DNA of 64,000 nucleotides, from positions 1 through 64,000 of the forward strand of contig CAIRMO010000092.1 of NCBI GenBank assembly GCA_903879705.1. The letters run 5' to 3'. The position numbers and the translations under genes are program-made. Numbering within the stretch: position 1 is the stretch's first letter; each line of letters starts with the position of its first letter. Positions 1 to 64,000 of the stretch are shown one piece after another. The notes under the pieces were generated by a model, which was not told where the DNA came from, ran no database searches, and saw only the letters and a program-made list of their open reading frames with translations. The DNA comes from an uncultured Candidatus Competibacteraceae bacterium (lineage in GTDB: Bacteria; Pseudomonadota; Gammaproteobacteria; Competibacterales; Competibacteraceae).

Positions 1-135
1 GCACACTTCACTGACTTCAAGCAAGCGATTTCCGACTGTTTAGCCCAGACCCATACCACCTACAAGAAAGAGCTGGATTCATTACTAACCCTCAATTTTC
101 AGACCTTTGAGGAATCACAGGTTGTAGCGGGGTGA
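1..135 (+). mobile_element. IS630-family transposase, C-terminal end (partial)
   Basis: An open frame runs in from the window edge and stops at 133-135. Its last residues include SLLTLNFQTFEESQ, which resembles the extreme C-terminus of IS630-type DDE transposases. The catalytic core lies outside the window. The stop codon is followed within a few bases by TATA and then by the start of the next gene, so the right end of the element probably falls at about 136-142; IS630 elements target TA. The element therefore abuts the transporter gene and may have replaced its native promoter. Family assignment rests on about 44 residues. Confidence 0.6.
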
Positions 136-142
136 AGTATAA

Positions 143-1207
143 ATGGAAATCAAGGATCGCGAATCGCAAATCCGCTTCTGGGTGATCTTCGGCGCGGTGG
201 CCATTGGCGGGCTGTACCTGCTGGCCCCGGTGCTGACCCCGTTCTTATTTTCCGCCCTGCTGGCCTATCTGGGCGATCCGCTCATCGACCGGCTCGAAGC
301 GCGTAAAATCTCCCGATCCTGGGCGGTAACGCTGGTGTTCGGCGCGATCATTCTGGGGTTGCTGCTGTTGATGCTGTTGCTGATTCCGCTGTCGGCGCAC
401 CAGTTCCGGGGATTGATGCAGCGGTTTCCGGTCTATCTTGACTGGCTGCAAACCAGCATTGTGCCCTGGCTGCACGATACGTTCGGTGCCGACCCGGAGC
501 TGTTCAATCTAGCCAGTCTGCGGACGCATTTGCTGAATTATGCGCAGGAAATCGGCGATCTGGCTGGCGGCCTGTTCAAATCACTTGAGGATTCATCGAC
601 CGCCGTGCTTGGCTGGATCGCCGATCTGCTCCTGGTGCCCGTGGTGACGTTTTATCTGCTACGCGACTGGGATCTGCTGGTGGCCCGAGTCCACAACTTG
701 TTGCCGCGCCGTATCGAACCGATTGTCAGCACGCTGACGCGGGAATCCGATGAAGTGATTGGGGCGTTCCTGCGCGGCCAGTTCATCGTGATGGCGGCGC
801 TGGGGGTGATCTACGCGGTCGGGTTGGCGATTATCGGTCTGGAGTTTTCGCTGCTGATCGGATTGATCGCCGGGCTGGTGAGTTTCGTGCCCTATCTGGG
901 CTTGATCCTCGGCATCCTGGTCGCCAGCACCGTCGCCATTTTGCAATTCCACAGTCTTGCCAGCGTGATTCCGGTGCTGTTCGTGTTCGGTATCGGTCAG
1001 ATGATCAGCGATCTGGCCTTGACGCCGGCGCTGGTGGGCGACCGTATCGGTCTGCATCCAGTGGCGGTGCTGTTCGCGGTGCTGGCCGGCGGTCACCTGT
1101 TCGGGTTCTTCGGTATTTTGCTGGCCTTGCCGGTCGCGGCGGTGATCGCTGTATTGTTTCGTCATGCCCAGGACGAGTACCTTCAAAGTACGTTTTACGA
1201 TAACTGA
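143..1207 (+). CDS. AI-2E family transporter (PerM/YhhT-like permease)
   Basis: A 354-residue polytopic inner-membrane protein of the AI-2E/PerM family, which has members acting as autoinducer-2 exporters, Na+/H+ antiporters or permeases of unknown substrate. The N-terminus has the family pattern LLAPVLTPFLFSALLAYLGD, a central soluble stretch covers about residues 75-150, and the C-terminal half has paired hydrophobic segments with the typical SFVPYLGLILG and LTPALVGDRIGLHPV signatures. Length is normal. The start lies only 7 bases after the stop of the IS630 transposase remnant, so transcription may come from the IS. The downstream gene starts on the base after this stop. Substrate cannot be told from sequence. 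Confidence 0.85.
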   Translation: MEIKDRESQIRFWVIFGAVAIGGLYLLAPVLTPFLFSALLAYLGDPLIDRLEARKISRSWAVTLVFGAIILGLLLLMLLLIPLSAHQFRGLMQRFPVYLDWLQTSIVPWLHDTFGADPELFNLASLRTHLLNYAQEIGDLAGGLFKSLEDSSTAVLGWIADLLLVPVVTFYLLRDWDLLVARVHNLLPRRIEPIVSTLTRESDEVIGAFLRGQFIVMAALGVIYAVGLAIIGLEFSLLIGLIAGLVSFVPYLGLILGILVASTVAILQFHSLASVIPVLFVFGIGQMISDLALTPALVGDRIGLHPVAVLFAVLAGGHLFGFFGILLALPVAAVIAVLFRHAQDEYLQSTFYDN

Positions 1208-4200
1208 ATGGCCGCCACTGCCGCCGCACTTGCAGGCGATCTGCCCACTGACCGAGCGACAAAACGAATGACTGCAAAAAGAAAAGATAAAGATCAAACC
1301 AAGCTCGCCGCCAGCGCCGAGACACCACAACCCGTCACAGTATCGATTTCCGGTGCCAGCATTCCCATCGTCGGGATCGGCGCGTCCGCCGGTGGACTGG
1401 CGGCATTTGAGGCGTTTTTCTCCGGGATGCCCATCGATACCAATCCCGACATGGCCTTTGTGCTGGTGCAACACCTGGCGCCCGACCACAAGAGCATCCT
1501 CACCGACCTGATCCGGCGCTATACCCGGATGCAGGCTTTTGAGGTCGAGGACGGGATGCGAGTCCAGCCCAACTGCGCCTACATCATCCCGCCCAACCGC
1601 GACATGGCGTTTATCAACGGCACACTGCAATTGCTGGAACCCGCCGCGCCGCGAGGTCAGCGTCTGCCGATTGACTACTTCTTTCGCTCGCTGGCCCAGG
1701 ATCAGCACGAGCGGGCCATCGGCATCATCCTCTCCGGCACCGGCAGCGACGGCACGCTGGGGGTGCGGGCGATCAAGGGCGAGGGCGGCATGGTCATGGC
1801 CCAGACCCCCGAATCGACCGAGTACGACGGGATGCCGCGCAGCGCCCTCGCTACCGGCCTGGTGGACTATGAGCTGCCGCCGGCGGAAATGCCCGCCCAG
1901 CTCATCGCCTATGCCGCTCAGGCCTTTGGCAAATTCCCGCGGCCTATCCTCAACCCGACGCCCAAGACCGAGAACGCGCTAAAGAAGAGCCTCGTCCTGC
2001 TGCGCGCCCAGACCGGCCACGACTTTTCCCAGTACAAGCTGAATACGGTCTATCGCCGGATCGAACGGCGCATGGCGGTCCACCAGATCGCAACCCTGGA
2101 CCTTTACGCCAGGTATTTGCAGCAGATGCCGCTCGAGATCGAGGCGCTGTTCCACGATCTGCTGATCGGGGTAACCCGGTTTTTCCGCGACCCCGAAGCC
2201 TTCCAGGTGCTGGAGCAGCAGGTTATTCCCCAGATCTTTGCCGACAGACCGAGCAATGCGCCGATCCGGGTCTGGTCGGTGGGCTGTTCTACGGGCGAGG
2301 AAGCCTATTCCGTCGCCATACTGCTGGTCGAGCGGCTGGAGGCGCTGAAGCAGGATTTTCAGATACAGGTTTTCGCGACCGATATTGATAACCAGGCCAT
2401 TGCGACCGCCCGGACGGGCCTCTATCCGGTCAGCATTGCCGCCGACCTGTCGCCGGAACGGCTGGCGCGATTTTTCACCATCGAGCCTGACAACAGCGCC
2501 TACCGCATCCACAAAAACATCCGCGAGGTGCTGGTTTTTTCCGAACACAACGTGATCCGGGACCCGCCGTTCTCCAGACTTGATCTGATCGTTTGCCGCA
2601 ACCTGCTGATTTACTTGAACGGGGATTTGCAGAAAAAGATCATTCCGCTGTTCCACTATGCGCTGAACCCTAACGGTTTTCTGTTCCTGGGCACCTCGGA
2701 GACGGTGGGCGAATTTAGCGACCTGTTGTTGTTTACCACGCAAGACCGCAAGCATCGTCTGTATCAGCGCAAGGAAGATAATCTGGGCGCCATGCGGGTA
2801 TCGCTGGAGTCGTTGTTGCCGCAGACCACGCCGTCTCAGCGGCGAACGAACACCCTGATCAAACCGATCTTCTCCAGCAAGCGGTCGGTGCGCGAACTGA
2901 CCGAGCAGGCGTTGTTGGACATCAGTCCGGAGGCGGCGCTGGTCAACAGTCATGGCGACATCCTCTATCTGCACGGTCGCACCGGCCGGTATCTGGAACT
3001 GACCCCCGGCGAACCCGGCATCAACAATATCCTGAAGATGGCGCGGGAAGGGTTGCAGCAAAACCTGACCACCGCCCTGTACCAGGCCGCCGGGATTAAA
3101 GAGCGGGTATACCGTCCCGGTCTGCAGGTTAAATCCAACGGCGGCTTCACCATCGTCAACTTGACGATCCAACCGCTGCCGAACGGCAACGATGGGACGA
3201 TCCTGTATCTGGTCACTCTGGAAGCCGTCCCCCCGGTTGACCTCGAATCCGCGCCGCCCGCCTCCGCCCCCGCCTCCGCGCCCCAACTGACCGACGTCGA
3301 TGCACACACCGCCGCGCTCCGGCGGGAACTGTTGGCCAAGGACGAGTATATCCAGGCCACCCGCGAGGAACTGGAGACCACCAACGAAGAACTCAAATCC
3401 GCCAACGAGGAAATGCAGTCGGTCAACGAGGAGCTGCAATCCACCAACGAGGAACTGGAAACTTCCAAGGAAGAACTGCAATCGGTCAACGAGGAGCTGT
3501 CCACGGTCAATGCCGAGTTGCAAAACAAGGTGAACAGTCTGGCGCGGGCCAACAACGACCTGAGCAACCTGCTGGCCGGCACCGGCATCGGGACTGTCTT
3601 TGTCGATCTCAAACAGCACATCCTGCGCTTCACCCCGTCCGCCACCCCGATGATCAACCTGATTTTGAGCGACGTGGGCCGGCCGGTCGGGCATATTGTC
3701 GCTAACCTGATCGGCTATGACCGGCTGGTGACCGACGTTCAGGCGGTGCTGGACACCCTGATTCCCAGAGAACTGGAAGTGCAGTCCATCGCGGACCATT
3801 GGTACACGCTGCGTATCCAGCCCTACCGCACCCTGGAGAACATGATCGAAGGCGCGGTGATCACCTTTGTGGACATCACGGCGATCAAGAAGACGGAGGC
3901 GGCGCTGCGGGAGGCAGAATGGAAGTTCCGGGCCTTGTTCGAGAAGGGTCCCGTCGGGGTGGCCTACCATGAAATGCTCTATGACCCTTCGGGAAAACCG
4001 ACTGATTACCGCTTCCTCGATGTCAATGAAACCTATCGAGAATTGACCGGTATCAATCCGCTCGGCAAAACCGCTAGACAGGCTTTCCCCGGCATCGAAC
4101 ACGACCCTTTTGATTGGATCGGAACCTTCGGCCAGGTCGCCCAAACAGGGGATCCGATACGCTTCCAGCAATGTCTCCAGCACAACGGTCGCTGGTACGA

Positions 4201-4363
4201 TTGTGCCGCGTACTGCTACAAGCCGGATCACTTCGTCGCGGCATTCATCGAGATCACCGAACTCAAGCAAGCGGAAATAGCGCTGCAAAAAGCCAATGAG
4301 CAGCTCCGGCTGGCGGTGATGGTGCGCGATGCGCACGATGCCTTGACATCCTCCCCGGCCTAA
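1208..4363 (+). CDS. CheB-CheR-PAS hybrid chemotaxis/signalling protein, 3' truncated
   Basis: A 1051-residue fusion. Residues about 50-235 are a CheB methylesterase domain (IGASAGG serine motif, LVQHLAPDH, SGTGSDGTLG). About 250-520 is a CheR methyltransferase (SVGCSTGEEAYS SAM site, CRNLLIYL). About 710-780 is a Glu/Asn-rich coiled coil of NEEL repeats, followed by two PAS-like domains. There is no receiver domain. Such hybrids usually continue into further PAS and kinase domains. Here the protein ends with LRLAVMVRDAHDA and then LTSSPA, the last residues being encoded by an IS200/IS605 end at 4343. The gene is therefore probably a truncated derivative. The start at 1208 directly follows the previous stop; ATG 1268 is an alternative. 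Confidence 0.85.
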   Translation: MAATAAALAGDLPTDRATKRMTAKRKDKDQTKLAASAETPQPVTVSISGASIPIVGIGASAGGLAAFEAFFSGMPIDTNPDMAFVLVQHLAPDHKSILTDLIRRYTRMQAFEVEDGMRVQPNCAYIIPPNRDMAFINGTLQLLEPAAPRGQRLPIDYFFRSLAQDQHERAIGIILSGTGSDGTLGVRAIKGEGGMVMAQTPESTEYDGMPRSALATGLVDYELPPAEMPAQLIAYAAQAFGKFPRPILNPTPKTENALKKSLVLLRAQTGHDFSQYKLNTVYRRIERRMAVHQIATLDLYARYLQQMPLEIEALFHDLLIGVTRFFRDPEAFQVLEQQVIPQIFADRPSNAPIRVWSVGCSTGEEAYSVAILLVERLEALKQDFQIQVFATDIDNQAIATARTGLYPVSIAADLSPERLARFFTIEPDNSAYRIHKNIREVLVFSEHNVIRDPPFSRLDLIVCRNLLIYLNGDLQKKIIPLFHYALNPNGFLFLGTSETVGEFSDLLLFTTQDRKHRLYQRKEDNLGAMRVSLESLLPQTTPSQRRTNTLIKPIFSSKRSVRELTEQALLDISPEAALVNSHGDILYLHGRTGRYLELTPGEPGINNILKMAREGLQQNLTTALYQAAGIKERVYRPGLQVKSNGGFTIVNLTIQPLPNGNDGTILYLVTLEAVPPVDLESAPPASAPASAPQLTDVDAHTAALRRELLAKDEYIQATREELETTNEELKSANEEMQSVNEELQSTNEELETSKEELQSVNEELSTVNAELQNKVNSLARANNDLSNLLAGTGIGTVFVDLKQHILRFTPSATPMINLILSDVGRPVGHIVANLIGYDRLVTDVQAVLDTLIPRELEVQSIADHWYTLRIQPYRTLENMIEGAVITFVDITAIKKTEAALREAEWKFRALFEKGPVGVAYHEMLYDPSGKPTDYRFLDVNETYRELTGINPLGKTARQAFPGIEHDPFDWIGTFGQVAQTGDPIRFQQCLQHNGRWYDCAAYCYKPDHFVAAFIEITELKQAEIALQKANEQLRLAVMVRDAHDALTSSPA

Positions 4364-4377
4364 AGGCCGAGGATTCC
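4343..4377 (-). mobile_element. Solo end of an IS200/IS605 (TnpB-type) element
   Basis: The sequence beginning TTGACATCCTCCCC and ending GAGGATTCC folds into an imperfect hairpin: GGCC-taaa-GGCC extended by ATCCTC/GAGGAT with a CCC bulge. This is the characteristic terminal sequence of IS1341/IS605-type elements. On the minus strand it reads toward GGAGGATGTCAA, as at a right end. No tnpA or tnpB follows, and a MITE-like repeat begins within about 10 bases, so only a stub remains. It lies inside the reading frame of the CheB-CheR hybrid and supplies its premature stop. Confidence 0.7.
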
Positions 4378-4385
4378 TGACATCA

Positions 4386-4615
4386 CTACAGCGATCCGGT
4401 TCAAGTTGTGGAATTTCCCCTCGGTGAGGAGCGAACCACCCCGGCCCCTGACGGGGCCACCCCTCCTTACTCAAGGAGGGGAAAAAGCGATCTACCGTGC
4501 TGGTTTTATCCCCTCCTTGGATAAGGAGGGGTGGCGCGAAGCGCCGGGGTGGTTCGAAGCGGCAATACCACACCTCAGGCCGGATTCCTATATCAACCGC
4601 CGGCTCTGGTATCTT
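4386..4615. repeat. MITE-like element, copy 1 (inverted relative to 59892-60098)
   Basis: An intergenic stretch with terminal inverted repeats close to ATAGGAATCCGATTTGAG followed by TTGTGGAAT. The interior holds two GC-rich palindromes, CGGCCCCTGACGGGGCC and GGCGCGAAGCGCC, plus opposed CTCCTT/AAGGAG stems. About 150 bp of the interior is nearly identical, in reverse orientation, to 59920-60075. A shorter relative with the same ends is at 29515-29603. It encodes no transposase, so it would have been mobilised in trans. Confidence 0.75.
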
Positions 4616-4647
4616 TTGCCGTCTTTCCGCAACCGCACTTTCTACGC

Positions 4648-4896
4648 ATGATCCGATTCATTTTCATCACTGGCGGCGTTGTTTCCTTGCTCGGCAAAGG
4701 CATCGCCGCCGCCTCGCTGACCGCGTTGCTGGAAGCGCGAGGCCTCAAAGTCACACTGATCAAGCTTGATCCCTACATCAATGCCGATCCCGGCACCACG
4801 AGTCCGTTACAGCACGGCGAGGTGTTCGTCACCCGCGACGGCGCAGAAACCGACGATCCGGTTTTGGCCCGCCCGCCGATTCGGCGCAACTTGTAA
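4648..4896 (+). pseudogene. pyrG: CTP synthase N-terminal remnant
   Basis: The first about 70 codons match the CTP synthase amidoligase N-terminus: [18 protein letters not shown] (normally GVVSSLGKG), [26 protein letters not shown]. The reading then diverges and stops after 82 codons, against about 540 in a full enzyme. The synthetase active site is incomplete and the whole glutaminase half is absent. The GVVSS to GVVSL change in the phosphate-binding loop also suggests decay. It is a leftover of a rearrangement, with a MITE copy directly upstream and aceA downstream. A functional pyrG must lie elsewhere. Confidence 0.85.
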
Positions 4897-5071
4897 GATG
4901 CTGCATAGCCACATTAGAATGAACCCGGTTTTTGCGATATGCCGATTCTCCCCTATCCCAAAGATACTATTGATCAACCCGACCCCGATTCGCCAGCCGC
5001 GTAAGCCGGGTTTGAGTCGGTACATCGCAACACCTCCAACCACCGCGTAACCATCAAAGAGGACTGGAAAA

Positions 5072-6364
5072 ATGGCATTTCTGAGCGTTGAACAACTGAA
5101 AAAAGACTGGGCCGAAAATCCCCGCTGGCAGGGCATCAAGCGTGGTTATAGCGCCGAGGACGTGGTGCGGTTGCGCGGCAACCTGCCGATCGAGTACAGC
5201 CTGGCGCAACGGGGCGCAGAAGGCCTGTGGAAATTGATCACCACAGAACCCTACGTCAACTGTCTGGGCGCGTTGACTGGCGGTCAGGCGATGCAGCAGG
5301 CCAAGGCTGGCATCAAGGCCATCTACCTGTCCGGCTGGCAGGTCGCGGCGGACAACAATACCTACATGGCGATGTATCCCGACCAGTCGCTGTATCCGGT
5401 CAACTCGGTGCCTGCGGTGGTCGAGCGGATTAACAACACCTTCAAGCGGGCCGACGAGATTCAGTGCGCACGCGGCATCGGCCCCGGCCACAAGGATTTT
5501 GTCGACTACTTCCTGCCCATCGTCGGCGATGCCGAAGCGGGGTTTGGCGGGGTGCTGAACGCCCACGAGCTGATGAAGTCGATGATCCGCGCCGGGGCGG
5601 GCGGAGTGCATTTCGAGGATCAACTGGCCTCGGTCAAGAAGTGCGGCCACATGGGCGGCAAGGTGCTGGTGCCTTCCCAGGAAGCGGTGCAGAAGCTGAT
5701 CGCGGCCCGGCTGGCGGCGGATGTCTGCGGTGTCCCAACCATCATTCTGGCCCGCACCGACGCCGAAGCCGCTGACCTGCTGACTAGCGATTGCGACGAA
5801 AATGACAAGTCGTTCTGCACCGGCGAGCGTACCCCGGAAGGTTTCTACAAGACCCGCAAGGGGCTGGATCAGGCGATTTCGCGGGGTCTGGCCTACGCGC
5901 CCTACGCCGACATGGTGTGGTGCGAGACGGGCACTCCCGATCTCGAATATGCCCGCCGTTTTGCTGATGCAATCCGTGATCAGTTCCCCGGCAAAATGCT
6001 GGCTTATAACTGTTCGCCGTCCTTCAACTGGAAGAAGAACCTCGACGATGCCACCATCGCCAAATTCCAGCGTGAACTCGGCGCGATGGGCTACAAGTAC
6101 CAGTTCATCACCCTGGCCGGCATTCATAACATGTGGTACCACATGTTCGATCTCGCCCAGGACTATGTGCAGCGCGGCATGACCGCTTATGTCGAGAAGG
6201 TCCAGGAGCAGGAATTTGCCGCTCGAGATCGGGGCTACACCTTCGTCAGTCATCAGCAGGAAGTCGGCACCGGCTACTTCGACGACATGACCACCGTGAT
6301 TCAGGGCGGCGTGTCCTCCGTCACCGCGCTAACCGGTTCGACCGAGGAAGAACAGTTCCACTAA
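5072..6364 (+). CDS. aceA: Isocitrate lyase
   Basis: A 430-residue enzyme that cleaves isocitrate to glyoxylate and succinate, the first step of the glyoxylate shunt, in the cytosol. The catalytic KKCGH loop is present ([15 protein letters not shown], about residue 190), as are the substrate-binding LTGGQAMQQ and WQVAADNN region, the metal-site ARTDAEAA and the [11 protein letters not shown] signature. Length fits the compact bacterial subfamily. The start is preceded by AGAGGA with suitable spacing. Malate synthase lies downstream on the same strand, separated by a terminator and a palindromic element. The pair allows growth on acetate or fatty acids, in keeping with actP elsewhere in the window. 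Confidence 0.97.
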
Positions 6365-6407
6365 GCCTTGCCACCCCGCATTGACCGGGGTGTTCAGCGT
6401 TTGCCCG

Positions 6408-6435
6408 AACCCGGAGGCTCTCCCTCCGGGTTTTT
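6408..6435 (+). terminator. Rho-independent terminator after aceA
   Basis: The stem ACCCGGAGG/CCTCCGGGT closes a short loop and is followed by TTTTT. It ends aceA transcription before the palindromic element and aceB, so the two glyoxylate genes are probably separate units. Confidence 0.8.
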
Positions 6436-6454
6436 GCCATTGGCAGGCGCTAAA

Positions 6455-6567
6455 ATAATCAGGACTTTCACTTTGATCCAAAAACCAGGCGTAGCACGGG
6501 CTTCCAGCCCGTGTTGAAACGGGCAAGATGCCCGTTCTACACCACAGCAAGCGAAAGTCCTGATAAT
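6455..6567. repeat. Small palindromic MITE-like element between aceA and aceB
   Basis: About 113 bp bounded by near-perfect inverted ends: ATAATCAGGACTTTCACTT on the left, and on the right the complement of ATTATCAGGACTTTCGCTT. Inside are two GC-rich hairpins, GTAGCACGGGCTTCCAGCCCGTG and an ACGGGC/GCCCGT stem ending TTCTAC. The GTAGCACGGG core also appears in the element at 29515-29603, whose outer ends differ. There is no ORF. It sits directly upstream of the aceB ribosome-binding site and could affect that promoter. Confidence 0.65.
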
Positions 6568-6605
6568 GTTGACCTCCGATTAAACGAACCCATCAAGGAG
6601 CCGCC

Positions 6606-8204
6606 GTGAGCCTCAATCTACCTGCTGGCGTACAAATCAACGCCCCGCTTCATCCCCGCTTTGATGAAATTTTTACCCATGACGCGCTGGCCCTGGTCGC
6701 TAAGCTGCATCGCGCCTTTGAAGGCCGCCGTCAGGAATTGCTGAAAGCCCGCGTGGTGCGCCAAGCCCGAATCGACGCTGGCGACCTGCCGGACTTTCTG
6801 CCCGAAACCAAGGCCATTCGCGAGGGCGACTGGAAAATTGCGCCCTTGCCCAAGGCCCTCGAACGCCGCCGTACCGAGATTACCGGCCCGGTCGAAGCCA
6901 AGATGATCATCAACGCCTACAACTCCGGCGCTGATTCCTATATGACCGACTTTGAGGATTCCAACAGCCCCAACTGGTACAACCAGATTCAGGGCCAAGT
7001 GAATCTGTTCGATGCGATCCGCCGCAATCTCAGCTTTGTCAATGAAGTTGGCAAGGAATACCGGCTGAATGATCAAATCGCCACGTTGCAAATCCGGCCA
7101 CGCGGCTGGCATCTGGACGAAAAACATGTATTGGTAGATGGGCAGCGCGTCTCCGGTGGTATTTTCGATTTTGGCCTGGTGTTCTTTCACAATGCCAAGG
7201 AGCAGATTGCGCGTGGCGCTGGCCCGTTCTATTACCTGCCGAAGATGGAATCGCATCTGGAAGCGCGGTTGTGGAATGACATTTTTATGATGGCGCAGAA
7301 CGAGTGCGGCATTCCCCAAGGCAGCATTAAAGCCACCGTATTGGTCGAAACCATTCTCGCTACTTTTGAGATGGAAGAGATTCTCTACGAATTGCGCGAT
7401 CATTCCGCAGGATTAAACGCCGGGCGATGGGATTACATTTTCAGTTGCATCAAGAAGTTTAAGAAGAATAAGGACTTCTGCTTGGCCAATCGCGGCGCCA
7501 TTACGATGGAAGTGCCGTTTATGCGTTCTTATGCTTTGCATTTGGTCAAGGTTTGCCACAAGCGCGGCGCGCCGGCCATGGGTGGAATGTCGGCGCTGAT
7601 TCCGATTAAGGGTGACCCGGAAGCCAATGAAAAAGCGCTGGCCGGGATTCGCCATGACAAGACCCGCGACGCCAATGACGGCTTTGACGGCGGCTGGGTG
7701 GCACATCCGGGGCTGGTGCCGATTGCCCACGAGGAGTTTGTCAAGGTGTTGGGCGACAAGCCGAATCAGTGGGAAAAGCAGCGCGATGAACTGTTCACCG
7801 CCAAGGATTTTCTCAACTTCCAGCCGGAGCAGCCCATTACCGAAGTCGGGGTGCGGAATAACATCAATGTCGGCATTCACTACCTGGGGTCGTGGCTGGC
7901 CGGCAATGGCTGTGTGCCGATTCACAATCTGATGGAAGACGCCGCCACCGCTGAAATTGCCCGTTCACAGGTCTGGCAATGGGTGGTCAGTCCCAAGGGC
8001 AAGCTGGATGATGGTCGAAAAGTTACTGCAGAACTGGTGAAAACGATGATCCTGGAGGAACTGGCCAAGGTAAAAGCGGCGGTTTCGGCTCAGGGTGAAG
8101 ACACCGCGACCTATGATCAGGCGGCAGGCATTTTCGAGACGATGAGTCTGTCGGCGGATTACCCGGAGTTTTTGACGTTGCCGCTGTATGAGGCGATGGA
8201 TTAA
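6606..8204 (+). CDS. aceB: Malate synthase A
   Basis: A 532-residue enzyme that condenses glyoxylate with acetyl-CoA to malate, the second glyoxylate-shunt step. Family signatures include NSGADSYMTDFEDSNSPNW, IRPRGWHLDEKH, the FYLPKME-type segment (here YYLPKMESHLEARLW), KATVLVETILATFEMEEIL and the C-terminal GNGCVPIHNLMEDAATAEI containing the catalytic Asp. Length matches the A-type single-subunit enzyme, not the about 720-residue G type. It starts at GTG 6606 after the ribosome-binding sequence AAGGAG. A rho-independent terminator follows. Confidence 0.97.
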   Translation: MSLNLPAGVQINAPLHPRFDEIFTHDALALVAKLHRAFEGRRQELLKARVVRQARIDAGDLPDFLPETKAIREGDWKIAPLPKALERRRTEITGPVEAKMIINAYNSGADSYMTDFEDSNSPNWYNQIQGQVNLFDAIRRNLSFVNEVGKEYRLNDQIATLQIRPRGWHLDEKHVLVDGQRVSGGIFDFGLVFFHNAKEQIARGAGPFYYLPKMESHLEARLWNDIFMMAQNECGIPQGSIKATVLVETILATFEMEEILYELRDHSAGLNAGRWDYIFSCIKKFKKNKDFCLANRGAITMEVPFMRSYALHLVKVCHKRGAPAMGGMSALIPIKGDPEANEKALAGIRHDKTRDANDGFDGGWVAHPGLVPIAHEEFVKVLGDKPNQWEKQRDELFTAKDFLNFQPEQPITEVGVRNNINVGIHYLGSWLAGNGCVPIHNLMEDAATAEIARSQVWQWVVSPKGKLDDGRKVTAELVKTMILEELAKVKAAVSAQGEDTATYDQAAGIFETMSLSADYPEFLTLPLYEAMD

Positions 8205-8230
8205 GCGCCCGGTTGCTTGAAGGCGTCAAA

Positions 8231-8260
8231 GCCCGGCGGAGTTACCCGTCGGGTTTTTTT
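8231..8260 (+). terminator. Rho-independent terminator after aceB
   Basis: CCCGGCGG pairs with CCGTCGGG (one G-U) around a short loop and runs into TTTTTTT. It separates aceB from the toxin-antitoxin zone that starts at 8293. Confidence 0.85.
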
Positions 8261-8292
8261 ACCACTACGCAACCCGGCTAACCTCTCATACG

Positions 8293-8685
8293 ATGCTGAT
8301 TTACAAAACTCGACAGTTCGACAAATGGGCCTTCAAGGAAGGTTTGACGGATCAAGTTCTGAAAACGGCTATCACCGAAATTGAAAATGGATTAATTGAT
8401 GCTGACTTGGGCGGTCATGTGTTCAAGAAGCGAGTGGCCTTACCAGGACGGAGCAAGAGCAATGGCGCTCGTACACTGCTCGCCTACCAACAGGGTGATC
8501 GCGCCTTCTTTATCTACGGCTTTGCCAAGAATGAACGTGACAACATTGATGACAAGGAACTTCAAAATTTGAAAAAATTAGCGGCGATCCAGTTGGGGCT
8601 AACCCCGGAGCAACTGGGTTATGCGCTACGAGAGGGCAAACTGATTGAGGTAAACCATGAGCCGACTGCTGAAGACGTTACATAA
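8293..8685 (+). CDS. RelE-type toxin (PF06296-like)
   Basis: A 130-residue protein resembling the RelE/HigB-like toxins of the former DUF1044 family, which are thought to inhibit translation by mRNA cleavage. Recognisable segments are YKTRQFDKWA at the N-terminus, LGGHVFKKRVALPGRSKSNGARTLLAY in the middle, and FFIYGFAKNERDNID near the C-terminus. The basic KKR/GRSKS/AR residues are those expected on the RNA-binding face. The toxin frame is intact. It overlaps the antitoxin start by 29 bases, giving toxin-first order as in HigBA-type loci. Catalysis is assumed from the family. Confidence 0.8.
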   Translation: MLIYKTRQFDKWAFKEGLTDQVLKTAITEIENGLIDADLGGHVFKKRVALPGRSKSNGARTLLAYQQGDRAFFIYGFAKNERDNIDDKELQNLKKLAAIQLGLTPEQLGYALREGKLIEVNHEPTAEDVT

Positions 8686-9064
8686 AACCGCCAAGGACTT
8701 TGCTGACATTGGCCTAATCGACCCACATACCATGGGTGAATTCGACGTTGCGTGCTTACCACCCGTGAAGGACCATACAGCAGACCAGATTAAGAGGCTG
8801 CTCTTGGGTTGCCAAGCCAGCCAAGCTGTGTTTGCGACTAGCCCATCCACGGCGCAGAAGGTTGATCCATCCGGCAAAACCCGCATTAGCATTTTTATTG
8901 ATGATGACATTCTTGCCGCCTTCAAATCCCGTGCGGAACAGAAAGGCCAGGGCTATCAAACGCTGATGAATGCTGCGTTGCGTACCGCCATTCAGCCGGA
9001 GGGAATGCCAGTGACGGTCGAAATGCTCCGCCGGGTATTGCGTGAGGAATTGCGAGTCGCGTAG
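8657..9064 (+). CDS. Chimeric antitoxin: HigA-like N-terminus joined to BrnA-like ribbon-helix-helix
   Basis: A 135-residue protein. Residues 1-65 match the HigA/XRE antitoxins that partner this toxin family (DIGLIDPHTMGEFDVACLPP, then ASQAVFA, the start of the helix-turn-helix). The HTH is interrupted: after SQAVFA the usual residues are missing and TSPSTAQKV runs directly into KTRISIFIDDDILAAFKSRA and GYQTLMNAALRTAI. That second part is the ribbon-helix-helix signature of BrnA antitoxins. Toxin binding would rest with the N-terminus and DNA binding with the acquired RHH. No BrnT toxin is present. The frame is open throughout, so it may be functional. Confidence 0.7.
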   Translation: MSRLLKTLHKTAKDFADIGLIDPHTMGEFDVACLPPVKDHTADQIKRLLLGCQASQAVFATSPSTAQKVDPSGKTRISIFIDDDILAAFKSRAEQKGQGYQTLMNAALRTAIQPEGMPVTVEMLRRVLREELRVA

Positions 9065-9094
9065 CGGTTGGCTGTTAAGGAGAATTTTGCAACC

Positions 9095-9316
9095 ATGTTG
9101 CACCGTCATTTAAACCATCAACAATTTACCCTGGCTGCGATTGATGATTGTATCGCTCGCGGCAAGCGGCGGGACTGGGCCGATTTACGGTGTGCGGCGC
9201 TGGCCGATCGAGCCGTGTTGGAAAAAGTGGTGCGGGTCTGTCGGGTGCATATCGCTGACGTTTACGCCCAGCGTTACCATTTTTGGATGCACTATGCCGA
9301 ACGACACTTGGCCTGA
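9095..9316 (+). CDS. Small conserved protein paired with a nucleotidyltransferase
   Basis: A 73-residue protein beginning MLHRHLNHQQFTLAAIDD, from ATG 9095 with AAGGAG 12 bases upstream; the longer frame from 9068 has no ribosome-binding site. It is mostly helical and rich in Asp, Arg and Ala, with no membrane segment. It overlaps the next gene, an AbiEii-like nucleotidyltransferase fragment, by 23 bases. This suggests a two-gene module in which it is the small partner. The function is not recognised and its partner is broken here. Confidence 0.5.
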   Translation: MLHRHLNHQQFTLAAIDDCIARGKRRDWADLRCAALADRAVLEKVVRVCRVHIADVYAQRYHFWMHYAERHLA

Positions 9317-9506
9317 ATGGGAACGGGTACTGTCTGCAGCCGCCCATTTGCAGCGTATTTTGCCAGAGGCCGTGCTGGTGGGCGGCACCGCTTCGGCTTT
9401 GTACGCCAAACACCGTTTATCTACCGATGCTGATCATGTACTCGCTGATCTTTTGCCACCGAAATGCGGATCATCTTCCGCTGACATCGCGGTAAGCCTT
9501 GAGTAG
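9294..9506 (+). pseudogene. AbiEii-like nucleotidyltransferase, N-terminal fragment
   Basis: Translation from ATG 9294 gives VLVGGTASALYAKHRLSTDADHV, which matches the start of nucleotidyltransferases of the AbiEii/AbiGii type (GGTA..L......S.D.DH). After ADL the reading diverges and stops at residue 70, whereas intact members exceed 150 residues. The metal-binding acidic pair is present, but the rest of the fold is lost. It overlaps the small gene before it. The break falls at the start of a 430-base AT-rich stretch, so a rearrangement probably replaced the remainder. Confidence 0.65.
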
Positions 9507-9937
9507 TAGGGTTCAGTCCGAATTTTTGGTGTCGGTAATTTTGAACATTGTTTATTATTAAACCCCTCGGCTGAATATGCCTTGTCTCCAGACCGGGACA
9601 AAGGTTTCCTCATCTCTTTGATCCACAATAAAAATAATGGCTACGACAGACATTTCGCCCGTCGATAAAATTTTATCGCTTGTCAATTTTTTATGGCATT
9701 TTGGCCGAAATTAGCGTTCGTAGTGTGTACTATTTACTACCCACTAAGAATTAGCGATCCGTATTTTTTGTAAAAACAATCCGTTTTTAATGCAAAAATT
9801 TTTTCAAAAATCTCTTGACTATTTTTTGGTTATAGATAATCTACCAATTCGATTCGGGATAGTGACACACATGGGCTGGTTGCATTTACGCAACCTCAAT
9901 TTTGGCTAGTTGTGAAGAAATGTCATTGGAGGCAATC
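9507..9937. other. AT-rich intergenic region without a gene
   Basis: About 430 bases, far richer in A/T than the surroundings. There are long T and A runs between 9660 and 9840, and no open frame with recognisable similarity on either strand. It probably contains the promoter of the secreted-protein gene that follows. The composition suggests foreign origin together with that gene. Confidence 0.5.
9815..9840 (+). promoter_or_regulatory. Possible sigma-70 promoter for the secreted-protein gene
   Basis: TTGACT at 9815-9820 is followed by TATAGATAAT at 9831-9840, within an AT-rich tract about 100 bases before the next start codon. Spacing to the best -10 match is somewhat short (about 14-16), so this is only a candidate. 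Confidence 0.35.
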
Positions 9938-10635
9938 ATGAAATTCAACCGTCTTATGTCAACGGTTTTTGCTGCGAGCATTACTCTTTCCAGTAGTGTC
10001 GCATGGACTCAAGAGGACATCCCTGTTGAGAATTGGTCTTTACCTGGCACTCCATCGGCAGGCACACATTCCCTAATGGCTGCCGTTTCAAGTCAAAGCA
10101 CTTTCATTCCGGTAACGCCATGCCGTGTCGCCGACACTCGTAATAGTGCAATTATGCAGGCAACTGAAATCCGCCTCTTCTCTGTCAGTGGGTCCGCATG
10201 CGGTGTGCCGGTGCTTATTCGCTGAATTTCACCGTCGTTCCGTCGGGGCCGCTCAACTACCTTACGGCTTGGCCAACCGGTTCAACCCAACCCACAGTTT
10301 CGACCCTCAACTCGCCGAATGGCGCTATTTTGGCCAACGCGGCGATTGTCCCGGCAAGCAATGGTTCCATTAATATCTTTGTGACTAATCAGACTCATGT
10401 GATTATTGACATCAATGGTTACTTCGATGCTGCCACCAAAATTTGTTCCGTCTTTATTGCTGCTAATTGGCGTGATAGCATTCAAGTTCCTCAGTCTTGG
10501 ACGGCATCAAATTGTGTTGCCCACATGGCACCTCCCGTCGGGGCTGATAATTATCAATTAGGGTGTGTTTTTAGCAATTCGGTTTCATGGGGGGCGTATA
10601 ACGGTGGCATACCTTCCCCTAATTGTGGTTGGTAG
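9938..10635 (+). pseudogene. Secreted repeat-type protein with a frameshift
   Basis: ATG 9938 follows GGAGG. The first frame encodes a signal peptide (about 23 residues, cleavage near VAWTQ), then FIPVTPCRVADTRN, and ends at 10225. The frame beginning about 10195 continues the same protein: AYSLNFTVVPSGPLNYLTAWP, then STLNSPNGAILANAAIVPA, VIIDINGYF and a Cys-containing tail. Together they form the PCRVADTRN...DINGYF domain found in exported bacterial proteins. The join at about 10198-10215 needs a -1 shift in the GGTGTGCCGGTGC region. It may be a true mutation or a sequencing error. A terminator follows. Confidence 0.7.
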
Positions 10636-10650
10636 TCTGTAGATTTAACG

Positions 10651-10682
10651 AACCGCCCTTGGGAAACTGGGGCGGTTTTTTT
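10651..10682 (+). terminator. Rho-independent terminator
   Basis: AACCGCCC pairs with GGGCGGTT around a short loop and is followed by a run of seven T. It lies 16 bases after the stop of the secreted protein. Confidence 0.85.
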
Positions 10683-10723
10683 ACTGAGGAAATCCTACTG
10701 GAGTTATTTATGTAGCTATTGGT

Positions 10724-10987
10724 TCAGTGCCGATGGTAATGACCACGGCATTGCACGATGGTCAACACATCATTTTCCACACCATAAACCAGCCGGTTAG
10801 TATCATCAATCCGGCGCGACCAGTAACCCGACAGATCATGTTTGAGCGCCTCCGGTTTGCCGATCCCCGATAAGGGTTCCCGCTGAATTTCTTTAATCAG
10901 CAAATTGATCCGCGTTAGGATTGCCTTGTTGGTTTGTTGCCAATCAAGATAATCAGCCCACGCAATCTCGTGAAATTCAATCCTCAT
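10724..10987 (-). CDS. yoeB: YoeB-family mRNA interferase toxin
   Basis: An 87-residue Txe/YoeB toxin starting MRIEFHEIAWADYLDWQ. The C-terminus carries the family catalytic pattern YWSRRIDDTNRLVYGV and ending CRGHYHRH, containing the Arg, His and Tyr used in ribosome-dependent mRNA cleavage. Its start overlaps the stop of the antitoxin gene by 11 bases (ATGAGGATTGA), giving translational coupling. The longer upstream frame is just antitoxin coding sequence in another frame. Intact and of normal length. Confidence 0.92.
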   Translation of the reverse strand: MRIEFHEIAWADYLDWQQTNKAILTRINLLIKEIQREPLSGIGKPEALKHDLSGYWSRRIDDTNRLVYGVENDVLTIVQCRGHYHRH

Positions 10988-11192
10988 CGGATAACAACTC
11001 CCGTTCCTGCACATTCCGCCCATGCCTTATGTCATCAAGACACTGGCGAAGAATACTCCCGTTAGGTTCACGAAGCAGGAATGCGGTTTCATCCTCAGCC
11101 GCCGCAGCTTCCAATAGCGATTGATATTCAGCAATCGGGATAATGACAGAAACCCGCTCGCCAGCAGGATTGATCACGAATTGTGTAGCCAT
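10977..11192 (-). CDS. yefM: YefM/Phd-family antitoxin
   Basis: A 71-residue antitoxin, MATQFVINPAGERVSVIIPIAEYQSLLEAA, followed by an acidic helical tail that would wrap the YoeB toxin. The N-terminal half fits the Phd/YefM DNA-binding fold (VSVIIPIAEYQSLLE). It is the first gene of the pair and overlaps the toxin by 11 bases. The longer frame upstream is unlikely. By family analogy the complex autorepresses its promoter in 11193-11260, but no clear operator can be named by eye. Confidence 0.85.
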   Translation of the reverse strand: MATQFVINPAGERVSVIIPIAEYQSLLEAAAAEDETAFLLREPNGSILRQCLDDIRHGRNVQERELLSDED

Positions 11193-11264
11193 AAATTGGG
11201 TGCCTTTTGGTGGGTGGAATTGAGAATTGATTTCAGAACTGAGTCGGTAGGAACGAGAACCAAA

Positions 11265-11360
11265 GTTAGGGAGTAGGTCGGACACAGGACGTGCCGACCT
11301 TCACGCTCCAATCCCCTGAACCTGTCGGGCAACGCTACGCTTTTGCCCGACCTACCAAGG
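11265..11360. repeat. REP-like palindromic repeat pair
   Basis: On the minus strand this reads as two hairpins in tandem: GTCGGGCAAAAGCGTAGCG... closing on TTGCCCGAC (11321-11350), and GGTCGGCAC... closing on GTCCGACC (11270-11303). Both begin with TAGGTCGG-type ends. It lies between yefM and clpS and has no coding capacity. It probably belongs to a dispersed REP family, though no second identical copy is in this window. Confidence 0.5.
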
Positions 11361-11390
11361 CTAACCAAGGCCAGTTGCGAGATTCGAATG

Positions 11391-11417
11391 CCCGGCGCAC
11401 CCCACGCCGGGTTTTTT
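11391..11417 (+). terminator. Rho-independent terminator upstream of clpS
   Basis: CCCGGCG/CGCCGGG closes a CACCCCA loop and is followed by TTTTTT. No intact plus-strand gene lies immediately upstream, so it is either a remnant or insulates clpS from read-through. Confidence 0.7.
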
Positions 11418-11502
11418 ATTGCACACTCCGGCCTTGAGGAAACTTGCGGAGCGCATATTATCTAAAATAACGCTTCCCCGATCCAACCCGCACCGTGCCG
11501 CC

Positions 11503-11841
11503 ATGAGTCAGGAACATTCCTTGCCTTCCGACGATCAAGACGATCAAGACCGCGACATCGCCGTAGCGACCGAGAAACCGGCGCTCAAGCAGCCGCCACT
11601 GTACAAGGTGATCCTGCTGAATGATGACTACACGCCGATGGATTTCGTGGTGCTGGTTCTCGAGCATTTCTTTCAGATGAGCCGCGAGCAAGCGACCCAC
11701 ATCATGCTGCACGTCCATACCCGTGGCCGGGGCATGTGCGGGATTTTCACCCGCGAGATCGCTGAAACGAAGGTGGCGCAAGTCAACGAGTTTTCCCGCC
11801 GCAATCAGCATCCGCTGTTATGTACAATGGAAGAAGCCTAA
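11503..11841 (+). CDS. clpS: ATP-dependent Clp protease adaptor ClpS
   Basis: A 112-residue adaptor from ATG 11503 ([11 protein letters not shown]). It binds the ClpA N-domain and delivers N-degron substrates. The core has the family pattern [35 protein letters not shown] and [15 protein letters not shown]. The DDYTPM segment and the following His line the N-end residue pocket. The N-terminal about 35 residues are disordered and acidic, as usual. It lies 52 bases upstream of clpA on the same strand, so co-transcription is likely. The frame upstream to 11419 runs through the terminator and is not used. Confidence 0.95.
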
Positions 11842-11893
11842 GTCCCTACCTTTCAGCAGCCGCTAACCCCCAGCGCGATTCGAGGTATCCGTT

Positions 11894-14158
11894 ATGTTGA
11901 GCAAGGAACTGGAGTTTTCCATCAATCTTGCTTTCCGCCAGGCGCGGGACCGGCGCCATGAGTTCATGACCGTAGAGCATCTGCTGCTGGCCCTGCTGGA
12001 CAATCCGGCAGCGGTCGAAGTGTTGCGGGCCTGCGGTGCCAACCTGGACTCACTGAAGCGGGAGCTGCAAATGTTCATCCGCGATCATACCCCGATGCTG
12101 AGTCCGGGTGACCCACGCGAAACTCATCCGACCCTGGGATTTCAGCGGGTGCTGCAACGGGCGGTGCTGCATGTGCAGTCCTCCGGGAACCGTGAAGTCA
12201 CCGGAGCTAACGTGCTGGTCGCCCTGTTCGGCGAACAGGAGTCCCATGCCGTCTACCTGCTTAAGCAGCAGGAAATCAGTCGGCTGGACATGGTCAACTT
12301 CGTTGCCCACGGCATTGCCAAGATGGCCGACGACCAGGATGCCGTGTCCTCAGGCGATGAGCATGGCGAATCCCAACCGCAGCAGAACGTCAAGCCGCTG
12401 GAACATTTCGCCAGCAATCTCAATGAACTGGCCCGCAAAGGGCGGATTGATCCGCTGATTGGTCGCCGCGAGGAAATCGAGCGCACCCTCCAGATTCTCT
12501 GTCGCCGGCGCAAGAATAATCCGTTGTTCGTTGGCGAGGCTGGAGTCGGCAAAACCGCCATTGCCGAGGGTTTAGCGAAAATGATCGTCGATGGCGAAGT
12601 GCCGGAAGTGCTGCGCAACGCCACGATTTACGCCCTGGATTTGGGATCGCTGGTGGCCGGGGCCAAGTATCGCGGTGATTTCGAGAAGCGGTTGAAAGCG
12701 GTGCTGGCGCAGTTGCGCAAAGAACGCCACGCCATTTTGTTTATCGACGAGATTCACACCATTATCGGCGCCGGTGCGGCTTCGGGCGGGGTGATGGACG
12801 CCTCCAACCTGCTCAAACCAATGCTGGCTTCCGGCGAGATGAAGTGCATCGGCTCGACCACTTATCAGGAATATCGCGGCATTTTCGAGAAAGACCGGGC
12901 GTTAGCGCGGCGTTTCCAGAAAATCGACATCTCCGAGCCGAGCATTGAAGAGAGCTATCAGATTCTAAAGGGCCTGAAGTCCCGGTTCGAGGATCATCAC
13001 GATGTGAAATACGCCGACAAGGCGTTGCGGGCGGCGGTGGATTTGTCAGCCCGCTACATCAACGACCGCCATTTGCCGGATAAGGCCATTGACGTGATTG
13101 ACGAAGCCGGGGCCAGTCAGCGCCTGGTGCCGACCGCCAAGCGCAAGAAAGTCATCAACGTCATCGACATCGAAACCATCGTCGCCAAGATTGCCCGCAT
13201 TCCGCCCAAGACCATCTCCTCATCCGATAAGGACGTGCTGCGTACTCTGGAGCGAAACTTGAAACTGGTGGTATTCGGCCAGGACGAAGCGATTGGCCAT
13301 CTGACCACATCAATCAAGATGGCCCGAGCCGGGCTGGGCAATGAGCAAAAGCCCATCGGTTCGTTCCTGTTTGCCGGCCCGACCGGGGTCGGCAAGACCG
13401 AAGTCACCCGGCAATTGGCACGGGTGATGGGCATCGAGCTGATCCGCTTCGATATGTCCGAATACATGGAGCGGCACACGGTATCGCGGTTGATCGGTGC
13501 GCCGCCAGGCTATGTCGGCTTCGATCAGGGCGGGTTGCTGACTGACGCCATTCTCAAGCATCCCCACGCCGTATTACTGCTCGACGAGGTCGAGAAGGCC
13601 CACCCCGACGTATTCAACCTGCTGTTGCAGGTCATGGATCACGGCACTCTGACCGACAATAACGGCCGCAAAGCTGATTTTCGCAACGTGATCCTGGTGA
13701 TGACCACCAACGCCGGCGCGGAACTGATGGAGCGATCCTCGATGGGCTTCACCGTTCAGGATCACAGCAGCGATGGTCTGGAGGCGATCAAGCGGGTGTT
13801 CTCGCCGGAATTTCGCAACCGGCTGGACGCCATTGTTCAGTTCAAGGCGCTGACCCCGGTCACCATTGCCCAGGTGGTCGACAAGTTCCTGATTGAGCTG
13901 GAAGCGCAACTCGAAGCGAAGAAAGTGACGGTCAGCGTGGACGATAAAGGGCGGGTGTGGCTGGCCGGGCGCGGCTACGATCCGAAGATGGGCGCACGGC
14001 CGATGGCACGGCTGATTCAGGAGAATATCAAGCGCCGGCTGGCCGAGGAATTGCTGTTTGGCCGGCTGGTCAACGGCGGCCACGTCATGGTGACGGTGCG
14101 CAATGGCGAGTTGCAGGTGGAGATCGCGGAGGAAGAAACGGCGATGACCACGCCATAG
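11894..14158 (+). CDS. clpA: ATP-dependent Clp protease ATP-binding subunit ClpA
   Basis: A 754-residue HSP100 unfoldase. It has an N-terminal double Clp-N repeat (MLSKELEFSINLAFRQA), a first AAA+ module with GEAGVGKTAIAEGLA and a DEIH Walker B, and a second with FAGPTGVGKTEVTRQLA and LLDEVEKAHPDV. The C-terminal ClpP-docking domain follows. There is no coiled-coil M-domain between the modules, which separates it from ClpB. It unfolds substrates for ClpP and receives ClpS cargo. It follows clpS closely and ends at a hairpin shared with convergent infA. Confidence 0.97.
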   Translation: MLSKELEFSINLAFRQARDRRHEFMTVEHLLLALLDNPAAVEVLRACGANLDSLKRELQMFIRDHTPMLSPGDPRETHPTLGFQRVLQRAVLHVQSSGNREVTGANVLVALFGEQESHAVYLLKQQEISRLDMVNFVAHGIAKMADDQDAVSSGDEHGESQPQQNVKPLEHFASNLNELARKGRIDPLIGRREEIERTLQILCRRRKNNPLFVGEAGVGKTAIAEGLAKMIVDGEVPEVLRNATIYALDLGSLVAGAKYRGDFEKRLKAVLAQLRKERHAILFIDEIHTIIGAGAASGGVMDASNLLKPMLASGEMKCIGSTTYQEYRGIFEKDRALARRFQKIDISEPSIEESYQILKGLKSRFEDHHDVKYADKALRAAVDLSARYINDRHLPDKAIDVIDEAGASQRLVPTAKRKKVINVIDIETIVAKIARIPPKTISSSDKDVLRTLERNLKLVVFGQDEAIGHLTTSIKMARAGLGNEQKPIGSFLFAGPTGVGKTEVTRQLARVMGIELIRFDMSEYMERHTVSRLIGAPPGYVGFDQGGLLTDAILKHPHAVLLLDEVEKAHPDVFNLLLQVMDHGTLTDNNGRKADFRNVILVMTTNAGAELMERSSMGFTVQDHSSDGLEAIKRVFSPEFRNRLDAIVQFKALTPVTIAQVVDKFLIELEAQLEAKKVTVSVDDKGRVWLAGRGYDPKMGARPMARLIQENIKRRLAEELLFGRLVNGGHVMVTVRNGELQVEIAEEETAMTTP

Positions 14159-14164
14159 CCGTAC

Positions 14165-14193
14165 ATCGGGGACGGACGATCAGCGTCCCCGAT
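14165..14193. terminator. Bidirectional hairpin between clpA and infA
   Basis: A perfect 10-bp inverted repeat, ATCGGGGACG and CGTCCCCGAT, separated by 9 bases. It lies just after the clpA stop and overlaps the infA stop codon. It has no T run on either side, so it may act as a convergent-transcript stabiliser or a weak terminator. Confidence 0.55.
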
Positions 14194-14398
14194 AGACGAT
14201 CCGGCCCTTGGTCAGATCGTAGGGGGTCAGTTCGACCTTCACTTTGTCGCCGGTCAGGATGCGGATGTAGTGCTTGCGCATCCGTCCGGAGATGTGAGCA
14301 GTCACGGTATGGCCGTTTTCAAGTTGCACCCGGAAGGTGGTATTGGGCAGGGTGTCAACGACGGTGCCCTCCATTTCAATATGATCTTCTTTCGACAA
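14180..14398 (-). CDS. infA: Translation initiation factor IF-1
   Basis: A 72-residue OB-fold protein, [19 protein letters not shown] to [11 protein letters not shown]. Conserved segments are [23 protein letters not shown] and [20 protein letters not shown]-1 occupies the ribosomal A site during initiation and modulates IF-2 and IF-3. The gene is convergent with clpA, the usual gammaproteobacterial arrangement. Length is exactly that of the family. Confidence 0.98.
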
Positions 14399-14510
14399 GG
14401 TCTTAATCCCTTTAATTTGGGCGATGACAGTGATTCAGAGGGCGCAACCTTAACCAAAATCCTGGAATGCGGCAAGTTGCGCCGATTCCCACTTTCCAGA
14501 AGGCGACCCC

Positions 14511-14843
14511 ATGACCGCGCTGCCGATTCCCTCACCCTCCCAACCACTTGCAGCAACCGACTGGCCGGACCTGCCTCTGGGTCAAGACGATCCGCCCTAC
14601 GACGACGGAATTCACATGGAAACCCCGCGCCACCCTTTTCAGATGGACCTGCTGATCGATGTGATGGATCCCTGGCTGGCAGCACGGGGCGATGGTTTCA
14701 CTGGCGGCAATATGTTCCTCTATTACAGCCGGGTGCAGGTGCGCCACAATGCCTTTATCGGCCCGGATTTCTTCGTCGCGCTGGACGTGCCGCGTGGCGA
14801 GCGCAAAAGCTGGGTAGTCTGGGAACAGGGCAAGGGCAGGTAG
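14511..14843 (+). pseudogene. Uma2/DUF820 family nuclease-like protein, C-terminally truncated
   Basis: 110 residues resembling the N-terminal half of Uma2/DUF820 proteins, a PD-(D/E)XK-like family usually of about 190 residues. Typical segments are HPFQMDLLIDVMDPWL, FTGGNMFLYYS, the GPDFFVALDVP motif and WVVWEQGKG. The expected continuation, carrying the downstream Asp/Glu-X-Lys catalytic residues, is missing because the frame stops right after GKGR. It is probably a remnant. The next gene is convergent and begins about 30 bases further on. Confidence 0.65.
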
Positions 14844-14875
14844 CCCTGAGCCACCGGCCATTGATGCTGGAGGTC

Positions 14876-15301
14876 TCACCCGGCGTCAGGCAGCGGATGA
14901 CCGGCATCGTCCAGCAGAATATCCGGCCATTCATCGCGGTAGATACGCCGTAAATCAATGATCGACCAGGGAATCAGGGTCAGCGCCGCCAGAATCCAGG
15001 CCAGTAAATGCCATTTCCAGCCTCCGCCAGGAATGAACGTAGCGATCACGATGAAAAAGCCGGTGATGCCATAAAACCGGTAGGCGGCCTGCTGAGTGTA
15101 GTGCCCGACTTTCGGGTCGGGATGATGGCGATTGAGGGCGTACACCAGCATCGAAGCGCCGAACCAGAAAATCAATAGCGGGAACGGCAGCAGGATCGCG
15201 ACCAAGTTGCCATAATTCATCAGCGCCGCCGCTCGCCGGGCGGATGATCCGCGCGCGACCTTGCCGATCATGGTGTCTTCGCTGGATTCCAGAATGTGCA
15301 T
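14876..15301 (-). CDS. Hypothetical inner-membrane protein
   Basis: About 141 residues from the ATG at 15301 (MHILESSEDTMIGK). It has three hydrophobic segments at roughly residues 35-60, 75-97 and 103-120: LVAILLPFPLLIFWFGASML, FYGITGFFIVIATFIPG and LLAWILAALTLIPWSIIDL. The C-terminus ends in an acidic tail after RRIYRDEWPDILLDD. No enzymatic motif is visible. It is divergent from comF. Function is unknown. Confidence 0.6.
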   Translation of the reverse strand: MHILESSEDTMIGKVARGSSARRAAALMNYGNLVAILLPFPLLIFWFGASMLVYALNRHHPDPKVGHYTQQAAYRFYGITGFFIVIATFIPGGGWKWHLLAWILAALTLIPWSIIDLRRIYRDEWPDILLDDAGHPLPDAG

Positions 15302-15397
15302 AATTAACGGCCTTTGCATGGGAAACAGGTGGTGAACAGGTTATTAACGGGCATCTTCGGAAAGCCGCCCGGCACTGTCAATCCGGGCGCATCGGCG

Positions 15398-16108
15398 ATG
15401 ATCGCAGTCGGAGCCGCTGGGTTGCAACGCCTGCTGTTGCCGCCAACTTGTCTGCTGTGCGGGGCCGATGGGGCGCTGGGCCGCGACCTGTGCGCTGGGT
15501 GCGCTGCCGATCTGCCGCGCAATCACACCGCCTGTCCAGGCTGCGCCATCCCGCTGGCGGGTAGTCAAAACGGATTCTGCGCCAAGTGCCAGGCGGAGCC
15601 TCGCAGCTTTGCCCGCACCTTTGCGCCATTCCGTTATCAGCCGCCGGTGGACTTTCTGATTCGCGGCCTCAAGTTCGAGGGCCGGTTGAGTCACGCCCGG
15701 TTGCTGGGCGAATTGTTCGCCGCCGCGCTGGCCGAACGCACTGAACCCTTACCGGACTGCATCATCCCGGTACCGTTGCACCCACGGCGACTGCGTGAGC
15801 GCGGTTTCAACCAAGCCCTGGAGCTGGCCCGCGCCGCCGCCGCCCGGTTCCGAATTCCGCTGCTGGCTACCGGGTTGCGCCGGGTTCGCTATACCACGCC
15901 GCAAACCCGGCTGGATGCCCACCACCGCCAGACCAACCCGCTGGGCGCCTTTGCGTCAGGCCGGTGGGAAATCAGGCTGCGGGTGGCGCTCATCGATGAT
16001 GTGATGACCACCGGCAGTACGGTTGGGGAATGCGCGCGAGTGTTGCGAGCCGGTGGTGTAAACGAGGTCGAGGTCTGGGCGCTGGGCCGGACCGGTGCCA
16101 GCGTTTGA
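15398..16108 (+). CDS. comF: ComF family phosphoribosyltransferase-like protein
   Basis: About 236 residues from ATG 15398 (the frame is open to 15314). The N-terminus has a zinc-ribbon-like set of four CxxC pairs (CLLCG, CAGC, CPGC, CAKC). The C-terminus is a type I phosphoribosyltransferase domain with the PRPP loop VALIDDVMTTGSTVGEC and the family segment VPLHPRRLRERGFNQALELA. ComF/GntX proteins are linked to natural transformation or gluconate utilisation, but the substrate is not known. It is encoded divergently from the small membrane protein at 14876-15301. Confidence 0.9.
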   Translation: MIAVGAAGLQRLLLPPTCLLCGADGALGRDLCAGCAADLPRNHTACPGCAIPLAGSQNGFCAKCQAEPRSFARTFAPFRYQPPVDFLIRGLKFEGRLSHARLLGELFAAALAERTEPLPDCIIPVPLHPRRLRERGFNQALELARAAAARFRIPLLATGLRRVRYTTPQTRLDAHHRQTNPLGAFASGRWEIRLRVALIDDVMTTGSTVGECARVLRAGGVNEVEVWALGRTGASV

Positions 16109-16153
16109 AATCTGATCGCCTGTGGTTCAGAAGATTCCGAGGATCTGGGGATC

Positions 16154-16762
16154 TTATCGCCGTTGAAACCCGAGTCCGCGCCCCCATAGCCGATAGCCCA
16201 GCAACATCGCCAATACTCCCCCGTACAGCAACGGCCCGCTCAGATCGGCCTTGACCTGCCACGCATAGTGCAACACGCCCAGCACCGCGATGGGATAAAC
16301 CAATCGGTGCAACCGCTGCCAGTTGCGTCCCAACCGCTTCATCATCCTGTAAGTCGACGTGATCGCCAGCGGAATCAGCAGCAGGAATGCCGCAAAGCCG
16401 ACGGTGAGATAAGGCCGTTTAACCACATCGGCAACAATCGCCGGCCAGTCGAAAAACTGATCGAAAACCAGATAGATGGCGAAATGCAGGCCGACATAGA
16501 AGAACGCAAACAGACCCAGCATTCGGCGGAATTGTTGCAATCGGTTCCAGCCGGTTAAGCGCCGAGCCGGAGTGATGGTCAGCGTCAGCAACAAAAACCG
16601 CAGGCTCCAGTCACCCGTGCGATGACTCAGCGTTTCCACTGGGTTTGCCCCCAACTGTCCCTGCCAGGCCAGCCCGCAGAGCCACACCAGTGGCAACAGG
16701 CAGGCAATAAAGATCAATGGCTTGGTGATCAATAACCGGCGACGGGCGAGATGCGGGTTCAT
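16154..16762 (-). CDS. msrQ: Heme-binding membrane subunit MsrQ
   Basis: About 202 residues from the ATG at 16762 (MNPHLARRRLLITKP). It has six hydrophobic segments and the ferric-reductase-like pattern of MsrQ/YedZ: TGDWSLRFLLLTLTITPARR, RRMLGLFAFFYVGLHFAIY, then TSTYRMMKRLGRNWQRLHRLVY and HYAW. The conserved His residues ligate b-type heme. MsrQ passes electrons from the quinone pool or flavin reductase to periplasmic MsrP, which repairs oxidised methionines. No msrP is adjacent. A terminator-bearing small RNA candidate ends 24 bases upstream of the start. Confidence 0.9.
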   Translation of the reverse strand: MNPHLARRRLLITKPLIFIACLLPLVWLCGLAWQGQLGANPVETLSHRTGDWSLRFLLLTLTITPARRLTGWNRLQQFRRMLGLFAFFYVGLHFAIYLVFDQFFDWPAIVADVVKRPYLTVGFAAFLLLIPLAITSTYRMMKRLGRNWQRLHRLVYPIAVLGVLHYAWQVKADLSGPLLYGGVLAMLLGYRLWGRGLGFQRR

Positions 16763-16786
16763 GGCGGCAGGTTTTCCGGCAGGCAC

Positions 16787-16865
16787 AAAAAAAAGCCGGA
16801 ACTTGCGTACCGGCCAAAAGAACCACCAAAGGAGGATTGAAAAGCAACATTCAGTTGAATGTTGC
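16787..16865 (-). ncRNA. Candidate small RNA (about 79 nt) upstream of msrQ
   Basis: Read on the minus strand from 16865. First comes a perfect 10-bp hairpin (GCAACATTCA, 2-base spacer, TGAATGTTGC). Next is an unpaired pyrimidine-rich stretch containing AATCCTCCTTTGG, complementary to a Shine-Dalgarno sequence. Last is a terminator GCCGG-T-AC-GCAA-GT-T-CCGGC with a GCAA tetraloop, followed by eight T. A sigma-70 promoter with 17-bp spacing lies immediately upstream, and its predicted start falls on the first base of the hairpin. No ORF fits. It could instead be an attenuated msrQ leader. Confidence 0.6.
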
Positions 16866-16870
16866 AGCGC

Positions 16871-16899
16871 AGTATAAAAGGTTTGTTGCACTGCGTCAA
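16871..16899 (-). promoter_or_regulatory. Sigma-70 promoter of the small RNA
   Basis: On the minus strand TTGACG (16899-16894) is followed after exactly 17 bases by TATACT (16876-16871). The spacer and start region carry repeated TGCA/CTGC-type sequence (CAGTGCAAC, GCGCTGCAAC), which could be a regulator site. Confidence 0.65.
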
Positions 16900-16941
16900 T
16901 ACTTGCAGCGAAATCACCGGACCCCTTTTTATGCAATGGAT

Positions 16942-17961
16942 TCAACGATTCAGTAGCACGATCTTGCCCATCTGTTCCGCCGCCAGCAGCCGTTGATGAG
17001 CGGCCATTGCGCGATCAAGAGGGAAAATTTGGTCGATCACCGGTTCAACCCGGTGGTCAGCGACAAAGCGCAACATCGCCGCAAATTCGTCGGGCGATCC
17101 CATCGTCGAGCCGATGACCCGCGCCTGGCGAAAAAACAGTCGCACCAAGTCCAGCCCAGGCGAATTGCCCGCCGTTGACCCGTACACTATCAACCGCCCG
17201 CCCGGCTTCAATACCGAGAAACAGCCCTTGAAGGCTGAGCCGCCGGTGCCGTCCACCACCACATCGACCCCACCGGTCAGTTTCGCCAACTGTTTATCCC
17301 AATCGTCCGCCCGGTAATTGACCCCGCCCGCCGCGCCCAGTTGTCGGGCCTGTTCGAGCTTGTGGTCATCGCCGCTGGTGACGAATACATGTGCGCCCAG
17401 CGCGACTGCCCACTTCAATGCAAAGGTCGCTACCCCGCCGCCGATGCCCGTCACCAATACCGTTTCGCCCGGCTGTGCTGCGCCCTGGGTCATCAGCGCC
17501 CGCCACGAAGTCAACCCGGCCAACGGGATCGCCGCCGCCTGTTCCCAGTTCAAATGGGCCGGTTTAGGAAATAGATGACCGGCAGGAACGCACAGGTATT
17601 CGGCGAAAGTTCCCGGATCAGGCATGCCCAAGACCCGGAAGGTGGCACTGGGAAAGATGGGATTAGCGCCCCAGTCGTAGGCCGGATAAATGACGACTTC
17701 CTGACCCAGCCAGTCCTGTCCCAACAAATCATCCGGGGCGACCGGGCCAATTTTATCGACGACGCCGGCCCCGTCAGAACCGGTGGTGCAAGGCAAGCGG
17801 AGGCCTGGATATTGGCCGAGCGTGATCCAGACATCGCGGCGATTCAGGGCCGAGGCCTGGAGACGCACCCGTACCTGACCGGGACCGGGTTCCGGGATTG
17901 CCCTTTCTTCAATTTGCACCTGATCGGGACCGCCGAGTTGGCGGAGAATGACGGCTTTCAT
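16942..17961 (-). CDS. Zinc-type alcohol dehydrogenase / quinone oxidoreductase family (MDR)
   Basis: A 339-residue medium-chain dehydrogenase/reductase. The N-terminal GroES-like part starts MKAVILRQLGG and has EPGPGQVRVRLQASALNRRD. The NAD(P) Rossmann motif is VLVTGIGGGVATFALKWAVALG. The end, AEQMGKIVLLNR, is typical of quinone-reductase-like members. The usual catalytic zinc Cys-His-Glu set is not clearly present (NRRDVW in place of a C-x-x-D pattern), suggesting a zinc-independent reductase. Substrate is unknown. It is divergent from the PFOR operon, with about 270 bases between. Confidence 0.85.
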   Translation of the reverse strand: MKAVILRQLGGPDQVQIEERAIPEPGPGQVRVRLQASALNRRDVWITLGQYPGLRLPCTTGSDGAGVVDKIGPVAPDDLLGQDWLGQEVVIYPAYDWGANPIFPSATFRVLGMPDPGTFAEYLCVPAGHLFPKPAHLNWEQAAAIPLAGLTSWRALMTQGAAQPGETVLVTGIGGGVATFALKWAVALGAHVFVTSGDDHKLEQARQLGAAGGVNYRADDWDKQLAKLTGGVDVVVDGTGGSAFKGCFSVLKPGGRLIVYGSTAGNSPGLDLVRLFFRQARVIGSTMGSPDEFAAMLRFVADHRVEPVIDQIFPLDRAMAAHQRLLAAEQMGKIVLLNR

Positions 17962-18229
17962 GGAGTGACTTCCTGGTGAATTGAAAAGTTATTTGCAAGA
18001 AAAGCCGGGCGGGGAACGCCGGCCGTTATTCACTTCCCGCCAAAATGGTCTACGGTTAGCGGGTAAGTCTAGTTTGACCGGGCACGCCGCGCCGGGGAGA
18101 CTTCCGAGGCGGGTGCCGCCCGCCGCTCCCAGCGTATGCCCGACAACCGCATACTTGAACCCTGTATCGGGACCCCGCGCTCCGGCGCGGGTGCCTCCCG
18201 CCACCAGAGACGACGAAGAAGAGAATCTG

Positions 18230-19873
18230 ATGACTGATAGCCCAATCAATATGACTCGCCCGCTGGACCTGACGCACGAGAAGCACAACGTCGGTCCGCA
18301 GCGTATCCAGCGGCCGCTGTATGCCGATTTGCTCCCGACCTGCAATAACGCCTGTCCAGCGGGCGAAAATATCCAGGCCTGGCTGACCCACGCGCAAGCC
18401 GGGCGGTTTAGGGAAGCCTGGCAAAGCCTGACCGAGAATAATCCGTTTCCGGCAATTCACGGCCGGGTGTGTTACCACCCCTGCGAAACCGCCTGCAATC
18501 GAGGCCATCTGGATTCCTCGGTCAGTATCCACGCCGTCGAACGCTTCCTCGGCGATCTGGCCTTGCAGGAAAACTGGCAATTTGAAACCACCACCACCCC
18601 GGCCAGCGGCAAACGGGTGTTGGTGGTCGGCGCGGGCCCCAGCGGTCTGTCCGCGGCCTACCATCTGGCGCAACTCGGCCATGAGGTCGAGGTTCACGAG
18701 GCCGGGCCAATGGCGGGCGGAATGATGCACTTTGGCATCCCGTCCTACCGGCTGCCCCGCGACGTGCTGGATGCCGAGGTCAAGCGAATTGAGAACATGG
18801 GCGTTAAGATCGTTCTCAATCACCGGGTTGATGATCTCGTAGCCGAGAAAGACGACGGTGATTTTGATGCCATCTTCATCGCGGTCGGCGCCCACATCAG
18901 CAAGCGCACCGATATTCCTTCCCGCGACGCCGGCAAGATGCTGGATGCGATCAGCTTCCTCAAGGATGTCGAGGCAGGTAACGCCCCGAAACTGGGCCGG
19001 CGGGTGGCGATTTATGGCGGTGGCAACACCGCGATGGATGCGGCCCGGGTCGCCAAGCGCTTGGGATATGAACCGCTGATCATCTATCGCCGCGACCGCG
19101 CTCACATGCCGGCCCACGATTTCGAGGCGACCGAGGCGCTGGAGGAGGGAGTCAAGATTCACTGGCTGCGCACCATCAAGAACATCACCGAGACCACTTT
19201 TACGGTTGAAATCATGGAGGTGGACGACAAGGGCCGGCCCCGCCCAACCGGGCAGTTTGAAACGCTGGAAGCCGACGCCTTGATCATGGCGCTCGGCCAG
19301 GATGTCGATACCAGCTTTATGCACAAGATGCCCGGCCTGCAATTCAAGGAAGACGGGGTGGTGATCGTCAACGAGCAGATGATGACCGGTTGTCCGGGAC
19401 TGTTTGCCGGTGGCGACATGGTGCCGTCCGACCGCACGGTGACGATCGGGGTCGGTCACGGCAAGAAAGCGGCCCGCAATATCGACGCCTGGTTGCGCGG
19501 CGAATCCTACGTCAAGCCGCGCAAGCATGATCTGGCGACCTTCGACAAACTGCACGTCTGGTACTACACCGACGCGACCCAGCGCCCGCAAGGCCATCTC
19601 GACATCAAGGGCCGCCAGAGCAGCTTCAAGGAAGTGGTGGAAGGTCTGAGCCAGAAAGCGGCCCTGTATGAGGCCAAGCGTTGCCTGTCCTGTGGCAACT
19701 GCTATGAGTGCGACGGCTGTTTTGGGGCCTGCCCCGAAGACGCGATCATCAAGCTGGGGCCGGGCAAGCGCTACCGCTACGACTATGATCTCTGCACCGG
19801 CTGTGCGGTGTGCTTCGAGCAATGCCCCTGCCATGCCATCGAGATGATCCCGGAACCGGCGACGGCGGGCTAA
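18230..19873 (+). CDS. GltD-like FAD/NAD(P) oxidoreductase with C-terminal 2x[4Fe-4S] ferredoxin domain
   Basis: About 547 residues from ATG 18230 (MTDSPINMTRPL); the frame extends upstream to 17981 without homology. The N-terminus has a GltD-type Fe-S cluster domain (CNNACPAGENIQ, CYHPCETACNRG). Then come an FAD site (VVGAGPSGLSAAYHLA), an NAD(P) site (AIYGGGNTAMDAARVAKRLG) and a closing flavin motif (GLFAGGDMV). The C-terminus carries two ferredoxin motifs (CLSCGNCYECDGCFGACP, CTGCAVCFEQCP). It lies 65 bases upstream of the PFOR gene. It could exchange electrons between PFOR-reduced ferredoxin and NAD(P)H. The actual partner is inferred. Confidence 0.85.
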   Translation: MTDSPINMTRPLDLTHEKHNVGPQRIQRPLYADLLPTCNNACPAGENIQAWLTHAQAGRFREAWQSLTENNPFPAIHGRVCYHPCETACNRGHLDSSVSIHAVERFLGDLALQENWQFETTTTPASGKRVLVVGAGPSGLSAAYHLAQLGHEVEVHEAGPMAGGMMHFGIPSYRLPRDVLDAEVKRIENMGVKIVLNHRVDDLVAEKDDGDFDAIFIAVGAHISKRTDIPSRDAGKMLDAISFLKDVEAGNAPKLGRRVAIYGGGNTAMDAARVAKRLGYEPLIIYRRDRAHMPAHDFEATEALEEGVKIHWLRTIKNITETTFTVEIMEVDDKGRPRPTGQFETLEADALIMALGQDVDTSFMHKMPGLQFKEDGVVIVNEQMMTGCPGLFAGGDMVPSDRTVTIGVGHGKKAARNIDAWLRGESYVKPRKHDLATFDKLHVWYYTDATQRPQGHLDIKGRQSSFKEVVEGLSQKAALYEAKRCLSCGNCYECDGCFGACPEDAIIKLGPGKRYRYDYDLCTGCAVCFEQCPCHAIEMIPEPATAG

Positions 19874-19938
19874 GGCGAATCACCGGAATTTCACCGCCCG
19901 CCGTCTGTGCGGGCCAGATTAAACAAAAGAGAAGCCTA

Positions 19939-22900
19939 ATGACTGAACGGCAAGTCACTACCATTGACGGCAACGAGGCTGCGGCCTACGTCGCCTATCG
20001 GGTTAATGAAGTTTGCACTATTTATCCCATCACTCCGTCCTCGACGATGGCCGAACTGGCGGATCAATGGGCGGCGGAGGGCGTGAAGAATATCTGGGGC
20101 ACGGTCCCGCTGGTCATGGAAATGCAGAGTGAAGGCGGCGCGGCGGGCGCGGCGCATGGCGCGTTGCAGACCGGGGCGTTGACCACCACGTTCACGGCCT
20201 CGCAGGGTCTCATGTTGATGATTCCCAACATGTACAAGATCGCTGGTGAACTGACTTCGGCGGTATTTCACGTCGCGGCCCGCTCGCTGGCGACCCAGGG
20301 ATTGTCAATCTTCGGCGACCATCAGGACGTGATGGCGGTACGGCCCACCGGCTTCTGCCTACTGGCCTCGAATTCGGTGCAGGAAGCCCACGATATGGCG
20401 CTGATCGCCCAGGCCGCGACCCTGGAAGCACGGGTGCCGTTTATCCACTTCTTCGATGGTTTCCGCACCTCGCACGAAGTCAACAAGCTGACCCTGCTGA
20501 CCGATGACGAAATCCGGGCGATGATCCAGGATGACCTGGTGCTGGCCCATCGCGCCCGCGCCCTGAATCCGGATCGCCCGTTCATTCGTGGCACCGCCCA
20601 GAATCCCGATACCTATTTCCAGAGCCGCGAGACGGTCAATCCGTTTTACGTCAAGGTGCCGGGCATCGTGCAGGCAGCGATGGACAAGTTCGCTGGCCTG
20701 ACCGGGCGTCGCTATAACCTGTTCGATTACTTCGGCGATCCGGCGGCGGATCGGGTGCTGGTGATCATGGGGTCCGGCGCGGAAGCCGCCTGTGAAACTG
20801 CCGCCTGGCTCAACCAGCGCGGCGAAAAGGTCGGGGTAGTGCAGGTTCATTTATACCTGCCGTTGTCAGCCAGTGCGTTCCTGGCGACACTGCCTCCCAG
20901 CGTCAAAGCCATTGCGGTGCTGGATCGCACCAAGGAACCGGGTGCCGGCGGCGAGCCGCTGTACATGGAAGTGGTCAATACCCTGTTCGAGGCCCAGGCG
21001 ACCGGGACATTGCCCACTGCGGTGCTACCACGGGTGATTGGCGGTCGCTACGGATTGTCGTCCAAGGAATTTACTCCGGCGATGGTCAAGGCGGTGTTTG
21101 ATGAACTGCGGAAAGATCAGCCCAAGAATCATTTCACCGTCGGCATCACTGACGATGTGACCTTCACCAGTCTGGATGTCGATCCGAACTTCATCATCGA
21201 GTCCGATCAAGTGGTGCGGGCGATGTTTTTCGGTTTGGGTGCGGATGGCACGGTCGGGGCGAACAAGAATTCGATCAAGATCATCGGCGACGACCCGGAG
21301 TTTTACGCGCAGGGCTATTTCGTCTACGACTCGAAAAAATCCGGGTCACAGACCGTTTCCCATCTGCGTTTTGGCCCCGATCCGATCCGCTCGTCCTATC
21401 TGGTGCAATCGGCCAATTTTATCGGCTGCCACCAGTTCAATTTCCTCGATCGCGGCGATGTGCTGAAACGGGCCGCGCCGGGCGCGATTGTGCTGCTCAA
21501 CACCAGTCCGCATGAGCCGGAAGAAGCCTGGGATCGGCTACCGCGCCCGGTGCAGGACGAGATCATCGCCAAGAAGCTGGAGGTCTACGGAATCAACGCC
21601 GAAAAGGTCGCGCGCGACAACGGCATGGGGACGCGGATCAACACCATCATGCAGACCTGTTTCTTCGCTATTTCCAAGGTGCTGCCCCGCGACAAGGCGA
21701 TTGACAAGATCAAGTATTCCATCAAGAAAACCTACGCCCGCAAGGGTGACGAGGTGGTGAAGAAGAACTTTGAGGCGGTCGATAACACCCTGATCAATCT
21801 GCGACAAATCGCGGTGCCCGCCTTGGCGACCAGCACCCGGCAATTGCCGCCGGTTGTTCCGGCTGGGGCACCGGACTTTGTGCAACGGGTCACGGCGATG
21901 ATGATGGCCGGACGCGGCGATGAACTGCCGGTCAGCGCCCTGCCGATTGATGGCACTTACCCCAGCGCCACGACGCAATGGGAAAAACGCAACATTTCGA
22001 CCTTCGTGCCGATCTGGGAGCCGAATATCTGCATCCAGTGCGGCAATTGCAGCATGGTTTGCCCGCATGGCGTGATCCGCTCCAAGTTCTATCACGACGC
22101 CAGTCTGGAAAAGGCTCCGACGGCATTCAAGCACGCACCGATTGATGCTCGGGGCTTCCCGGATATTCGCTACACGTTGCAGGTTTATCTGGAAGACTGC
22201 ACCGGCTGCGGGCTGTGCGTCGAAGTCTGCCCGGCCAAGAGCAAGGAACAGACCGGTCGCAAGGCGATCAACATGGCGCTCAAGGAACCGGTGCTGGAAG
22301 CGGAACGGGCCAACATCGGCTTCTTCGAGGCCTTGCCGGAAGTGGATCGCGGGCGGGTGGACTTCTCCACGGTGCGCGGGGTGCAATTCCTGCCGCCGCT
22401 GTTCGAGTTCTCCGGGGCCTGCTCCGGCTGCGGCGAGACGCCGTATGTGAAATTGCTTTCGCAACTGTTTGGCGACCGGTTGCTGGTGGCGAATGCGACC
22501 GGTTGCTCGTCGATTTATGGCGGCAACTTGCCCACGACGCCGTGGGCAGTGAATCACGAAGGCCGTGGCCCGGCTTGGTCCAACTCGTTGTTTGAGGACA
22601 ATGCCGAATTTGGGCTGGGTTTTCGCCTGACCGCCGACAAACATCTGGGCTATGCCCAGGAACTGTTGCGGGCGCTGGCGGACAAGATTGGCGCAGATTT
22701 GGTGGACGAACTGATCAGCGCTGAACAGATCACCGAGACCGATATTCGTCGCCAGCGTGGCCGGCTTGCCGAATTGAAACAGCGGTTATCGGATATTGCG
22801 GATCCCCGCGCCCGGCAACTGCTGGCGGTCGTGGATCAGATGGTGCGGCGCAGTGTCTGGATCGTCGGCGGTGACGGCTGGGCTTATGACATTGGTTCTG

Positions 22901-23523
22901 CCGGGGTCGATCATGTGCTGTCCACCGGACGCGATGTGAATATCCTGGTGATGGATACCGAGGTCTATTCCAACACCGGCGGCCAGATGTCCAAATCGAC
23001 CCCGATGGGCGCGGTCGCCAAGTTCGCGGCGGCGGGCAAGCAGGTCGGCAAGAAGGACATCGCCATGCAGGCGGTCTCCTACGGCAATGTCTATGTGGCG
23101 CGGATTGCCTTGGGTGCCAATCCACAGCAGGCGTTGCTGGCGTTCCGCGAGGCCGAGGCCTATGACGGGCCGGCGCTGATTCTGGCCTACAGCCACTGCA
23201 TCGCCCACGGCATCAACATGCAGCGCGGACTGGATCAGCAGCATCTGGCGGTGGAATGTGGGCATTGGCCGTTGTTCCGTTACAACCCGGCGGTGCGGGA
23301 ATCGAACGAAAATCCGTTCATTCTCGATTCGCCGCGCCCGAAGATCCCGCTTAAGAAGTACGCCTACAACGAGATGCGTTACAAGGTGCTGGCGCACACC
23401 AACCCGCAGGAGGCCGAACATCTGATGGATCTGGCGCAACAGGCGATCAACCGGCGCTGGACCATGTATGAAGACATGGCGGCCCGCAGTGGCGACACCT
23501 TCCATCCGACGTTCAAGCCGTAA
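19939..23523 (+). CDS. nifJ: Pyruvate:ferredoxin (flavodoxin) oxidoreductase
   Basis: A 1194-residue single-chain PFOR from ATG 19939 (MTERQVTTIDGNEAAAYVAY). It interconverts pyruvate plus CoA with acetyl-CoA, CO2 and reduced ferredoxin. In order it has a pyruvate-binding domain (YPITPSSTMAELAD), a CoA-related domain II, two [4Fe-4S] motifs (CIQCGNCSMVCP, CTGCGLCVEVCP), and the TPP domain with the proximal-cluster Cys (CSGCGE, ATGCSSIYGG) and GDGWAYDIG...NTGGQMSKSTP. All expected Cys are present. It is middle gene of a three-gene operon. It allows anaerobic pyruvate oxidation in an organism that also has a glyoxylate shunt. Confidence 0.97.
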   Translation: MTERQVTTIDGNEAAAYVAYRVNEVCTIYPITPSSTMAELADQWAAEGVKNIWGTVPLVMEMQSEGGAAGAAHGALQTGALTTTFTASQGLMLMIPNMYKIAGELTSAVFHVAARSLATQGLSIFGDHQDVMAVRPTGFCLLASNSVQEAHDMALIAQAATLEARVPFIHFFDGFRTSHEVNKLTLLTDDEIRAMIQDDLVLAHRARALNPDRPFIRGTAQNPDTYFQSRETVNPFYVKVPGIVQAAMDKFAGLTGRRYNLFDYFGDPAADRVLVIMGSGAEAACETAAWLNQRGEKVGVVQVHLYLPLSASAFLATLPPSVKAIAVLDRTKEPGAGGEPLYMEVVNTLFEAQATGTLPTAVLPRVIGGRYGLSSKEFTPAMVKAVFDELRKDQPKNHFTVGITDDVTFTSLDVDPNFIIESDQVVRAMFFGLGADGTVGANKNSIKIIGDDPEFYAQGYFVYDSKKSGSQTVSHLRFGPDPIRSSYLVQSANFIGCHQFNFLDRGDVLKRAAPGAIVLLNTSPHEPEEAWDRLPRPVQDEIIAKKLEVYGINAEKVARDNGMGTRINTIMQTCFFAISKVLPRDKAIDKIKYSIKKTYARKGDEVVKKNFEAVDNTLINLRQIAVPALATSTRQLPPVVPAGAPDFVQRVTAMMMAGRGDELPVSALPIDGTYPSATTQWEKRNISTFVPIWEPNICIQCGNCSMVCPHGVIRSKFYHDASLEKAPTAFKHAPIDARGFPDIRYTLQVYLEDCTGCGLCVEVCPAKSKEQTGRKAINMALKEPVLEAERANIGFFEALPEVDRGRVDFSTVRGVQFLPPLFEFSGACSGCGETPYVKLLSQLFGDRLLVANATGCSSIYGGNLPTTPWAVNHEGRGPAWSNSLFEDNAEFGLGFRLTADKHLGYAQELLRALADKIGADLVDELISAEQITETDIRRQRGRLAELKQRLSDIADPRARQLLAVVDQMVRRSVWIVGGDGWAYDIGSAGVDHVLSTGRDVNILVMDTEVYSNTGGQMSKSTPMGAVAKFAAAGKQVGKKDIAMQAVSYGNVYVARIALGANPQQALLAFREAEAYDGPALILAYSHCIAHGINMQRGLDQQHLAVECGHWPLFRYNPAVRESNENPFILDSPRPKIPLKKYAYNEMRYKVLAHTNPQEAEHLMDLAQQAINRRWTMYEDMAARSGDTFHPTFKP

Positions 23524-23570
23524 CCACCCTCATCCCCAACCCCTCTCCCGCTGGCGGGCGAGGGGAGTAC
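23524..23570. repeat. Short palindromic intergenic repeat
   Basis: A stretch of the CCCTCATCCCCAACCCCTCTC type, with CTCTCCCGC pairing to GCGGGCGAG. This kind of repeat is widely dispersed in proteobacterial genomes. It sits directly after the nifJ stop and could end or process the transcript before the third operon gene. Confidence 0.5.
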
Positions 23571-23633
23571 ATGGGCTAAAGGCCACCGGTTACTGATTGG
23601 CATCCTGCACCGAGTTAAAGTTAAGGAATGATC

Positions 23634-24635
23634 ATGGATTTAAGAACGACTTATATGGGGATGGAGCTGAAACATCCCATCGTGGCGTCATCGTCGCCGT
23701 TGGCGGGGAGTGTCGCCAACATCAAGCGTCTGGAAGATGCCGGCGCGTCTGCCGTGGTGCTGTTTTCGCTGTTTGAAGAGCAGTTGAAGCACGACAGCGC
23801 GGCGATGGAACACCTGATGACCGCCGGGACCGAGAGTTTTGCCGAGTCACTGAGTTATTTTCCCGAGGTGGACGACTACACAGTGGGTCCCGATACCTAT
23901 CTGGATCTGCTGCGGCGTTCGTCAGCGGCAGTGGATATTCCGGTGATTGGCAGCCTGAACGGCATCACCAACACCGGCTGGATTGAATATGCCCAGTTGA
24001 TGCAGCAGGCTGGCGCGAGGGGGATCGAGCTGAATATCTATTACATCCCCGCCGATCTGACCACCAGTGGCCGCGAGGTCGAAGATCGCTATCTGGACAT
24101 TGTGAAGGCGGTCAAGGCTGCGGTGACGGTGCCGGTCGCGGTCAAGCTCAGTCCGTTCTTCAGCGCGATTGGCGCGATGGCGAAGTCACTGGATGACGCC
24201 GGGGCCGATGCGCTGGTGCTGTTCAACCGCTTCTATCAGCCGGATTTTGATCTGGATCGGCTGGAAGTCGCGCCAAACCTGCATCTCAGCACCCCGGATG
24301 AAATTCGCCTGCCGCTGCTGTGGATCGCGGTGCTGTACGGCAAGCTGCGGGCCTCGCTGGGCGCAACCCGGGGCGTGCATACCCCGATTGAAGTGGTGAA
24401 GTATCTGATGGCGGGGGCCGATGCGGTGATGACCACTTCAGCGCTGCTCAAGAATGGCATCAGTTACATTTCGATCCTGCGCGATGGCCTGAAAACCTGG
24501 ATGGAGATTCATCAATATGAATCGGTCGCGCAAATGAAGGGGTCGATGAGTCAGCAGAATGTAGCCGATCCGACGGCCTTTGAGCGGGCCAATTACATCA
24601 AGACCTTGGAGAGCTACAAGGGCAATTACACCTGA
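23634..24635 (+). CDS. Dihydroorotate dehydrogenase-like protein
   Basis: A 333-residue TIM-barrel flavoprotein like DHOD/PreA. Visible are the N-terminal LRTTYMGMELKHPIVASSSPL, the FMN-site IPVIGSLNGIT, ELNIYY (in place of the N-x-S/CP pattern), VAVKLSPFFS, and a C-terminal phosphate-binding region GADAVMTTSALL. True pyrimidine-pathway DHODs have a catalytic Cys or Ser loop that is not obvious here. The consistent pairing with PFOR suggests a fermentative redox role. ATG 23634 is chosen because AAGGA lies 7 bases upstream; ATG 23628 would overlap it. A terminator follows at 24692. Confidence 0.85.
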   Translation: MDLRTTYMGMELKHPIVASSSPLAGSVANIKRLEDAGASAVVLFSLFEEQLKHDSAAMEHLMTAGTESFAESLSYFPEVDDYTVGPDTYLDLLRRSSAAVDIPVIGSLNGITNTGWIEYAQLMQQAGARGIELNIYYIPADLTTSGREVEDRYLDIVKAVKAAVTVPVAVKLSPFFSAIGAMAKSLDDAGADALVLFNRFYQPDFDLDRLEVAPNLHLSTPDEIRLPLLWIAVLYGKLRASLGATRGVHTPIEVVKYLMAGADAVMTTSALLKNGISYISILRDGLKTWMEIHQYESVAQMKGSMSQQNVADPTAFERANYIKTLESYKGNYT

Positions 24636-24691
24636 TCGGGCAACCGCTCAGACCGCTTGATTGACCTCGGTTATTCGCTTGGAGGTCTTGA

Positions 24692-24719
24692 GGGATCGCA
24701 AGAAGCGATCCTTTTTTTG
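24692..24719 (+). terminator. Rho-independent terminator of the PFOR operon
   Basis: GGATCGC/GCGATCC closes an AAGAA loop and is followed by seven T. It ends the three-gene operon before the convergent regA. Confidence 0.9.
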
Positions 24720-24743
24720 TGGGTATCGATCACCCCACTGCCG

Positions 24744-25298
24744 CTAACCCTTGACTGGCCGCTTGCCCAATTTGCGCTGCAAGGTGCGGCGGTGCATGTT
24801 CAATTGCCGGGCAGTGGCGGAGATGTTGCCGTCGTTGTCGTGTAGCACTCGCTGAATATGCTCCCACTCCAGCCGGTTGATGCTCAATGGCCGGGCATTG
24901 ATGGGCATGGCCGGATCGCCGCCGTTCACTGCAAATGCCGCCAGAATTTGATCGGCATCGGCGGGTTTGGGCAGGTAATTCAGTGCACCGAGCTTGATCG
25001 CCTCGACCGCCGTAGCAATGCTGGCATAGCCGGTTAACACGACGATGCGGATCGCCGGCTCCACTGTCAGCAGCTCCGGGATCAGCATCAGCCCGGAATC
25101 GCCCGCCAAGTTTAAATCCAGTACCACATATTCGGGTGGATCGGCTTGGGCGATTTGCAAGGCGGTGGTGCTGGTGTGCGCGGTGCTGACCGCGAAGCCG
25201 CGCCGGGTCAGGGCTTGCGCCAGCACCCGGCAAAAGGTCGCATCATCATCCACCAGCAGCAGGCTGGAACTCTCGGCGGTGATGTCATTGCCGTTCAC
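24744..25298 (-). CDS. regA: Redox response regulator RegA/PrrA/ActR
   Basis: A 184-residue response regulator, exactly the usual RegA length. The receiver has SLLLVDDDATFC, the phospho-acceptor in YVVLDLNLAGDSGL, VVLTGYASIATAVEA and LPKPAD. A short linker leads to a Fis-type HTH, WEHIQRVLHDNDGNISATARQLNMHRRTLQRKLGKR, which is the RegA DNA-binding signature. It overlaps the stop region of regB by 4 bases (ATGA type), so the two are coupled. In other proteobacteria RegA activates genes for redox-dependent metabolism. Targets here are not known. Confidence 0.92.
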   Translation of the reverse strand: MNGNDITAESSSLLLVDDDATFCRVLAQALTRRGFAVSTAHTSTTALQIAQADPPEYVVLDLNLAGDSGLMLIPELLTVEPAIRIVVLTGYASIATAVEAIKLGALNYLPKPADADQILAAFAVNGGDPAMPINARPLSINRLEWEHIQRVLHDNDGNISATARQLNMHRRTLQRKLGKRPVKG

Positions 25299-26551
25299 GA
25301 TGCCGCGCCCAGTAGTGCGGGCAGATCAATCCGGGCGCAGGTTCCGCCGCGCTGATCACGGTGCAGACTGACCTGTCCGCCCAACCGTTCCAGGGTCGCA
25401 TTGGCAAGGAGCAGGCCAATGCCGGTGCCGTCCTCCTTGGTGGAAAAAAACGCCTCGCCGCTCCGGTTCACCGCTTCCGGAGACCAGCTCTGACCCTGAT
25501 CACGAATTTCAATCACCACCCGCTGGGCATCCCAGTGTCCCTCCAGACAGATTCCATCCGGGCTGGCGTCAGCGGCATTGTTGAGCAGGTTGATTAAGGT
25601 CTGACCGATGGCTTGCGGTGCAGCGATCCCCGGCGGCGGCGCTGTTCCGGGGCAGCGTACCTGCAAGGCAACCTGTGGGCGCAGCAGTTGCCAGCGACAG
25701 CGGGTCTGTTCCAGCAGCACATCCAGCGGTTGCACCGACTCCCGGTCGGCAGCCAGATGGGCGCTTTTGAGCAGTTCGCTGAGGATCGCCCGGCAGGCGT
25801 CCACCTGTTGCCGCAAGGTGTTCAGATCAGCACACAACCCGGTATCGCCGCCGTGGCTGTATTCCATTTCCCGCGCCAGCACTGCAATGGTCGAGAGCGG
25901 CGTTCCCAGTTCGTGAGCGGCCCCGGCGGCAAACAGCCCCAGCGCCAAAATCTGTTCATCCCGCAAGGCTTGCTCACGCAATTCGGCGACTTGCCGATCC
26001 CGCTCACGCAGGGCTGTTGCTAACCGCGCCACGAATCCGGCAATCAACAGGGCGCTGATCACGAACACCAGCCACATTCCCCACAGGTGGGCCTGAAAGC
26101 CGTGGCCATGCCCACTCAACATTCCCGGCAAGGGCCGGTAATAGAACATCAGCACGGTATACGTCGCTACGGTGACCACGGTCGTCGCCCACACCTGCCG
26201 GACGGGCAGCAGGATCGCGGCAGTGATCAGCGGCAGCAGCAGCAGCGAAACAAAGGGATTACTGGCACCGCCGCTAAAAAACAGCAGCAGGGCCAGCATC
26301 AGGATGTCCAGTTGCAAATAGGCAAACAGCTCGCCGGGGGTGACCCGCCGCCGATGCCGGGCAGCCCGTTGCAACCCGGCAAACACCAAGATCCCCCAGC
26401 CCAGAAACAGCGCCACCGGCCAGCCGGGCGGGGGCGGCGGCGGTGTCAGGCTAAATTGCAGCCAGAACAGCATGGCGCATGGCCCCACCACAACCAGGAT
26501 GCGGAGCAGTAGCAGGCGGTGCAAGTCGATCATCGAGCGGATTCCAATCAT
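25295..26551 (-). CDS. regB: Redox sensor histidine kinase RegB/PrrB/ActS
   Basis: 418 residues (start may be 18 bases further in, at MIDLHR). Six hydrophobic segments fill the first about 170 residues and include GGASNPFVSLLLLPL, the GGxxNPF quinone-binding motif of RegB. The H-box is AAGAAHELGTPLSTIAVLARE, followed by an ATPase domain with NLLNNAADASPDG, GEAFFSTKEDGTGIGLLLA and GGQVSL. RegB senses the quinone pool and a redox-active Cys near the H-box. It is encoded upstream of regA in one unit, divergent from mbnP. Confidence 0.92.
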   Translation of the reverse strand: MIGIRSMIDLHRLLLLRILVVVGPCAMLFWLQFSLTPPPPPPGWPVALFLGWGILVFAGLQRAARHRRRVTPGELFAYLQLDILMLALLLFFSGGASNPFVSLLLLPLITAAILLPVRQVWATTVVTVATYTVLMFYYRPLPGMLSGHGHGFQAHLWGMWLVFVISALLIAGFVARLATALRERDRQVAELREQALRDEQILALGLFAAGAAHELGTPLSTIAVLAREMEYSHGGDTGLCADLNTLRQQVDACRAILSELLKSAHLAADRESVQPLDVLLEQTRCRWQLLRPQVALQVRCPGTAPPPGIAAPQAIGQTLINLLNNAADASPDGICLEGHWDAQRVVIEIRDQGQSWSPEAVNRSGEAFFSTKEDGTGIGLLLANATLERLGGQVSLHRDQRGGTCARIDLPALLGAAS

Positions 26552-26722
26552 TGCGGAGGTGAATCGGGGATGCAGTGTAGCGATCTACCGGGTCGGGTGA
26601 ATGCGGCAATTTGTCGCATTTTCAGCGGACTCAGGGTGCTTTAGGATGATTTGGATCGATTGAAGCCACTGGCTTCGTCACGATGGCTGATCGCCGCATC
26701 CTTGTTCCTCGGAGAATAGTTC

Positions 26723-27646
26723 ATGGTTCATCCTCGCCCATTACGGTTTTCGTTTCCGCTTCGCGCCACCGTGCTGGCCGGTGCGGCCCTGACTTTGCTG
26801 GTCGGCTGTGGCGGCGATGACGGTCCCGGCGACCGGCAGGTCAGCGTGCAGTTTGCGGGGCAGGTCAACGGTCAGGAGTTGGTCTGCGGCAAGACCTATT
26901 CCAATGTGGGCTTGGGTCAACCGGGGACTTATCAGGTCAATGACTGGCGTTTCTATGTCCACGATGTGGCGCTGGTTCGCGCCGATGGTAGCCGCCAGAC
27001 CGTGGCCCTGAATCAGGATGGCGCTTGGCAATATCAGAATGTCGCTCTGCTGGATTTACGCAAGAATTGCGGCAGTGGCGCATTGCCGACTAATGCGGTG
27101 ACGGCAGGCACCGTGCCTAATGACAATTACTCCGGCATCTGCTTCAAGGTCGGGGTGCCCTTCAGCCTTAATCATATTAACGATGCCACCGCGCCGTCAC
27201 CGCTGAATAACACCGGGATGTTGTGGAACTGGCAAGGTGGACGCAAATTCATCCGGGTGGATGGTTTTGGCAATCCGGGCAGTGTCGATGGTGCGGTGGC
27301 CTTTGTCGTTCATCTGGGCAGTACCGGTTGTCCGGGACCGGGCGCTAATTCGCCGCCGACTGCGGCGTGTACTTATCCCAATGTTGCCGAGTTCTGTCTG
27401 GATAATTTCAACGCGGATCAGGATCGGGTGGTGATGGATATGGGCAAGGCGCTGGCCGGGTCGAATGTGGCGCTCAATACCGCCAATACCGCCTCGGGTT
27501 GCATGTCCGGCAATGCCGACCCGGAGTGCATTCCGATCCTGCCGCGCCTGAATCTCGATTTCACCTACGTGGCCGGAGCGGGCGCGACGCCGGAAAAATA
27601 CCCCAAAGTAATTCCGCCAGTGCTGTTCAGCGTGGGCAAACCGTAA
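26723..27646 (+). CDS. MbnP-like copper-binding lipoprotein of a metallo-mystery pair
   Basis: 307 residues. A lipoprotein signal ends at LTLLVGC (Cys29). The family signature follows: VQFAGQVNGQELVCGKTYSNVG, VNDWRFYVHDVALV, VALLDLRKNCGSG, YSGICFKVGVPF, LWNWQGGRKFIRVDG and paired Cys residues later. These are the four-Cys metallo-mystery proteins related to MbnP, in which a Trp is oxidised to kynurenine by the partner MbnH to form a copper site. The MbnH-type gene follows directly, 2 bases after the stop. No methanobactin synthesis genes are present. It is predicted periplasmic and membrane anchored. Confidence 0.85.
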   Translation: MVHPRPLRFSFPLRATVLAGAALTLLVGCGGDDGPGDRQVSVQFAGQVNGQELVCGKTYSNVGLGQPGTYQVNDWRFYVHDVALVRADGSRQTVALNQDGAWQYQNVALLDLRKNCGSGALPTNAVTAGTVPNDNYSGICFKVGVPFSLNHINDATAPSPLNNTGMLWNWQGGRKFIRVDGFGNPGSVDGAVAFVVHLGSTGCPGPGANSPPTAACTYPNVAEFCLDNFNADQDRVVMDMGKALAGSNVALNTANTASGCMSGNADPECIPILPRLNLDFTYVAGAGATPEKYPKVIPPVLFSVGKP

Positions 27647-27648
27647 CC

Positions 27649-28845
27649 ATGCGCGGGAACTGGGGTTGGTTGCTGCTGTTGAGTGTGCTGATGACGTGTT
27701 GCGGCGGTGGCGGCGGTGGCGATAGCGGTGATGACGAGCCAGAGCCGCCGATCGGCAATGCCGGTTATCAATGGTCGCTGCCGTCCGGTTTCCCGAAGCC
27801 TAATGAGGCCGCGGATAACCCGCTGACCGCAGCCAAAGTGGAGTTGGGCCGCCATTTGTTTTACGACCGGCGGATGTCGGTGAATCAGACCACCGCCTGC
27901 GCGACCTGCCATTTACCGGAGCGGGCGTTTAGCGACGGGCGGATGACCGCGATGGGCGCAACCGGCGAGGCCCATCCGCGCAATGCGATGAGCCTGACCA
28001 ATGTGGTCTATAACGCCACCCAGAACTGGGCTAATCCGATCCTGACCACCCTGCACGCCCAAGGCTTGATCCCGATGTTTGGCGAGTTTCCGCTGGAACT
28101 GGGCTGGAGCGATCACGAAGCGGAAATTCTGGCCCGGTTCCGCAGCGATCCCCAGTATCCGCCCCTGTTCGCCGCTGCTTATCCGGGTGAAGCCGATCCG
28201 GTCAATGCCGACCGGGTGGTGAAAGCCATTGCTGCGTTCGAGTCGATCCTGATTTCGGGCAACTCCCCCTATGACCAGGCGACTTTCCAGGGCAATAGCA
28301 ACGCGATGAGTGCGGCGGCGCGGCGCGGTCAAGAGTTGTTCTTTTCCGAGCGGATGGAATGTTTCCACTGCCACGGCGGGTTTAACTTCAGCCAGTCGGT
28401 CAGCCATGCCGGCACGACGATTACCCAGCGGGACTTTTTTAACAACGGTCTCTATAACATTGGCGGGACTGGCGACTATCCGCTGGATAACCGGGGGCTG
28501 TGGGAATTTACCCAGCGGCCAGCCGACATGGGGCGGTTCCGGCCACCCACCTTGCGGAATATCGAATTGACTGCGCCCTATATGCACGATGGCTCCATTG
28601 CGACTCTGGAAGAAGTCATCGGCCATTATGTCCGGGGTGGGCGGCTAATCAGTGAAGGACCATTCGCCGGCGACGGGGCCAAAAATCCGTACAAGAGTGA
28701 ACTGATCCTGCGCTTTACCCTGAGTACCTTGGAAAAGCAGGACGTGATCGCCTTCCTGCACAGCCTGACGGATTGGACTTTCGTTTGCGATCCTCGTTTT
28801 GCTGACCCCTTCGGTAATTTCCCCCGACCCGCCCGCTGCAATTGA
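27649..28845 (+). CDS. MbnH-like di-heme cytochrome c peroxidase family protein
   Basis: 398 residues from ATG 27649. A lipoprotein-like signal (LLSVLMTCC) is followed by a Gly/Asp linker and a MauG/cytochrome-peroxidase fold with two heme c sites, CATCH (about residue 84) and CFHCH (about 240). Other landmarks are ELGRHLFYDRRMS, HPRNAMSLTNVVYN, FRPPTLRNIELTAPYMHDGS and EEVIGHYVRGG. In characterised pairs MbnH forms a high-valent di-iron-heme state and oxidises a Trp of MbnP. Being 2 bases after mbnP strongly supports that pairing. Confidence 0.88.
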   Translation: MRGNWGWLLLLSVLMTCCGGGGGGDSGDDEPEPPIGNAGYQWSLPSGFPKPNEAADNPLTAAKVELGRHLFYDRRMSVNQTTACATCHLPERAFSDGRMTAMGATGEAHPRNAMSLTNVVYNATQNWANPILTTLHAQGLIPMFGEFPLELGWSDHEAEILARFRSDPQYPPLFAAAYPGEADPVNADRVVKAIAAFESILISGNSPYDQATFQGNSNAMSAAARRGQELFFSERMECFHCHGGFNFSQSVSHAGTTITQRDFFNNGLYNIGGTGDYPLDNRGLWEFTQRPADMGRFRPPTLRNIELTAPYMHDGSIATLEEVIGHYVRGGRLISEGPFAGDGAKNPYKSELILRFTLSTLEKQDVIAFLHSLTDWTFVCDPRFADPFGNFPRPARCN

Positions 28846-28865
28846 ATAGTTTTGGAGAGACGGAT

Positions 28866-29123
28866 ATGGCTCATCGATCTTGCGGTTCTGTCTGGCGCTA
28901 TGTGTTGATCAGCGGCGCTCTGGCGGTTAGTTGTGGGTTACCGCTGCCGTTGTTGGATAACGACCTGACCCTGCCGGTAGCCCAAGCGCATCATGGTGGC
29001 GGGGGTGGAGCCAGTGGCGGCGGGGGTAGTAGCGGCGGCAAAGGCGATGGGTTCAAAAAGCCGGATCAGCCCAGCGAAGGTCAAGGCAAAGGTGGGCGTG
29101 GCGTAGAGGGTCTCAAGCCATGA
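28866..29123 (+). CDS. Small exported Gly/His-rich protein
   Basis: 85 residues from ATG 28866, preceded by GGAGA. An N-terminal hydrophobic signal (VLISGALAVSCGLPLPLL) is followed by AQAHHGGGGGASGGGG, then a basic, Gly/Lys-rich low-complexity tail. The HH next to polyglycine could bind metal, which would suit the MbnP/MbnH genes just upstream, but this is conjecture. No domain is recognised. It overlaps the next start by 4 bases. Confidence 0.6.
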   Translation: MAHRSCGSVWRYVLISGALAVSCGLPLPLLDNDLTLPVAQAHHGGGGGASGGGGSSGGKGDGFKKPDQPSEGQGKGGRGVEGLKP

Positions 29124-29506
29124 TCGGGCGGTTGGCTGGTTTATGGGTGTTGTTCCCGACCGTGGCTATGAGTTGTGGTTGTGCGACGCTGGAATCGGCG
29201 GCTGATGCCAAGGCCAACAGTTACGGCGTTGCAGTCTATGCGCCCAGTACCCAAGACTGGCGGCTGCGCTGGCAGGCGACCACGTCCCAACTCGCGCAAC
29301 AACGGGCCTTGCAAGAGTGCGCGGTCGCCGATTGTCGGGTAGTGCTGGAATTTGGGCCGGGGCAATGCGGGACCTTGGCGCTGGGTCAAGGCGGGATTGG
29401 GGTTGGGCGGGGCGAAACACCAGCGGTGGCGGAAACTGCTGCTCTCGACGATTGCCGGCGCACCACTCAAGGTTGTCGAGTGGCTCCGGCGGAGTGTAAT
29501 CGTTGA
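29120..29506 (+). CDS. DUF4189-type exported protein
   Basis: 128 residues. The signal peptide region ends in SCGCATLES and could be a lipobox. The mature part fits DUF4189: YGVAVYAPSTQDWRLRW, then QRALQECAVADCRVVLEFG, ETAALDDCRR and CRVAPAECN, with paired cysteines likely in disulfides. It starts within the ATGA overlap with the preceding Gly/His-rich gene, so it is the fourth gene of the mbnP-mbnH unit. Function of the family is unknown. Confidence 0.65.
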   Translation: MIGRLAGLWVLFPTVAMSCGCATLESAADAKANSYGVAVYAPSTQDWRLRWQATTSQLAQQRALQECAVADCRVVLEFGPGQCGTLALGQGGIGVGRGETPAVAETAALDDCRRTTQGCRVAPAECNR

Positions 29507-29514
29507 CCGGAAGC

Positions 29515-29603
29515 TATAGGCATCCTAAGCCGGTTGTAGAGAGGTAGCACGGGCAAGGAGCCCGTGCTACGATAAATTCCACAACTCAAATCGGATTCCC
29601 AAT
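29515..29603. repeat. MITE-like element, short copy 2
   Basis: Its ends match the larger elements at 4386 and 59892: TATAGGCATCCTAAGCCGG at the left, and at the right the complement of GGGAATCCGATTTGAG followed by TTGTGGAATT. The interior is a single perfect 10-bp palindrome, GTAGCACGGG/CCCGTGCTAC, also found in the aceA-aceB element. It shows that one set of ends can carry different interiors. Confidence 0.65.
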
Positions 29604-29681
29604 GGATTGCTTTGAGTTTAATCGTGACGATATCCACTGAATCACTACTCGCTCAAGCACAAACCGACGCTGATCAGGCGT

Positions 29682-29993
29682 TCAGTCCTCATCCGGATCG
29701 GCCAGCAGATCGTCCTCATCGCTGAATTCCTTATCTTCCTCCTCCTCCTCATCCTCTTCTTCATCCGGATCATCCGCCTTGATCACATCGAACGGCCCAG
29801 ACTCATCCTCCGGGGTTTCAATGGCTTCAATCGCCAGGTCGTACCAGTCGTCCAGGTCCAGTTCTTCCACTTCGCCATCGAAATACTGGATTTCGATGGT
29901 ATGGGCGTCCTCATCCAAGGCAACCACCTTGAAATCATTGCCAGTTTCCTGATTGCGGTACCAATTGCCGATGATGGGATCCACATCGCTCAT
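29682..29993 (-). CDS. Acidic conserved hypothetical protein (DUF6763-like)
   Basis: 103 residues from the ATG at 29993 (MSDVDPIIGNWYRNQETGNDF). The N-terminal about 60 residues form a compact pattern with FKVVALDEDAHTIEIQYFDG and LDLDDWYDLAIEAIE. The rest is a highly acidic Asp/Glu tail, probably disordered. The family assignment to DUF6763 is from memory of the N-terminal pattern. There is no membrane segment. The longer frame reaching 30296 has no support. Function is unknown. Confidence 0.7.
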   Translation of the reverse strand: MSDVDPIIGNWYRNQETGNDFKVVALDEDAHTIEIQYFDGEVEELDLDDWYDLAIEAIETPEDESGPFDVIKADDPDEEEDEEEEEDKEFSDEDDLLADPDED

Positions 29994-30195
29994 GACTGAT
30001 CTCCTGCTTCGGATAGGGGGCGAGCCTCTTGGTGATTCTGACCCGACTTTTGCTATGATGCAGATCAAAGACTTAACTTTTAGACAGCCTCTAAAACGCC
30101 TTAGCAAGACCAAAGGTCTGGATGAAGTCAACGATCCGATCCTGCAACACAACCACTTGTTATCAAAGGATAATTTAGAGGAGGAAAAAAGCAGT

Positions 30196-32016
30196 TCAGC
30201 CGCCCTCGCGCCGCGATGCCCGTTTGCGATCTTGCTCCAGCAACAGCTTTTTCCGCAGCCGGATCGCTTTGGGGGTGACTTCAACCAGTTCATCATCGTC
30301 GATGAACTCCAGCGCCTGCTCCAGACTCAGCCGCACCGGCGGGGTCAGCAGGATATTCTCGTCGGAGCCGGCGGCGCGGATATTGGTCAGTTGTTTGGCC
30401 TTAAGCGGATTGACCACCAGATCATTGGCGCGAGCGTGAATGCCGACGATCATCCCCTCGTAAACCTCATCGCCGGGGCCAACCATCATCCGCCCGCGTT
30501 CCTGCAAGTTGAACAGCGCATAACCCAGCGCCTTGCCGGCCCCGTTGGCAATCAGAACGCCGTTCAGCCGCGCCCCAATCGCGCCTTTTTTCATTGGGCC
30601 ATAACGATCAAAGACGTGATAAATCAGGCCGGTGCCGGAGGTGGTGGTCAGAAATTCGGTCTGGAAGCCGATCAAGCCCCGCGCCGGAATCCGGTAATCC
30701 AGTCGCACCCGGCCTTTGCCGTCGGGTTGCATATCCAGCAGATCGCCGCGCCGTTCACCAAGTTTTTCCATCACCGCCCCCTGATGTTGCTCCTCGACAT
30801 CCACGGTCAATTGTTCGTAAGGTTCTTCCCACTCGCCGCTCACTTCCCGCACGATCACTTCCGGGCGGGACACGGCCAGTTCATAGCCCTCACGGCGCAT
30901 GTTTTCGATCAGGATCGACAGATGCAGCTCACCGCGCCCGGACACCTTGAACTTGTCGGGATCGTCGCCTTCTTCGATCCGCAGCGCCACGTTGTGGATG
31001 ATTTCCCGGAACAGCCGCTCACGGATCTGCCGGCTGGTGACGTATTTGCCCTCGCGCCCAGCGAACGGCGAGGCATTAACCTGAAAAGTCATGCTCATAG
31101 TCGGTTCATCGACTTTGAGCGGCGGCAGCGACTCCACCGCGCTGGGATCACAAATCACGTCGGAAATGCCCAGCCCATCAATGCCAGTGAAGGCGATGAT
31201 GTCGCCGGCAGAGGCATCGGGGAATTCGATGCGATCGAGACCCTGAAAGCCGAGAATCTGCAACATCCGCCCGGTGCGACGGTTGCCTTGGTGGTCGAGA
31301 ATAACCACCGGGGTGTTGGTCTTCACCTTGCCCCGCCGGATCCGGCCAATGCCGATGACGCCGACGTAACTGTTGTAGTCGAGCGAACTGACCTGCAACT
31401 GAAACGGGCCGTCGGGATCAACCGCGGGTGGTTTGACCTGCTGGATCACGGTTTCAAACAGCGGTGTCATATCGCCGGAGCGCACACTGTCGTCCAGCCC
31501 GGCGTAGCCATGCAGCGCCGAGGCATAGATGACCGGGAAATCGAGTTGCTCCTCGGTCGCGCCCAACCGGTCGAACAGATCGAAGGTGCGATCCAGCACC
31601 CATTGCGCACGAGCGCCGGGCCGGTCAATCTTGTTGATGACCACGATGGGGCGAAACCCCATCGCGAAGGCTTTCTGCGTCACGAAGCGGGTTTGCGGCA
31701 TCGGGCCGTCCACCGCGTCCACCAGCAGCAGCACCGAATCGACCATCGACAGCACCCGCTCCACCTCGCCGCCAAAATCGGCATGGCCGGGTGTATCGAC
31801 GATGTTGATGTGGTAGTCGTTCCAGTACAGGGCAGTATTCTTGGCGAGGATGGTGATGCCGCGTTCTCGCTCCAGGGCGTTGGAATCCATCACCCGTTCG
31901 ACGGGCGTCCCCCGGGCGCTGAGGGTGCCGGACTGTTGCAGCAGTTTGTCTACCAGCGTGGTCTTGCCGTGATCCACATGGGCGATAATGGCGATGTTGC
32001 GAAGTTTTTCGATCAC
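30196..32016 (-). CDS. typA: Translational GTPase TypA/BipA
   Basis: 606 residues from a GTG at 32016 ([21 protein letters not shown]). The G-domain has AHVDHGKT, the switch [24 protein letters not shown] and NKIDRPGA. Domain II, two alpha/beta domains and the BipA-specific C-terminal domain follow ([32 protein letters not shown]). BipA binds the ribosome and helps 50S assembly and growth under stress, including cold, which fits the neighbouring cold-shock gene. Length is normal. Confidence 0.97.
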
Positions 32017-32100
32017 GATTGGGGTCTACAGGTCTGAAACGGGCGACACATTATAACCAAGCCGAACGATTTGGCTTGACGTTATGCCGGTTAAAACGAC

Positions 32101-32122
32101 AAAGCCCCATGAACGGGGCTTT
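32101..32122 (-). terminator. Rho-independent terminator of the cold-shock gene
   Basis: AAAGCCCC/GGGGCTTT closes an ATGAAC loop. On the minus strand it is followed by GTCGTTTTAA. It lies 28 bases after the csp stop. Confidence 0.8.
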
Positions 32123-32149
32123 GGCTGGATGATGGCCCGAAGCTTGTTA

Positions 32150-32368
32150 TTATTCGTCGGCTCTCTTGACCATCGTGGCTTGCGGACCCTTGGGACCCAC
32201 CTTCACGTCAAATTCGACTTTCTGGTTTTCCGCCAGGGTTCGGAACCCTTTGCCCTCAATCACCGAGTAGTGAACGAACACGTCGCTGCTACCGTCTTCG
32301 GGGGCGATGAAACCGAAGCCCTTGGCTTCGTCAAACCACTTTACAGTGCCAATTTGCATTAACGCCAA
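32150..32368 (-). CDS. CspA-family cold-shock protein
   Basis: 72 residues (possibly 69, starting at the second Met, MQIGTVKWF). It is a single cold-shock OB domain with RNP1 KGFGFI and RNP2 DVFVHY, plus the C-terminal [10 protein letters not shown]. It acts as an RNA chaperone. The upstream intergenic region is over 500 bases long, which would allow the long structured leader usual for csp mRNAs, but no specific cold box was identified. It is read in the same direction as typA. Confidence 0.95.
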
Positions 32369-32894
32369 ACCTCAAAGCTAAAAATTTGCCTCTTGCCGAG
32401 TTCGCTGACTTTGCTTAATCAACTCCAGCATAAGCAGGGAACCGGCGCTGGGTATCGGGAAGTCTATGACGTTCACCCGCGCCGGAAAGTACGTCAAAGC
32501 CAGGTCTTCTGCAAGCAAATTTTATCCTCTTCTAAATTTTCCTGCGGTAACGAGGGGCCGTGGTATAGGACTGGATCGTTGCTTTCACCCAATCCTTACC
32601 ACCTATGAGTTCCTTGCAACCATCCAGACGCAATAGAAGGGAGGTAGGGAGGTAAGGGCTGTTGCATTTGAAGCTCTACTACCTGCTGGATATAGTAAGA
32701 GTTTGGGGTTTTCGGTCAGACACTGAATATCGTGTCGAATACAGCCCGGCATCCGCCCGGCCCGCAGCGCAGCGGTTGATGACCGTCGGCATCGGGTGCG
32801 TCGGCATCAACATTGTTGTAGCCTGCGAAATTCGCTTTGGCCTGATCATTTTCCCGGGTGCCGGGACTCACCGTTGAAAACTGGCTGATAACCG
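32369..32894. other. Long intergenic region between csp and marC
   Basis: About 525 bases with no open frame of recognisable similarity on either strand and no tRNA-like fold. It must contain the divergent promoters for csp (minus) and marC (plus), and probably the csp 5' leader. No strong hairpin or repeat stands out. Confidence 0.5.
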
Positions 32895-33530
32895 ATGCAG
32901 GATCAACTAATTACCATCTTTATCACCTTTCTGGTGGTGCTTGACCCGATTGGGATTGCGCCGCTGTTCGTGGCGCTGACTCGCGGCGGCAGTGACCGCT
33001 ATCGCCGGCGCATGGCCCTGAAAGGCGTCGGCATCGCCACGCTGATCCTGTTTCTTTTCGTCTTCACCGGCGATGCACTGCTGCGCTTTCTCGGCATCAG
33101 CCTGGCCGCGTTTCGGCTCAGCGGCGGCGCATTGTTGTTCCTGCTGGCGATTGACATGGTCTTCGCTCGTCCGTCCGGGCTGCGCTCGGCAACGGTGCGG
33201 GAACAGGAAGAGGCGCAATACCGCGAGGATATTTCGGTTTTCCCGCTGGCTTTTCCCCTGCTGGCTGGCCCCGGCGCTCTGACCACCATCCTCCTCACGA
33301 CCAGTAACATTCACCTTCGCGCCCAGCCCGCGTTATTCGCCGGCCTGTTGGGCGTACTGCTAGCGGTGCTTTTGCTGACGCTGCTGTGCCTGCTGCTGGC
33401 TCCGCAACTGATGCGGTTGATCGGCCAAACCGGTGCCAATGTCATTGACCGGCTGCTAGGCGTGATTCTGGCGGCGCTGGCGGTGCAGTTCATGCTCGAA
33501 GGGCTGCGCACCGGCCTGCTCAACGGCTGA
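32895..33530 (+). CDS. MarC family integral membrane protein
   Basis: 211 residues with six hydrophobic segments. The family pattern is clear: FITFLVVLDPIGIAPLFVALTRG, then FLGISLAAFRLSGGALLFLLAIDMVF, the loop DISVFPLAFPLLAGPGALTTILL, and a final RLLGVILAALAVQFMLEGL. MarC proteins are not shown to give antibiotic resistance despite the name; function is unknown. It lies 12 bases upstream of priA. Confidence 0.92.
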   Translation: MQDQLITIFITFLVVLDPIGIAPLFVALTRGGSDRYRRRMALKGVGIATLILFLFVFTGDALLRFLGISLAAFRLSGGALLFLLAIDMVFARPSGLRSATVREQEEAQYREDISVFPLAFPLLAGPGALTTILLTTSNIHLRAQPALFAGLLGVLLAVLLLTLLCLLLAPQLMRLIGQTGANVIDRLLGVILAALAVQFMLEGLRTGLLNG

Positions 33531-33542
33531 CGGTTACCTCCC

Positions 33543-35762
33543 ATGACTGGCCTGATTCTGCGGATCGCCATTCCCTCGCCGCTCTACAAAACCTTTGATT
33601 ATTTGCCGCCGCCGGGTTGCGATCCCGCAACCTTGCGCCCCGGCGTCCGGGTGCGGGTCCCGTTCGGACGACAACGGGTGGTTGGCTTCCTGCTGGAACT
33701 CGCCGATCACACCGCGCTTGATCCGGCCTTGCTGCGCCCGGCGGAAGCGGTGCTTGACCTTGAGCCCGCCTTGCCCGCTGACGCCCTGGCACTGCTGAAC
33801 TGGGCGCAACGCTACTACCATCATCCGCCTGGCGAAGTCTTCGCCACGGCATTACCGGTCTTACTGCGTCAGGGTGAACCGGCTGCTCCACCCCGGATTT
33901 CGCCGTTATGGCGCATCACCTCCGCCGGTCATACCGCGCTCGCCGAGGTCGCTACCCTGCGCCGCGCTCCTGTGCAACGCCTACTCCTGGAGCATCTGGC
34001 GCAGTGTCCCGACGGCGCTGAAGCGGAAGCCTTGCGCCCGGTCGTCCATGCCAGCACGGCTACGCTGCGGGTGCTGAGAGAGAAAGGCTGGGTAGAACTG
34101 ACTGCGCCGCCGCTGCCCTCCGAACCTGCCGCCGTGGCGGCCGCTCCGGTTCAACCCCTCACCCTGAATGCCGCCCAAGCCGTCGCCATCGCTACCGTGG
34201 CGGCGGAACTGGATCGGTTTGGCGTGTTTCTGCTGGAAGGCATCACCGGCAGTGGTAAAACCGAGGTGTATCTGCGGCTGATTGAAACCGTGCTGACCCA
34301 GGGCCGGCAAGCACTGGTGTTGACCCCGGAAATCGGTCTGACCCCGCAGTTGCTGGCCCGATTCCGGGAACGACTGCCAGGGCCGCTGGCGGTGCTGCAT
34401 TCCGGCCTCAGCGACCGGGAGCGGTTGAATGCCTGGTTGCTGGCCCGCACAGGAGCCGCCCGGGTCATCGTCGGCACTCGCTCGGCGATCTTCGCCCCGC
34501 TGCAAGCGCCCGGCCTGCTGATTATCGACGAGGAGCATGACGCCTCGTTCAAGCAACAGGATGGTTTTCGCTATCACGCCCGCGATCTGGCGGTGGTTCG
34601 CGCCCGCCAACTCGGCATTCCGGTGGTGCTGGGATCGGCGACCCCGGCACTGGAAAGTATCAATAACGCCCAATCGGGTCGCTACCGGCTATTGCCCTTG
34701 CCGGAGCGGGTGGGCGGAGGCAGTCCGCCGCCGATTGAAATTCTCGATGTGCGCCGCCAACCTCTGACCGAGGGCCTGTCGCCGTCGCTCCTGGCACGGA
34801 TCCGGGTTCATCTGGCCCGCAACGAACAAGTCCTGCTGTTCCTCAACCGGCGCGGCTTTGCTCCGGTGCTGTTCTGCCACGAATGCGGCTGGCTGAGCCA
34901 GTGCCGGCATTGCGATGCCCGGATGACCCTGCATCTGCGCCGGCAACGGCTGATTTGCCACCACTGCGGCGACGACCGGGCCATCGATCCGGCCTGTCCG
35001 GTCTGTGGCAGCGTTGATTTGCGCCCCGTCGGCCAAGGCACCGAACGGCTGGAAACGGCATTGCGGCGGGAATTTCCTACCATCGGCATCGCCCGCATGG
35101 ATCGCGACAGCACGCGCCGGCGCGGCAGTCTGGAAACGCTGTTGACCGATATTCAGAGCGGTGACAGTCGCTTGCTGATCGGCACCCAGATGCTGGCCAA
35201 AGGCCACCACTTCCCCGATGTGACGCTGGTCGGCATTATCGATGCCGATCAAGGCTTGTATGGCGTGGATTTCCGCTCCAGCGAACGGATGGCGCAACTG
35301 ATCCTGCAAGTGGCCGGGCGGGCGGGGCGAGCCGACAAGCCGGGAACCGTGATCATCCAGACCCATCACCCCGACCATCCGCTGTTACGCACGCTGGCCT
35401 CTCAGGGTTATCCGGCCTTTGCCGAGGCGGCGCTCGCCGAGCGGCGGGAAGCGCTGCTACCGCCCTTCGCCCATCAGGCGCTGTTGCGGGCCGAAGCGGT
35501 TGAGGCGGAACGAGCGACGGCGTTCCTTAAAGCCGCACGGATGCTGGCCGAACCGATCGCGGATGGCTTGGAGCTGCTCGGCCCCGCGCCCGCGCCGATG
35601 GAACGCCGGGCCGGTCGTTATCGGGCGCACCTGCTGCTGCAAGCCGCCCGTCGCCAGGATTTGCACCGGTTTCTGGATCGCTGGATCATCGAATTATGGG
35701 CGCAGCGCCCGGATCGTCAGGTTCGCTGGGCGCTGGATGTGGATCCAACCGAACTTTATTAA
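33543..35762 (+). CDS. priA: Primosomal replication helicase PriA
   Basis: 739 residues. A 3'-DNA-binding N-terminal domain (PLYKTFDYLPPPG) and winged-helix region precede the helicase core with GITGSGKTEVYL, the DEEH box in LLIIDEEHDASFKQQ and GSATPALES. The family zinc-binding insert CHECGWLSQCRHCDARM...CHHCGDD...CPVCGS follows, then QMLAKGHHFPDVTLVG and the C-terminal domain. PriA reloads the replisome at stalled forks. All eight zinc-ligand cysteines appear present. Twelve bases separate it from marC. Confidence 0.97.
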   Translation: MTGLILRIAIPSPLYKTFDYLPPPGCDPATLRPGVRVRVPFGRQRVVGFLLELADHTALDPALLRPAEAVLDLEPALPADALALLNWAQRYYHHPPGEVFATALPVLLRQGEPAAPPRISPLWRITSAGHTALAEVATLRRAPVQRLLLEHLAQCPDGAEAEALRPVVHASTATLRVLREKGWVELTAPPLPSEPAAVAAAPVQPLTLNAAQAVAIATVAAELDRFGVFLLEGITGSGKTEVYLRLIETVLTQGRQALVLTPEIGLTPQLLARFRERLPGPLAVLHSGLSDRERLNAWLLARTGAARVIVGTRSAIFAPLQAPGLLIIDEEHDASFKQQDGFRYHARDLAVVRARQLGIPVVLGSATPALESINNAQSGRYRLLPLPERVGGGSPPPIEILDVRRQPLTEGLSPSLLARIRVHLARNEQVLLFLNRRGFAPVLFCHECGWLSQCRHCDARMTLHLRRQRLICHHCGDDRAIDPACPVCGSVDLRPVGQGTERLETALRREFPTIGIARMDRDSTRRRGSLETLLTDIQSGDSRLLIGTQMLAKGHHFPDVTLVGIIDADQGLYGVDFRSSERMAQLILQVAGRAGRADKPGTVIIQTHHPDHPLLRTLASQGYPAFAEAALAERREALLPPFAHQALLRAEAVEAERATAFLKAARMLAEPIADGLELLGPAPAPMERRAGRYRAHLLLQAARRQDLHRFLDRWIIELWAQRPDRQVRWALDVDPTELY

Positions 35763-36027
35763 GTGACGGAACTTTTCTGGCGACCTTTACTTGACCGGAT
35801 ATGCAACTAGACTTTGAAGGTGTGCTGGGCCGCAATCGCTAATTCAAGATAACAAGGGTAGAAACCCGGGCTTTTTCGCAACCCAGCACCACGAAAAGAG
35901 CGTATCGGGAACGGACTGATTCAGGTAACGGGGCCTATGCTGTCCCGGTTCGCTGCCGGCAGGCGCCGTATTTCCAAATTCGTCCCCGATTCCCAATCCT
36001 TCACCACCACCGCCACAGGAAATAACG

Positions 36028-36336
36028 ATGCAGCAAGACCTGGTGCATGCCATAAAAAGCAATCCCAAGTACCACGAGCTGGTCTCGAAGCGATCCAGCT
36101 TCGCGTGGACTCTCGCGGCCGCCATGCTGGTGATCTACTACGGTTTCATCCTGATCATCGCGTTCAACAAGGAGTTTCTCGCTCAGTCCCTGTGGACGGG
36201 GTCAGTGACCACCGTCGGCATTCCCGTGGGCGTGGGCGTGATTCTTAGCGCCTTTATCCTCACCGGGATTTATGTGTTCCGCGCCAACGCCGAGTTCGAC
36301 CGGCTAACCAACGAAATCAAAGAGGAAGTACTATGA
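36028..36336 (+). CDS. yjcH: DUF485 membrane protein, partner of ActP (YjcH)
   Basis: 102 residues, [22 protein letters not shown], with two transmembrane segments ([18 protein letters not shown] and [19 protein letters not shown]) separated by a short loop. This is the DUF485/YjcH family, nearly always encoded just before acetate symporters. Its stop overlaps the actP start (ATGA). The role is unproven; it may assist transporter assembly. The 265-base upstream gap should hold the promoter. Confidence 0.92.
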
Positions 36337-38006
36337 GACGCTGGCAGAGCGCGTTAATGGTTGTTGTCCTGAGCCTGGTTGCCGGGGTTGCCCTGGCCGC
36401 CGGTGGTGATATGGGCGAAGTCAAGAAGCAGGCGGTGAATGTTCCCGCCATCGTCATGTTCCTGGCCTTCGTCGCCGCTACCCTGGGCATCACTTACTGG
36501 GCGGCGCAGCGTACCAAGACCGCCAAGGACTTCTACGCTGCCGGCGGCGGCATCACCGGCTTCCAGAACGGCTTGGCGATTGCGGGCGACTATATGTCCG
36601 CCGCCTCGTTCCTGGGAATTTCCGGGCTGGTGTTCATGAATGGCTACGACGGCCTGATCTACTCGGTCGGCTGGCTGGTCGGCTGGCCGATCATCATGTT
36701 CCTGATCGCCGAACAGCTCCGCAACCTCGGCAAATACACCTATGCTGACGTGGTGTCCTACCGCTTCCAGCGGGTGCCGATGCGTGTCATGGCCGCGACC
36801 GGCTCACTGGTAGTCGTGGTTCTGTACTTGATCGGCCAGATGGTCGGTGCCGGCAAGCTGATTCAGGTGCTGTTCGGTCTGGATTACGTCTATGCCGTCA
36901 CCATTGTCGGCATCCTGATCATTCTGTACGTCACCTTCGGCGGGATGCTAGCGACCACCTGGGTACAGATTATCAAGGCCTGCCTGCTGCTGGGCGGCGC
37001 TACGATCATCGCCTTCAGTGCGCTGTACATGGCTTCCGACGGCACCTTCAGTCTGGAAAAACTGTTCCAGAAGGCAGTCGAAATCAGCCCCAAGAAAGAC
37101 GCGGTGATGAAACCCGGGACGCTGGTGACCAATCCGGTTGAGGCGATTTCACTCGGTCTGGCGCTGATGTTCGGTACTGCCGGTTTGCCGCACATCCTAA
37201 TGCGGTTCTTCACCGTGCCCAATGCCAGGGAAGCCCGCAAGTCGGTATTCTTCGCCACCGGTTTCATCGGCTACTTCTACATTCTGACCTTCATCATCGG
37301 CTTCAGCGCCATTGTGCTGCTGACCACCAATCCAGCATTTCTGGACGCGGCGGGCAAGCTCAAGGGCGGCCAGAACATGGCGGCGGTGCAATTGTCCGCC
37401 GCAGTAGGCGGCGATCTCCTGCTCGGCTTTATTTCGGCAGTCGCTTTCGCCACCATTCTGGCGGTCGTGTCCGGCCTGACCCTGGCCGGCGCTTCGGCCA
37501 TTTCGCATGATCTGTACGCCAATGTTTTCGCCCACGGCGATGTCGATGAGCAAAAGGAAGTGCGGATTTCCAAAATGGCGACCGTAGCGTTGGGCATTAT
37601 CGCCATTCTGCTGGGCATTGCCTTTGAACAGCAGAACGTCGCCTATCTGGTCGGCCTGACCTTTGCGGTAGCGGCCAGCGCCAATTTCCCGATCCTGATC
37701 GTCTCGGTGTTCTGGTCGAAAATGACCACCAAGGGCGCATTGCTCGGCGGTTGGCTGGGTCTGATCAGCTCTACCCTGTTCGTGATTCTTGGCCCGACCG
37801 TCTGGACCGACGTTCTCAAGCTCGGCGATCCGATCTTTCCCTACAAGAACCCGGCGCTGTTCTCAATGACGATCTCCTTCCTGGGGATCATCATCGGTTC
37901 GCTGATGGATAACAGCGATAACGCCAAGCAGGAATGCGCCGCCTATGCCGCGCAGGATGTTCGTTGCCAGACCGGCATCGGCGCCGAGGGAGCGGCCAGC
38001 CACTAG
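36333..38006 (+). CDS. actP: Cation/acetate symporter ActP
   Basis: 557 residues of the sodium:solute symporter family. The N-terminal signal-like segment is followed by about 13 membrane segments. Typical stretches are [73 protein letters not shown] and [21 protein letters not shown]. ActP takes up acetate and other short monocarboxylates, feeding aceA/aceB. It follows yjcH with a 4-base overlap. The downstream DUF294 gene is the usual neighbour. Confidence 0.95.
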
Positions 38007-38139
38007 CCACGTTATCGTGGGTCAGGGGAGCGAATCGAAACCGATCGGTCGCCTTGATTCTGCCAAATCCTGCTAACATCCTCCTTGCGGCATCTTGTCG
38101 CCTGGAGGATTTCTTTTGGCGCCACCGAACTGAAACGCC

Positions 38140-39969
38140 GTGACCAAGCTGGATTATCTGGATCAAAAAACCTTTCTGGCCCGTCTGGCCCCCTTCAACC
38201 AGTTGCCCGATGCGGAACTGGATTGGTTGGCCGAGGCGCTTCGGGCTGAACATTTTCCGGTGGGCGAAGTGTTGCTGAACGCCGGCGAAGTCCCCGCTTG
38301 CCTGTACATCCTCATGGACGGCGCAGTGCAGGAACTGGATGGCGAAACCGCGATCTCGCTGTACAGCACTGAGGACACCTTCGACGCTCGCGCCTTGCTC
38401 GAAGGGGTTGGCAAAACGACCTTTGTCGTGACCGAACCGGCCCGCTGTTTCTTGCTGCCGCGCCCGTTGTTTCTGCACACGGTGCAGACGCATCCGACCC
38501 TGGCGGCGTTCTACAACCAGAAAATTTTCCAGCGGCTGGCTTTGTTGCGAACCGCCGAAGATCGGCAGGAAATGGCGGGATTCACCGTCGCCAAAATCCG
38601 CGACGCCTATATCCACCCGCCGGTGTTCGTGCCGGATGAAACCTCGATCCACGCTGCCGCAGTGGCGATGAAAGCCCATAAAACCAATTCGCTGCTGGTG
38701 CAGCGCGGCGAGGATACCGGGATCGTCACCGCCACTGATTTGCGCGAGGCAGCCATTATCCAGCGCCAGTCGCTGGATGCGCCGGTCGGGCCGCTGGCCT
38801 GTTACGAACTGATCGGCATGGACCAAAACGACTTCCTGTTCAACGCCCTGCTGCGGATGACCCGCTACAACATCAACCGGCTGGTGATTCGCGACGGCCC
38901 GGCCATTCACGGCATCCTGGAACAGATCGATCTGCTCAGTTATCTCTCCAACCACTCGCACCTGATCGCCCTGCAAATCGAGCGGGCGGCCTCCAGGGAC
39001 GAGCTACAGTGGGCCAGCCGTGAACTGGTCAACGTAGTCCGCGACCTGCACGACAAAGGCACTAAAATCCGCTACATCATGCAATTGGTGTCGGAACTGA
39101 ACAAAAAGGTGCTACACAAACTGTTTGAACTGCTGGCCCCGCCCGAACTGCGCGACAACGCCTGTCTGCTGGTGCTGGGCAGCGAGGGCCGCGAGGAACA
39201 GGTGCTGAAAACCGACCAGGATAACGCGCTGATTTTGCGCGATGGCTTTACCCATCCTGAGCTGGCGCGGCTGACCGGAGAATTTACCGATAGCCTGATC
39301 GAGTTTGGCTATCCGCGCTGCCCCGGCAACATCATGGTGTCGAACCCGGCGTGGAGTAAATCGGTGGCCGCGTTCAAGGATGACCTGTTCCAGTGGATCG
39401 TGCATCCCACCCATGAATCTTTCCTGCAATTCGCCATTTTCTGCGATGCCCGGGCGGTCGCTGGCGACGAAAATCTACTCCGGCACGTCAAAGATCGGAT
39501 GTACCGCCTGCTCAGCGATCACGACTCGTTCTTTAGCCAGTTCGCCAAATCGACGGTAGCGTTTGATACGCCGTTGGGATTTTTTACTAACTTCGTGCTG
39601 GAAAAAAACCGCAATGAACTGGATATTAAAAAGGGCGGGGTTTTCCCCATTGTTCATGGCGTTCGCAGCCTGGCGCTGGAATACCGGCTGCCGCAAACCA
39701 ACACCATAGATCGGATTAATGCCCTGAATCAGCGCAACCTGTTCCAGGCGTCGTTTAGTGCCGAGTTGATTGGGGCGTTTACCTACCTGTCTACCCTGCG
39801 GGCCGAGGCCGGCTTGCGCAAAACCGCCCAAGGCTTGCCGCAGGACAATTATATGAATCCGATGGATTTAAATAAACTGGAGCGGGAACTGCTGCGTGAT
39901 TCATTCAAGATTGTCAACGAATTCAAGAAATTCATTACCTACCATTTTAAACTTGCCATGATCAGTTAG
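38140..39969 (+). CDS. cNMP-binding/CBS/DUF294 nucleotidyltransferase signalling protein
   Basis: 609 residues from a GTG at 38140. In order: a cyclic-nucleotide-binding-like beta roll (about 10-135), a CBS pair (about 150-270), a DUF294 nucleotidyltransferase-like domain with LVLGSEGREEQVLKTDQDNA (about 345-370), and the DUF294 C-terminal domain. The GS...DQDN pattern preserves the metal-binding acids of GlnD-like nucleotidyltransferases. Genes of this type often sit beside actP and are thought to control acetate transport, but the reaction is not established. It is 133 bases downstream of actP and likely has its own promoter. Confidence 0.85.
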   Translation: MTKLDYLDQKTFLARLAPFNQLPDAELDWLAEALRAEHFPVGEVLLNAGEVPACLYILMDGAVQELDGETAISLYSTEDTFDARALLEGVGKTTFVVTEPARCFLLPRPLFLHTVQTHPTLAAFYNQKIFQRLALLRTAEDRQEMAGFTVAKIRDAYIHPPVFVPDETSIHAAAVAMKAHKTNSLLVQRGEDTGIVTATDLREAAIIQRQSLDAPVGPLACYELIGMDQNDFLFNALLRMTRYNINRLVIRDGPAIHGILEQIDLLSYLSNHSHLIALQIERAASRDELQWASRELVNVVRDLHDKGTKIRYIMQLVSELNKKVLHKLFELLAPPELRDNACLLVLGSEGREEQVLKTDQDNALILRDGFTHPELARLTGEFTDSLIEFGYPRCPGNIMVSNPAWSKSVAAFKDDLFQWIVHPTHESFLQFAIFCDARAVAGDENLLRHVKDRMYRLLSDHDSFFSQFAKSTVAFDTPLGFFTNFVLEKNRNELDIKKGGVFPIVHGVRSLALEYRLPQTNTIDRINALNQRNLFQASFSAELIGAFTYLSTLRAEAGLRKTAQGLPQDNYMNPMDLNKLERELLRDSFKIVNEFKKFITYHFKLAMIS

Positions 39970-39993
39970 CAAAACCGCACCCGGGATGTTGCC

Positions 39994-41778
39994 GTGAAAA
40001 CTCATTTGCAAACCCTGATTAACCACGCTCTCCAGCATCTGCAAACCGAGGGCGCTTTGGCCGGCGTTGAATTACCGGCTATTCCGGTGGAACGCAGCCG
40101 CGACCGGACACATGGCGATTTTGCCAGTTCGATTGCGCTGGTTCTGGCTAAAACCGCCCGCTGCAAGCCCCTCAATCTGGCTGAACGAATCGCTGCCGCC
40201 CTGCCGGTCTCCGAACGCATCGCTAAAATCGAGATTGCCGGTCCCGGCTTCATCAACTTCTTTCTGACTGCCGACGCTTATCAGGCGGTGGTCAGGGAGA
40301 TTCTCGACCAGGGTGAAGCCTTTGGGCGCAGCACCCTCGGCGGCGGTCAGCGAGTGCAGGTGGAGTTCGTGTCCGCCAATCCCACCGGGCCGTTGCACGT
40401 CGGCCACGGGCGCGGCGCGGCATTCGGCGCCACCGTCGCCAATCTGCTGGAGGCCGTCGGCTATCAAGTCCACCGCGAGTATTACGTCAACGACGCCGGC
40501 CGGCAGATGAACATCCTGGCCGCCAGCATCTGGCTGCGTTATCTGGAACACTGCGGCGAATCGTTCCGGTTTCCCAGCAACGGCTACCGGGGTGAGTATG
40601 TGCGCGAGCTGGCGGCCCGGTTGTACGCTGAACAGGGCAGCGCCTATGTGACTTCGGCAGCGCAAGCCTTCCAGGACCTGCCCCAGGACGAAATTCATGA
40701 TGAAGACGGCAACCTCATCACGCCCGGCGACCAGGAAGCGCATATTGATGGATTGGTGGAACGCGCCCGCGTCCTGCTCGGTGATCACCATTACCGCTAC
40801 ATTTTCGAGTTGGGCCTGAACACGATCATCGACGACATCCGCGACGATCTGCGGGAATTCGGGGTGGTGTACGATCACTGGTATTCGGAACGGACTCTGG
40901 AAGAACGCGGCGCAGTCAACAAGACGATCCAGCGGTTGCGTGACGTTGGCCAGGTCTACGAACGGGAGGGAGCGCTGTGGTTTCGCTCCACTGCTTTCGG
41001 CGACGAAAAGGATCGGGTGATGCAGCGCGAAAACGGCCAGACCACCTACTTTGCCTCGGACATCGCCTACCACCTGGAAAAGTTTGAGCGTGGCTTTGAT
41101 GGGGTGATCGATGTGTGGGGAGCCGATCATCACGGCTATGTCCCGCGAGTGAAAGGGGCATTGCAGGCACTGGGCGAAAACCCGGCCAGGCTCGATGTCC
41201 TGCTGGTGCAATTCGCCATCCTGTATCGCAACGGCGAGCGGGTCCAGATGTCCACCCGCTCGGGCGATTTCGTGACCCTGCGCGAGTTGCGCCATGAAGT
41301 AGGCAACGATGCCGCCCGGTTCTTCTATGTGATGCGCAAAAGCGAACAGCACCTTGATTTTGACCTTGACCTGGCCAAATCCCAGTCCAGGGATAATCCG
41401 GTCTACTACATTCAATACGCCCATGCCCGGGTGTGCAGTGTGCTTCGTCAACTGCAGGAAAAGGGCTTCTCCCGCGATGAGCCGCGGGGTCGAGATCATC
41501 TGGCCTTGCTGACCGAGTCGCATGAAGAGACGCTGTTGATCGTGCTGGCCCGTTATCCCGAAGTAGTGGAAGCGGCGGCGCTCAACCATGAACCGCATCA
41601 ACTGGCTCAGTATCTGCGCGAACTGGCTAATGCATTTCACACTTATTACAACGAACACCGGGTGCTGGTCAGCGACGATGCCCTGCGCGATGCCCGGCTG
41701 AATCTGAGCCTGGCCACCCGGCAGGTCATCAGGAATGGGCTGAATTTACTCGGCGTTTCTGCCCCGGAGGCCATGTGA
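39994..41778 (+). CDS. argS: Arginyl-tRNA synthetase
   Basis: 594 residues from a GTG at 39994. It charges tRNA-Arg and needs the tRNA for adenylate formation. The N-terminal Add1 domain contains [16 protein letters not shown]. The class I HIGH motif is HVGH in [16 protein letters not shown], and the KMSKS position reads MSTRSG in [14 protein letters not shown], as in many argS. The all-alpha anticodon-binding C-terminal domain ends [20 protein letters not shown]. An ftsN-like gene overlaps its stop, a typical gammaproteobacterial neighbour. Confidence 0.97.
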
Positions 41779-42251
41779 GCATTCGCCGCGATTACAAACC
41801 CGCCGCAAACCGGCAGCGCCGCCGCCAGCACACCCGCCGGCATGGCCTGCTGGTGTTGACCTTGGTGTTGATCGGCCTGTTTGGCGGTCTACTGGCCTAC
41901 ATCAAGGGCGACCGGAACCCGCCGCCGGCTGCACCGGCTGTCGCCGCGCCCGCTCAACGTCCGGCTCCAGCCGCTGTACCCGCGCCGCCCAAAGTCGCTG
42001 CGCCTGAACCGGCATCTGAGCCTGCGCCAACCCGGCCCAAATATGACTTTTACACCGAACTGCCCAAGCGGCAGGTTGAAATTCCCCCGGACGATCCGGC
42101 TCCACGTCCTGCGCTTCGGCCAGCTCCGCCCCGGAACCCGCCGGCGAATGAGCCGCCCCGCAAGCCAGCGGCGCTACAGAAAAGCGCCTCGACTCCCAAC
42201 ATGGCGGCGACAGCAGGCTCACGCCCGGCCAGCGGCCATTCCGGGGAGTAG
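41775..42251 (+). CDS. FtsN-like protein lacking the SPOR domain
   Basis: 158 residues from a GTG overlapping the argS stop (GTGA). A basic cytoplasmic N-terminus is followed by one transmembrane segment ([19 protein letters not shown]) and a long Pro/Ala-rich periplasmic linker containing [15 protein letters not shown], the motif seen in FtsN-like proteins encoded after argS. Those proteins end in a peptidoglycan-binding SPOR domain of about 70 residues. Here the frame stops before it, and no SPOR sequence is seen downstream in other frames. Either the truncation is real or the cell-division function needs only the linker. Confidence 0.7.
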
Positions 42252-42318
42252 CGGCGGTGCAATGATCCATTCCTCTCGCTTCCCCGGTACCGCTATCTGA
42301 TGACTTGAGGCTATCGTC

Positions 42319-43746
42319 ATGAATCTTCCCCATATCGTTCGCAACTATCTGGATCGACGGCGGATTCCCTACCGGCTAATCACTTGTACTGCCGGCGACA
42401 GCCTCATCCAGATTGCCGCGCAACTCGCTATTTCGTCCCGGCAGATGGTGCGCGTCGCCCTGCTCAAGGATGATGTCGAGCTGATTATGGCCATTCTGCC
42501 TTGCAGCTACGTCCTGGATTTTTCCATGCTTTGCCAGGCGTTGCAGCGCGATCTGGAACCGCTCTACGGGGTGGAAACCAGCCATTTCTTCCAGGAGCGC
42601 GGCTGCAACTCCGGCTCTCATCCGCCCCTGCCTGAAGCATTCGGCATTCCTGCCTTGGTCGATCACAGTCTGGCCCACAATGAAACCGACGAGATTTATT
42701 TCGATGGCGGCTGCGGCAACGCGCTGGTTGAGATGCGAGGCAGCGATTTTCGCCAGTTGTTGAATCAGGCGCGGTGGGAACATTTTGCAGTGCCAACCGA
42801 CGATCTCGACGCGTTGATCAGCAGTCACCAGGAACTCACTCCGCAATATCTGAGCTGTTTTACCCACCGTTATACTCCGGCCCGCGTATGCGAGGGCATC
42901 GAAGCCATCACCGAGTTGCCGGAGATGCCACCGATCGCCCAACAGATCCTGGCGTTGCGCAATAACCACCAGACCACCCTCCGGGACCTCCTCGCCCTGG
43001 TTGAACAACATCCTAATCTGGCCGCGCAAGTGGTGTACTGCGCCCGTTCGCCGCTGCAGGGTCATTATGGCGCGGTGACTTCGCTGGAAACCACGATTGA
43101 ACGGGTGTTGGGGATCGAAACCACCCTGAACTTGCTGCTCAGCGCCAGCATGGGGCAGGCTTTTGATATCCCGGCGGATGGTCCGATGGGTCTGCATTCG
43201 TTCTGGCGTCACAGCGTCTATTGTGCGGCGCTAGTGAGCGAACTGGTCAACGTACTGCCCGATCCGGTCAGCATTAAACCGGGATTGGCCTACCTGTGCG
43301 GGTTGCTGCACGACTTTGGCTATCTGGTGCTGGGCCACGCCTTGCCGGCCCGCTTCTTCGTCTTCAACCGCTTTCTGACAACCCACCGGAATGTCTCGCT
43401 GCAAGCAATAGAGCGCTATGTACTCGGTGTGGAGCATTGGCATATCGGCGCTTGGCTGATGCATGCCTGGAACCTGCCAGAGGAACTCATTGTGGCGGCG
43501 CGCTGGCATCACAGCGATGATTGCACCCGGCCCCATGCCGAATACTCCAATCTGGTGCTGATTGCGAATCGGTTGTTATCGCAGATCGGGATGATGGAGG
43601 AACGCAACAACCGGTTGCCGGCCTTGGCCCTGTTCACTCTCGGCCTGACTCGCGACCAGGCTATGGAAGCGCTGGTGCGGGTAGAGTCCCGTCAAACCGA
43701 ATTGGATGCCCTGGCCGAGACGCTGCGTTGGGTGCCTGAGGAATAA
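42319..43746 (+). CDS. YbaK-like domain fused to HDOD signalling domain
   Basis: 475 residues. The N-terminal about 155 residues resemble the YbaK/aminoacyl-tRNA deacylase fold (RRIPYRLITCT, MVRVALLKDD, FFQERGCNSGSHPPLPEAFGIPALVD, EIYFDGGCGNALVEM). Residues about 195-400 form an HDOD domain (ITELPEMPPIAQQILALRNN, LLSASMGQAFDIP, FWRHSVYCAALVSEL, YLCGLLHDFGYLVLGHALP). HDOD domains are catalytically inactive HD relatives used in signalling. The YbaK part lacks an obvious catalytic context, so it may be a sensor. Function is not established. Confidence 0.8.
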   Translation: MNLPHIVRNYLDRRRIPYRLITCTAGDSLIQIAAQLAISSRQMVRVALLKDDVELIMAILPCSYVLDFSMLCQALQRDLEPLYGVETSHFFQERGCNSGSHPPLPEAFGIPALVDHSLAHNETDEIYFDGGCGNALVEMRGSDFRQLLNQARWEHFAVPTDDLDALISSHQELTPQYLSCFTHRYTPARVCEGIEAITELPEMPPIAQQILALRNNHQTTLRDLLALVEQHPNLAAQVVYCARSPLQGHYGAVTSLETTIERVLGIETTLNLLLSASMGQAFDIPADGPMGLHSFWRHSVYCAALVSELVNVLPDPVSIKPGLAYLCGLLHDFGYLVLGHALPARFFVFNRFLTTHRNVSLQAIERYVLGVEHWHIGAWLMHAWNLPEELIVAARWHHSDDCTRPHAEYSNLVLIANRLLSQIGMMEERNNRLPALALFTLGLTRDQAMEALVRVESRQTELDALAETLRWVPEE

Positions 43747-43767
43747 AGGAGCCGTTTCCCGGGAAGG

Positions 43768-44235
43768 TTAATTTTCCCCCCGCAGCACCTGCGGGTCGCA
43801 TTCTTCGTCATCCAGCGGGCGATCAGCACAACCGGGGCGGTTACAGTGGCCGTAGAGGATCAGGCTATGCGCGGTCAGTTCAAAACCGAGCCGCTGGGCA
43901 ATGTTTTGTTGCCGCTGTTCAATTTCTTCATCGCAGAATTCTTCAATTCGCCCGCAATCCAGACAGAGAATATGATCATGGTGGACGCCCTGATTAAGCT
44001 CAAATACGGACTGGCCGCTTTCAAAGTGATAGCGATTGACTAACCCGGACGCTCCAAACTGGGTTAACACCCGATACACGGTGGCCAGACTGATTTCCTC
44101 GCCCGAATCGCCGAGCGCCTGGAAAATCGCATCAACGGTCAAATGCGCGCTGGGCTGCTGTTGTAGAATGTTGAGGATCTTCATCCGTGGCAGGGTGACT
44201 TTCAAACCCGCCTGCTTGAGTTCTTTCGACCCCAT
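43768..44235 (-). CDS. fur: Ferric uptake regulator Fur
   Basis: 155 residues. The winged-helix N-terminal domain (KELKQAGLKVTLPRMKILNIL, EISLATVYRVLTQFGASGLV) is followed by a metal-binding dimerisation domain with VHHDHILCLDCGRIEEFCDEEIE. The Cys pair CLDC and HHDH are the family metal ligands. Fur-Fe(II) represses iron uptake genes. It is divergent from bamE, as in other gammaproteobacteria. The intergenic region of about 120 bases is AT-rich around GTAGTATATTAGGG; no convincing Fur box was scored by eye. Confidence 0.95.
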   Translation of the reverse strand: MGSKELKQAGLKVTLPRMKILNILQQQPSAHLTVDAIFQALGDSGEEISLATVYRVLTQFGASGLVNRYHFESGQSVFELNQGVHHDHILCLDCGRIEEFCDEEIEQRQQNIAQRLGFELTAHSLILYGHCNRPGCADRPLDDEECDPQVLRGEN

Positions 44236-44358
44236 GTGGAATGCTCCCGGATTATGATTTTCCCGTCGGTTGCTGTTTTACGGTGTAGTATATTAGGGCA
44301 CCATTAGTGCAGCAGTCTCTCATCCAATACAACAAGGATTGAAACAACGAACAAATCC

Positions 44359-44685
44359 ATGCTGCACACGTTCCTACGCGCCGCCGGCGTCCTGCTGTTG
44401 GTTCTGACGTCCGGCTGCGAATCGCTTATCCCCAGTTTCTATGCGGTTCCGGTTCGCCAGGGCAACTACATTGACCCGGCGATGGTCGCCCAACTGCGTC
44501 CCGGCATGACCCGGCAACAGATCCAACGGATCATGGGTACGCCGCTGGTCGAAGATCCGTTCCATCAAAATCGCTGGGATTACTATTACCAGTATGGCCA
44601 AGGCGGCAACATCAGCGAGCAGCGCCGCGTGACCCTGTTTTTTCGGGGCGATACGCTGGATCGGGTTGACGAGGTCCTGAATTAA
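44359..44685 (+). CDS. bamE: Outer-membrane assembly lipoprotein BamE
   Basis: 108 residues with a lipoprotein signal (LLLVLTSGC) and the SmpA/OmlA fold: YIDPAMVAQLRPGMTRQQI, RIMGTPLVEDPFHQNRWDYYYQY, RRVTLFFRGDTLDRVD. It is a subunit of the BAM complex that inserts beta-barrel proteins into the outer membrane. Divergent from fur, convergent with rnfH; the 3' ends of bamE and rnfH overlap by 4 bases. Confidence 0.96.
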   Translation: MLHTFLRAAGVLLLVLTSGCESLIPSFYAVPVRQGNYIDPAMVAQLRPGMTRQQIQRIMGTPLVEDPFHQNRWDYYYQYGQGGNISEQRRVTLFFRGDTLDRVDEVLN

Positions 44686-44999
44686 CTGCGGCCTAACTCC
44701 ACGGTGCCGCCACCCTTGCGTATTCGCTTACCCTCGGCAGCGCGTTGCTGGCGAACCACTTTGGGATCGGCGATCAGTGGCCGGTAAATCTCCACCCGGT
44801 CGCCGGCCCGCAGCAAAGTCGACAACTTGCCGAGCTTGCCGAATACCCCAACCTTGGTGGTCTTCAGGTCAAGGTCCGGGAACTGCTCCAGCAGGCGCGA
44901 CTGGAGAATCGCTTGCTCCAGGGTTGCGCCTTCCGGCATCTCCACCGGGATTATGACGTGCTGGTTGGGCCGGGCGTAGGCGACTTCGACCCGAATCAT
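44682..44999 (-). CDS. rnfH: RnfH family ubiquitin-like protein
   Basis: 105 residues from the ATG at 44999 (MIRVEVAYARPNQHVIIPVEMPEG); an ATG at 45017 overlapping the ratA stop is an alternative. Typical segments are GATLEQAILQSRLLEQFPDLDL, VGVFGKLGKLSTLLRAGDRVEIYRPL and DPKVVRQQRA. The beta-grasp fold is of unknown function and is nearly always beside ratA and smpB. It is translationally linked to ratA upstream. Confidence 0.92.
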   Translation of the reverse strand: MIRVEVAYARPNQHVIIPVEMPEGATLEQAILQSRLLEQFPDLDLKTTKVGVFGKLGKLSTLLRAGDRVEIYRPLIADPKVVRQQRAAEGKRIRKGGGTVELGRS

Positions 45000-45003
45000 G
45001 GCG

Positions 45004-45441
45004 TTAGCGGCGGCCATACCGATCCACCGCCCGTTTGCAGAAAGCGTCCACCAATGAATTGGCGATTTGCTTGAACACGGGTTCAACCGCCATCCGCACT
45101 AGCGGGCTGGCAAACTCGAACTCCATGTCCAGCGAGACCTTGGAGGCGTCGGCCCGCAACGGATCGAACCGCCAGTAGCCTTCCAGACGCCGGAACGGAC
45201 CTTCCAGCAGGCGAATATCGATCATTTTATGGTGCTGCATCCGATTGATAGTGCTGAAGGATTTATGCACCCGGCCCTTGACCATTTCGATCACCGCGCG
45301 CACTTCGTCCTCGCTGCGACTGAGGATCTGGGTCGAACGGCACCAGGGTAGAAATTGTGGGTAGGCTTCGATGTCGCTAACCAGCGCATACATCTCAGCC
45401 GCTGAATACAGGATCAGGGCGCTTTTCTTGACGGTCGCCAC
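45004..45441 (-). CDS. ratA: RatA/COQ10-like START-domain protein
   Basis: 145 residues with the START/polyketide-cyclase fold: SALILYSAAEMYALVSDIEAYPQFLPWC, FSTINRMQHHKMIDIRLLEGPFRRLEG and FKQIANSLVDAFCKRA. The family is called RatA toxin (ribosome association) in E. coli, but homologues resemble COQ10 ubiquinone-binding proteins, so the toxin function is uncertain. It is divergent from smpB, as in other gammaproteobacteria. Confidence 0.92.
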   Translation of the reverse strand: MATVKKSALILYSAAEMYALVSDIEAYPQFLPWCRSTQILSRSEDEVRAVIEMVKGRVHKSFSTINRMQHHKMIDIRLLEGPFRRLEGYWRFDPLRADASKVSLDMEFEFASPLVRMAVEPVFKQIANSLVDAFCKRAVDRYGRR

Positions 45442-45571
45442 GACTCGGTCTCCGTTGCAGCGTTTTTTACGGGTTATTGGGCTTGCGCTACGCCAGTTTG
45501 GTTGAATCCGCGTTTATCCTCAAGCAGCGCGTATCCGACGATGCTCGTCGGTGCGCTTCAAGGGTTTTATC

Positions 45572-46054
45572 ATGGCCAGAAAATCGACTCCCAGCGACAA
45601 TCAGATCGCCCGCAACAAAGTGGCGTATCACGATTATTTTATTGAAGAACATTATGAAGCGGGCTTGGCCTTGCAGGGATGGGAGGTCAAAAGCCTGCGG
45701 GCGGGACGCGCTCATCTTAAGGAAAGTTATGTGCTGCTGCGCGACGGCGAGGCGTTTCTATTCGGTTGCCATATGTCGCCGCTGATTTCGGCTTCGACCC
45801 ATGTCGAGGCGGATCCGACCCGAACCCGCAAACTGCTCTTGCACAAGGCCGAAATCAACCGCTTGATTGGCGCCGCCGAGCGTAAGGGCTATGCGTTGAT
45901 CCCGTTGGCGCTGTACTGGAAGCGCAACCGGATCAAACTGGACATCGGCCTGGCGCGCGGCAAGAAAGAATACGACAAGCGGGCGACCGATAAGGATCGC
46001 GATTGGGCGCGGGACAAACAGCGGGTGATGCGGGATCGGCATGGCGCGGAATGA
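45572..46054 (+). CDS. smpB: SsrA-binding protein SmpB
   Basis: 160 residues from ATG 45572 ([22 protein letters not shown]); the seven upstream codons are not conserved. The OB-fold core has [38 protein letters not shown] and RTRKLLLHK, and the basic C-terminal helix [15 protein letters not shown] enters the ribosome decoding centre. It binds tmRNA for trans-translation, and the ssrA gene lies 46 bases downstream. Confidence 0.97.
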
Positions 46055-46100
46055 ATCGTTGGAACTTTCCGCCGTCCCCGTTATCCTACCCTCTCACCTT

Positions 46101-46468
46101 GGGGGCGATCCGGATTTCGACGTGGATTACAAAACCTGAGGCGCATGCCGAGGATGTAGCTCACCTCGTTAATCATGCTGCAACTTATAGTCGCCAACGA
46201 CGACAGCTTCGCACTAGCGGCCTGAGGGCTGCTAGCCTCTGACCGGAACTTGCTTGTGAGGTCCGGAGCCTTTCGGGGCGTTCAGGGGTCGACTAACACA
46301 AGATCGCCACCGAACCTGTCCGGGGGGGAGGGGCTAAAACTCACCGGAACCGCCGTTTGCCGCCCTGCCGATCGGGTTGCGAAAGGTTAAAACAAAGATC
46401 AGGCTAAGCATGTAGGGCCAAGGGCAGAGGATTTGCGGACGGGGGTTCAATTCCCCCCGCCTCCACCA
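46101..46468 (+). ncRNA. ssrA: tmRNA
   Basis: The 5' end GGGGGCGATCCGGATTTCGACG and the 3' end GGTTCAATTCCCCCCGCCTCCACCA form the tRNA-like domain. The tag reading frame GCC AAC GAC GAC AGC TTC GCA CTA GCG GCC TGA encodes ANDDSFALAA, preceded by a resume-like TATAGTC. Pseudoknot-rich sequence fills the middle. Length of 368 nt is typical. It rescues stalled ribosomes with SmpB. A terminator follows directly. Confidence 0.96.
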
Positions 46469-46475
46469 TAAATGC

Positions 46476-46506
46476 AAGGGCTCGGAAATTCTCCGGGCCC
46501 TTTTCT
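46476..46506 (+). terminator. Rho-independent terminator of ssrA
   Basis: AAGGGCTCGGA pairs with TCCGGGCCCTT (with wobble) around a short AT loop and runs into TTTTCTTT, 8 bases after the tmRNA CCA end. Confidence 0.85.
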
Positions 46507-46619
46507 TTGCCTGCCTCCCTGGCGGCGTGGAGGTGTCCCTTAGCTGCTGACTTAATGCAGTTCCACTTCAAGGGTAAGGCTTCAACACGCGATCTTCAGC
46601 CGCTATCAGTCATGGCGGG

Positions 46620-47318
46620 TCATTCCTGGAAGCGCAGCGGATTGAAATGGGTCTGGGTGTCGTATACATCGACGCCCTCGCGCCGCTTGAGGGTGTTGAC
46701 CACCCAGTAAGTCAGCGGTGTGGCGGCGGTTTCGTAGGCCGACTTGGCCAGCCACTGCACCAGAATGGCGACCAGTAACCCTTCAGACGGCAACATTCCG
46801 GCGAACGCGACTGTGATGAATATGGCCGAATCCAGCAATTGCCCCACCAAGGTCGAGCCGATGGTGCGGGTCCACAGCCAGCGCCCCCGGGTGAGGATCT
46901 TCATTCGTGCCAACACATAGGCGTTGGCAAATTCCCCCGCCAGATAGGCCAGGAACGAGGCCAACAGCAGGCGCGGGGCATAGCCGAGGATGCGTTCAAA
47001 CGCCGCTTGCCCGTCCCAGAACCCGGCCGGCGGCAACGCTTGGGCCAGGGTGATGGCCAACACCGCCAGCAGGTTGCAAGCAAACCCTAGCCAGATGACC
47101 TGCCGGGCGCGCGGGTAGCCGTAAACCTCGGTCAGCACGTCGCCGAGGATGTAACTGATCGGAAAAATGATCACCCCGGCCGGCATGATCCAGGGACCCA
47201 CCGCGATCAGCTTGACCGCGATGACGTTGGCGACCAGCAGGCTGGTAATGAAGCCCGCCACGACCAGCACAAAGGCCGGAGAAAAGCTGGGGGGCGATGA
47301 GCGAGATTCAAGGTTCAT
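46620..47318 (-). CDS. yhhQ: Queuosine precursor transporter YhhQ family
   Basis: 232 residues with about six hydrophobic segments and the VUT/YhhQ pattern: LLVANVIAVKLIAVGPWIMPAGVIIFPISYILGDVLTEVYGYPRARQVIW, then WTRTIGSTLVGQLLDSAIFI and LPLTYWVV-like TPLTYWVVNTLKRREGVDVYD. E. coli YhhQ imports preQ0/preQ1 for queuosine. The opposing strand carries only the ssrA terminator and no gene. Assigned by family pattern. Confidence 0.92.
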   Translation of the reverse strand: MNLESRSSPPSFSPAFVLVVAGFITSLLVANVIAVKLIAVGPWIMPAGVIIFPISYILGDVLTEVYGYPRARQVIWLGFACNLLAVLAITLAQALPPAGFWDGQAAFERILGYAPRLLLASFLAYLAGEFANAYVLARMKILTRGRWLWTRTIGSTLVGQLLDSAIFITVAFAGMLPSEGLLVAILVQWLAKSAYETAATPLTYWVVNTLKRREGVDVYDTQTHFNPLRFQE

Positions 47319-47411
47319 GGATGCGCCAATTTTAGAGAATCAATGTTCGTGCCGTTGGCGGGCTTCAGGTGAGAGGAGCCGACCGGTAACGGGTACATGG
47401 TCAGACCCCGC

Positions 47412-48017
47412 CTAATCCGTGCCCATCAGCCCCGTCAGATAATGGTCCAGCAGCGAACGGGTCACTTCTGCAATCGACCGCCCCCCCACGAATTCCAGTT
47501 TTTGATCAAATCCCAGAATGCAGACGCCGTGAATCCCGCTCCATAACGCCCGGGCGGCCAGGCTGATGTCGTCCGGGGAGCGGTGGGGGCAAAGCAGCGC
47601 CAGTTCGTGTTGGACCAGCGCGAACATCCGGGTCACTTTCGCGCTGAACGAGTCCGGGACCGTTTCCCCTTCCGGCAGCCGGTGCTGGTAAATCGCCAGC
47701 CAGCGGGGCGTTTCGGTTAGGGCAAACCCAATATAGGCCTGAGCCAACGCCCGGATCGCCAAGGCTGGCGGCGGTCGGTCGGCCACGGCGGCAGCCAGCC
47801 GTTCGTGCAGATCATCCAGGGTTCGTTCGTTCATTTGCACGATCAGTTCGTCGATATTACGAAACACCATGTAAAGACTGCCGACCGTGTAGCCGATCCG
47901 GGCGACGACCTTGCGGGTGCTTAATCCGGCCAGCCCGTCGGTGGCGACCAGTTCCTCAGCGGCTTGTAGCGCGATTTCCCGGAGTTCCTCACGGGTGTGT
48001 TCGTTGCGTCTGCCCAT
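47412..48017 (-). CDS. TetR family transcriptional regulator
   Basis: 201 residues. The N-terminal HTH reads REIALQAAEELVATDGLAGLSTRKVVARIGYTVGSLYMVFRN, a TetR pattern. The C-terminal ligand domain contains HRLPEGETVPDSF and ALWSGIHGVCILGFDQ, like TetR proteins with the WHG domain. The regulated genes are not evident. It starts 23 bases after the end of the kinase gene on the same strand, so it may follow the triad transcript. Confidence 0.88.
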   Translation of the reverse strand: MGRRNEHTREELREIALQAAEELVATDGLAGLSTRKVVARIGYTVGSLYMVFRNIDELIVQMNERTLDDLHERLAAAVADRPPPALAIRALAQAYIGFALTETPRWLAIYQHRLPEGETVPDSFSAKVTRMFALVQHELALLCPHRSPDDISLAARALWSGIHGVCILGFDQKLEFVGGRSIAEVTRSLLDHYLTGLMGTD

Positions 48018-48040
48018 GAGTGCCCTCCGGGTATGCGGTT

Positions 48041-50038
48041 TTAGTTGCGGTTACGCCGCCGCCAGCGATCACCAAAATCGGGGTAAAATACCCGCAGGTC
48101 AGCCTGAGCCTGGCTCTCCTGCATGGCTTGGCGAATCAGGGCGATGTTGATCTGAGCGCGGCGCTTGAGAATGTCCGCTTTGAGTGTAGTCAGTTCAGCG
48201 CAACCTGCCATGAGATCCCGTTCCATTTGCGCCCGTTGCTGGGCATAACGCTGGCGCAAATCAGCCATCGTAACGGGATCGACGCCTTGGCGCGGGTCAT
48301 AGCGGAACTGCCGCTCCAAGGTCTGCCGCCACCCCAGCAGCGCCGCCGCCCGTTGCCGACCCAGTCGCTGGCCAAACCCCGGCACCGTTCGCAAGGCCTC
48401 GGCGGTGACATCAGCGGCAGTTTCAATCCCGTAGGACTCCAGCGCCATGCGGTCGGTGACGCGAATTTCAGGAATCCGGGCAGCGTCTACGAAAAAACCT
48501 TCCAAAAACCCCTGCAATTGCATCCGCTGCTGATCAACATCCAACCGCTGCAAATCCCGCTGCAAATCCGTCGCCAGATTCCGGTAGCGGTCGCGCAGGG
48601 TTTGCAGGACCTGCAATCGCTGCAGGAACGGCTGCACGGTGGCGTGTTCCCGCCACTCGCTTCGCAAGTGGGCCAGTTCCCGGCGGGCGGCGAACAAGGC
48701 CAGCCGGCGGCGCTGATACTCACGGCGCACTGCCGGATTGCGTAGCAGCGACCAGCCAGCGGCGGCCAGCGCTGGACATAGCCAGAACAGCCCGGGCCGA
48801 ATCAGCACCGCCGCCAACGTCGCGCCGAGCAGCGCCGCTGCCTTGAGGGCGTTATCGCGCTGGGCGCGTTGCAGCACTTCCGGGAGTGGGGTTGGCGTCG
48901 CCGGCGGCTGGGCTTCGGGATGCGGCATCGCTTCCGCATCAGGCAGCGCGACCGCCATGATCCGGTTCCAGACCCGCTCCAGATCAAAATCCGGATGGCC
49001 CGTGTCGGGACTGATCACAGCAGGACGCGGGGAAATGAAGAAGGCTGCGCCGCTGGCCTGTTCCACTACGCACCACGGACAGGCCGGCAACGGGCTGGGG
49101 TATTTGTGCATCGGGTTGCGCCCACAGGAGCGCAACTCGCGGTTCAGTCGCTCCAGCGCCAGCAGCCATTCCCTGGGGGTGGGACGGCGCTGGTCCACGG
49201 CCAGCGGGACGAACGCCCGCTCGAACAGATCAGCAACCGGGCGCGGCAGCGCCGAAAATGGCAAGGTATGCGGCGGCGGCTCCATCAGTTGCAACGCGGC
49301 GTGCTGGCCGAACGCGAACCGGTAGTCGCGGATCGCCCGTTCAATCGGCATATCGCCCTTGCCCCGGTAGCGTCCGGCGAAGGGGTGACGGCCCATGAAC
49401 AGCAGGTGGAAACACAGCAGCGCCAGGCCAAAGGCATCATGATCCGGGTTGCGCCGCAAACCGCGAAAGGGCCGCTCCTGCAATTCCGGGGCGGTAAACT
49501 GCGGTACCCCGACTTCACAGAGAAACAGCCGGTCGCCGACGCTGATTTGGAACGAATCGCAGTCGATCAGTTTGACCAGCGCCTGGGCCGAAACTACCAC
49601 ATTGCCGGGATTGACATCACCGATCACATGGCCCCGGGCGTGAATCGTCTCGAAAGCGCTGGCCAGGTTGCGGGCAGCGTGAACCAGGAACGACCAGTCG
49701 GCCTGAGGAAAGGCGCGTTTGCGGTGGGAAGGACCGTACAGGCTATGAATTTCCTGATAACCGCTGACCTTGGGCATGATAAAACCCTGCACCGGGCCGT
49801 TTGGGCCAGCCCGTAATACATCCACTGGCCAGGCGGCGATCGCCAGCAAACCGGGGTGGGCCTGGCGGGCCATGCCTTGCAGCTTCAGGGTTTTGTCGGC
49901 GGTAACGGGCTGGTGGTAGCGCTTGGCGACAAAGCCGGGCCGGCCCACGATTTCGTAAACCGCACCTTCGCCACCACGCCCCAGTTCCTTGCCTAGTTCG
50001 ACCGGGTGATCCGCGCCGCTAACCAGCGTCGGCATCAC
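48041..50038 (-). CDS. YegI-like protein kinase with C-terminal helix-hairpin-helix (TerY-P triad)
   Basis: 665 residues. The kinase domain (about 12-300) has a glycine loop ELGRGGEGAVYEIV, the lysine in FVAKRY, a catalytic loop HVIGDVNPGNVVV (HxxGDxxPxN) and LIDCDSF in place of DFG. Two hydrophobic segments near 400-430 (AAALLGATLAAVLIRPGLFWL) are followed by a coiled-coil-rich stretch. A helix-hairpin-helix follows (LRTVPGFGQRLGRQRAAALL), suggesting DNA contact. It is third in a coupled series after the vWA and PP2C genes, with an overlapping start (20 bases). It phosphorylates unknown targets, perhaps the vWA protein. Confidence 0.88.
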   Translation of the reverse strand: MMPTLVSGADHPVELGKELGRGGEGAVYEIVGRPGFVAKRYHQPVTADKTLKLQGMARQAHPGLLAIAAWPVDVLRAGPNGPVQGFIMPKVSGYQEIHSLYGPSHRKRAFPQADWSFLVHAARNLASAFETIHARGHVIGDVNPGNVVVSAQALVKLIDCDSFQISVGDRLFLCEVGVPQFTAPELQERPFRGLRRNPDHDAFGLALLCFHLLFMGRHPFAGRYRGKGDMPIERAIRDYRFAFGQHAALQLMEPPPHTLPFSALPRPVADLFERAFVPLAVDQRRPTPREWLLALERLNRELRSCGRNPMHKYPSPLPACPWCVVEQASGAAFFISPRPAVISPDTGHPDFDLERVWNRIMAVALPDAEAMPHPEAQPPATPTPLPEVLQRAQRDNALKAAALLGATLAAVLIRPGLFWLCPALAAAGWSLLRNPAVRREYQRRRLALFAARRELAHLRSEWREHATVQPFLQRLQVLQTLRDRYRNLATDLQRDLQRLDVDQQRMQLQGFLEGFFVDAARIPEIRVTDRMALESYGIETAADVTAEALRTVPGFGQRLGRQRAAALLGWRQTLERQFRYDPRQGVDPVTMADLRQRYAQQRAQMERDLMAGCAELTTLKADILKRRAQINIALIRQAMQESQAQADLRVFYPDFGDRWRRRNRN

Positions 50039-50804
50039 GGACCGCCAGGATCAGGGTCTTGTCGTCGTGGGTGCGTTGATTGATCGCCGGGCCGGACAGA
50101 AACCGCTCCAGCGCTGTCGTCAGTTCCGCCAGATCGCCGGTGGCGGGATAGTCACGCAGGCGCTGGAACAGGGGGCGAAAGAACGGGAGATGCGCCTGCC
50201 GGCTGTGATAATGCAGCGCCAGCGACTGCAAACCATCGCTCAGCAAGGCGACTTCGGCGACCGGCTCGGTCAGGAGGCAACACTCCAGCCGGGCGGCGGC
50301 GGTCGGGTCGGTGACAAAGTGGGTTTCATTCGGGTATTCACCGCCCTGCGGCCAGAACACGGGCCGGTAGCCGTCGGCAGTTCCGATCACGATGACCCCA
50401 TCGCCGATTTGCAGGAACAGCGCCCGATCCTCCGTCAGCGCCGCACCGAGCAGGGTGCAGGCAAACTCCCGGATCGGCAGTCTGCTTTGCGCGGCCTGTT
50501 GCGCCAGCGCGGCTTGCACCTGGTAAAGCGCCCGTTCGGCCACTGCCGGGGTCCAGTCCAACGCGGGTTGAGGACACCAACGGGCTAATTCTGCCAGCAG
50601 GGTCTGGCAGGCCAGTGCGGCCCCGACGCCGGATTGGGTGGCGCTGCCGGCCCCATCGGCGACCGCCAGCAGCAAGGTTGAAGCGGCGTCCGACGATTGC
50701 AGCCAGTGCGCGGCGCTGGCATCCTGGCAAGGCAGGCCATCGGCCAAATGAGCCACGCCGGGGACGCTGGCGCAGACGTAACGCCAGCCGCCCGTTCCGC
50801 TCAC
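50019..50804 (-). CDS. PP2C-like serine/threonine phosphatase of the triad
   Basis: 261 residues. PP2C acidic motifs are recognisable as LAVADGAGSATQSGVGAAL (the DG of motif 2), LGAALTEDRALFLQIGDGVIVI (GD) and EVALLSDGLQSLALHY (SDG), with a C-terminal HDDKTLILAVR (DD). The N-terminus has HLADGLPCQDASAAHWL. It overlaps the vWA gene by 4 bases and the kinase gene by 20. The set matches E. coli YegI/YegK/YegL and the TerY-P triads described by comparative genomics. Confidence 0.88.
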   Translation of the reverse strand: MSGTGGWRYVCASVPGVAHLADGLPCQDASAAHWLQSSDAASTLLLAVADGAGSATQSGVGAALACQTLLAELARWCPQPALDWTPAVAERALYQVQAALAQQAAQSRLPIREFACTLLGAALTEDRALFLQIGDGVIVIGTADGYRPVFWPQGGEYPNETHFVTDPTAAARLECCLLTEPVAEVALLSDGLQSLALHYHSRQAHLPFFRPLFQRLRDYPATGDLAELTTALERFLSGPAINQRTHDDKTLILAVRDADAG

Positions 50805-51496
50805 ACCGAAGCCCAGCCATCAGGGCCGGCGGGATTGACCAGCGGCACGTCAGTTCCCGGCACCGAGCACGACACGGAGCGCATCGAATTGGACAGCCAT
50901 TGGAACAGTTCGCGGAAACGCAAACCTCTCAGTCGCAGCGGTCGGCGAACCGAAATTTGTTGCAGGATGTCGAGATTGGCTTCATCCACACCAACCGCGA
51001 AGAAGGCGAAGGCGCGTTTTTCCTCGCCCAGGCGCACCGCATCGGCGGCGGCCTTCCAGTCGTCGGTCGGGCTGCCGTCGGTGAGCAGGAACACCCACGG
51101 CCGGAAAAAGGGAATACCGTGTTCGCGGTACCGAGCCTTGCGCTGATCCAGCAAATCCAACCCCTGGATAATGGCCTGACCCATCGGAGTATCCTTTTGG
51201 GCGGTCAGTTGCGGCGGAACGAATTGTTCGGCGGTCTGGAATTCGGCGACGATTTGCACCGGACCGAAGGTGATGATAGCGATTTCTACCCGCTTGGCGG
51301 CCAGGCTATCGGCCAGCAACTCCTCTTTGAACGCTGCCAGGCCATGATTAAGCTCAGCCATCGGATGCCCATTCATCGACCAGGAATTGTCCAGCAACAG
51401 GACACACGGACAGCGCGGCTCCGGGTTGTCGGCGAATTCAGCGCCGCTGAAATCCACCTCGAACGGGGTTTGTTGGGAAAGGTCAAGTTCGTTCAT
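50801..51496 (-). CDS. TerY/YegL-like von Willebrand factor A protein
   Basis: 231 residues. The vWA MIDAS motif is DNSWSMNG (DxSxS) with PCVLLLDNSWSM at about residues 31-42, then the Thr (KDTPMGQAIIQGLDLL) and Asp (LLTDGSPTDDWKAAAD) of the metal site. It is the first gene of the kinase-phosphatase-vWA unit. The upstream intergenic region contains the HEARO-like RNA, transcribed from the opposite strand. Confidence 0.88.
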   Translation of the reverse strand: MNELDLSQQTPFEVDFSGAEFADNPEPRCPCVLLLDNSWSMNGHPMAELNHGLAAFKEELLADSLAAKRVEIAIITFGPVQIVAEFQTAEQFVPPQLTAQKDTPMGQAIIQGLDLLDQRKARYREHGIPFFRPWVFLLTDGSPTDDWKAAADAVRLGEEKRAFAFFAVGVDEANLDILQQISVRRPLRLRGLRFRELFQWLSNSMRSVSCSVPGTDVPLVNPAGPDGWASV

Positions 51497-51566
51497 TCGG
51501 GGAATCCTCTCAGGATCGCGGGCGGGCCAGAATCAAGTAGCCTCGAAGGAATACACGGATGTATGA

Positions 51567-51960
51567 CGACCCCGCTGGTTTAAGTCATGGTGTAGGGCCT
51601 GCTTTTCCGTGCCAGCCATCAGGCGATACGCGGAGGCCCGAAACCGGACGTCCAGCGGCTCTTAAAAATCAGTCCCCGGCATTTGGCTGTTAAGCCCCCC
51701 AGCCGGGGTCGGAGGGGGATTACTCCCCAACCCGCAAGCGGGTAATAGTCATCTCGCCCAGTTATCCCGTGGTTGTTCGCACCCTTGCGGGTCTATCCCT
51801 AGCGGCCACACTGCGCGTTTCTCGGTACCATGCTGTTTAATGACCGGCCTCAGAGTCCGGGACTGATGAAGTATCCCGGAGTGACTATCGCACCGCTTTC
51901 GCGGATTCACGGGTAACGACTTCCCTTTCGGGGGGCTGGTTGAGCCACGCCACCCACAGG
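51567..51960 (+). ncRNA. Candidate stand-alone HEARO (IscB-type omega) RNA element
   Basis: The element begins directly 3' of an ATGA (51563-51566), the integration context described for HEARO RNAs. Nested stems include GGGCCT...CCGTG/CGCGG...AGGCCC, CCCCGGC/GCCGGGG, GGGGGATTACTCCCC, ACCCGCAAGCGGGT, ACCCTTGCGGGT, TCCGGGA/TCCCGGA, CCGCTTTCGCGG and CCCTTTCGGG. There is no ORF, and no iscB or tnpB lies nearby. The omega RNA identification is by remembered resemblance, not by covariance search. The structure itself is clear. Confidence 0.6.
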
Positions 51961-51973
51961 GGGCAACGCCAAT

Positions 51974-52013
51974 AAACGATGAGCGGAGTCATGGATGACG
52001 ACAATCATCGTTT
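51974..52013. repeat. Inverted repeat at the 3' edge of the structured region
   Basis: AAACGATGA (51974-51982) and TCATCGTTT (52005-52013) are perfect inverted copies. Between them is ATGACGAC (51995-52002), which also occurs at the left edge of the structured region (51563-51570). It may mark the right boundary of the element. Confidence 0.4.
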
Positions 52014-52076
52014 AAGCCGAGGACTCAACGCTATAATGTGTAGCCTGTTCGAGCCAAGGTAGACCAGAAAAACCCG

Positions 52077-52823
52077 ATGAAGTTGATAAGAGCTTGGGTG
52101 CTGCTCGCGCTGATTATGGCGCTGATGCCAGGTTGTGCGTGGTGGCAAGCGCGGGTCGGGAAACCCGAAAAGCCAGCGATGCCTCGTACTGCACCTGCAC
52201 CTGCGCCTGCGCCGCCCGTGCAACCCCCGGTACTGGAGACCAAGCTGGACGCCATGAGTGGGCGGCTGGAGCGGATAGAGCAGACACTGGTTGCCGTGCG
52301 GGAGCAAGGTCAGCAGCGACAAAAACAGGATGTTCAGGTGCAGCAAGCCGTGGGCGGTTTGCAGCGCGAGGTGCGGGATGCCCGGCTGGCAGTGGTCGGC
52401 GTTCAGCGGCAGATGAAGCAGAATCCCGCGCCACCGCCAGCCGGAGCCGTGGCTGGAACCGCTGACTTCTGGGCGATAGACGCACCGCTGGGTGAATTGC
52501 CCAACGGCGGCGGCAAGCATGAAACCCGCCGCATTCCGGCCCTGGTGCCCGATCAGGCGCGGGAGATTCTGGTTTATGCCCAGATTGCGACCGGCTACGT
52601 CAAAGGCGGCCCGCATCGATTCCGGCTTTCGGTGCGGACCCAGGGCGACCGGGAAGCGGCCTTCTATCTGTACGCGGTCGGTCAGCCACAGCCGAGCTGG
52701 GCCTATAACTCCGACAATGTCTGGCTGCCCATGCCCAAAAACCGCGAGCTGATTTTGCAGACCGAGGGTGAGCCGTTCTTTGGCGACTGGAACAGCGAGG
52801 TGCGGATTATCGGGTATCGGTGA
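52077..52823 (+). CDS. Coiled-coil lipoprotein, hypothetical
   Basis: 248 residues. The signal ends in the lipobox LMPGC (Cys20). A Pro/Ala-rich linker is followed by a heptad-rich coiled coil ([40 protein letters not shown]). A C-terminal beta-rich domain of about 110 residues ends [10 protein letters not shown] and includes [21 protein letters not shown]. No family was recognised. TATAAT at 52032-52037 could be its -10 box. It is placed before aroQ but separated by 115 bases. Confidence 0.65.
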
Positions 52824-52938
52824 ATGGTCGCCGGTTATGACGAAAGCGTGGTCAATAGACAAGCTGCTGAGGTTGATGCAGAATCGCGCCCTTTCACTGA
52901 CTGGCGAATTTCTGCGCAACCAGGTTTCTGCTCAACTC

Positions 52939-53391
52939 ATGGCAAAACTGCTACTGCTGAATGGCCCCAATCTGAATCTGTTAGGAACCCGCGAACCGGG
53001 AATCTACGGCGCGGCGACCCTTACCGACCTCGAACAGCGTTGTACCGCACTGGCCCGGAGTCTGGGACCGCATGATCTGGCCTGTTTTCAAAGCAACGCC
53101 GAATCGGCCCTGATCGACCGGGTTCACGCTGCCCGCGCTGAGGGCGTCGTCTTCATTGTGATCAATCCCGCCGCTTTCACCCACACCAGCGTAGCGCTAC
53201 GCGATGCTCTGCTCGGGGTGGGCATTCCCTTTATCGAGGTGCATTTGTCCAACGTATTCGCCCGCGAGCCGTTCCGTCATCACTCTTATTTTTCCGACAT
53301 CGCGGTCGGGGTCATCAGTGGGTTGGGCGCGCAAGGTTATGAACTGGCGCTCCAGGCTGCTGACCAGTCCCTCGCCGCGCCGCGCCGATAG
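52939..53391 (+). CDS. aroQ: Type II 3-dehydroquinate dehydratase
   Basis: 150 residues from ATG 52939 ([20 protein letters not shown]); upstream codons in the same frame lack homology. It dehydrates 3-dehydroquinate to 3-dehydroshikimate in the shikimate pathway and forms dodecamers. The catalytic Tyr is in [10 protein letters not shown], with [31 protein letters not shown] and [21 protein letters not shown]. It precedes accB by 8 bases, the frequent aroQ-accB-accC order. Confidence 0.97.
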
Positions 53392-53399
53392 CCGCCCCC

Positions 53400-53864
53400 A
53401 TGCCGATGGATATTCGTAAAATCAAGAAGCTGGTTGACCTGCTGGAGCATTCCGGCATTTCCGAAATCGAGATCAAGGAGGGCGAGGATTCAGTGCGGAT
53501 CAGCCGCCATCCCCACGGTGGCGCGGCGCTGATGGTGACTCCGCCCCCCGTCTGGGCTACGCCCGGTTATGGCCCGCCGCCCGCTGTGTCGCTGCCGGTT
53601 CCCGCTGCGCCTGAACCTGAAGCGATCAAGGGCCATATTCTCCGTTCGCCGATGGTTGGCACTTTCTACCGTTCCGCCGCACCCGGCTCCAAACCGTTCG
53701 TTGAAATCGGTCAGACGGTGAAGATCGGCGATCCCGTTTGCATCATCGAGGCCATGAAGATGTTCAATCAGATCGAGGCGGACTGTGCCGGAACCATTAC
53801 CCGGATTCTGGCGGAGAGCGGCCAGCCGATTGAATACGACCAGCCGTTGTTGATCATTGAATAA
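53400..53864 (+). CDS. accB: Biotin carboxyl carrier protein of acetyl-CoA carboxylase
   Basis: 154 residues (start 53400 or MDIRKIKK at 53406). The N-terminal [24 protein letters not shown] helix is followed by a Pro/Ala-rich linker and a biotinyl domain with [19 protein letters not shown] and the biotinylation site EAMKMFN. It carries biotin between AccC and AccAD for malonyl-CoA synthesis. It is followed by a 285-base gap before accC, wider than usual. Confidence 0.96.
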
Positions 53865-54149
53865 TCCGTTGCATCAACCATAGCGTTTTATTTTATGGCT
53901 GACTTCCTGCTTCAATGAGGCCGGTTTCACCAAGGTTGTTAAATCTTGGCCAGCGCCTTCCTCTCCACAGACGTTACTTCCCGCCCAACGGCGGTAGGTT
54001 CCTAAGAACGGCGGAAATGGTAGAATCAATGATGACCGAAATCGACCCCTTTTTCAGCAGTTGCCAACCCTTACACAATGTTTCACCGTGAATATGATGC
54101 GATGAAATACGTTAAATCACTAGATTATTTTCAATAGCTGCTGACCGCC
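53865..54149. other. Extended accB-accC intergenic region
   Basis: About 285 bases without an ORF. The first half is mixed, the second half AT-rich (GCGATGAAATACGTTAAATC). No clear rho-independent terminator or repeat is visible. In most gammaproteobacteria accB and accC are separated by a few tens of bases, so accC may have a separate promoter here. Confidence 0.4.
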
Positions 54150-55496
54150 ATGCTGGACAAAGTAGTGATCGCCAACCGGGGGGAAATCGCCCTGCGGATT
54201 CTGCGGGCCTGCCGGGAACTGGGCATCCGCACCGTCGCCGTCCATTCCACCGTGGATCGGGACCTCAAGCACGTCCGGCTGGCCGACGAAACGGTCTGTA
54301 TCGGCCCGCCGCCCGCCGCCGACAGCTATCTGAACATGCCAGCGATTATCAGCGCCGCCGAAGTCACCGATGCGGTCGCGATTCATCCTGGCTACGGCTT
54401 TTTGTCGGAAAACGCCGATTTCGCCGAGCGGGTTGAGCAAAGCGGCTTCATTTTCATTGGCCCGAAACCGGAAACGATTCGGCTAATGGGCGACAAGGTC
54501 TCGGCGATCCGGGCGATGCAGGAGGCGGGCGTTCCCTGCGTCCCCGGTTCCGATGGACCGCTGGGCGATGAGGCCGATGAAACCTTGCGGATTGCCCATC
54601 AGATCGGCTACCCGATCATTATCAAGGCAGCGGGTGGCGGTGGCGGGCGCGGAATGCGAGTGGTGCATAGCGAAGCGGCGTTGCTGACCACGCTCGATCT
54701 GACCCGCAGCGAAGCCGGCGCGGCCTTCGGCAATTCGACCGTGTACATGGAAAAGTATCTGGAGCAGCCGCGGCATATCGAAATTCAGGTGCTGGCGGAT
54801 ACCCACGGCCACGCCATTCATCTCGGCGAACGTGACTGTTCCATGCAGCGGCGGCATCAGAAGGTGATTGAAGAAGCGCCCGCCCCCGGCATGACCGCGG
54901 AGCAACGCCGTCGGATCGGTCAGGTCTGCGTGGATGCCTGCCGGCGGATTGGCTATCGCGGCGCGGGGACATTTGAGTTCCTGTACCAGGATGGCGAGTT
55001 CTATTTCATTGAAATGAATACCCGGGTGCAAGTTGAACATCCAGTGACCGAGCTGATTACCGGAGTGGACATCGTGAAGGCGCAGTTGCGCATTGCCGCT
55101 GGTCTGCCGTTGGGTTACCGGCAAGAGCAGATTAGGATCACCGGTCATGCGCTGGAATGCCGGCTCAATGCTGAAGACCCGGAGACCTTCATTCCCTCGC
55201 CGGGTACGGTTAGCCAGTACCACCCGCCGGGCGGGCCGGGCATCCGGGTGGATTCGCACCTGTATAACGGTTACCGGGTCCCGCCCAATTACGATTCGAT
55301 GATCGGCAAGCTGATTGCGCACGGTGAAACCCGCGAAGCCGCGATTGCCCGAATGCGCGGGGCTTTGGCGGAACTGGTGATTGAGGGGATCAAGACCAAT
55401 GCGCCACTGCATCGGCGCATTCTCGGTGACGCCCGGTTTCTGGAGGGTGGAACTGATATTCATTATCTGGAAAAGCAGTTACTTGCGGTTCGTTAG
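54150..55496 (+). CDS. accC: Biotin carboxylase subunit of acetyl-CoA carboxylase
   Basis: 448 residues. The ATP-grasp enzyme carboxylates biotin on AccB. Signatures are [37 protein letters not shown], the glycine loop [36 protein letters not shown], and [18 protein letters not shown] with the catalytic Glu and Arg. The C-terminal domain ends [10 protein letters not shown] rho-independent terminator follows at 55528. Confidence 0.97.
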
Positions 55497-55527
55497 CCCG
55501 TCTGGAAAAGTTCGTAACCGCCTATAG

Positions 55528-55554
55528 AAAAGCTCCGTCGAACGGAGCTTTTTT
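55528..55554 (+). terminator. Rho-independent terminator after accC
   Basis: AAAGCTCCGT/ACGGAGCTTT with a CGA loop, followed by TTTTTT. It separates the fatty-acid gene from the restriction-modification island. Confidence 0.9.
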
Positions 55555-55589
55555 GATCCAGTCCTGTTTGCTGGTCTACTTGTTCAGTT

Positions 55590-55613
55590 ATACCCGCGAA
55601 TGCAGGAATGACA
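55590..55613. repeat. Palindromic repeat at the left border of the R-M island
   Basis: TACCCGCGAATGCAGGAATGACAG is a degenerate copy of the GTCATTCCCGCGAATGCGGG palindrome that is expanded in 57405-57672 and found again, inverted, at 62471-62498. Confidence 0.6.
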
Positions 55614-55650
55614 GAATCACCCATTATCCTTATTGGATTATTAATCGATC

Positions 55651-57105
55651 ATGTTCGAACAAGCCTTTAAAAATATCGACGACGTTCTCTGGAAAGAGGC
55701 GGGTTGCACCACGGAACTCGACTACACGGAGCAGACTTCCTGGTTATTGTTCCTGAAATACCTGGATGGTCTGGAGCAGGACAAGGCGATGGAGGCTGAA
55801 TTAGAAGGGCGGAAATACAGCTACATCCTCGATCTGCCGTATCGCTGGGAATCCTGGGCCGCACCTAAAGACCTGTTGGGTAAACTGGACCATCACCGGA
55901 CGCTGACCGGCGATGATCTATGCGGCTTTGTTGATCGCAAGTTGTTTCCCTATCTGCACGGTTTTAAGCAGAAGGCCAGTGGGCCGAATACCATTGAATA
56001 TAAGATTGGCGAGATATTCGGCGAGATTAAAAACAAGATTCACAGCGGCTATAATCTGCGCCAAGTGATTGATCATCTCGATGAACTGCGCTTTCGGTCG
56101 CAGAGCGAAAAGCATGAGCTATCACATCTCTACGAAGCCAAGATTAAGAATATGGGCAATGCCGGGCGCAATGGTGGTGAGTATTACACCCCGCGCCCGT
56201 TAATTCGCGCCATTGTCCAAGTGGTTAAACCCAAGATCGGTGACCGCATCTATGATGGCGCAGTCGGTTCGGCAGGTTTTCTGTGTGAAGCCTTCGATTA
56301 TCTCCGAAGTCAGTCCAAGCTAACCGTTGACAATCTAAGGACGATTCAGGAAAAAACTTTCTACGGCAAGGAAAAGAAATCGCTGGCTTATGTCATTGCA
56401 ATTATGAATATGATCCTGCATGGCATTGAAGCACCAAATATTATTCACACCAACACCCTCTCGGAAAATCTGGCTGATATTCAGGAGAAAGACCGCTTTG
56501 ATGTGGTGTTGGCGAATCCTCCGTTTGGCGGTAAAGAGCGCAAGGAAATCCAGCAGAATTTTCCGATTCGCACTGGCGAAACCGCTTTTCTGTTTCTCCA
56601 GCACTTTATCAAGATGCTCAAAGCTGGTGGTCGGGCGGGCGTGGTCATCAAGAATACCTTCCTCTCTAATACCGACAACGCTTCGGTGAGTTTGCGAAAG
56701 CTGTTACTGGAAAGCTGTAATCTGCACACCGTGCTGGATTGTCCCGGCGGCACGTTTCAAGGTGCGGGGGTAAAAACCATCGTGCTGTTTTTTGAGAAAG
56801 GTGCGCCCACTCGCACGACTTGGTATTACCAACTTGATCCCGGACGCAATCTCGGCAAAACCAATCCACTGAATGATGCTGATTTAGCGGAATTTATCAA
56901 CCTGCAAAAGACCAAGGCGGATTCATTCAAAAGCTGGAGCGTCGATGCCGCGACTATTAACCCGGCAACTTTTGATCTGTCGGTAAAGAATCCTAACGGC
57001 GGAGAAGCGGTCATTCACCGCAGCCCGGAGGAGATTATGGATGAGATTGCGGCGCTGGATGCGGAGAGTGCCGAGGTGCTGGCGAATATCAGGGCGCTGT
57101 TGTGA
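55651..57105 (+). CDS. hsdM: Type I restriction-modification methyltransferase subunit
   Basis: 484 residues. An N-terminal helical HsdM domain (FEQAFKNIDDVLWKEAGC, LDYTEQTSWLLFLKYLDGLE) precedes the N6-adenine methylase core. The SAM site is YDGAVGSAGFLCEAF and the catalytic NPPF is in VLANPPFGGKERKEIQ. YTPRPLIRAIV is also typical. It methylates adenines at the HsdS-defined site. The C-terminal stretch AEVLANIRALL is duplicated at the end of the next ORF. It is less GC-rich than the flanking housekeeping genes, suggesting transfer. The next start overlaps its stop (GTGA). Confidence 0.95.
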   Translation: MFEQAFKNIDDVLWKEAGCTTELDYTEQTSWLLFLKYLDGLEQDKAMEAELEGRKYSYILDLPYRWESWAAPKDLLGKLDHHRTLTGDDLCGFVDRKLFPYLHGFKQKASGPNTIEYKIGEIFGEIKNKIHSGYNLRQVIDHLDELRFRSQSEKHELSHLYEAKIKNMGNAGRNGGEYYTPRPLIRAIVQVVKPKIGDRIYDGAVGSAGFLCEAFDYLRSQSKLTVDNLRTIQEKTFYGKEKKSLAYVIAIMNMILHGIEAPNIIHTNTLSENLADIQEKDRFDVVLANPPFGGKERKEIQQNFPIRTGETAFLFLQHFIKMLKAGGRAGVVIKNTFLSNTDNASVSLRKLLLESCNLHTVLDCPGGTFQGAGVKTIVLFFEKGAPTRTTWYYQLDPGRNLGKTNPLNDADLAEFINLQKTKADSFKSWSVDAATINPATFDLSVKNPNGGEAVIHRSPEEIMDEIAALDAESAEVLANIRALL

Positions 57106-57710
57106 AAAATCCAGTGGTTTACATGCTGGCTAATCAGCGAAACGGCACGCTTTATATTGGCATGACCTCGGATTTGATAAAACGAATCTGGCAGCATAGA
57201 GAAGAATTGGCCGATGGTTTTACAAAAAAGTACGCTGTAAAAATGCTGGTGTGGTACGAACAGCATGAAACGATGGAAAGCGCCATCAGCAAGGAAAAAG
57301 CCATGAAAAAATGGCTACGGAAATGGAAACTATCGACTATTGAGCAGTTCAATCCCGGCTGGATCGATTTGTGGCCTGAAATACTCGGAGAAACTGCTTA
57401 TCCCGTCATTCCCGCGAATGCGGGAATCCAGACTGAGGCAAATCGGACACGGGACAACCACCCTTCCGCCGTCATTCCCGCGAATGCGGGAATCCAGACT
57501 GAGGCAAACCATACACGGGACGACCACCCTTCCGCCGTCATTCCCGCGAATGCGGGAATCCAGAAAGGCAATGAACTAGATTCCCGCATTCGCGGAAATG
57601 ACGATAGTGGAGAGAGAGGCACTAGCGAGCATCAGGGCACTAAACTGGATTCCCGCATACGCGGGAATGACGATGGTGGAGTAAAGGTGCTGGCGAATAT
57701 CAGGGCGCTG
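57074..57710 (+). repeat. 26-base direct repeats flanking the GIY-YIG segment
   Basis: The 26 bases at 57074-57099 (beginning AGGTGCTGGCGAATATC, within the hsdM 3' end) are repeated identically at 57685-57710. They bracket a 611-base segment containing the GIY-YIG ORF and its palindromes. A degenerate third copy lies at 57617-57640. The pattern suggests duplication of the hsdM end when the segment entered. Confidence 0.75.
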
Positions 57711-57716
57711 CTATGA
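57102..57716 (+). CDS. GIY-YIG endonuclease with repeat-encoded C-terminal tail
   Basis: 204 residues. Residues 1-95 form a small GIY-YIG domain: VYMLANQRNGTLYIGMTSDL (GIY...YIG), IKRIWQHREE (Arg), and the Glu/Lys helix AISKEKAMKKWLRKWK. Such proteins resemble UvrC-type or single-domain homing nucleases. From residue about 100 the frame runs through palindromic DNA repeats, giving VIPANAGIQ three times and DSRIRGND twice, then VKVLANIRALL copied from hsdM. It starts with a GTG that overlaps hsdM and ends in ATGA overlap with the HEPN gene. The tail is unlikely to be functional protein. Confidence 0.75.
   Translation: MKNPVVYMLANQRNGTLYIGMTSDLIKRIWQHREELADGFTKKYAVKMLVWYEQHETMESAISKEKAMKKWLRKWKLSTIEQFNPGWIDLWPEILGETAYPVIPANAGIQTEANRTRDNHPSAVIPANAGIQTEANHTRDDHPSAVIPANAGIQKGNELDSRIRGNDDSGERGTSEHQGTKLDSRIRGNDDGGVKVLANIRALL
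57405..57672. repeat. Expanded palindromic repeat array inside the GIY-YIG ORF
   Basis: The palindrome GTCATTCCCGCGAATGCGGG(AATCCA) occurs at 57405, 57471 and 57537, a 66-base tandem period equal to 22 codons. Inverted copies follow at about 57579 and 57647. Each copy contains the ATTCCCGC/GCGGGAAT stem known from dispersed repeats such as the neisserial dRS3 type. The period keeps the frame open. Confidence 0.8.
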
Positions 57717-58156
57717 ATGACAATCAGACCAAGCAAGACATCCGCTGGAAACAGCGCTTCAACAACTATCTCAAGGCATTTCAGACACTCGTTGAAGCGG
57801 TGGAATTGGCGCAAACCCGCGAATTATCAAAACTGGAGCAGCAAGGATTGATTAAAGGTTTTGAATTCACGCATGAACTAGCGTGGAATGTTTTGAAAGA
57901 TTACCTGGAAGATAAAGGCATCATCGGTTTGATCGGTTCAAAAGATGCAACCCGCATTGCGTTTAAAAATGCTCTGATTGAACAAGGCGATGACTGGATG
58001 AAAATGATTCAAGCCCGCAATCTGACCGTGCATACTTACAACTCCGAAATCGCTCAAAAAATCGTGGATGACATTCTGGAGCGGTTTTATCCGGCTTTTG
58101 ACAGCATGGCGAAAAAATTTACCGTACTCATTAACCAGCAAGACCTTGACTCATGA
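57713..58156 (+). CDS. HepT-like HEPN toxin (HI0074 family)
   Basis: 147 residues, all helical, matching nucleotidyltransferase substrate-binding/HEPN proteins: LEQQGLIKGFEFTHELAWNVLKDYLE, then IQARNLTVHTYNSEIAQKIV. The HepT RNase motif RX4HXY is exact: R102, H107, Y109 (RNLTVHTY). The Tyr corresponds to the residue AMPylated by MntA antitoxins. It overlaps the previous ORF and the next by 4 bases each (ATGA), so it is translated within the R-M operon. Together with the next gene's N-terminus it forms a HEPN/MNT toxin-antitoxin pair embedded between hsdM and hsdS. Confidence 0.88.
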   Translation: MNDNQTKQDIRWKQRFNNYLKAFQTLVEAVELAQTRELSKLEQQGLIKGFEFTHELAWNVLKDYLEDKGIIGLIGSKDATRIAFKNALIEQGDDWMKMIQARNLTVHTYNSEIAQKIVDDILERFYPAFDSMAKKFTVLINQQDLDS

Positions 58157-59631
58157 AATATGGACTCAGTGAATTGACGATTGAAAAAATCCGTGGCGTT
58201 TTTGCACAATTCTCGGAAATTGAAAAGGCGGTTCTGTATGGTTCTCGTGCGAAGGGAAATTTCAAAACCGGATCGGATATTGACTTAACGCTTTACGGCG
58301 CAGCGATTACATCCGATCTGCACGCAACAATAGCCGACAGGTTGGATGATCTGCTGTTGCCCTACTCGATTGATCTATCCCTATTTGATGAACTGGATCA
58401 TGCCAAACTACGGGAGCATATCGAGCGTGTGGGAATGGTGTTTTATGAGCGGGAAAATCAGGGGGTTGATATGAAAGCGGGGTGGCAAAGGAGTGTGATT
58501 GGCGACTACTGCGAAGTCATCGCGGGCCAGTCTCCAGAAGGCAAGTACTACAACGCTGAAGGGAAAGGGATGCCCTTCTATCAAGGCAAGAAGGATTTCG
58601 GCGACAGGTTTATTAAGGCACCCACCACTTGGACGACTGAGACAACAAAGACTGCCAAGAAAGATGACGTTTTGATGTCGGTTCGTGCGCCAGTAGGGCC
58701 AGTCAATTTTGCTACGAAAGATATTTGCATTGGCCGAGGTTTAGCTGCAATTCGCAGCAAAGGTAAGTTAGACGTTGATTTTCTTTTTTACCAGCTACTG
58801 TATTTACAACCGGAAATTGCAGGTAAAGAAGGGGCTGTATTTGCATCAATCAACAAGTCAGAAATTGCCGCATTGCCAATATCCATCGGACCACTCCCCG
58901 AACAGCAACGCATCGTTTCCATTCTCGATGAAGCATTTGACGGCATCGCCACGGCAAAAGCCAATGCGGAAAAGAATCTACAGAATGCCCGCGCTATTTT
59001 TGAAAGCTACCTGCAATCGGTTTTCAGTCAGAAGGGTGAAGGGTGGGAACTAAAAACATTGGAACAGATAGCAATAATTTTTGGTCGAGGTAAATCAAGG
59101 CATCGCCCAAGAAATGAACCAATGCTTTATGGTGGAAAATATCCATTTATTCAAACAGGTGATATTAGGAACTCAGACCATTTCATTATGGAGTATTCTC
59201 AAACTTATAACGAGGCTGGACTTGCTCAAAGCAAGATTTGGCCGAAGGGAACAATTTGCATTACCATTGCGGCGAACATTGCAGAGACAGGAATCTTGGG
59301 TTTTGATGCTTGTTTTCCCGATAGTGTCATCGGAATAGTAACGAATCCTAAAGAAGCTGATGTTGATTTTGTAGAGTATTTATTACAGTCATTTAAGGCA
59401 CGTCTCCAAGCAATGGGAAAAGGAAGTGCCCAAGCTAATATCAACATGGGTACATTTGAAAACGAACGGTTTCCATTCCCATCTGTTACCGAACAAAAAG
59501 AAATCGTCGTCAAGCTCAATTCTCTCCGTGAAGAAACCAAGCGCATTAAATCCATCTACCGGCGGAAGTCCGCCGCACTGGACGAGTTAAAAAAGTCGCT
59601 GCTACACCAAGCCTTTAGCGGCGATTTATAA
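58153..59631 (+). CDS. hsdS: MntA-like nucleotidyltransferase fused to HsdS specificity subunit
   Basis: 492 residues. Residues 1-100 are an MNT domain with the exact GSX10DXD motif (GSRAKGNFKTGSDID, G30-D44), as in MntA antitoxins that AMPylate HepT. After a short linker (YERENQGVD), residues 107-492 are an HsdS: TRD1 (VIGDYCEVIAGQSPEGKYYN), central conserved helices (LPEQQRIVSILDEAFDGI), TRD2 (LEQIAIIFGRGKSRHRP) and a distal helix (KSAALDELKKSLLHQAFSGDL). Met107 (ATG 58471, GGGGG five bases upstream) could start a separate HsdS. The start overlaps the HEPN stop by 4 bases. Confidence 0.88.
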   Translation: MKYGLSELTIEKIRGVFAQFSEIEKAVLYGSRAKGNFKTGSDIDLTLYGAAITSDLHATIADRLDDLLLPYSIDLSLFDELDHAKLREHIERVGMVFYERENQGVDMKAGWQRSVIGDYCEVIAGQSPEGKYYNAEGKGMPFYQGKKDFGDRFIKAPTTWTTETTKTAKKDDVLMSVRAPVGPVNFATKDICIGRGLAAIRSKGKLDVDFLFYQLLYLQPEIAGKEGAVFASINKSEIAALPISIGPLPEQQRIVSILDEAFDGIATAKANAEKNLQNARAIFESYLQSVFSQKGEGWELKTLEQIAIIFGRGKSRHRPRNEPMLYGGKYPFIQTGDIRNSDHFIMEYSQTYNEAGLAQSKIWPKGTICITIAANIAETGILGFDACFPDSVIGIVTNPKEADVDFVEYLLQSFKARLQAMGKGSAQANINMGTFENERFPFPSVTEQKEIVVKLNSLREETKRIKSIYRRKSAALDELKKSLLHQAFSGDL

Positions 59632-59655
59632 ATTGCCACAACAGGAGTAATGCCC

Positions 59656-59889
59656 ATGTCCACCCCAGTCCAAAATCCAAAAGCGACTGTATGGCAACAA
59701 CGGATTATCGGTGAATTACGGGACATCCCGGAACCTAAACTGGCTGAACTCTATGACCTGATTCACTACTTTCGGTTGGGACTGGCTCAGTCATCGGTCC
59801 AGCCGCGCCAACCGGGTCTACTTCATGGACAATTGGGCGCAGCTTTTTTTGAGCCATTGCCTGATGAGGAACTGAGGGCTTGGGAGTGA
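59656..59889 (+). CDS. DUF2281-type small protein (orphan antitoxin-like)
   Basis: 77 residues from ATG 59656 (MSTPVQNPKATVWQQRII), with AGGAG 8 bases upstream; the ATG at 59650 is too close to it. The C-terminus has the DUF2281 pattern PGLLHGQLGAAFFEPLPDEELRAWE. Such proteins act as antitoxins for PIN toxins in some loci. No PIN gene follows, so it is an orphan within the R-M operon. The next element is a MITE. Confidence 0.7.
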   Translation: MSTPVQNPKATVWQQRIIGELRDIPEPKLAELYDLIHYFRLGLAQSSVQPRQPGLLHGQLGAAFFEPLPDEELRAWE

Positions 59890-59891
59890 GC

Positions 59892-60098
59892 TATAGGAAT
59901 CCGATCTGAGTTGTGGAATCCCCGCGTCGAACCACCCCGGCGCTTCGCGCCACCCCTCCTTATCCAAGGAGGGGATAACACCAGCACGGTACATTGCTTT
60001 TTCCCCTCCTTGAGTAAGGAGGGGTGGCCCCGTCAGGGGCCGGGGTGGTTCGCTCTTCAGAGAGGCGAAATTTCACAACTCCAACCGGATGGCTATAT
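59892..60098. repeat. MITE-like element, copy 3, directly before hsdR
   Basis: An inverted partner of the element at 4386-4615. About 150 interior bases are nearly identical in reverse orientation, including GGCGCTTCGCGCC and CCCCGTCAGGGGCC palindromes. Its ends read CTATAGGAATCCGATCTGAG and CCGGATGGCTATATGA. The ATG of hsdR lies at the last bases of the right end, so the insertion forms the hsdR start context. The element lies between the DUF2281 gene and hsdR. Confidence 0.8.
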
Positions 60099-62436
60099 GA
60101 ACGAAGCCGAAACCCGCGCCGAACACATCGACCCCGCCCTGAAAGCCGCCGGCTGGGGCGTTGTCGCCGGTAGCCGCATCCGGCGCGAATACCCGATCAC
60201 GCTGGGCCGACTGGAAGGCGCAGGCCAGCGGGGCAAGGCCCTCACCGCCGACTACATGCTGGAATACCGCAACACCAAGCTGGCGGTGGTTGAGGCGAAA
60301 GCCTGGGCCAAGCCGCTGACCGAAGGCGTGGGGCAGGCCAAGGATTACGCGAGCAAGCTGGCCTTGCGATTCACCTATGCCACCAACGGCCAGGGCATCT
60401 ACGGCATCGACATGGCGACGGGCGTGGAGGGCGAAATAGCTCACTATCCGACCCCGGAGGAACTGTGGAACCGCACTTTTGCCACTCCCAATGCTTGGCG
60501 CGACCGCTTTACCGCCGTGCCGTTCGAGGACAAGGGCGGCTATTTTCAAGGGCGCTACTATCAGGACATCGCCGTGGAGCGAGTGCTGGAAGCCATCGCC
60601 GCGCAGCAAACCCGGATTTTGCTCACCTTGGCGACTGGCACCGGCAAGACTTTCATCGCCTTCCAAATTGCCTGGAAGCTGTTTCATAGCCGCTGGAATC
60701 TGTGCGACGGGCAGAGCGGGGCCGAACCGACCCGCCGCCCACGCATCCTGTTTCTGGCCGACCGCAACATCCTGGCCGATCAAGCCTACAACGCCTTTTC
60801 CGCCTTCCCCGACGACGCGCTGGTGCGAATTGCCCCCGATGAGGTTCGCAAGCGGGGCCGAGTCCCCACCAACGGCAGCATTTTCTTCACCATCTTCCAG
60901 ACGTTTATGAGCGGGCTACCCAAGGACGGCAAACCTTCCCCCTATTTCGGCGACTATTCCCCGGACTTTTTCGATTTCATCATCATCGACGAATGCCACC
61001 GGGGCGGCGCGAACGAGGAAAGCACTTGGCGCGGCATCCTCGATTACTTCTCGCCCGCAGTGCAGTTGGGCCTCACCGCCACTCCAAAACGCAATGAGAA
61101 TGTGGACACTTACGCTTATTTCGGCGAACCGGTGTTCATCTACTCGCTCAAGGCCGGAATCAATGACGGCTTTCTCACCCCATTCCGGGTTAAGCAGTTT
61201 TCAACAACGCTCGATGATTATATCTACACACCCGATGACACTGTGGTCATTGGCGACATCGAACCGGGCAAGCGCTATGAAGAAACCGACTTCAACCGGA
61301 TTATTGAAATCATGGAACGTGAGCAGAAGCGAGTCGAACTTTTATTGGCGGATATTAACCAGCACGATAAGACGCTGGTATTTTGTGCTAATCAGCCCCA
61401 CGCCCTCACCATCCGCGATCTGATTAACCAGTTAAAAACCAGCACCGATCCGAACTATTGCCAGCGGGTCACTGCTAACGACCAGCAACTCGGCGAACAA
61501 TATCTGCGTGCCTTTCAAGACAACGAGAACACCATCCCCACCATTCTGACCACTTCGCACAAGCTCACCACCGGCGTTGATGCCCGCAATATCCGCAATA
61601 TCGTGCTGCTGCGATGGGTCAGATGGATTGGCGAGTTCAAACAGATTATTGGGCGGGGGACGCGGCTTTTTGACGGCAAAGACTACTTCACCATTTACGA
61701 TTTCGTTGGGGCGCACCAGCATTTCAATGACCCGGAGTGGGATGGCGAACCGCTGGAACCGGAACCGAAGGAATATCGGCCTGATTGCCACACCCCGACA
61801 GACCCGCCAAAAATCAACGATGAACCAACAGAGTATGACAAACGCCCGATCATCAAGGTCAAGCTGGCTGATGGCAAAGCCCGCACCATTCAGCACACCA
61901 TGATCACGACCTTCTGGCATCCTGAAGGTACTCCCATGTCAGCGAAGCAGTTTGTGGAAACGCTCTTTGGTCAACTGCCAGCGTTCTTTAAGGATGAAAC
62001 AGAACTTCGAGCCTTGTGGAGCGCCCCGGATACCCGCAAAAAGCTATTGGAAGGACTCGCGGAAAAGGGTTTTGGCACGGATCAACTGGCCGAAATGCAA
62101 AAGATTATCAACGCCGAAAAGAGCGATCTATTCGATGTGCTGGCCCATATTGCTTACGCAATGGAACCGCTGACTCGGGAAGAACGGGCCGGGCGGGCAA
62201 TGGCGGTGATCAGCACGATCTTCAATAGCAAACAACAGGTTTTTCTCGACTTCGTGCTGTCGCATTATATTGGGATCGGGGTAGAAGAACTCGAACAAAC
62301 CAAGCTGAAGCCGTTGCTAAGCCTGAAATATGGTTCAATTTTTGATGCTGTGGCTGATTTGGGCGAACCAGAGGAAATTAACCAGATATTCGCCAGCTTT
62401 CAGAAATACTTGTATCCACCAGAGACCGTTGAATAG
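60097..62436 (+). CDS. hsdR: Type I restriction-modification endonuclease/translocase subunit
   Basis: 779 residues from ATG 60097 (MNEAETRAEHIDPALKAAGW); an upstream in-frame extension is pure MITE. The nuclease domain has ADYMLEYRNTKLAVVEAKAW (D...ExK). The SF2 translocase has LLTLATGTGKTFIAF (Walker A), FIIIDECHRGG (DECH), GLTATPKRNENVDTYAYFG and IGRGTRLFDGKD. The C-terminal EcoEI-type domain follows. It cleaves DNA after translocation from unmethylated HsdS sites. The start codon lies inside the MITE end. The 5' part is GC-rich and the 3' third more AT-rich, suggesting a mosaic origin. Confidence 0.93.
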   Translation: MNEAETRAEHIDPALKAAGWGVVAGSRIRREYPITLGRLEGAGQRGKALTADYMLEYRNTKLAVVEAKAWAKPLTEGVGQAKDYASKLALRFTYATNGQGIYGIDMATGVEGEIAHYPTPEELWNRTFATPNAWRDRFTAVPFEDKGGYFQGRYYQDIAVERVLEAIAAQQTRILLTLATGTGKTFIAFQIAWKLFHSRWNLCDGQSGAEPTRRPRILFLADRNILADQAYNAFSAFPDDALVRIAPDEVRKRGRVPTNGSIFFTIFQTFMSGLPKDGKPSPYFGDYSPDFFDFIIIDECHRGGANEESTWRGILDYFSPAVQLGLTATPKRNENVDTYAYFGEPVFIYSLKAGINDGFLTPFRVKQFSTTLDDYIYTPDDTVVIGDIEPGKRYEETDFNRIIEIMEREQKRVELLLADINQHDKTLVFCANQPHALTIRDLINQLKTSTDPNYCQRVTANDQQLGEQYLRAFQDNENTIPTILTTSHKLTTGVDARNIRNIVLLRWVRWIGEFKQIIGRGTRLFDGKDYFTIYDFVGAHQHFNDPEWDGEPLEPEPKEYRPDCHTPTDPPKINDEPTEYDKRPIIKVKLADGKARTIQHTMITTFWHPEGTPMSAKQFVETLFGQLPAFFKDETELRALWSAPDTRKKLLEGLAEKGFGTDQLAEMQKIINAEKSDLFDVLAHIAYAMEPLTREERAGRAMAVISTIFNSKQQVFLDFVLSHYIGIGVEELEQTKLKPLLSLKYGSIFDAVADLGEPEEINQIFASFQKYLYPPETVE

Positions 62437-62470
62437 CTATTTCAGGATTTTCGCCGGCAATCTTTAAATC

Positions 62471-62498
62471 GTCATACCCGCATCCACGGGAATGACGG
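62471..62498. repeat. Palindromic repeat at the right border of the R-M island
   Basis: GTCATACCCGCATCCACGGG followed by AATGACGG resembles the VIPANAGIQ-encoding palindrome of 57405-57672. It lies in the 75-base space between hsdR and argB. With the copy at 55590 it brackets the island. Confidence 0.6.
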
Positions 62499-62511
62499 AA
62501 AGAGAAAGTCA

Positions 62512-63411
<900 letters not shown>

Positions 63412-63439
63412 TCAGCCTCGCAAAGTCATGGAAAAAAGG

Positions 63440-64000
63440 TCAGAACGGCAACACTAAATCCGGTTGCAGTACCCGCAACTGCTGACGGAACCGCGCCTGA
63501 ATTTCACGCATCGCCGCCGGATCGTTTGCCTCAAAGCGCAGCACCAGACTTGGCGTGGTGTTGGAAGATCGCACCAATCCCCAGCCGTGCGGGAACTCGA
63601 CTCGCAATCCGTCCACCGTAATCAAGTGGGCGTCCGAACCAAAATCGGCCTGCGCCAGCAACCGCGCCATCAACGCGACCGGCTCGCCCTCAGCCATCGC
63701 CAGCCGCAATTCCGGGGTGGTCAAGCCGGTTGACCAGGCGGCGAAAAACTCCGCGCTGGAACCCGACTGCCGGGCCAGCAGATTGAGCAACCGGGCGGCG
63801 GCGTAAAACGCATCGTCGAAACCGAACCAGTCATCCGCGTGGGCAAAGTGGCCGGTCATCTCGCCGCCAAGCAAAGCGCCGGTCTCCCGCATTTTGGCCT
63901 TGATCAGCGAATGGCCGGATTTCCACAAAATCGGTTGCCCGCCGAGCCGTTCAATCAGCCGGGTCAGATGCCACGAACATTTGATGTCATACACCACCGC
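63440..64000 (-). CDS. algC: Phosphomannomutase/phosphoglucomutase, C-terminal part (partial)
   Basis: A minus-strand ORF continuing beyond the window. About 186 residues of the alpha-D-phosphohexomutase family are visible: the domain III segment SGHSLIKAKMRETGALLGGEMTGHF (the sugar-binding GEMSGH position, here GEMTGH), FGFDDAFYAAARLL, and the domain IV phosphate-binding loop RSSNTTPSLVLRFEA. The catalytic Ser lies outside. The bifunctional AlgC type supplies sugar nucleotides for polysaccharides. Neighbouring argB supports that identity. Confidence 0.88.
   Translation of the reverse strand, partial: AVVYDIKCSWHLTRLIERLGGQPILWKSGHSLIKAKMRETGALLGGEMTGHFAHADDWFGFDDAFYAAARLLNLLARQSGSSAEFFAAWSTGLTTPELRLAMAEGEPVALMARLLAQADFGSDAHLITVDGLRVEFPHGWGLVRSSNTTPSLVLRFEANDPAAMREIQARFRQQLRVLQPDLVLPF

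Follow-up and report, generated by a model that had tools for sequence, protein, structure and literature searches.

MmgR of S. meliloti, which belongs to suhB (RF00519, alpha-r8), is described in the sections consulted of two reports as an RNA of about 77 nt whose promoter carries a box for PhaR (AniA) and which is linked to PHB and phasins (PMC12542648, PMC8401924). The same sections of the first report present S. meliloti PhaR as a protein that is active when free and inactive when bound to PHB, that represses phasin genes, and that binds the sRNA gene mmgR in EMSA and represses it (PMC12542648). A PhaR consensus, TGCRNYGCASMA, was deduced from DNase footprints in Bradyrhizobium, as given in the part of that study used here (PMC6201568). 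The "toxic" RNAs of RF02278 (NcS27, bdhR1, and Bordetella S17), which retard growth and target ribosome-binding sites according to the excerpts cited (PMC5688073, PMC10987360, PMC11722255), are portrayed in the descriptions drawn on here as two hairpins around a C/U-rich linker, with several copies per genome.

The locus studied here lies in a stretch of 64,000 nucleotides from an uncultured Candidatus Competibacteraceae bacterium, the whole of which is called the window below. Its sRNA combines a predicted MmgR-like control with an RF02278-like form and does not score as belonging to either family, because no Rfam family reaches its cut-off with the window copy and the other copies lean to RF02278. 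With MmgR, as the consulted sections describe it, it shares the length (about 79 nt against about 77 nt) and a PhaR-type promoter box, but the window copy scores 21.4 bits with RF00519, below the gathering value of 41, there is no sequence evidence of common descent, and the window sRNA has better predicted pairing sites than the phasin leaders. A search with RF02278 did not list the window copy at either E 5 or E 1, three copies from the Competibacteraceae scored 26.2 to 33.6 bits against a gathering value of 50, and the sequences of the 5′ hairpin and terminator differ; moreover, PhaR-type promoters, which the A and B copies defined below possess, are not mentioned for RF02278 RNAs in the portions of the literature covered. 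Class-wide relatives come nearest to that gathering value, with 30 to 47.2 bits, and a distant kinship of the window sRNA with RF02278 is suggested. Among Rfam families, Burkholderia ncS16 (RF02866) gives the window copy its highest score, 22.5 bits against a gathering value of 48, and the source sections on ncS16 report no PHA link; anti-hemB gave 15.4 bits. The sibling anti-Shine-Dalgarno sRNAs of Neisseria (NmsR), which are tandem and near-identical and act on central carbon metabolism, are not known to share the promoter control of the window sRNA. In sewage plants, glycogen-accumulating organisms of the Competibacter type are competitors of the phosphate removers, and their core trait is PHA storage. 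A literature search found nothing joining Competibacter with "small RNA," and the co-mention with "sRNA" concerned, by title, nanoparticle resistance.

The sRNA gene, of about 79 nt, occupies 16787..16865 on the minus strand, as do all parts of the locus described here. Upstream lies a gene for a zinc-binding dehydrogenase of the quinone oxidoreductase type (16942..17961; PF00107, PF08240), and downstream a gene for a membrane protein (16154..16762; PF01794 Ferric_reduct, E 4.8e-20), which we take to be msrQ. The earlier note, made from the sequence of the window, had described an independent sRNA with a consensus promoter, and the sigma70-type promoter TTGACG-17-TATACT is indeed found at 16871..16899, with its −35 element at 16899-16894 and its −10 element at 16876-16871 separated by a 17-nt spacer. 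The predicted start, six bases past the −10 element, is the first base of the perfect 22-nt hairpin that the note had pointed out (16844..16865), which consists of 9 bp and a 4-nt loop. The C/U-rich anti-Shine-Dalgarno core AATCCTCCTTTGGTGGTT follows at 16821..16838, and the intrinsic terminator, with its GCAA loop and U-run, spans 16787..16815 and ends at 16787, as had been read, 24 nt from the msrQ ATG at 16762; its stem contains one internal mismatch. The pyrimidine-rich stretch AATCCTCCTTTGG is present, but it is not wholly unpaired as had been thought: in the minimum-energy fold it forms a weak helix of 2+2 bp and is otherwise free. The RNA folds with −26.4 kcal/mol, against −13.9 ± 2.8 for shuffled sequences (z −4.5; none of 200 folded as well). 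Within 3 kb two promoters were found, against 0.6 in shuffles, and this one is the better, but the promoter scan taken alone is weak evidence, mildly over chance. The terminator scan showed no excess (4 against 4.1 in shuffles), listing the 5′ hairpin and missing the true terminator. The decisive evidence for the sRNA, from comparison of sequences, is conservation.

That conservation, which the earlier note had named as a check upstream of msrQ and whose absence would have spoken against the sRNA, was found: a 501-nt probe matched 35 of the 59 relatives, the own genome being counted, and promoter, hairpin, core, and terminator are kept there. Most relatives carry two complete units, A and B, in tandem between the dehydrogenase gene and msrQ, each with its own promoter, hairpin, C/U-rich core, and terminator. 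A third type, C, occurs at other loci, lying beside the RNase P RNA gene in two of the 18 second-locus stretches scanned. The promoter layout TTGAC(N)6-TAnnnT recurs in relatives, and CTTTGGTGG is nearly invariant across A, B, and C copies. The covariance model R1, built from 25 copies including that of the window, finds 37 of the 39 family genomes (G011 and G031 were missed), training copies matching by construction; likewise, the 78.7 bits given to the window copy (E 8.7e-14 in its own genome) refer to a copy in the training set. A second model, R2, finds 38 of 39. The alignment A4 holds 25 of the 33 A copies; those left out are a copy containing Ns, three that carry an insert of about 30 nt, and four aberrant ones. 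In these 25 copies 95.5% of the cells pair, with both-side changes in nine of 17 pairs (three of nine in the 5′ hairpin; six of eight in the terminator stem among relatives), each covariation measure being reached by at most one of 500 shuffles, and pairing falls to 34 to 49% when partners are slid by 1 to 3 columns. The 15 C copies are 98.9% paired, with both-side changes in six of 19 pairs, while their number of pair types was not over that of shuffles (99/500). These comparative data indicate that the segment is a genuine gene for a conserved small regulatory RNA, which bears out the independent sRNA of the earlier note; that note did not describe the tandem arrangement, the fusion of A and B, the connection with PHA, or the candidate target.

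The position of the segment, on the strand of msrQ with its terminator 24 nt upstream of that gene, would also suit a 5′ leader that acts on msrQ as a cis attenuator and yields no independent RNA. Such a role is very improbable, given that relatives possess two complete promoter-hairpin-terminator units in tandem with both terminators kept and that complete C-type units exist elsewhere, in two genomes beside the RNase P RNA gene. Still less credible is a coding sequence, either an N-terminal extension of msrQ or a small ORF: although no stop interrupts the msrQ frame across the segment in the window (ORF 16154-16945), translations of the segment in three congeners have stops in most frames, the spacing in these congeners varies by non-multiples of three, and the variation in the helices is compensatory. 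A reading of the segment as a repeat element was considered and set aside. A middle hairpin that would place the anti-Shine-Dalgarno sequence in its loop in many A copies was also considered; the right arm of that hairpin is invariant, and the alignment therefore offers no covariation that speaks for or against it. The A copies of three genus-g8 genomes (L019, L038, and L039) have an additional inserted hairpin of about 30 nt, which separates the 5′ hairpin from the core. G006 and G009, which represent two genera, hold up to seven RNA copies each on several contigs, an expansion of the family. The C-type copies of G002 and G003 (L041:1014-1101 and L046:1022-1109), located immediately before the RNase P RNA gene, have no PhaR-type box and a different 5′ hairpin of 11 bp.

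The window copy, the only one that R1 and R2 find in its own genome, has a mixed ancestry. Its promoter is nearer to A than to B in all three congeners compared (78% against 66–70% identity), and so is its 5′ part (83–90% against 61–64%), whereas its terminator and the bases that follow are nearer to B than to A (84–87% against 71–79%). Judged by these identities, the window copy is an A/B fusion, with the promoter, 5′ hairpin, and core of A and the terminator of B, which would have come about through a deletion between the shared CTTTGGTGGTT cores. A C copy was sought beside the RNase P RNA gene of the own genome, and the site was empty.

The CTGC/TGCA repeats at the promoter, in which the earlier note had seen a hint of regulation, match the published PhaR box TGCRNYGCASMA and correspond to PhaR-type boxes common to phasin promoters. 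Box 1 (CGCAGTGCAACA, 16884..16895) overlaps the −35 element and matches YGCRNYGCA, a relaxed form of TGCRNYGCASMA; it has C where the consensus begins with T and agrees in part with the final SMA. Box 2 (TGCGCTGCAACA, 16860..16871) overlaps the end of the −10 element and +1, and together with the −10 element it makes up the composite TATACTGCGCTGCAACA (16876-16860), one of three in the own genome. Over all copies counted, YGCRNYGCA covers −35 in 29 of the 33 A copies and in all 24 B copies; it covers −10/+1 in 28 of the 33 A copies but in one of the 24 B copies, the B count including L054, an A-like copy at another locus; none of the 15 C copies has it. The composite TATAYTGCNNTGCARCA occurs at 83 sites in 34 of the 39 family genomes, its reversed control at none. 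The three sites of the own genome belong to the sRNA, to a phasin gene, whose promoter has the same layout with a box over −35 plus TATATTGCGCTGCAACA, and to a 57-aa phasin-like ORF. Without the sRNA copies and the own genome, 60 sites were left, and when these were fetched, 31 were found to precede phasin homologues directly, nine thymidylate synthase, two Pta-like genes, and two glycosyltransferase/starch-synthase-like genes, the other 16 having a different gene or no clear one after them; Pfam confirmed thymidylate synthase in one of the nine cases, and it was recognized from the protein start in the others. The own genome encodes PhaR (PF07879, 98.6 bits, with PF05233) in a gene that adjoins a phaB-type short-chain-dehydrogenase (acetoacetyl-CoA-reductase-type) gene and a PhaC-like hydrolase gene, and it has four phasin-domain genes. 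Read from its boxes, the sRNA promoter is a PHA-regulon promoter, at which PhaR binding is predicted. The motif GCANTGCARCA gave 27 own-genome sites against seven for its control, mostly in ORFs or in a contig-end repeat, with few that look promoter-like. The phasin-like ORF (L116:1266-1436) has a PHA-type promoter and resembles a phasin N terminus, with no Pfam hit. The nine family genomes in which the composite stands before thymidylate synthase are represented by L261, L264, L269, L278, L279, L282, L286, L297, and L299.

Whether the box goes with PhaR could also be asked outside the family. GTDB places Burkholderiales in the same class. At E 0.001, R1 matched 81 of 369 class genomes, four of the 81 being in the family, and PhaR was over the cut-off in 108 of the 369. 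The comparison covered 76 loci from 75 of the 77 outside-family genomes (all except G164 and G300, and without the second copies of G125 and G215), a subthreshold PF07879 match in G222 being scored as absence of PhaR. Upstream of the core, [CT]GCRNYGCA was found at seven of 23 loci with PhaR and one of 53 without it (Fisher p 0.0007; shuffled background 0.8%), and the strict form TGCRNYGCA at five of 23 and one of 53 (p 0.0086). The one exception, G248, is 86% complete and belongs to the same genus as G125, which has PhaR. The seven boxed loci with PhaR are spread over only five families, and sister genomes are not independent, so the count is somewhat inflated by sister species. The box is absent from 16 of the 23 sRNA loci of outside-family genomes with PhaR, which limits the PhaR link to certain lineages, most being without such wiring.

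These results bear on the possibility that the sRNA is real and that some regulator different from PhaR recognizes its boxes, or that PhaR acts there as an activator, which would make the PHA link indirect. The PhaR motif is matched by sequence only, and the composite also precedes the thymidylate synthase (9/60), Pta-like (2), and glycosyltransferase/starch-synthase-like (2) genes; against this, the box agrees with a consensus that was footprinted with DNase, as far as the consulted part of that work goes, 31 of 60 sites precede phasins, and the box tracks the presence of PhaR outside the family. We therefore hold this alternative to be rather improbable.

Building on the gene structure, its conservation and covariation, the box, its sharing with phasins, and its co-occurrence with PhaR, all of which are read from sequence, we consider it probable that the locus encodes an independent, trans-acting anti-Shine-Dalgarno sRNA that is repressed by PhaR, is released with the phasins on PHA accumulation, and blocks selected carbon-metabolism mRNAs. 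PhaR, the polymer-sensing repressor of polyhydroxyalkanoate (PHA) storage, would bind the boxes over −35 and −10/+1 and keep the sRNA off. Sequestration of PhaR on newly formed PHA granules would allow the sRNA to be transcribed together with the phasins; by analogy with S. meliloti, the sRNA would be silent as long as polymer is lacking and switched on along with the phasins. It would then pair through UCCUCCUUUGGUGGUU, possibly with the use of Hfq, with ribosome-binding sites and block the translation of selected carbon-metabolism mRNAs, for which that of isocitrate lyase is the best candidate. The switch of the sRNA being that of the granule-coat genes, it probably adjusts protein production as carbon reserves build. 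If this is true, a PhaR-type sRNA adds a posttranscriptional arm to PHA control in the Competibacter group, MmgR-like wiring arose around a different RNA, and an RNA marker of the PHA state becomes available that can be tested directly in metatranscriptomes.

The core is exposed and complements ribosome-binding sites, with which we infer that it pairs, and the target prediction proposed by the earlier note did yield a best candidate, isocitrate lyase (aceA; 5072..6361, plus strand; PF00463, E 3e-109). The predicted site, AACCATCAAAGAGGA, lies over the ribosome-binding site at 5049..5063 (plus strand), −23 to −9 from the ATG at 5072, and its pairing energy of −27.3 kcal/mol is the best among the 52 predicted gene starts in the window, being reached by none of 2000 shuffled baits and two of 2000 shuffled leaders. 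In the window as a whole, 21 of 18274 42-mers taken every 7 nt reach this energy, which corresponds to about 0.06 expected among 52 genes. This leader block is identical in G001, the one relative compared, where the upstream leader has diverged; recovery of the aceA leader by synteny succeeded in one of 20 regions, synteny being broken in the other 19. With about 0.06 expected by chance and one relative compared, isocitrate lyase, the best candidate target in the window, is to be taken as a lead. No genome-wide excess of long complements of the core was seen: CACCAAAGGAGG with one mismatch gave eight sites against 32 for the reversed control, a lack of enrichment that leaves no long perfect targets besides the gene itself. 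The leaders of phasin, phaR, phaB, msrQ, and the dehydrogenase were also tried as targets and rank from 8 to 48 of 52, none of them being best; the three annotated phasin leaders rank 25, 45, and 48 in pairing energy, and the phasin-like ORF ranks 21.

Instead of a few PHA-linked targets, the sRNA might act as a general anti-Shine-Dalgarno or growth-arrest RNA like those of RF02278, affecting translation broadly or many transport and catabolic mRNAs. The effects on growth and on ribosome-binding sites noted above for RF02278 RNAs would fit such a role, as would a core that is almost identical across the class (the 81 of 369 genomes matched by R1), the 15 loci scanned there including RF02278 matches of 30 to 47 bits. 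The mean pairing energy with the 52 window gene starts, however, is −15.6, against −15.4 with shuffled bait, and thus no better, and a promoter of the PHA type points to action under a specific condition. A general role of this kind is accordingly unlikely in our estimation, though less so than control by another regulator or activation by PhaR.

Beyond the PhaR-repressed sRNA itself, we tentatively suggest an evolutionary route that is possible but still doubtful as a whole, in which an old beta/gammaproteobacterial anti-Shine-Dalgarno sRNA was captured by a PhaR promoter module, became a riboregulator responsive to storage granules and, on release by PHA granules, lowers isocitrate lyase, thereby directing acetyl-CoA to polymer and not into the glyoxylate shunt, with its targets divided between A and B. 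The capture would have taken place in Competibacteraceae and again, as a separate event, in a small number of further lineages with PhaR, in convergence with the alphaproteobacterial MmgR, and the duplicated A and B copies might have split the target set as their anti-Shine-Dalgarno stretches diverged.

Some minor observations concern other elements. The window contains a tmRNA gene at 46101-46468 (211 bits). A second RNase P RNA-like match of 184 bits was found in the own genome at G000:C105:2493-2789, the normal one scoring 326 bits. At contig ends of the own genome (L091, L094, L098, L104, L111, and L115) there is an AT-rich repeat with GCATTGCAGCA, which is probably the end of a mobile element.

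Follow-up and report, generated by a model that had tools for sequence, protein, structure and literature searches.

A probable stand-alone omega RNA derivative of an ISC element in a Competibacteraceae genome

Background

Can a guide RNA persist in a genome as part of a mobile element that has lost its nuclease gene, and what would maintain it there? This question was raised by a non-coding region located ahead of a VWA-domain gene in an uncultured member of Competibacteraceae. A preliminary description of the window (the whole stretch of DNA analysed, 64,000 nucleotides) had proposed a stand-alone HEARO/omega RNA at 51567-52013, without iscB and perhaps guiding an IscB from another locus. 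A covariance match, related copies, an empty insertion site and an IscB gene in the same genome all supported this proposal, while strand, edges and guide had to be revised. We estimate the probability that 51545-52029 is a stand-alone omega RNA derivative of an ISC element at nearly nine in ten.

Delimitation and classification of the element

The locus was found to carry a 485-bp iscB-less ISC element with a HEARO/omega RNA on the minus strand (Table 1). Alignment of the window with four copies from G007, a genome of another genus of the same family, defined GTTGAG (52029) as left end and ..CTTC (51545) as right end. The element had first been read on the plus strand and as starting directly after an ATGA at 51567; the plus-strand HEARO reading was without a match, and this ATGA was rejected as insertion site as it lies in the right-end hairpin region. 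Both copies of ATGACGAC noticed at the edges were indeed present, at the two end hairpins and not at target sites, while the reported inverted repeat AAACGATGA/TCATCGTTT corresponded to the arms of the left-end hairpin. Some other structured RNA on the plus strand, at the coordinates first given, is barely credible: the plus-strand fold was lower than shuffles (z -2.7), but the only significant Rfam match was on the minus strand, as were covariation and conserved loops.

Table 1. Features of the element and its immediate surroundings (window positions)
Feature	Position	Strand	Evidence or remark
Possible -10 box (TATAAT) of the host gene at 52077 (+)	52032..52037	(+)	adjoins left end; kept in empty sites
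Presumed guide GGCTACACATTATAGC	52030..52045	(-)	host flank at left end; by analogy with the guide directly 5' of the scaffold in IscB omega RNA (PMC9640706)
iscB-less ISC/HEARO element, whole, 485 bp	51545..52029	(-)	left end 52029, right end 51545; alignment to G007 copies and C31/C134 ends; site empty in G001, G002 and G003 (same genus)
Left-end hairpin, arms AAACGATGA / TCATCGTTT around GTCATCCATGAC	51974..52013	(-)	fold; compensatory changes in helices 2 and 3
Omega RNA (HEARO) scaffold	51742..52029	(-)	RF02033 positions 1-211, 65.1 bits, E 8.9e-13; covariation
~83-nt domain replacing iscB, conserved hairpin CCCCGGC..GGCUUAACAGCC..GCCGGGG	51659..51741	(-)	common to G007 and G008 iscB-less copies; absent from iscB-bearing C31 element
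Right-end domain closed by CCGCTGG/CCAGCGG	51545..51658	(-)	89 % identity to C31 right end, 88 % to C134; fold
Right-end hairpin ATACATCCGTGTAT (GCGCATCCATGCGC in C31 and C134)	51551..51564	(-)	sequence and fold comparison
Right-end flank GAGG, presumed TAM (NNGG)	51541..51544	(-)	GG at positions 3-4 in 14/14 right-end flanks examined
Downstream sense gene, VWA domain (host gene, outside element)	50801..51496	(-)	start codon 48 nt past right end

The insert was absent from the same intergenic spot in three same-genus genomes (G001, G002 and G003), where 68 nt separated the VWA start codon from the conserved TATAAT, versus 535 nt in the window. The G001 empty site ATTATACC/GGGCC corresponded, as read by eye, to ATTATAGC/GAGG across the element, a good match which is not base-perfect, the flank on the window side falling 18 nt short of its length in the empty sites. 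No target duplication was present at the insertion site. Hairpins at both ends and insertion without target duplication (the flank having diverged by 18 nt) are as expected of an ISC element of IS200/IS605; the element itself does not encode IscB, and no iscB was found within 1.8 kb downstream of it. The earlier statement that iscB is lacking nearby holds for this neighborhood of the window, while an intact iscB was located on another contig (C31) of the same genome. PATE/MITE derivatives of IS200/IS605 elements have likewise kept both hairpin ends, lost the protein gene and inserted without target duplication, and the present element differs from them in carrying a complete guide RNA scaffold. 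It is best explained as a MITE-like ISC element (IS200/IS605 superfamily) that is non-autonomous, has retained its two end hairpins and the entire omega RNA scaffold, and carries a small structured domain in the former place of iscB.

Two further observations concern the surroundings. Directly downstream of the element (48041-51496, minus strand), VWA, PP2C phosphatase and kinase-like genes formed an operon-like row, the kinase call being slightly under Pfam's cut-off; we take this row to resemble TerY-P-type triads. Several copies of a REP-like palindromic repeat, CCGTCATTCCCGCGAATGCGGGAATCCAG, three of them ~66 nt apart, were found at 57400-57670 beside a restriction-modification-like gene.

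Conservation of the omega RNA

HEARO was detected by a sensitive Rfam scan of 51400-52200, whereas the default scan of the window returned only a tmRNA. The covariance search against RF02033 that had been suggested earlier yielded a significant, full-length match with conserved and covarying helices, although its 65.1 bits fall below the curated cut-off of 83 bits; in G008, relatives of this subtype that are associated with iscB reached 94-107 bits. Among six related sequences, the 63 pairs of 11 helices were paired in 93.6 % of cells and 21 pairs displayed double changes (score 0.413), versus 33-41 %, two to seven pairs and scores of 0.07-0.10 in slid controls; two of the six rows, both from G007, are nearly the same, and the fold was obtained from the very alignment it is scored on, which works in its favor, but the margin is still large. 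The stems of the omega RNA are therefore maintained by covariation in related copies. The block at 51567-52013 is non-coding and rich in inverted repeats, and both results show its structure to be more than chance.

With HEARO RNAs and IscB omega RNAs the element shares the full-length model match, the multistem scaffold, the guide-side left end and the hairpin ends; it differs in its lower score, in lacking an adjoining iscB and in an additional domain of ~83 nt that follows the scaffold. Stand-alone guide RNAs of IscB, an ancestor of Cas9, are an already known kind; among them, the element stands for a lineage that is well bounded and displays some new traits. Ktedonobacter racemifer is said, from work by Altae-Tran et al. 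in 2021, to harbor omega RNA copies without iscB, with IscB encoded elsewhere in the genome. That situation resembles the present one in both respects; it concerns another phylum, and the copy described here comes from a lineage in which a conserved domain replaces iscB and the flank is NNGG.

Related copies and age of the iscB loss

Four iscB-less copies of 481-484 bp were found in G007, 95.6-99.4 % identical to each other, placed in different surroundings and displaying 74-75 % identity to the window element. The set of nearly identical copies at several loci that is expected of a MITE-like element was thus encountered in G007 and not in the window's own genome, where this iscB-less form occurred once. 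The search for further copies and for iscB, also suggested earlier, uncovered two partial relatives in the latter genome. On C31, 1.6 kb separated a match to the right end (89 %) from one to the RNA core, and on C134 the right end was accompanied by the last 41 codons of iscB. The ~83-nt linker was common to the window's genome, G007 and G008, and one pair of its hairpin was changed on both sides (GGC/GCC to GAC/GTC). The G007 copies at different loci and the linker common to three genomes indicate that iscB was lost long ago and that the miniature form has moved since; the element is therefore a miniature lineage of long standing whose mobility does not depend on carrying iscB.

A fresh deletion from the C31 element was rejected, as the latter carries a different omega RNA subtype and the linker is common to other genera. 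A count of 15 HEARO matches versus one iscB in G007 was also rejected as proof of 14 stand-alone elements, most matches lying less than 160 nt from contig ends. Pattern matches to the linker in viruses or other gammaproteobacteria were attributed to chance, being in unrelated, apparently coding sequence, and a terminator scan did not call the linker an intrinsic terminator. A fifth G007 copy (C17:29820-30370, L148) was an iscB-less chimera combining a C31-type omega RNA with a window-type linker and right end, which suggests module exchange.

Guide and target site

All 14 right-end flanks examined displayed NNGG: GAGG, TCGG, AAGG, TTGG, ATGG, CCGG and CTGG in the seven whose placement came from alignment alone, and CAGG, GAGG, ACGG, AAGG, GCGG, AAGG and ACGG in seven further copies. 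Left-end flanks of the examined copies had nothing obvious in common. Such a layout matches the logic of IscB, with a guide at the left and a TAM at the right, and NNGG is likely to be the TAM. OgeuIscB similarly has its guide directly 5' of the omega RNA scaffold and its TAM 3' of the target, the latter being NNRR (PMC9640706), in contrast to the NNGG deduced here from flanks only. The guide formerly placed at 51547-51566 was not supported, the presumed guide being 52030-52045 on the minus strand.

No genome site matched guide plus TAM above background, and a distant target was rejected, matches being no commoner than those of a reversed control. The presumed guide is followed by GTTG in the occupied allele and by GAGG in the restored empty allele. 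This context, together with the lack of a better genomic target than background, makes retention by cutting of the empty site the likeliest role of the element, with IscB presumably supplied in trans from C31.

Proposed mode of retention

The ISC element on C31 is complete, and its iscB encodes, without interruption, a protein of 430 aa with the PLMP motif, RRXRR and HNH Pfam domains and IscB relatives in the PDB. This apparently intact protein, whose element has a matching right end, may plausibly use the RNA of the window element in trans; the pairing is uncertain because the omega RNA of the C31 element itself represents another subtype.

Five Y1_Tnp genes were present in the same genome, and a simple pattern search of its TnpA loci found none with matching end hairpins. 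We infer that a Y1 transposase from elsewhere would move the element in trans, as single-stranded DNA and without target duplication. A minus-strand transcript read from the host flank would then take up ~16 bases of that flank as guide. By analogy with the published behaviour of IscB and TnpB, IscB from C31 together with this RNA would cut the restored empty site, recognized by guide plus NNGG TAM, and copy-back repair would lead to retention of the element. Cutting should not affect the allele that carries the element, since GTTG and not NNGG follows the guide there. Taken as a whole, this mechanism seems somewhat likelier to hold than to fail.

A rather unlikely alternative is that the element is a dead remnant, an ISC element minus iscB which is now inert and whose RNA is neither transcribed nor usable by the C31 IscB. 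The score under the curated HEARO cut-off, the occurrence of this form only once in the window's genome and the failure to find a consensus promoter would all fit such decay, but compensatory changes keep the helices, both ends are intact, the same architecture recently moved in G007 and the linker domain is conserved among relatives.

A sister lineage at start codons

Among 39 genomes of Competibacteraceae, 12 harbored HEARO and ten IscB. A sister HEARO lineage, with left end GTCAACTACCCC and an IscB of ~54 % identity, included at least 13 copies that lack iscB and lie well away from contig ends (L070, L080, L099, L151, L089, L093 and others are examples of the lineage). A decayed copy was also observed in the window's genome (G000:C81:11043-11780; L009:1501-2240), upstream of a peptide-deformylase-like gene and with only 36 bits for HEARO. 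RTGA is the flank of this lineage, as NNGG is the right-end flank of that of the window element, and ATGA/GTGA is known from earlier work as a HEARO insertion site.

Sister-lineage right ends stopped at [A/G]TGA, which was the start of a sense ORF in 24 of the 27 testable elements, with or without iscB. The genes concerned included mdh, sucC, leuB, bioD and others; for mdh, sucC, sixA, leuB and bioD the family profile began at most six residues from the RTGA codon, so these codons are genuine starts. Only 24 of the ~86 ATGA sites of the window (intergenic or at starts) were candidate starts, so the observed placement is far above chance, selection against gene-breaking insertions explaining part of it. 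Many right ends displayed GGAG or GGAA a few bases ahead of the codon, resembling an RBS. A start-codon rule for HEARO was not found stated in the literature searched.

This placement also bears on whether the window element is a leader (5' UTR) element affecting expression of the downstream VWA-PP2C-kinase operon, its guide role being secondary. The sense orientation, the right end 48 nt ahead of the VWA start codon and the position of sister-lineage elements exactly at start codons are in its favor; absence of the insert at this locus in genus-mates shows, however, that it was not conserved as a regulator, and such a role is distinctly unlikely.

For the family, a tentative proposal, less likely than not, is that omega RNA elements without iscB have become a settled mode of existence in Competibacteraceae. 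They would enter in sense orientation immediately before housekeeping genes, one lineage at the start codon (RTGA) and the other at NNGG (sometimes the RBS), the promoter of the host gene itself would make the guide RNA, and shared IscBs acting in trans would preserve many copies. The sister lineage, by its position at start codons, suggests how the RNA of such elements could be expressed without breaking host genes. The window element is well bounded, has known empty sites and relatives, and shares its genome with a candidate IscB; it offers a natural test case for whether trans-acting omega RNAs keep nuclease-less elements alive.
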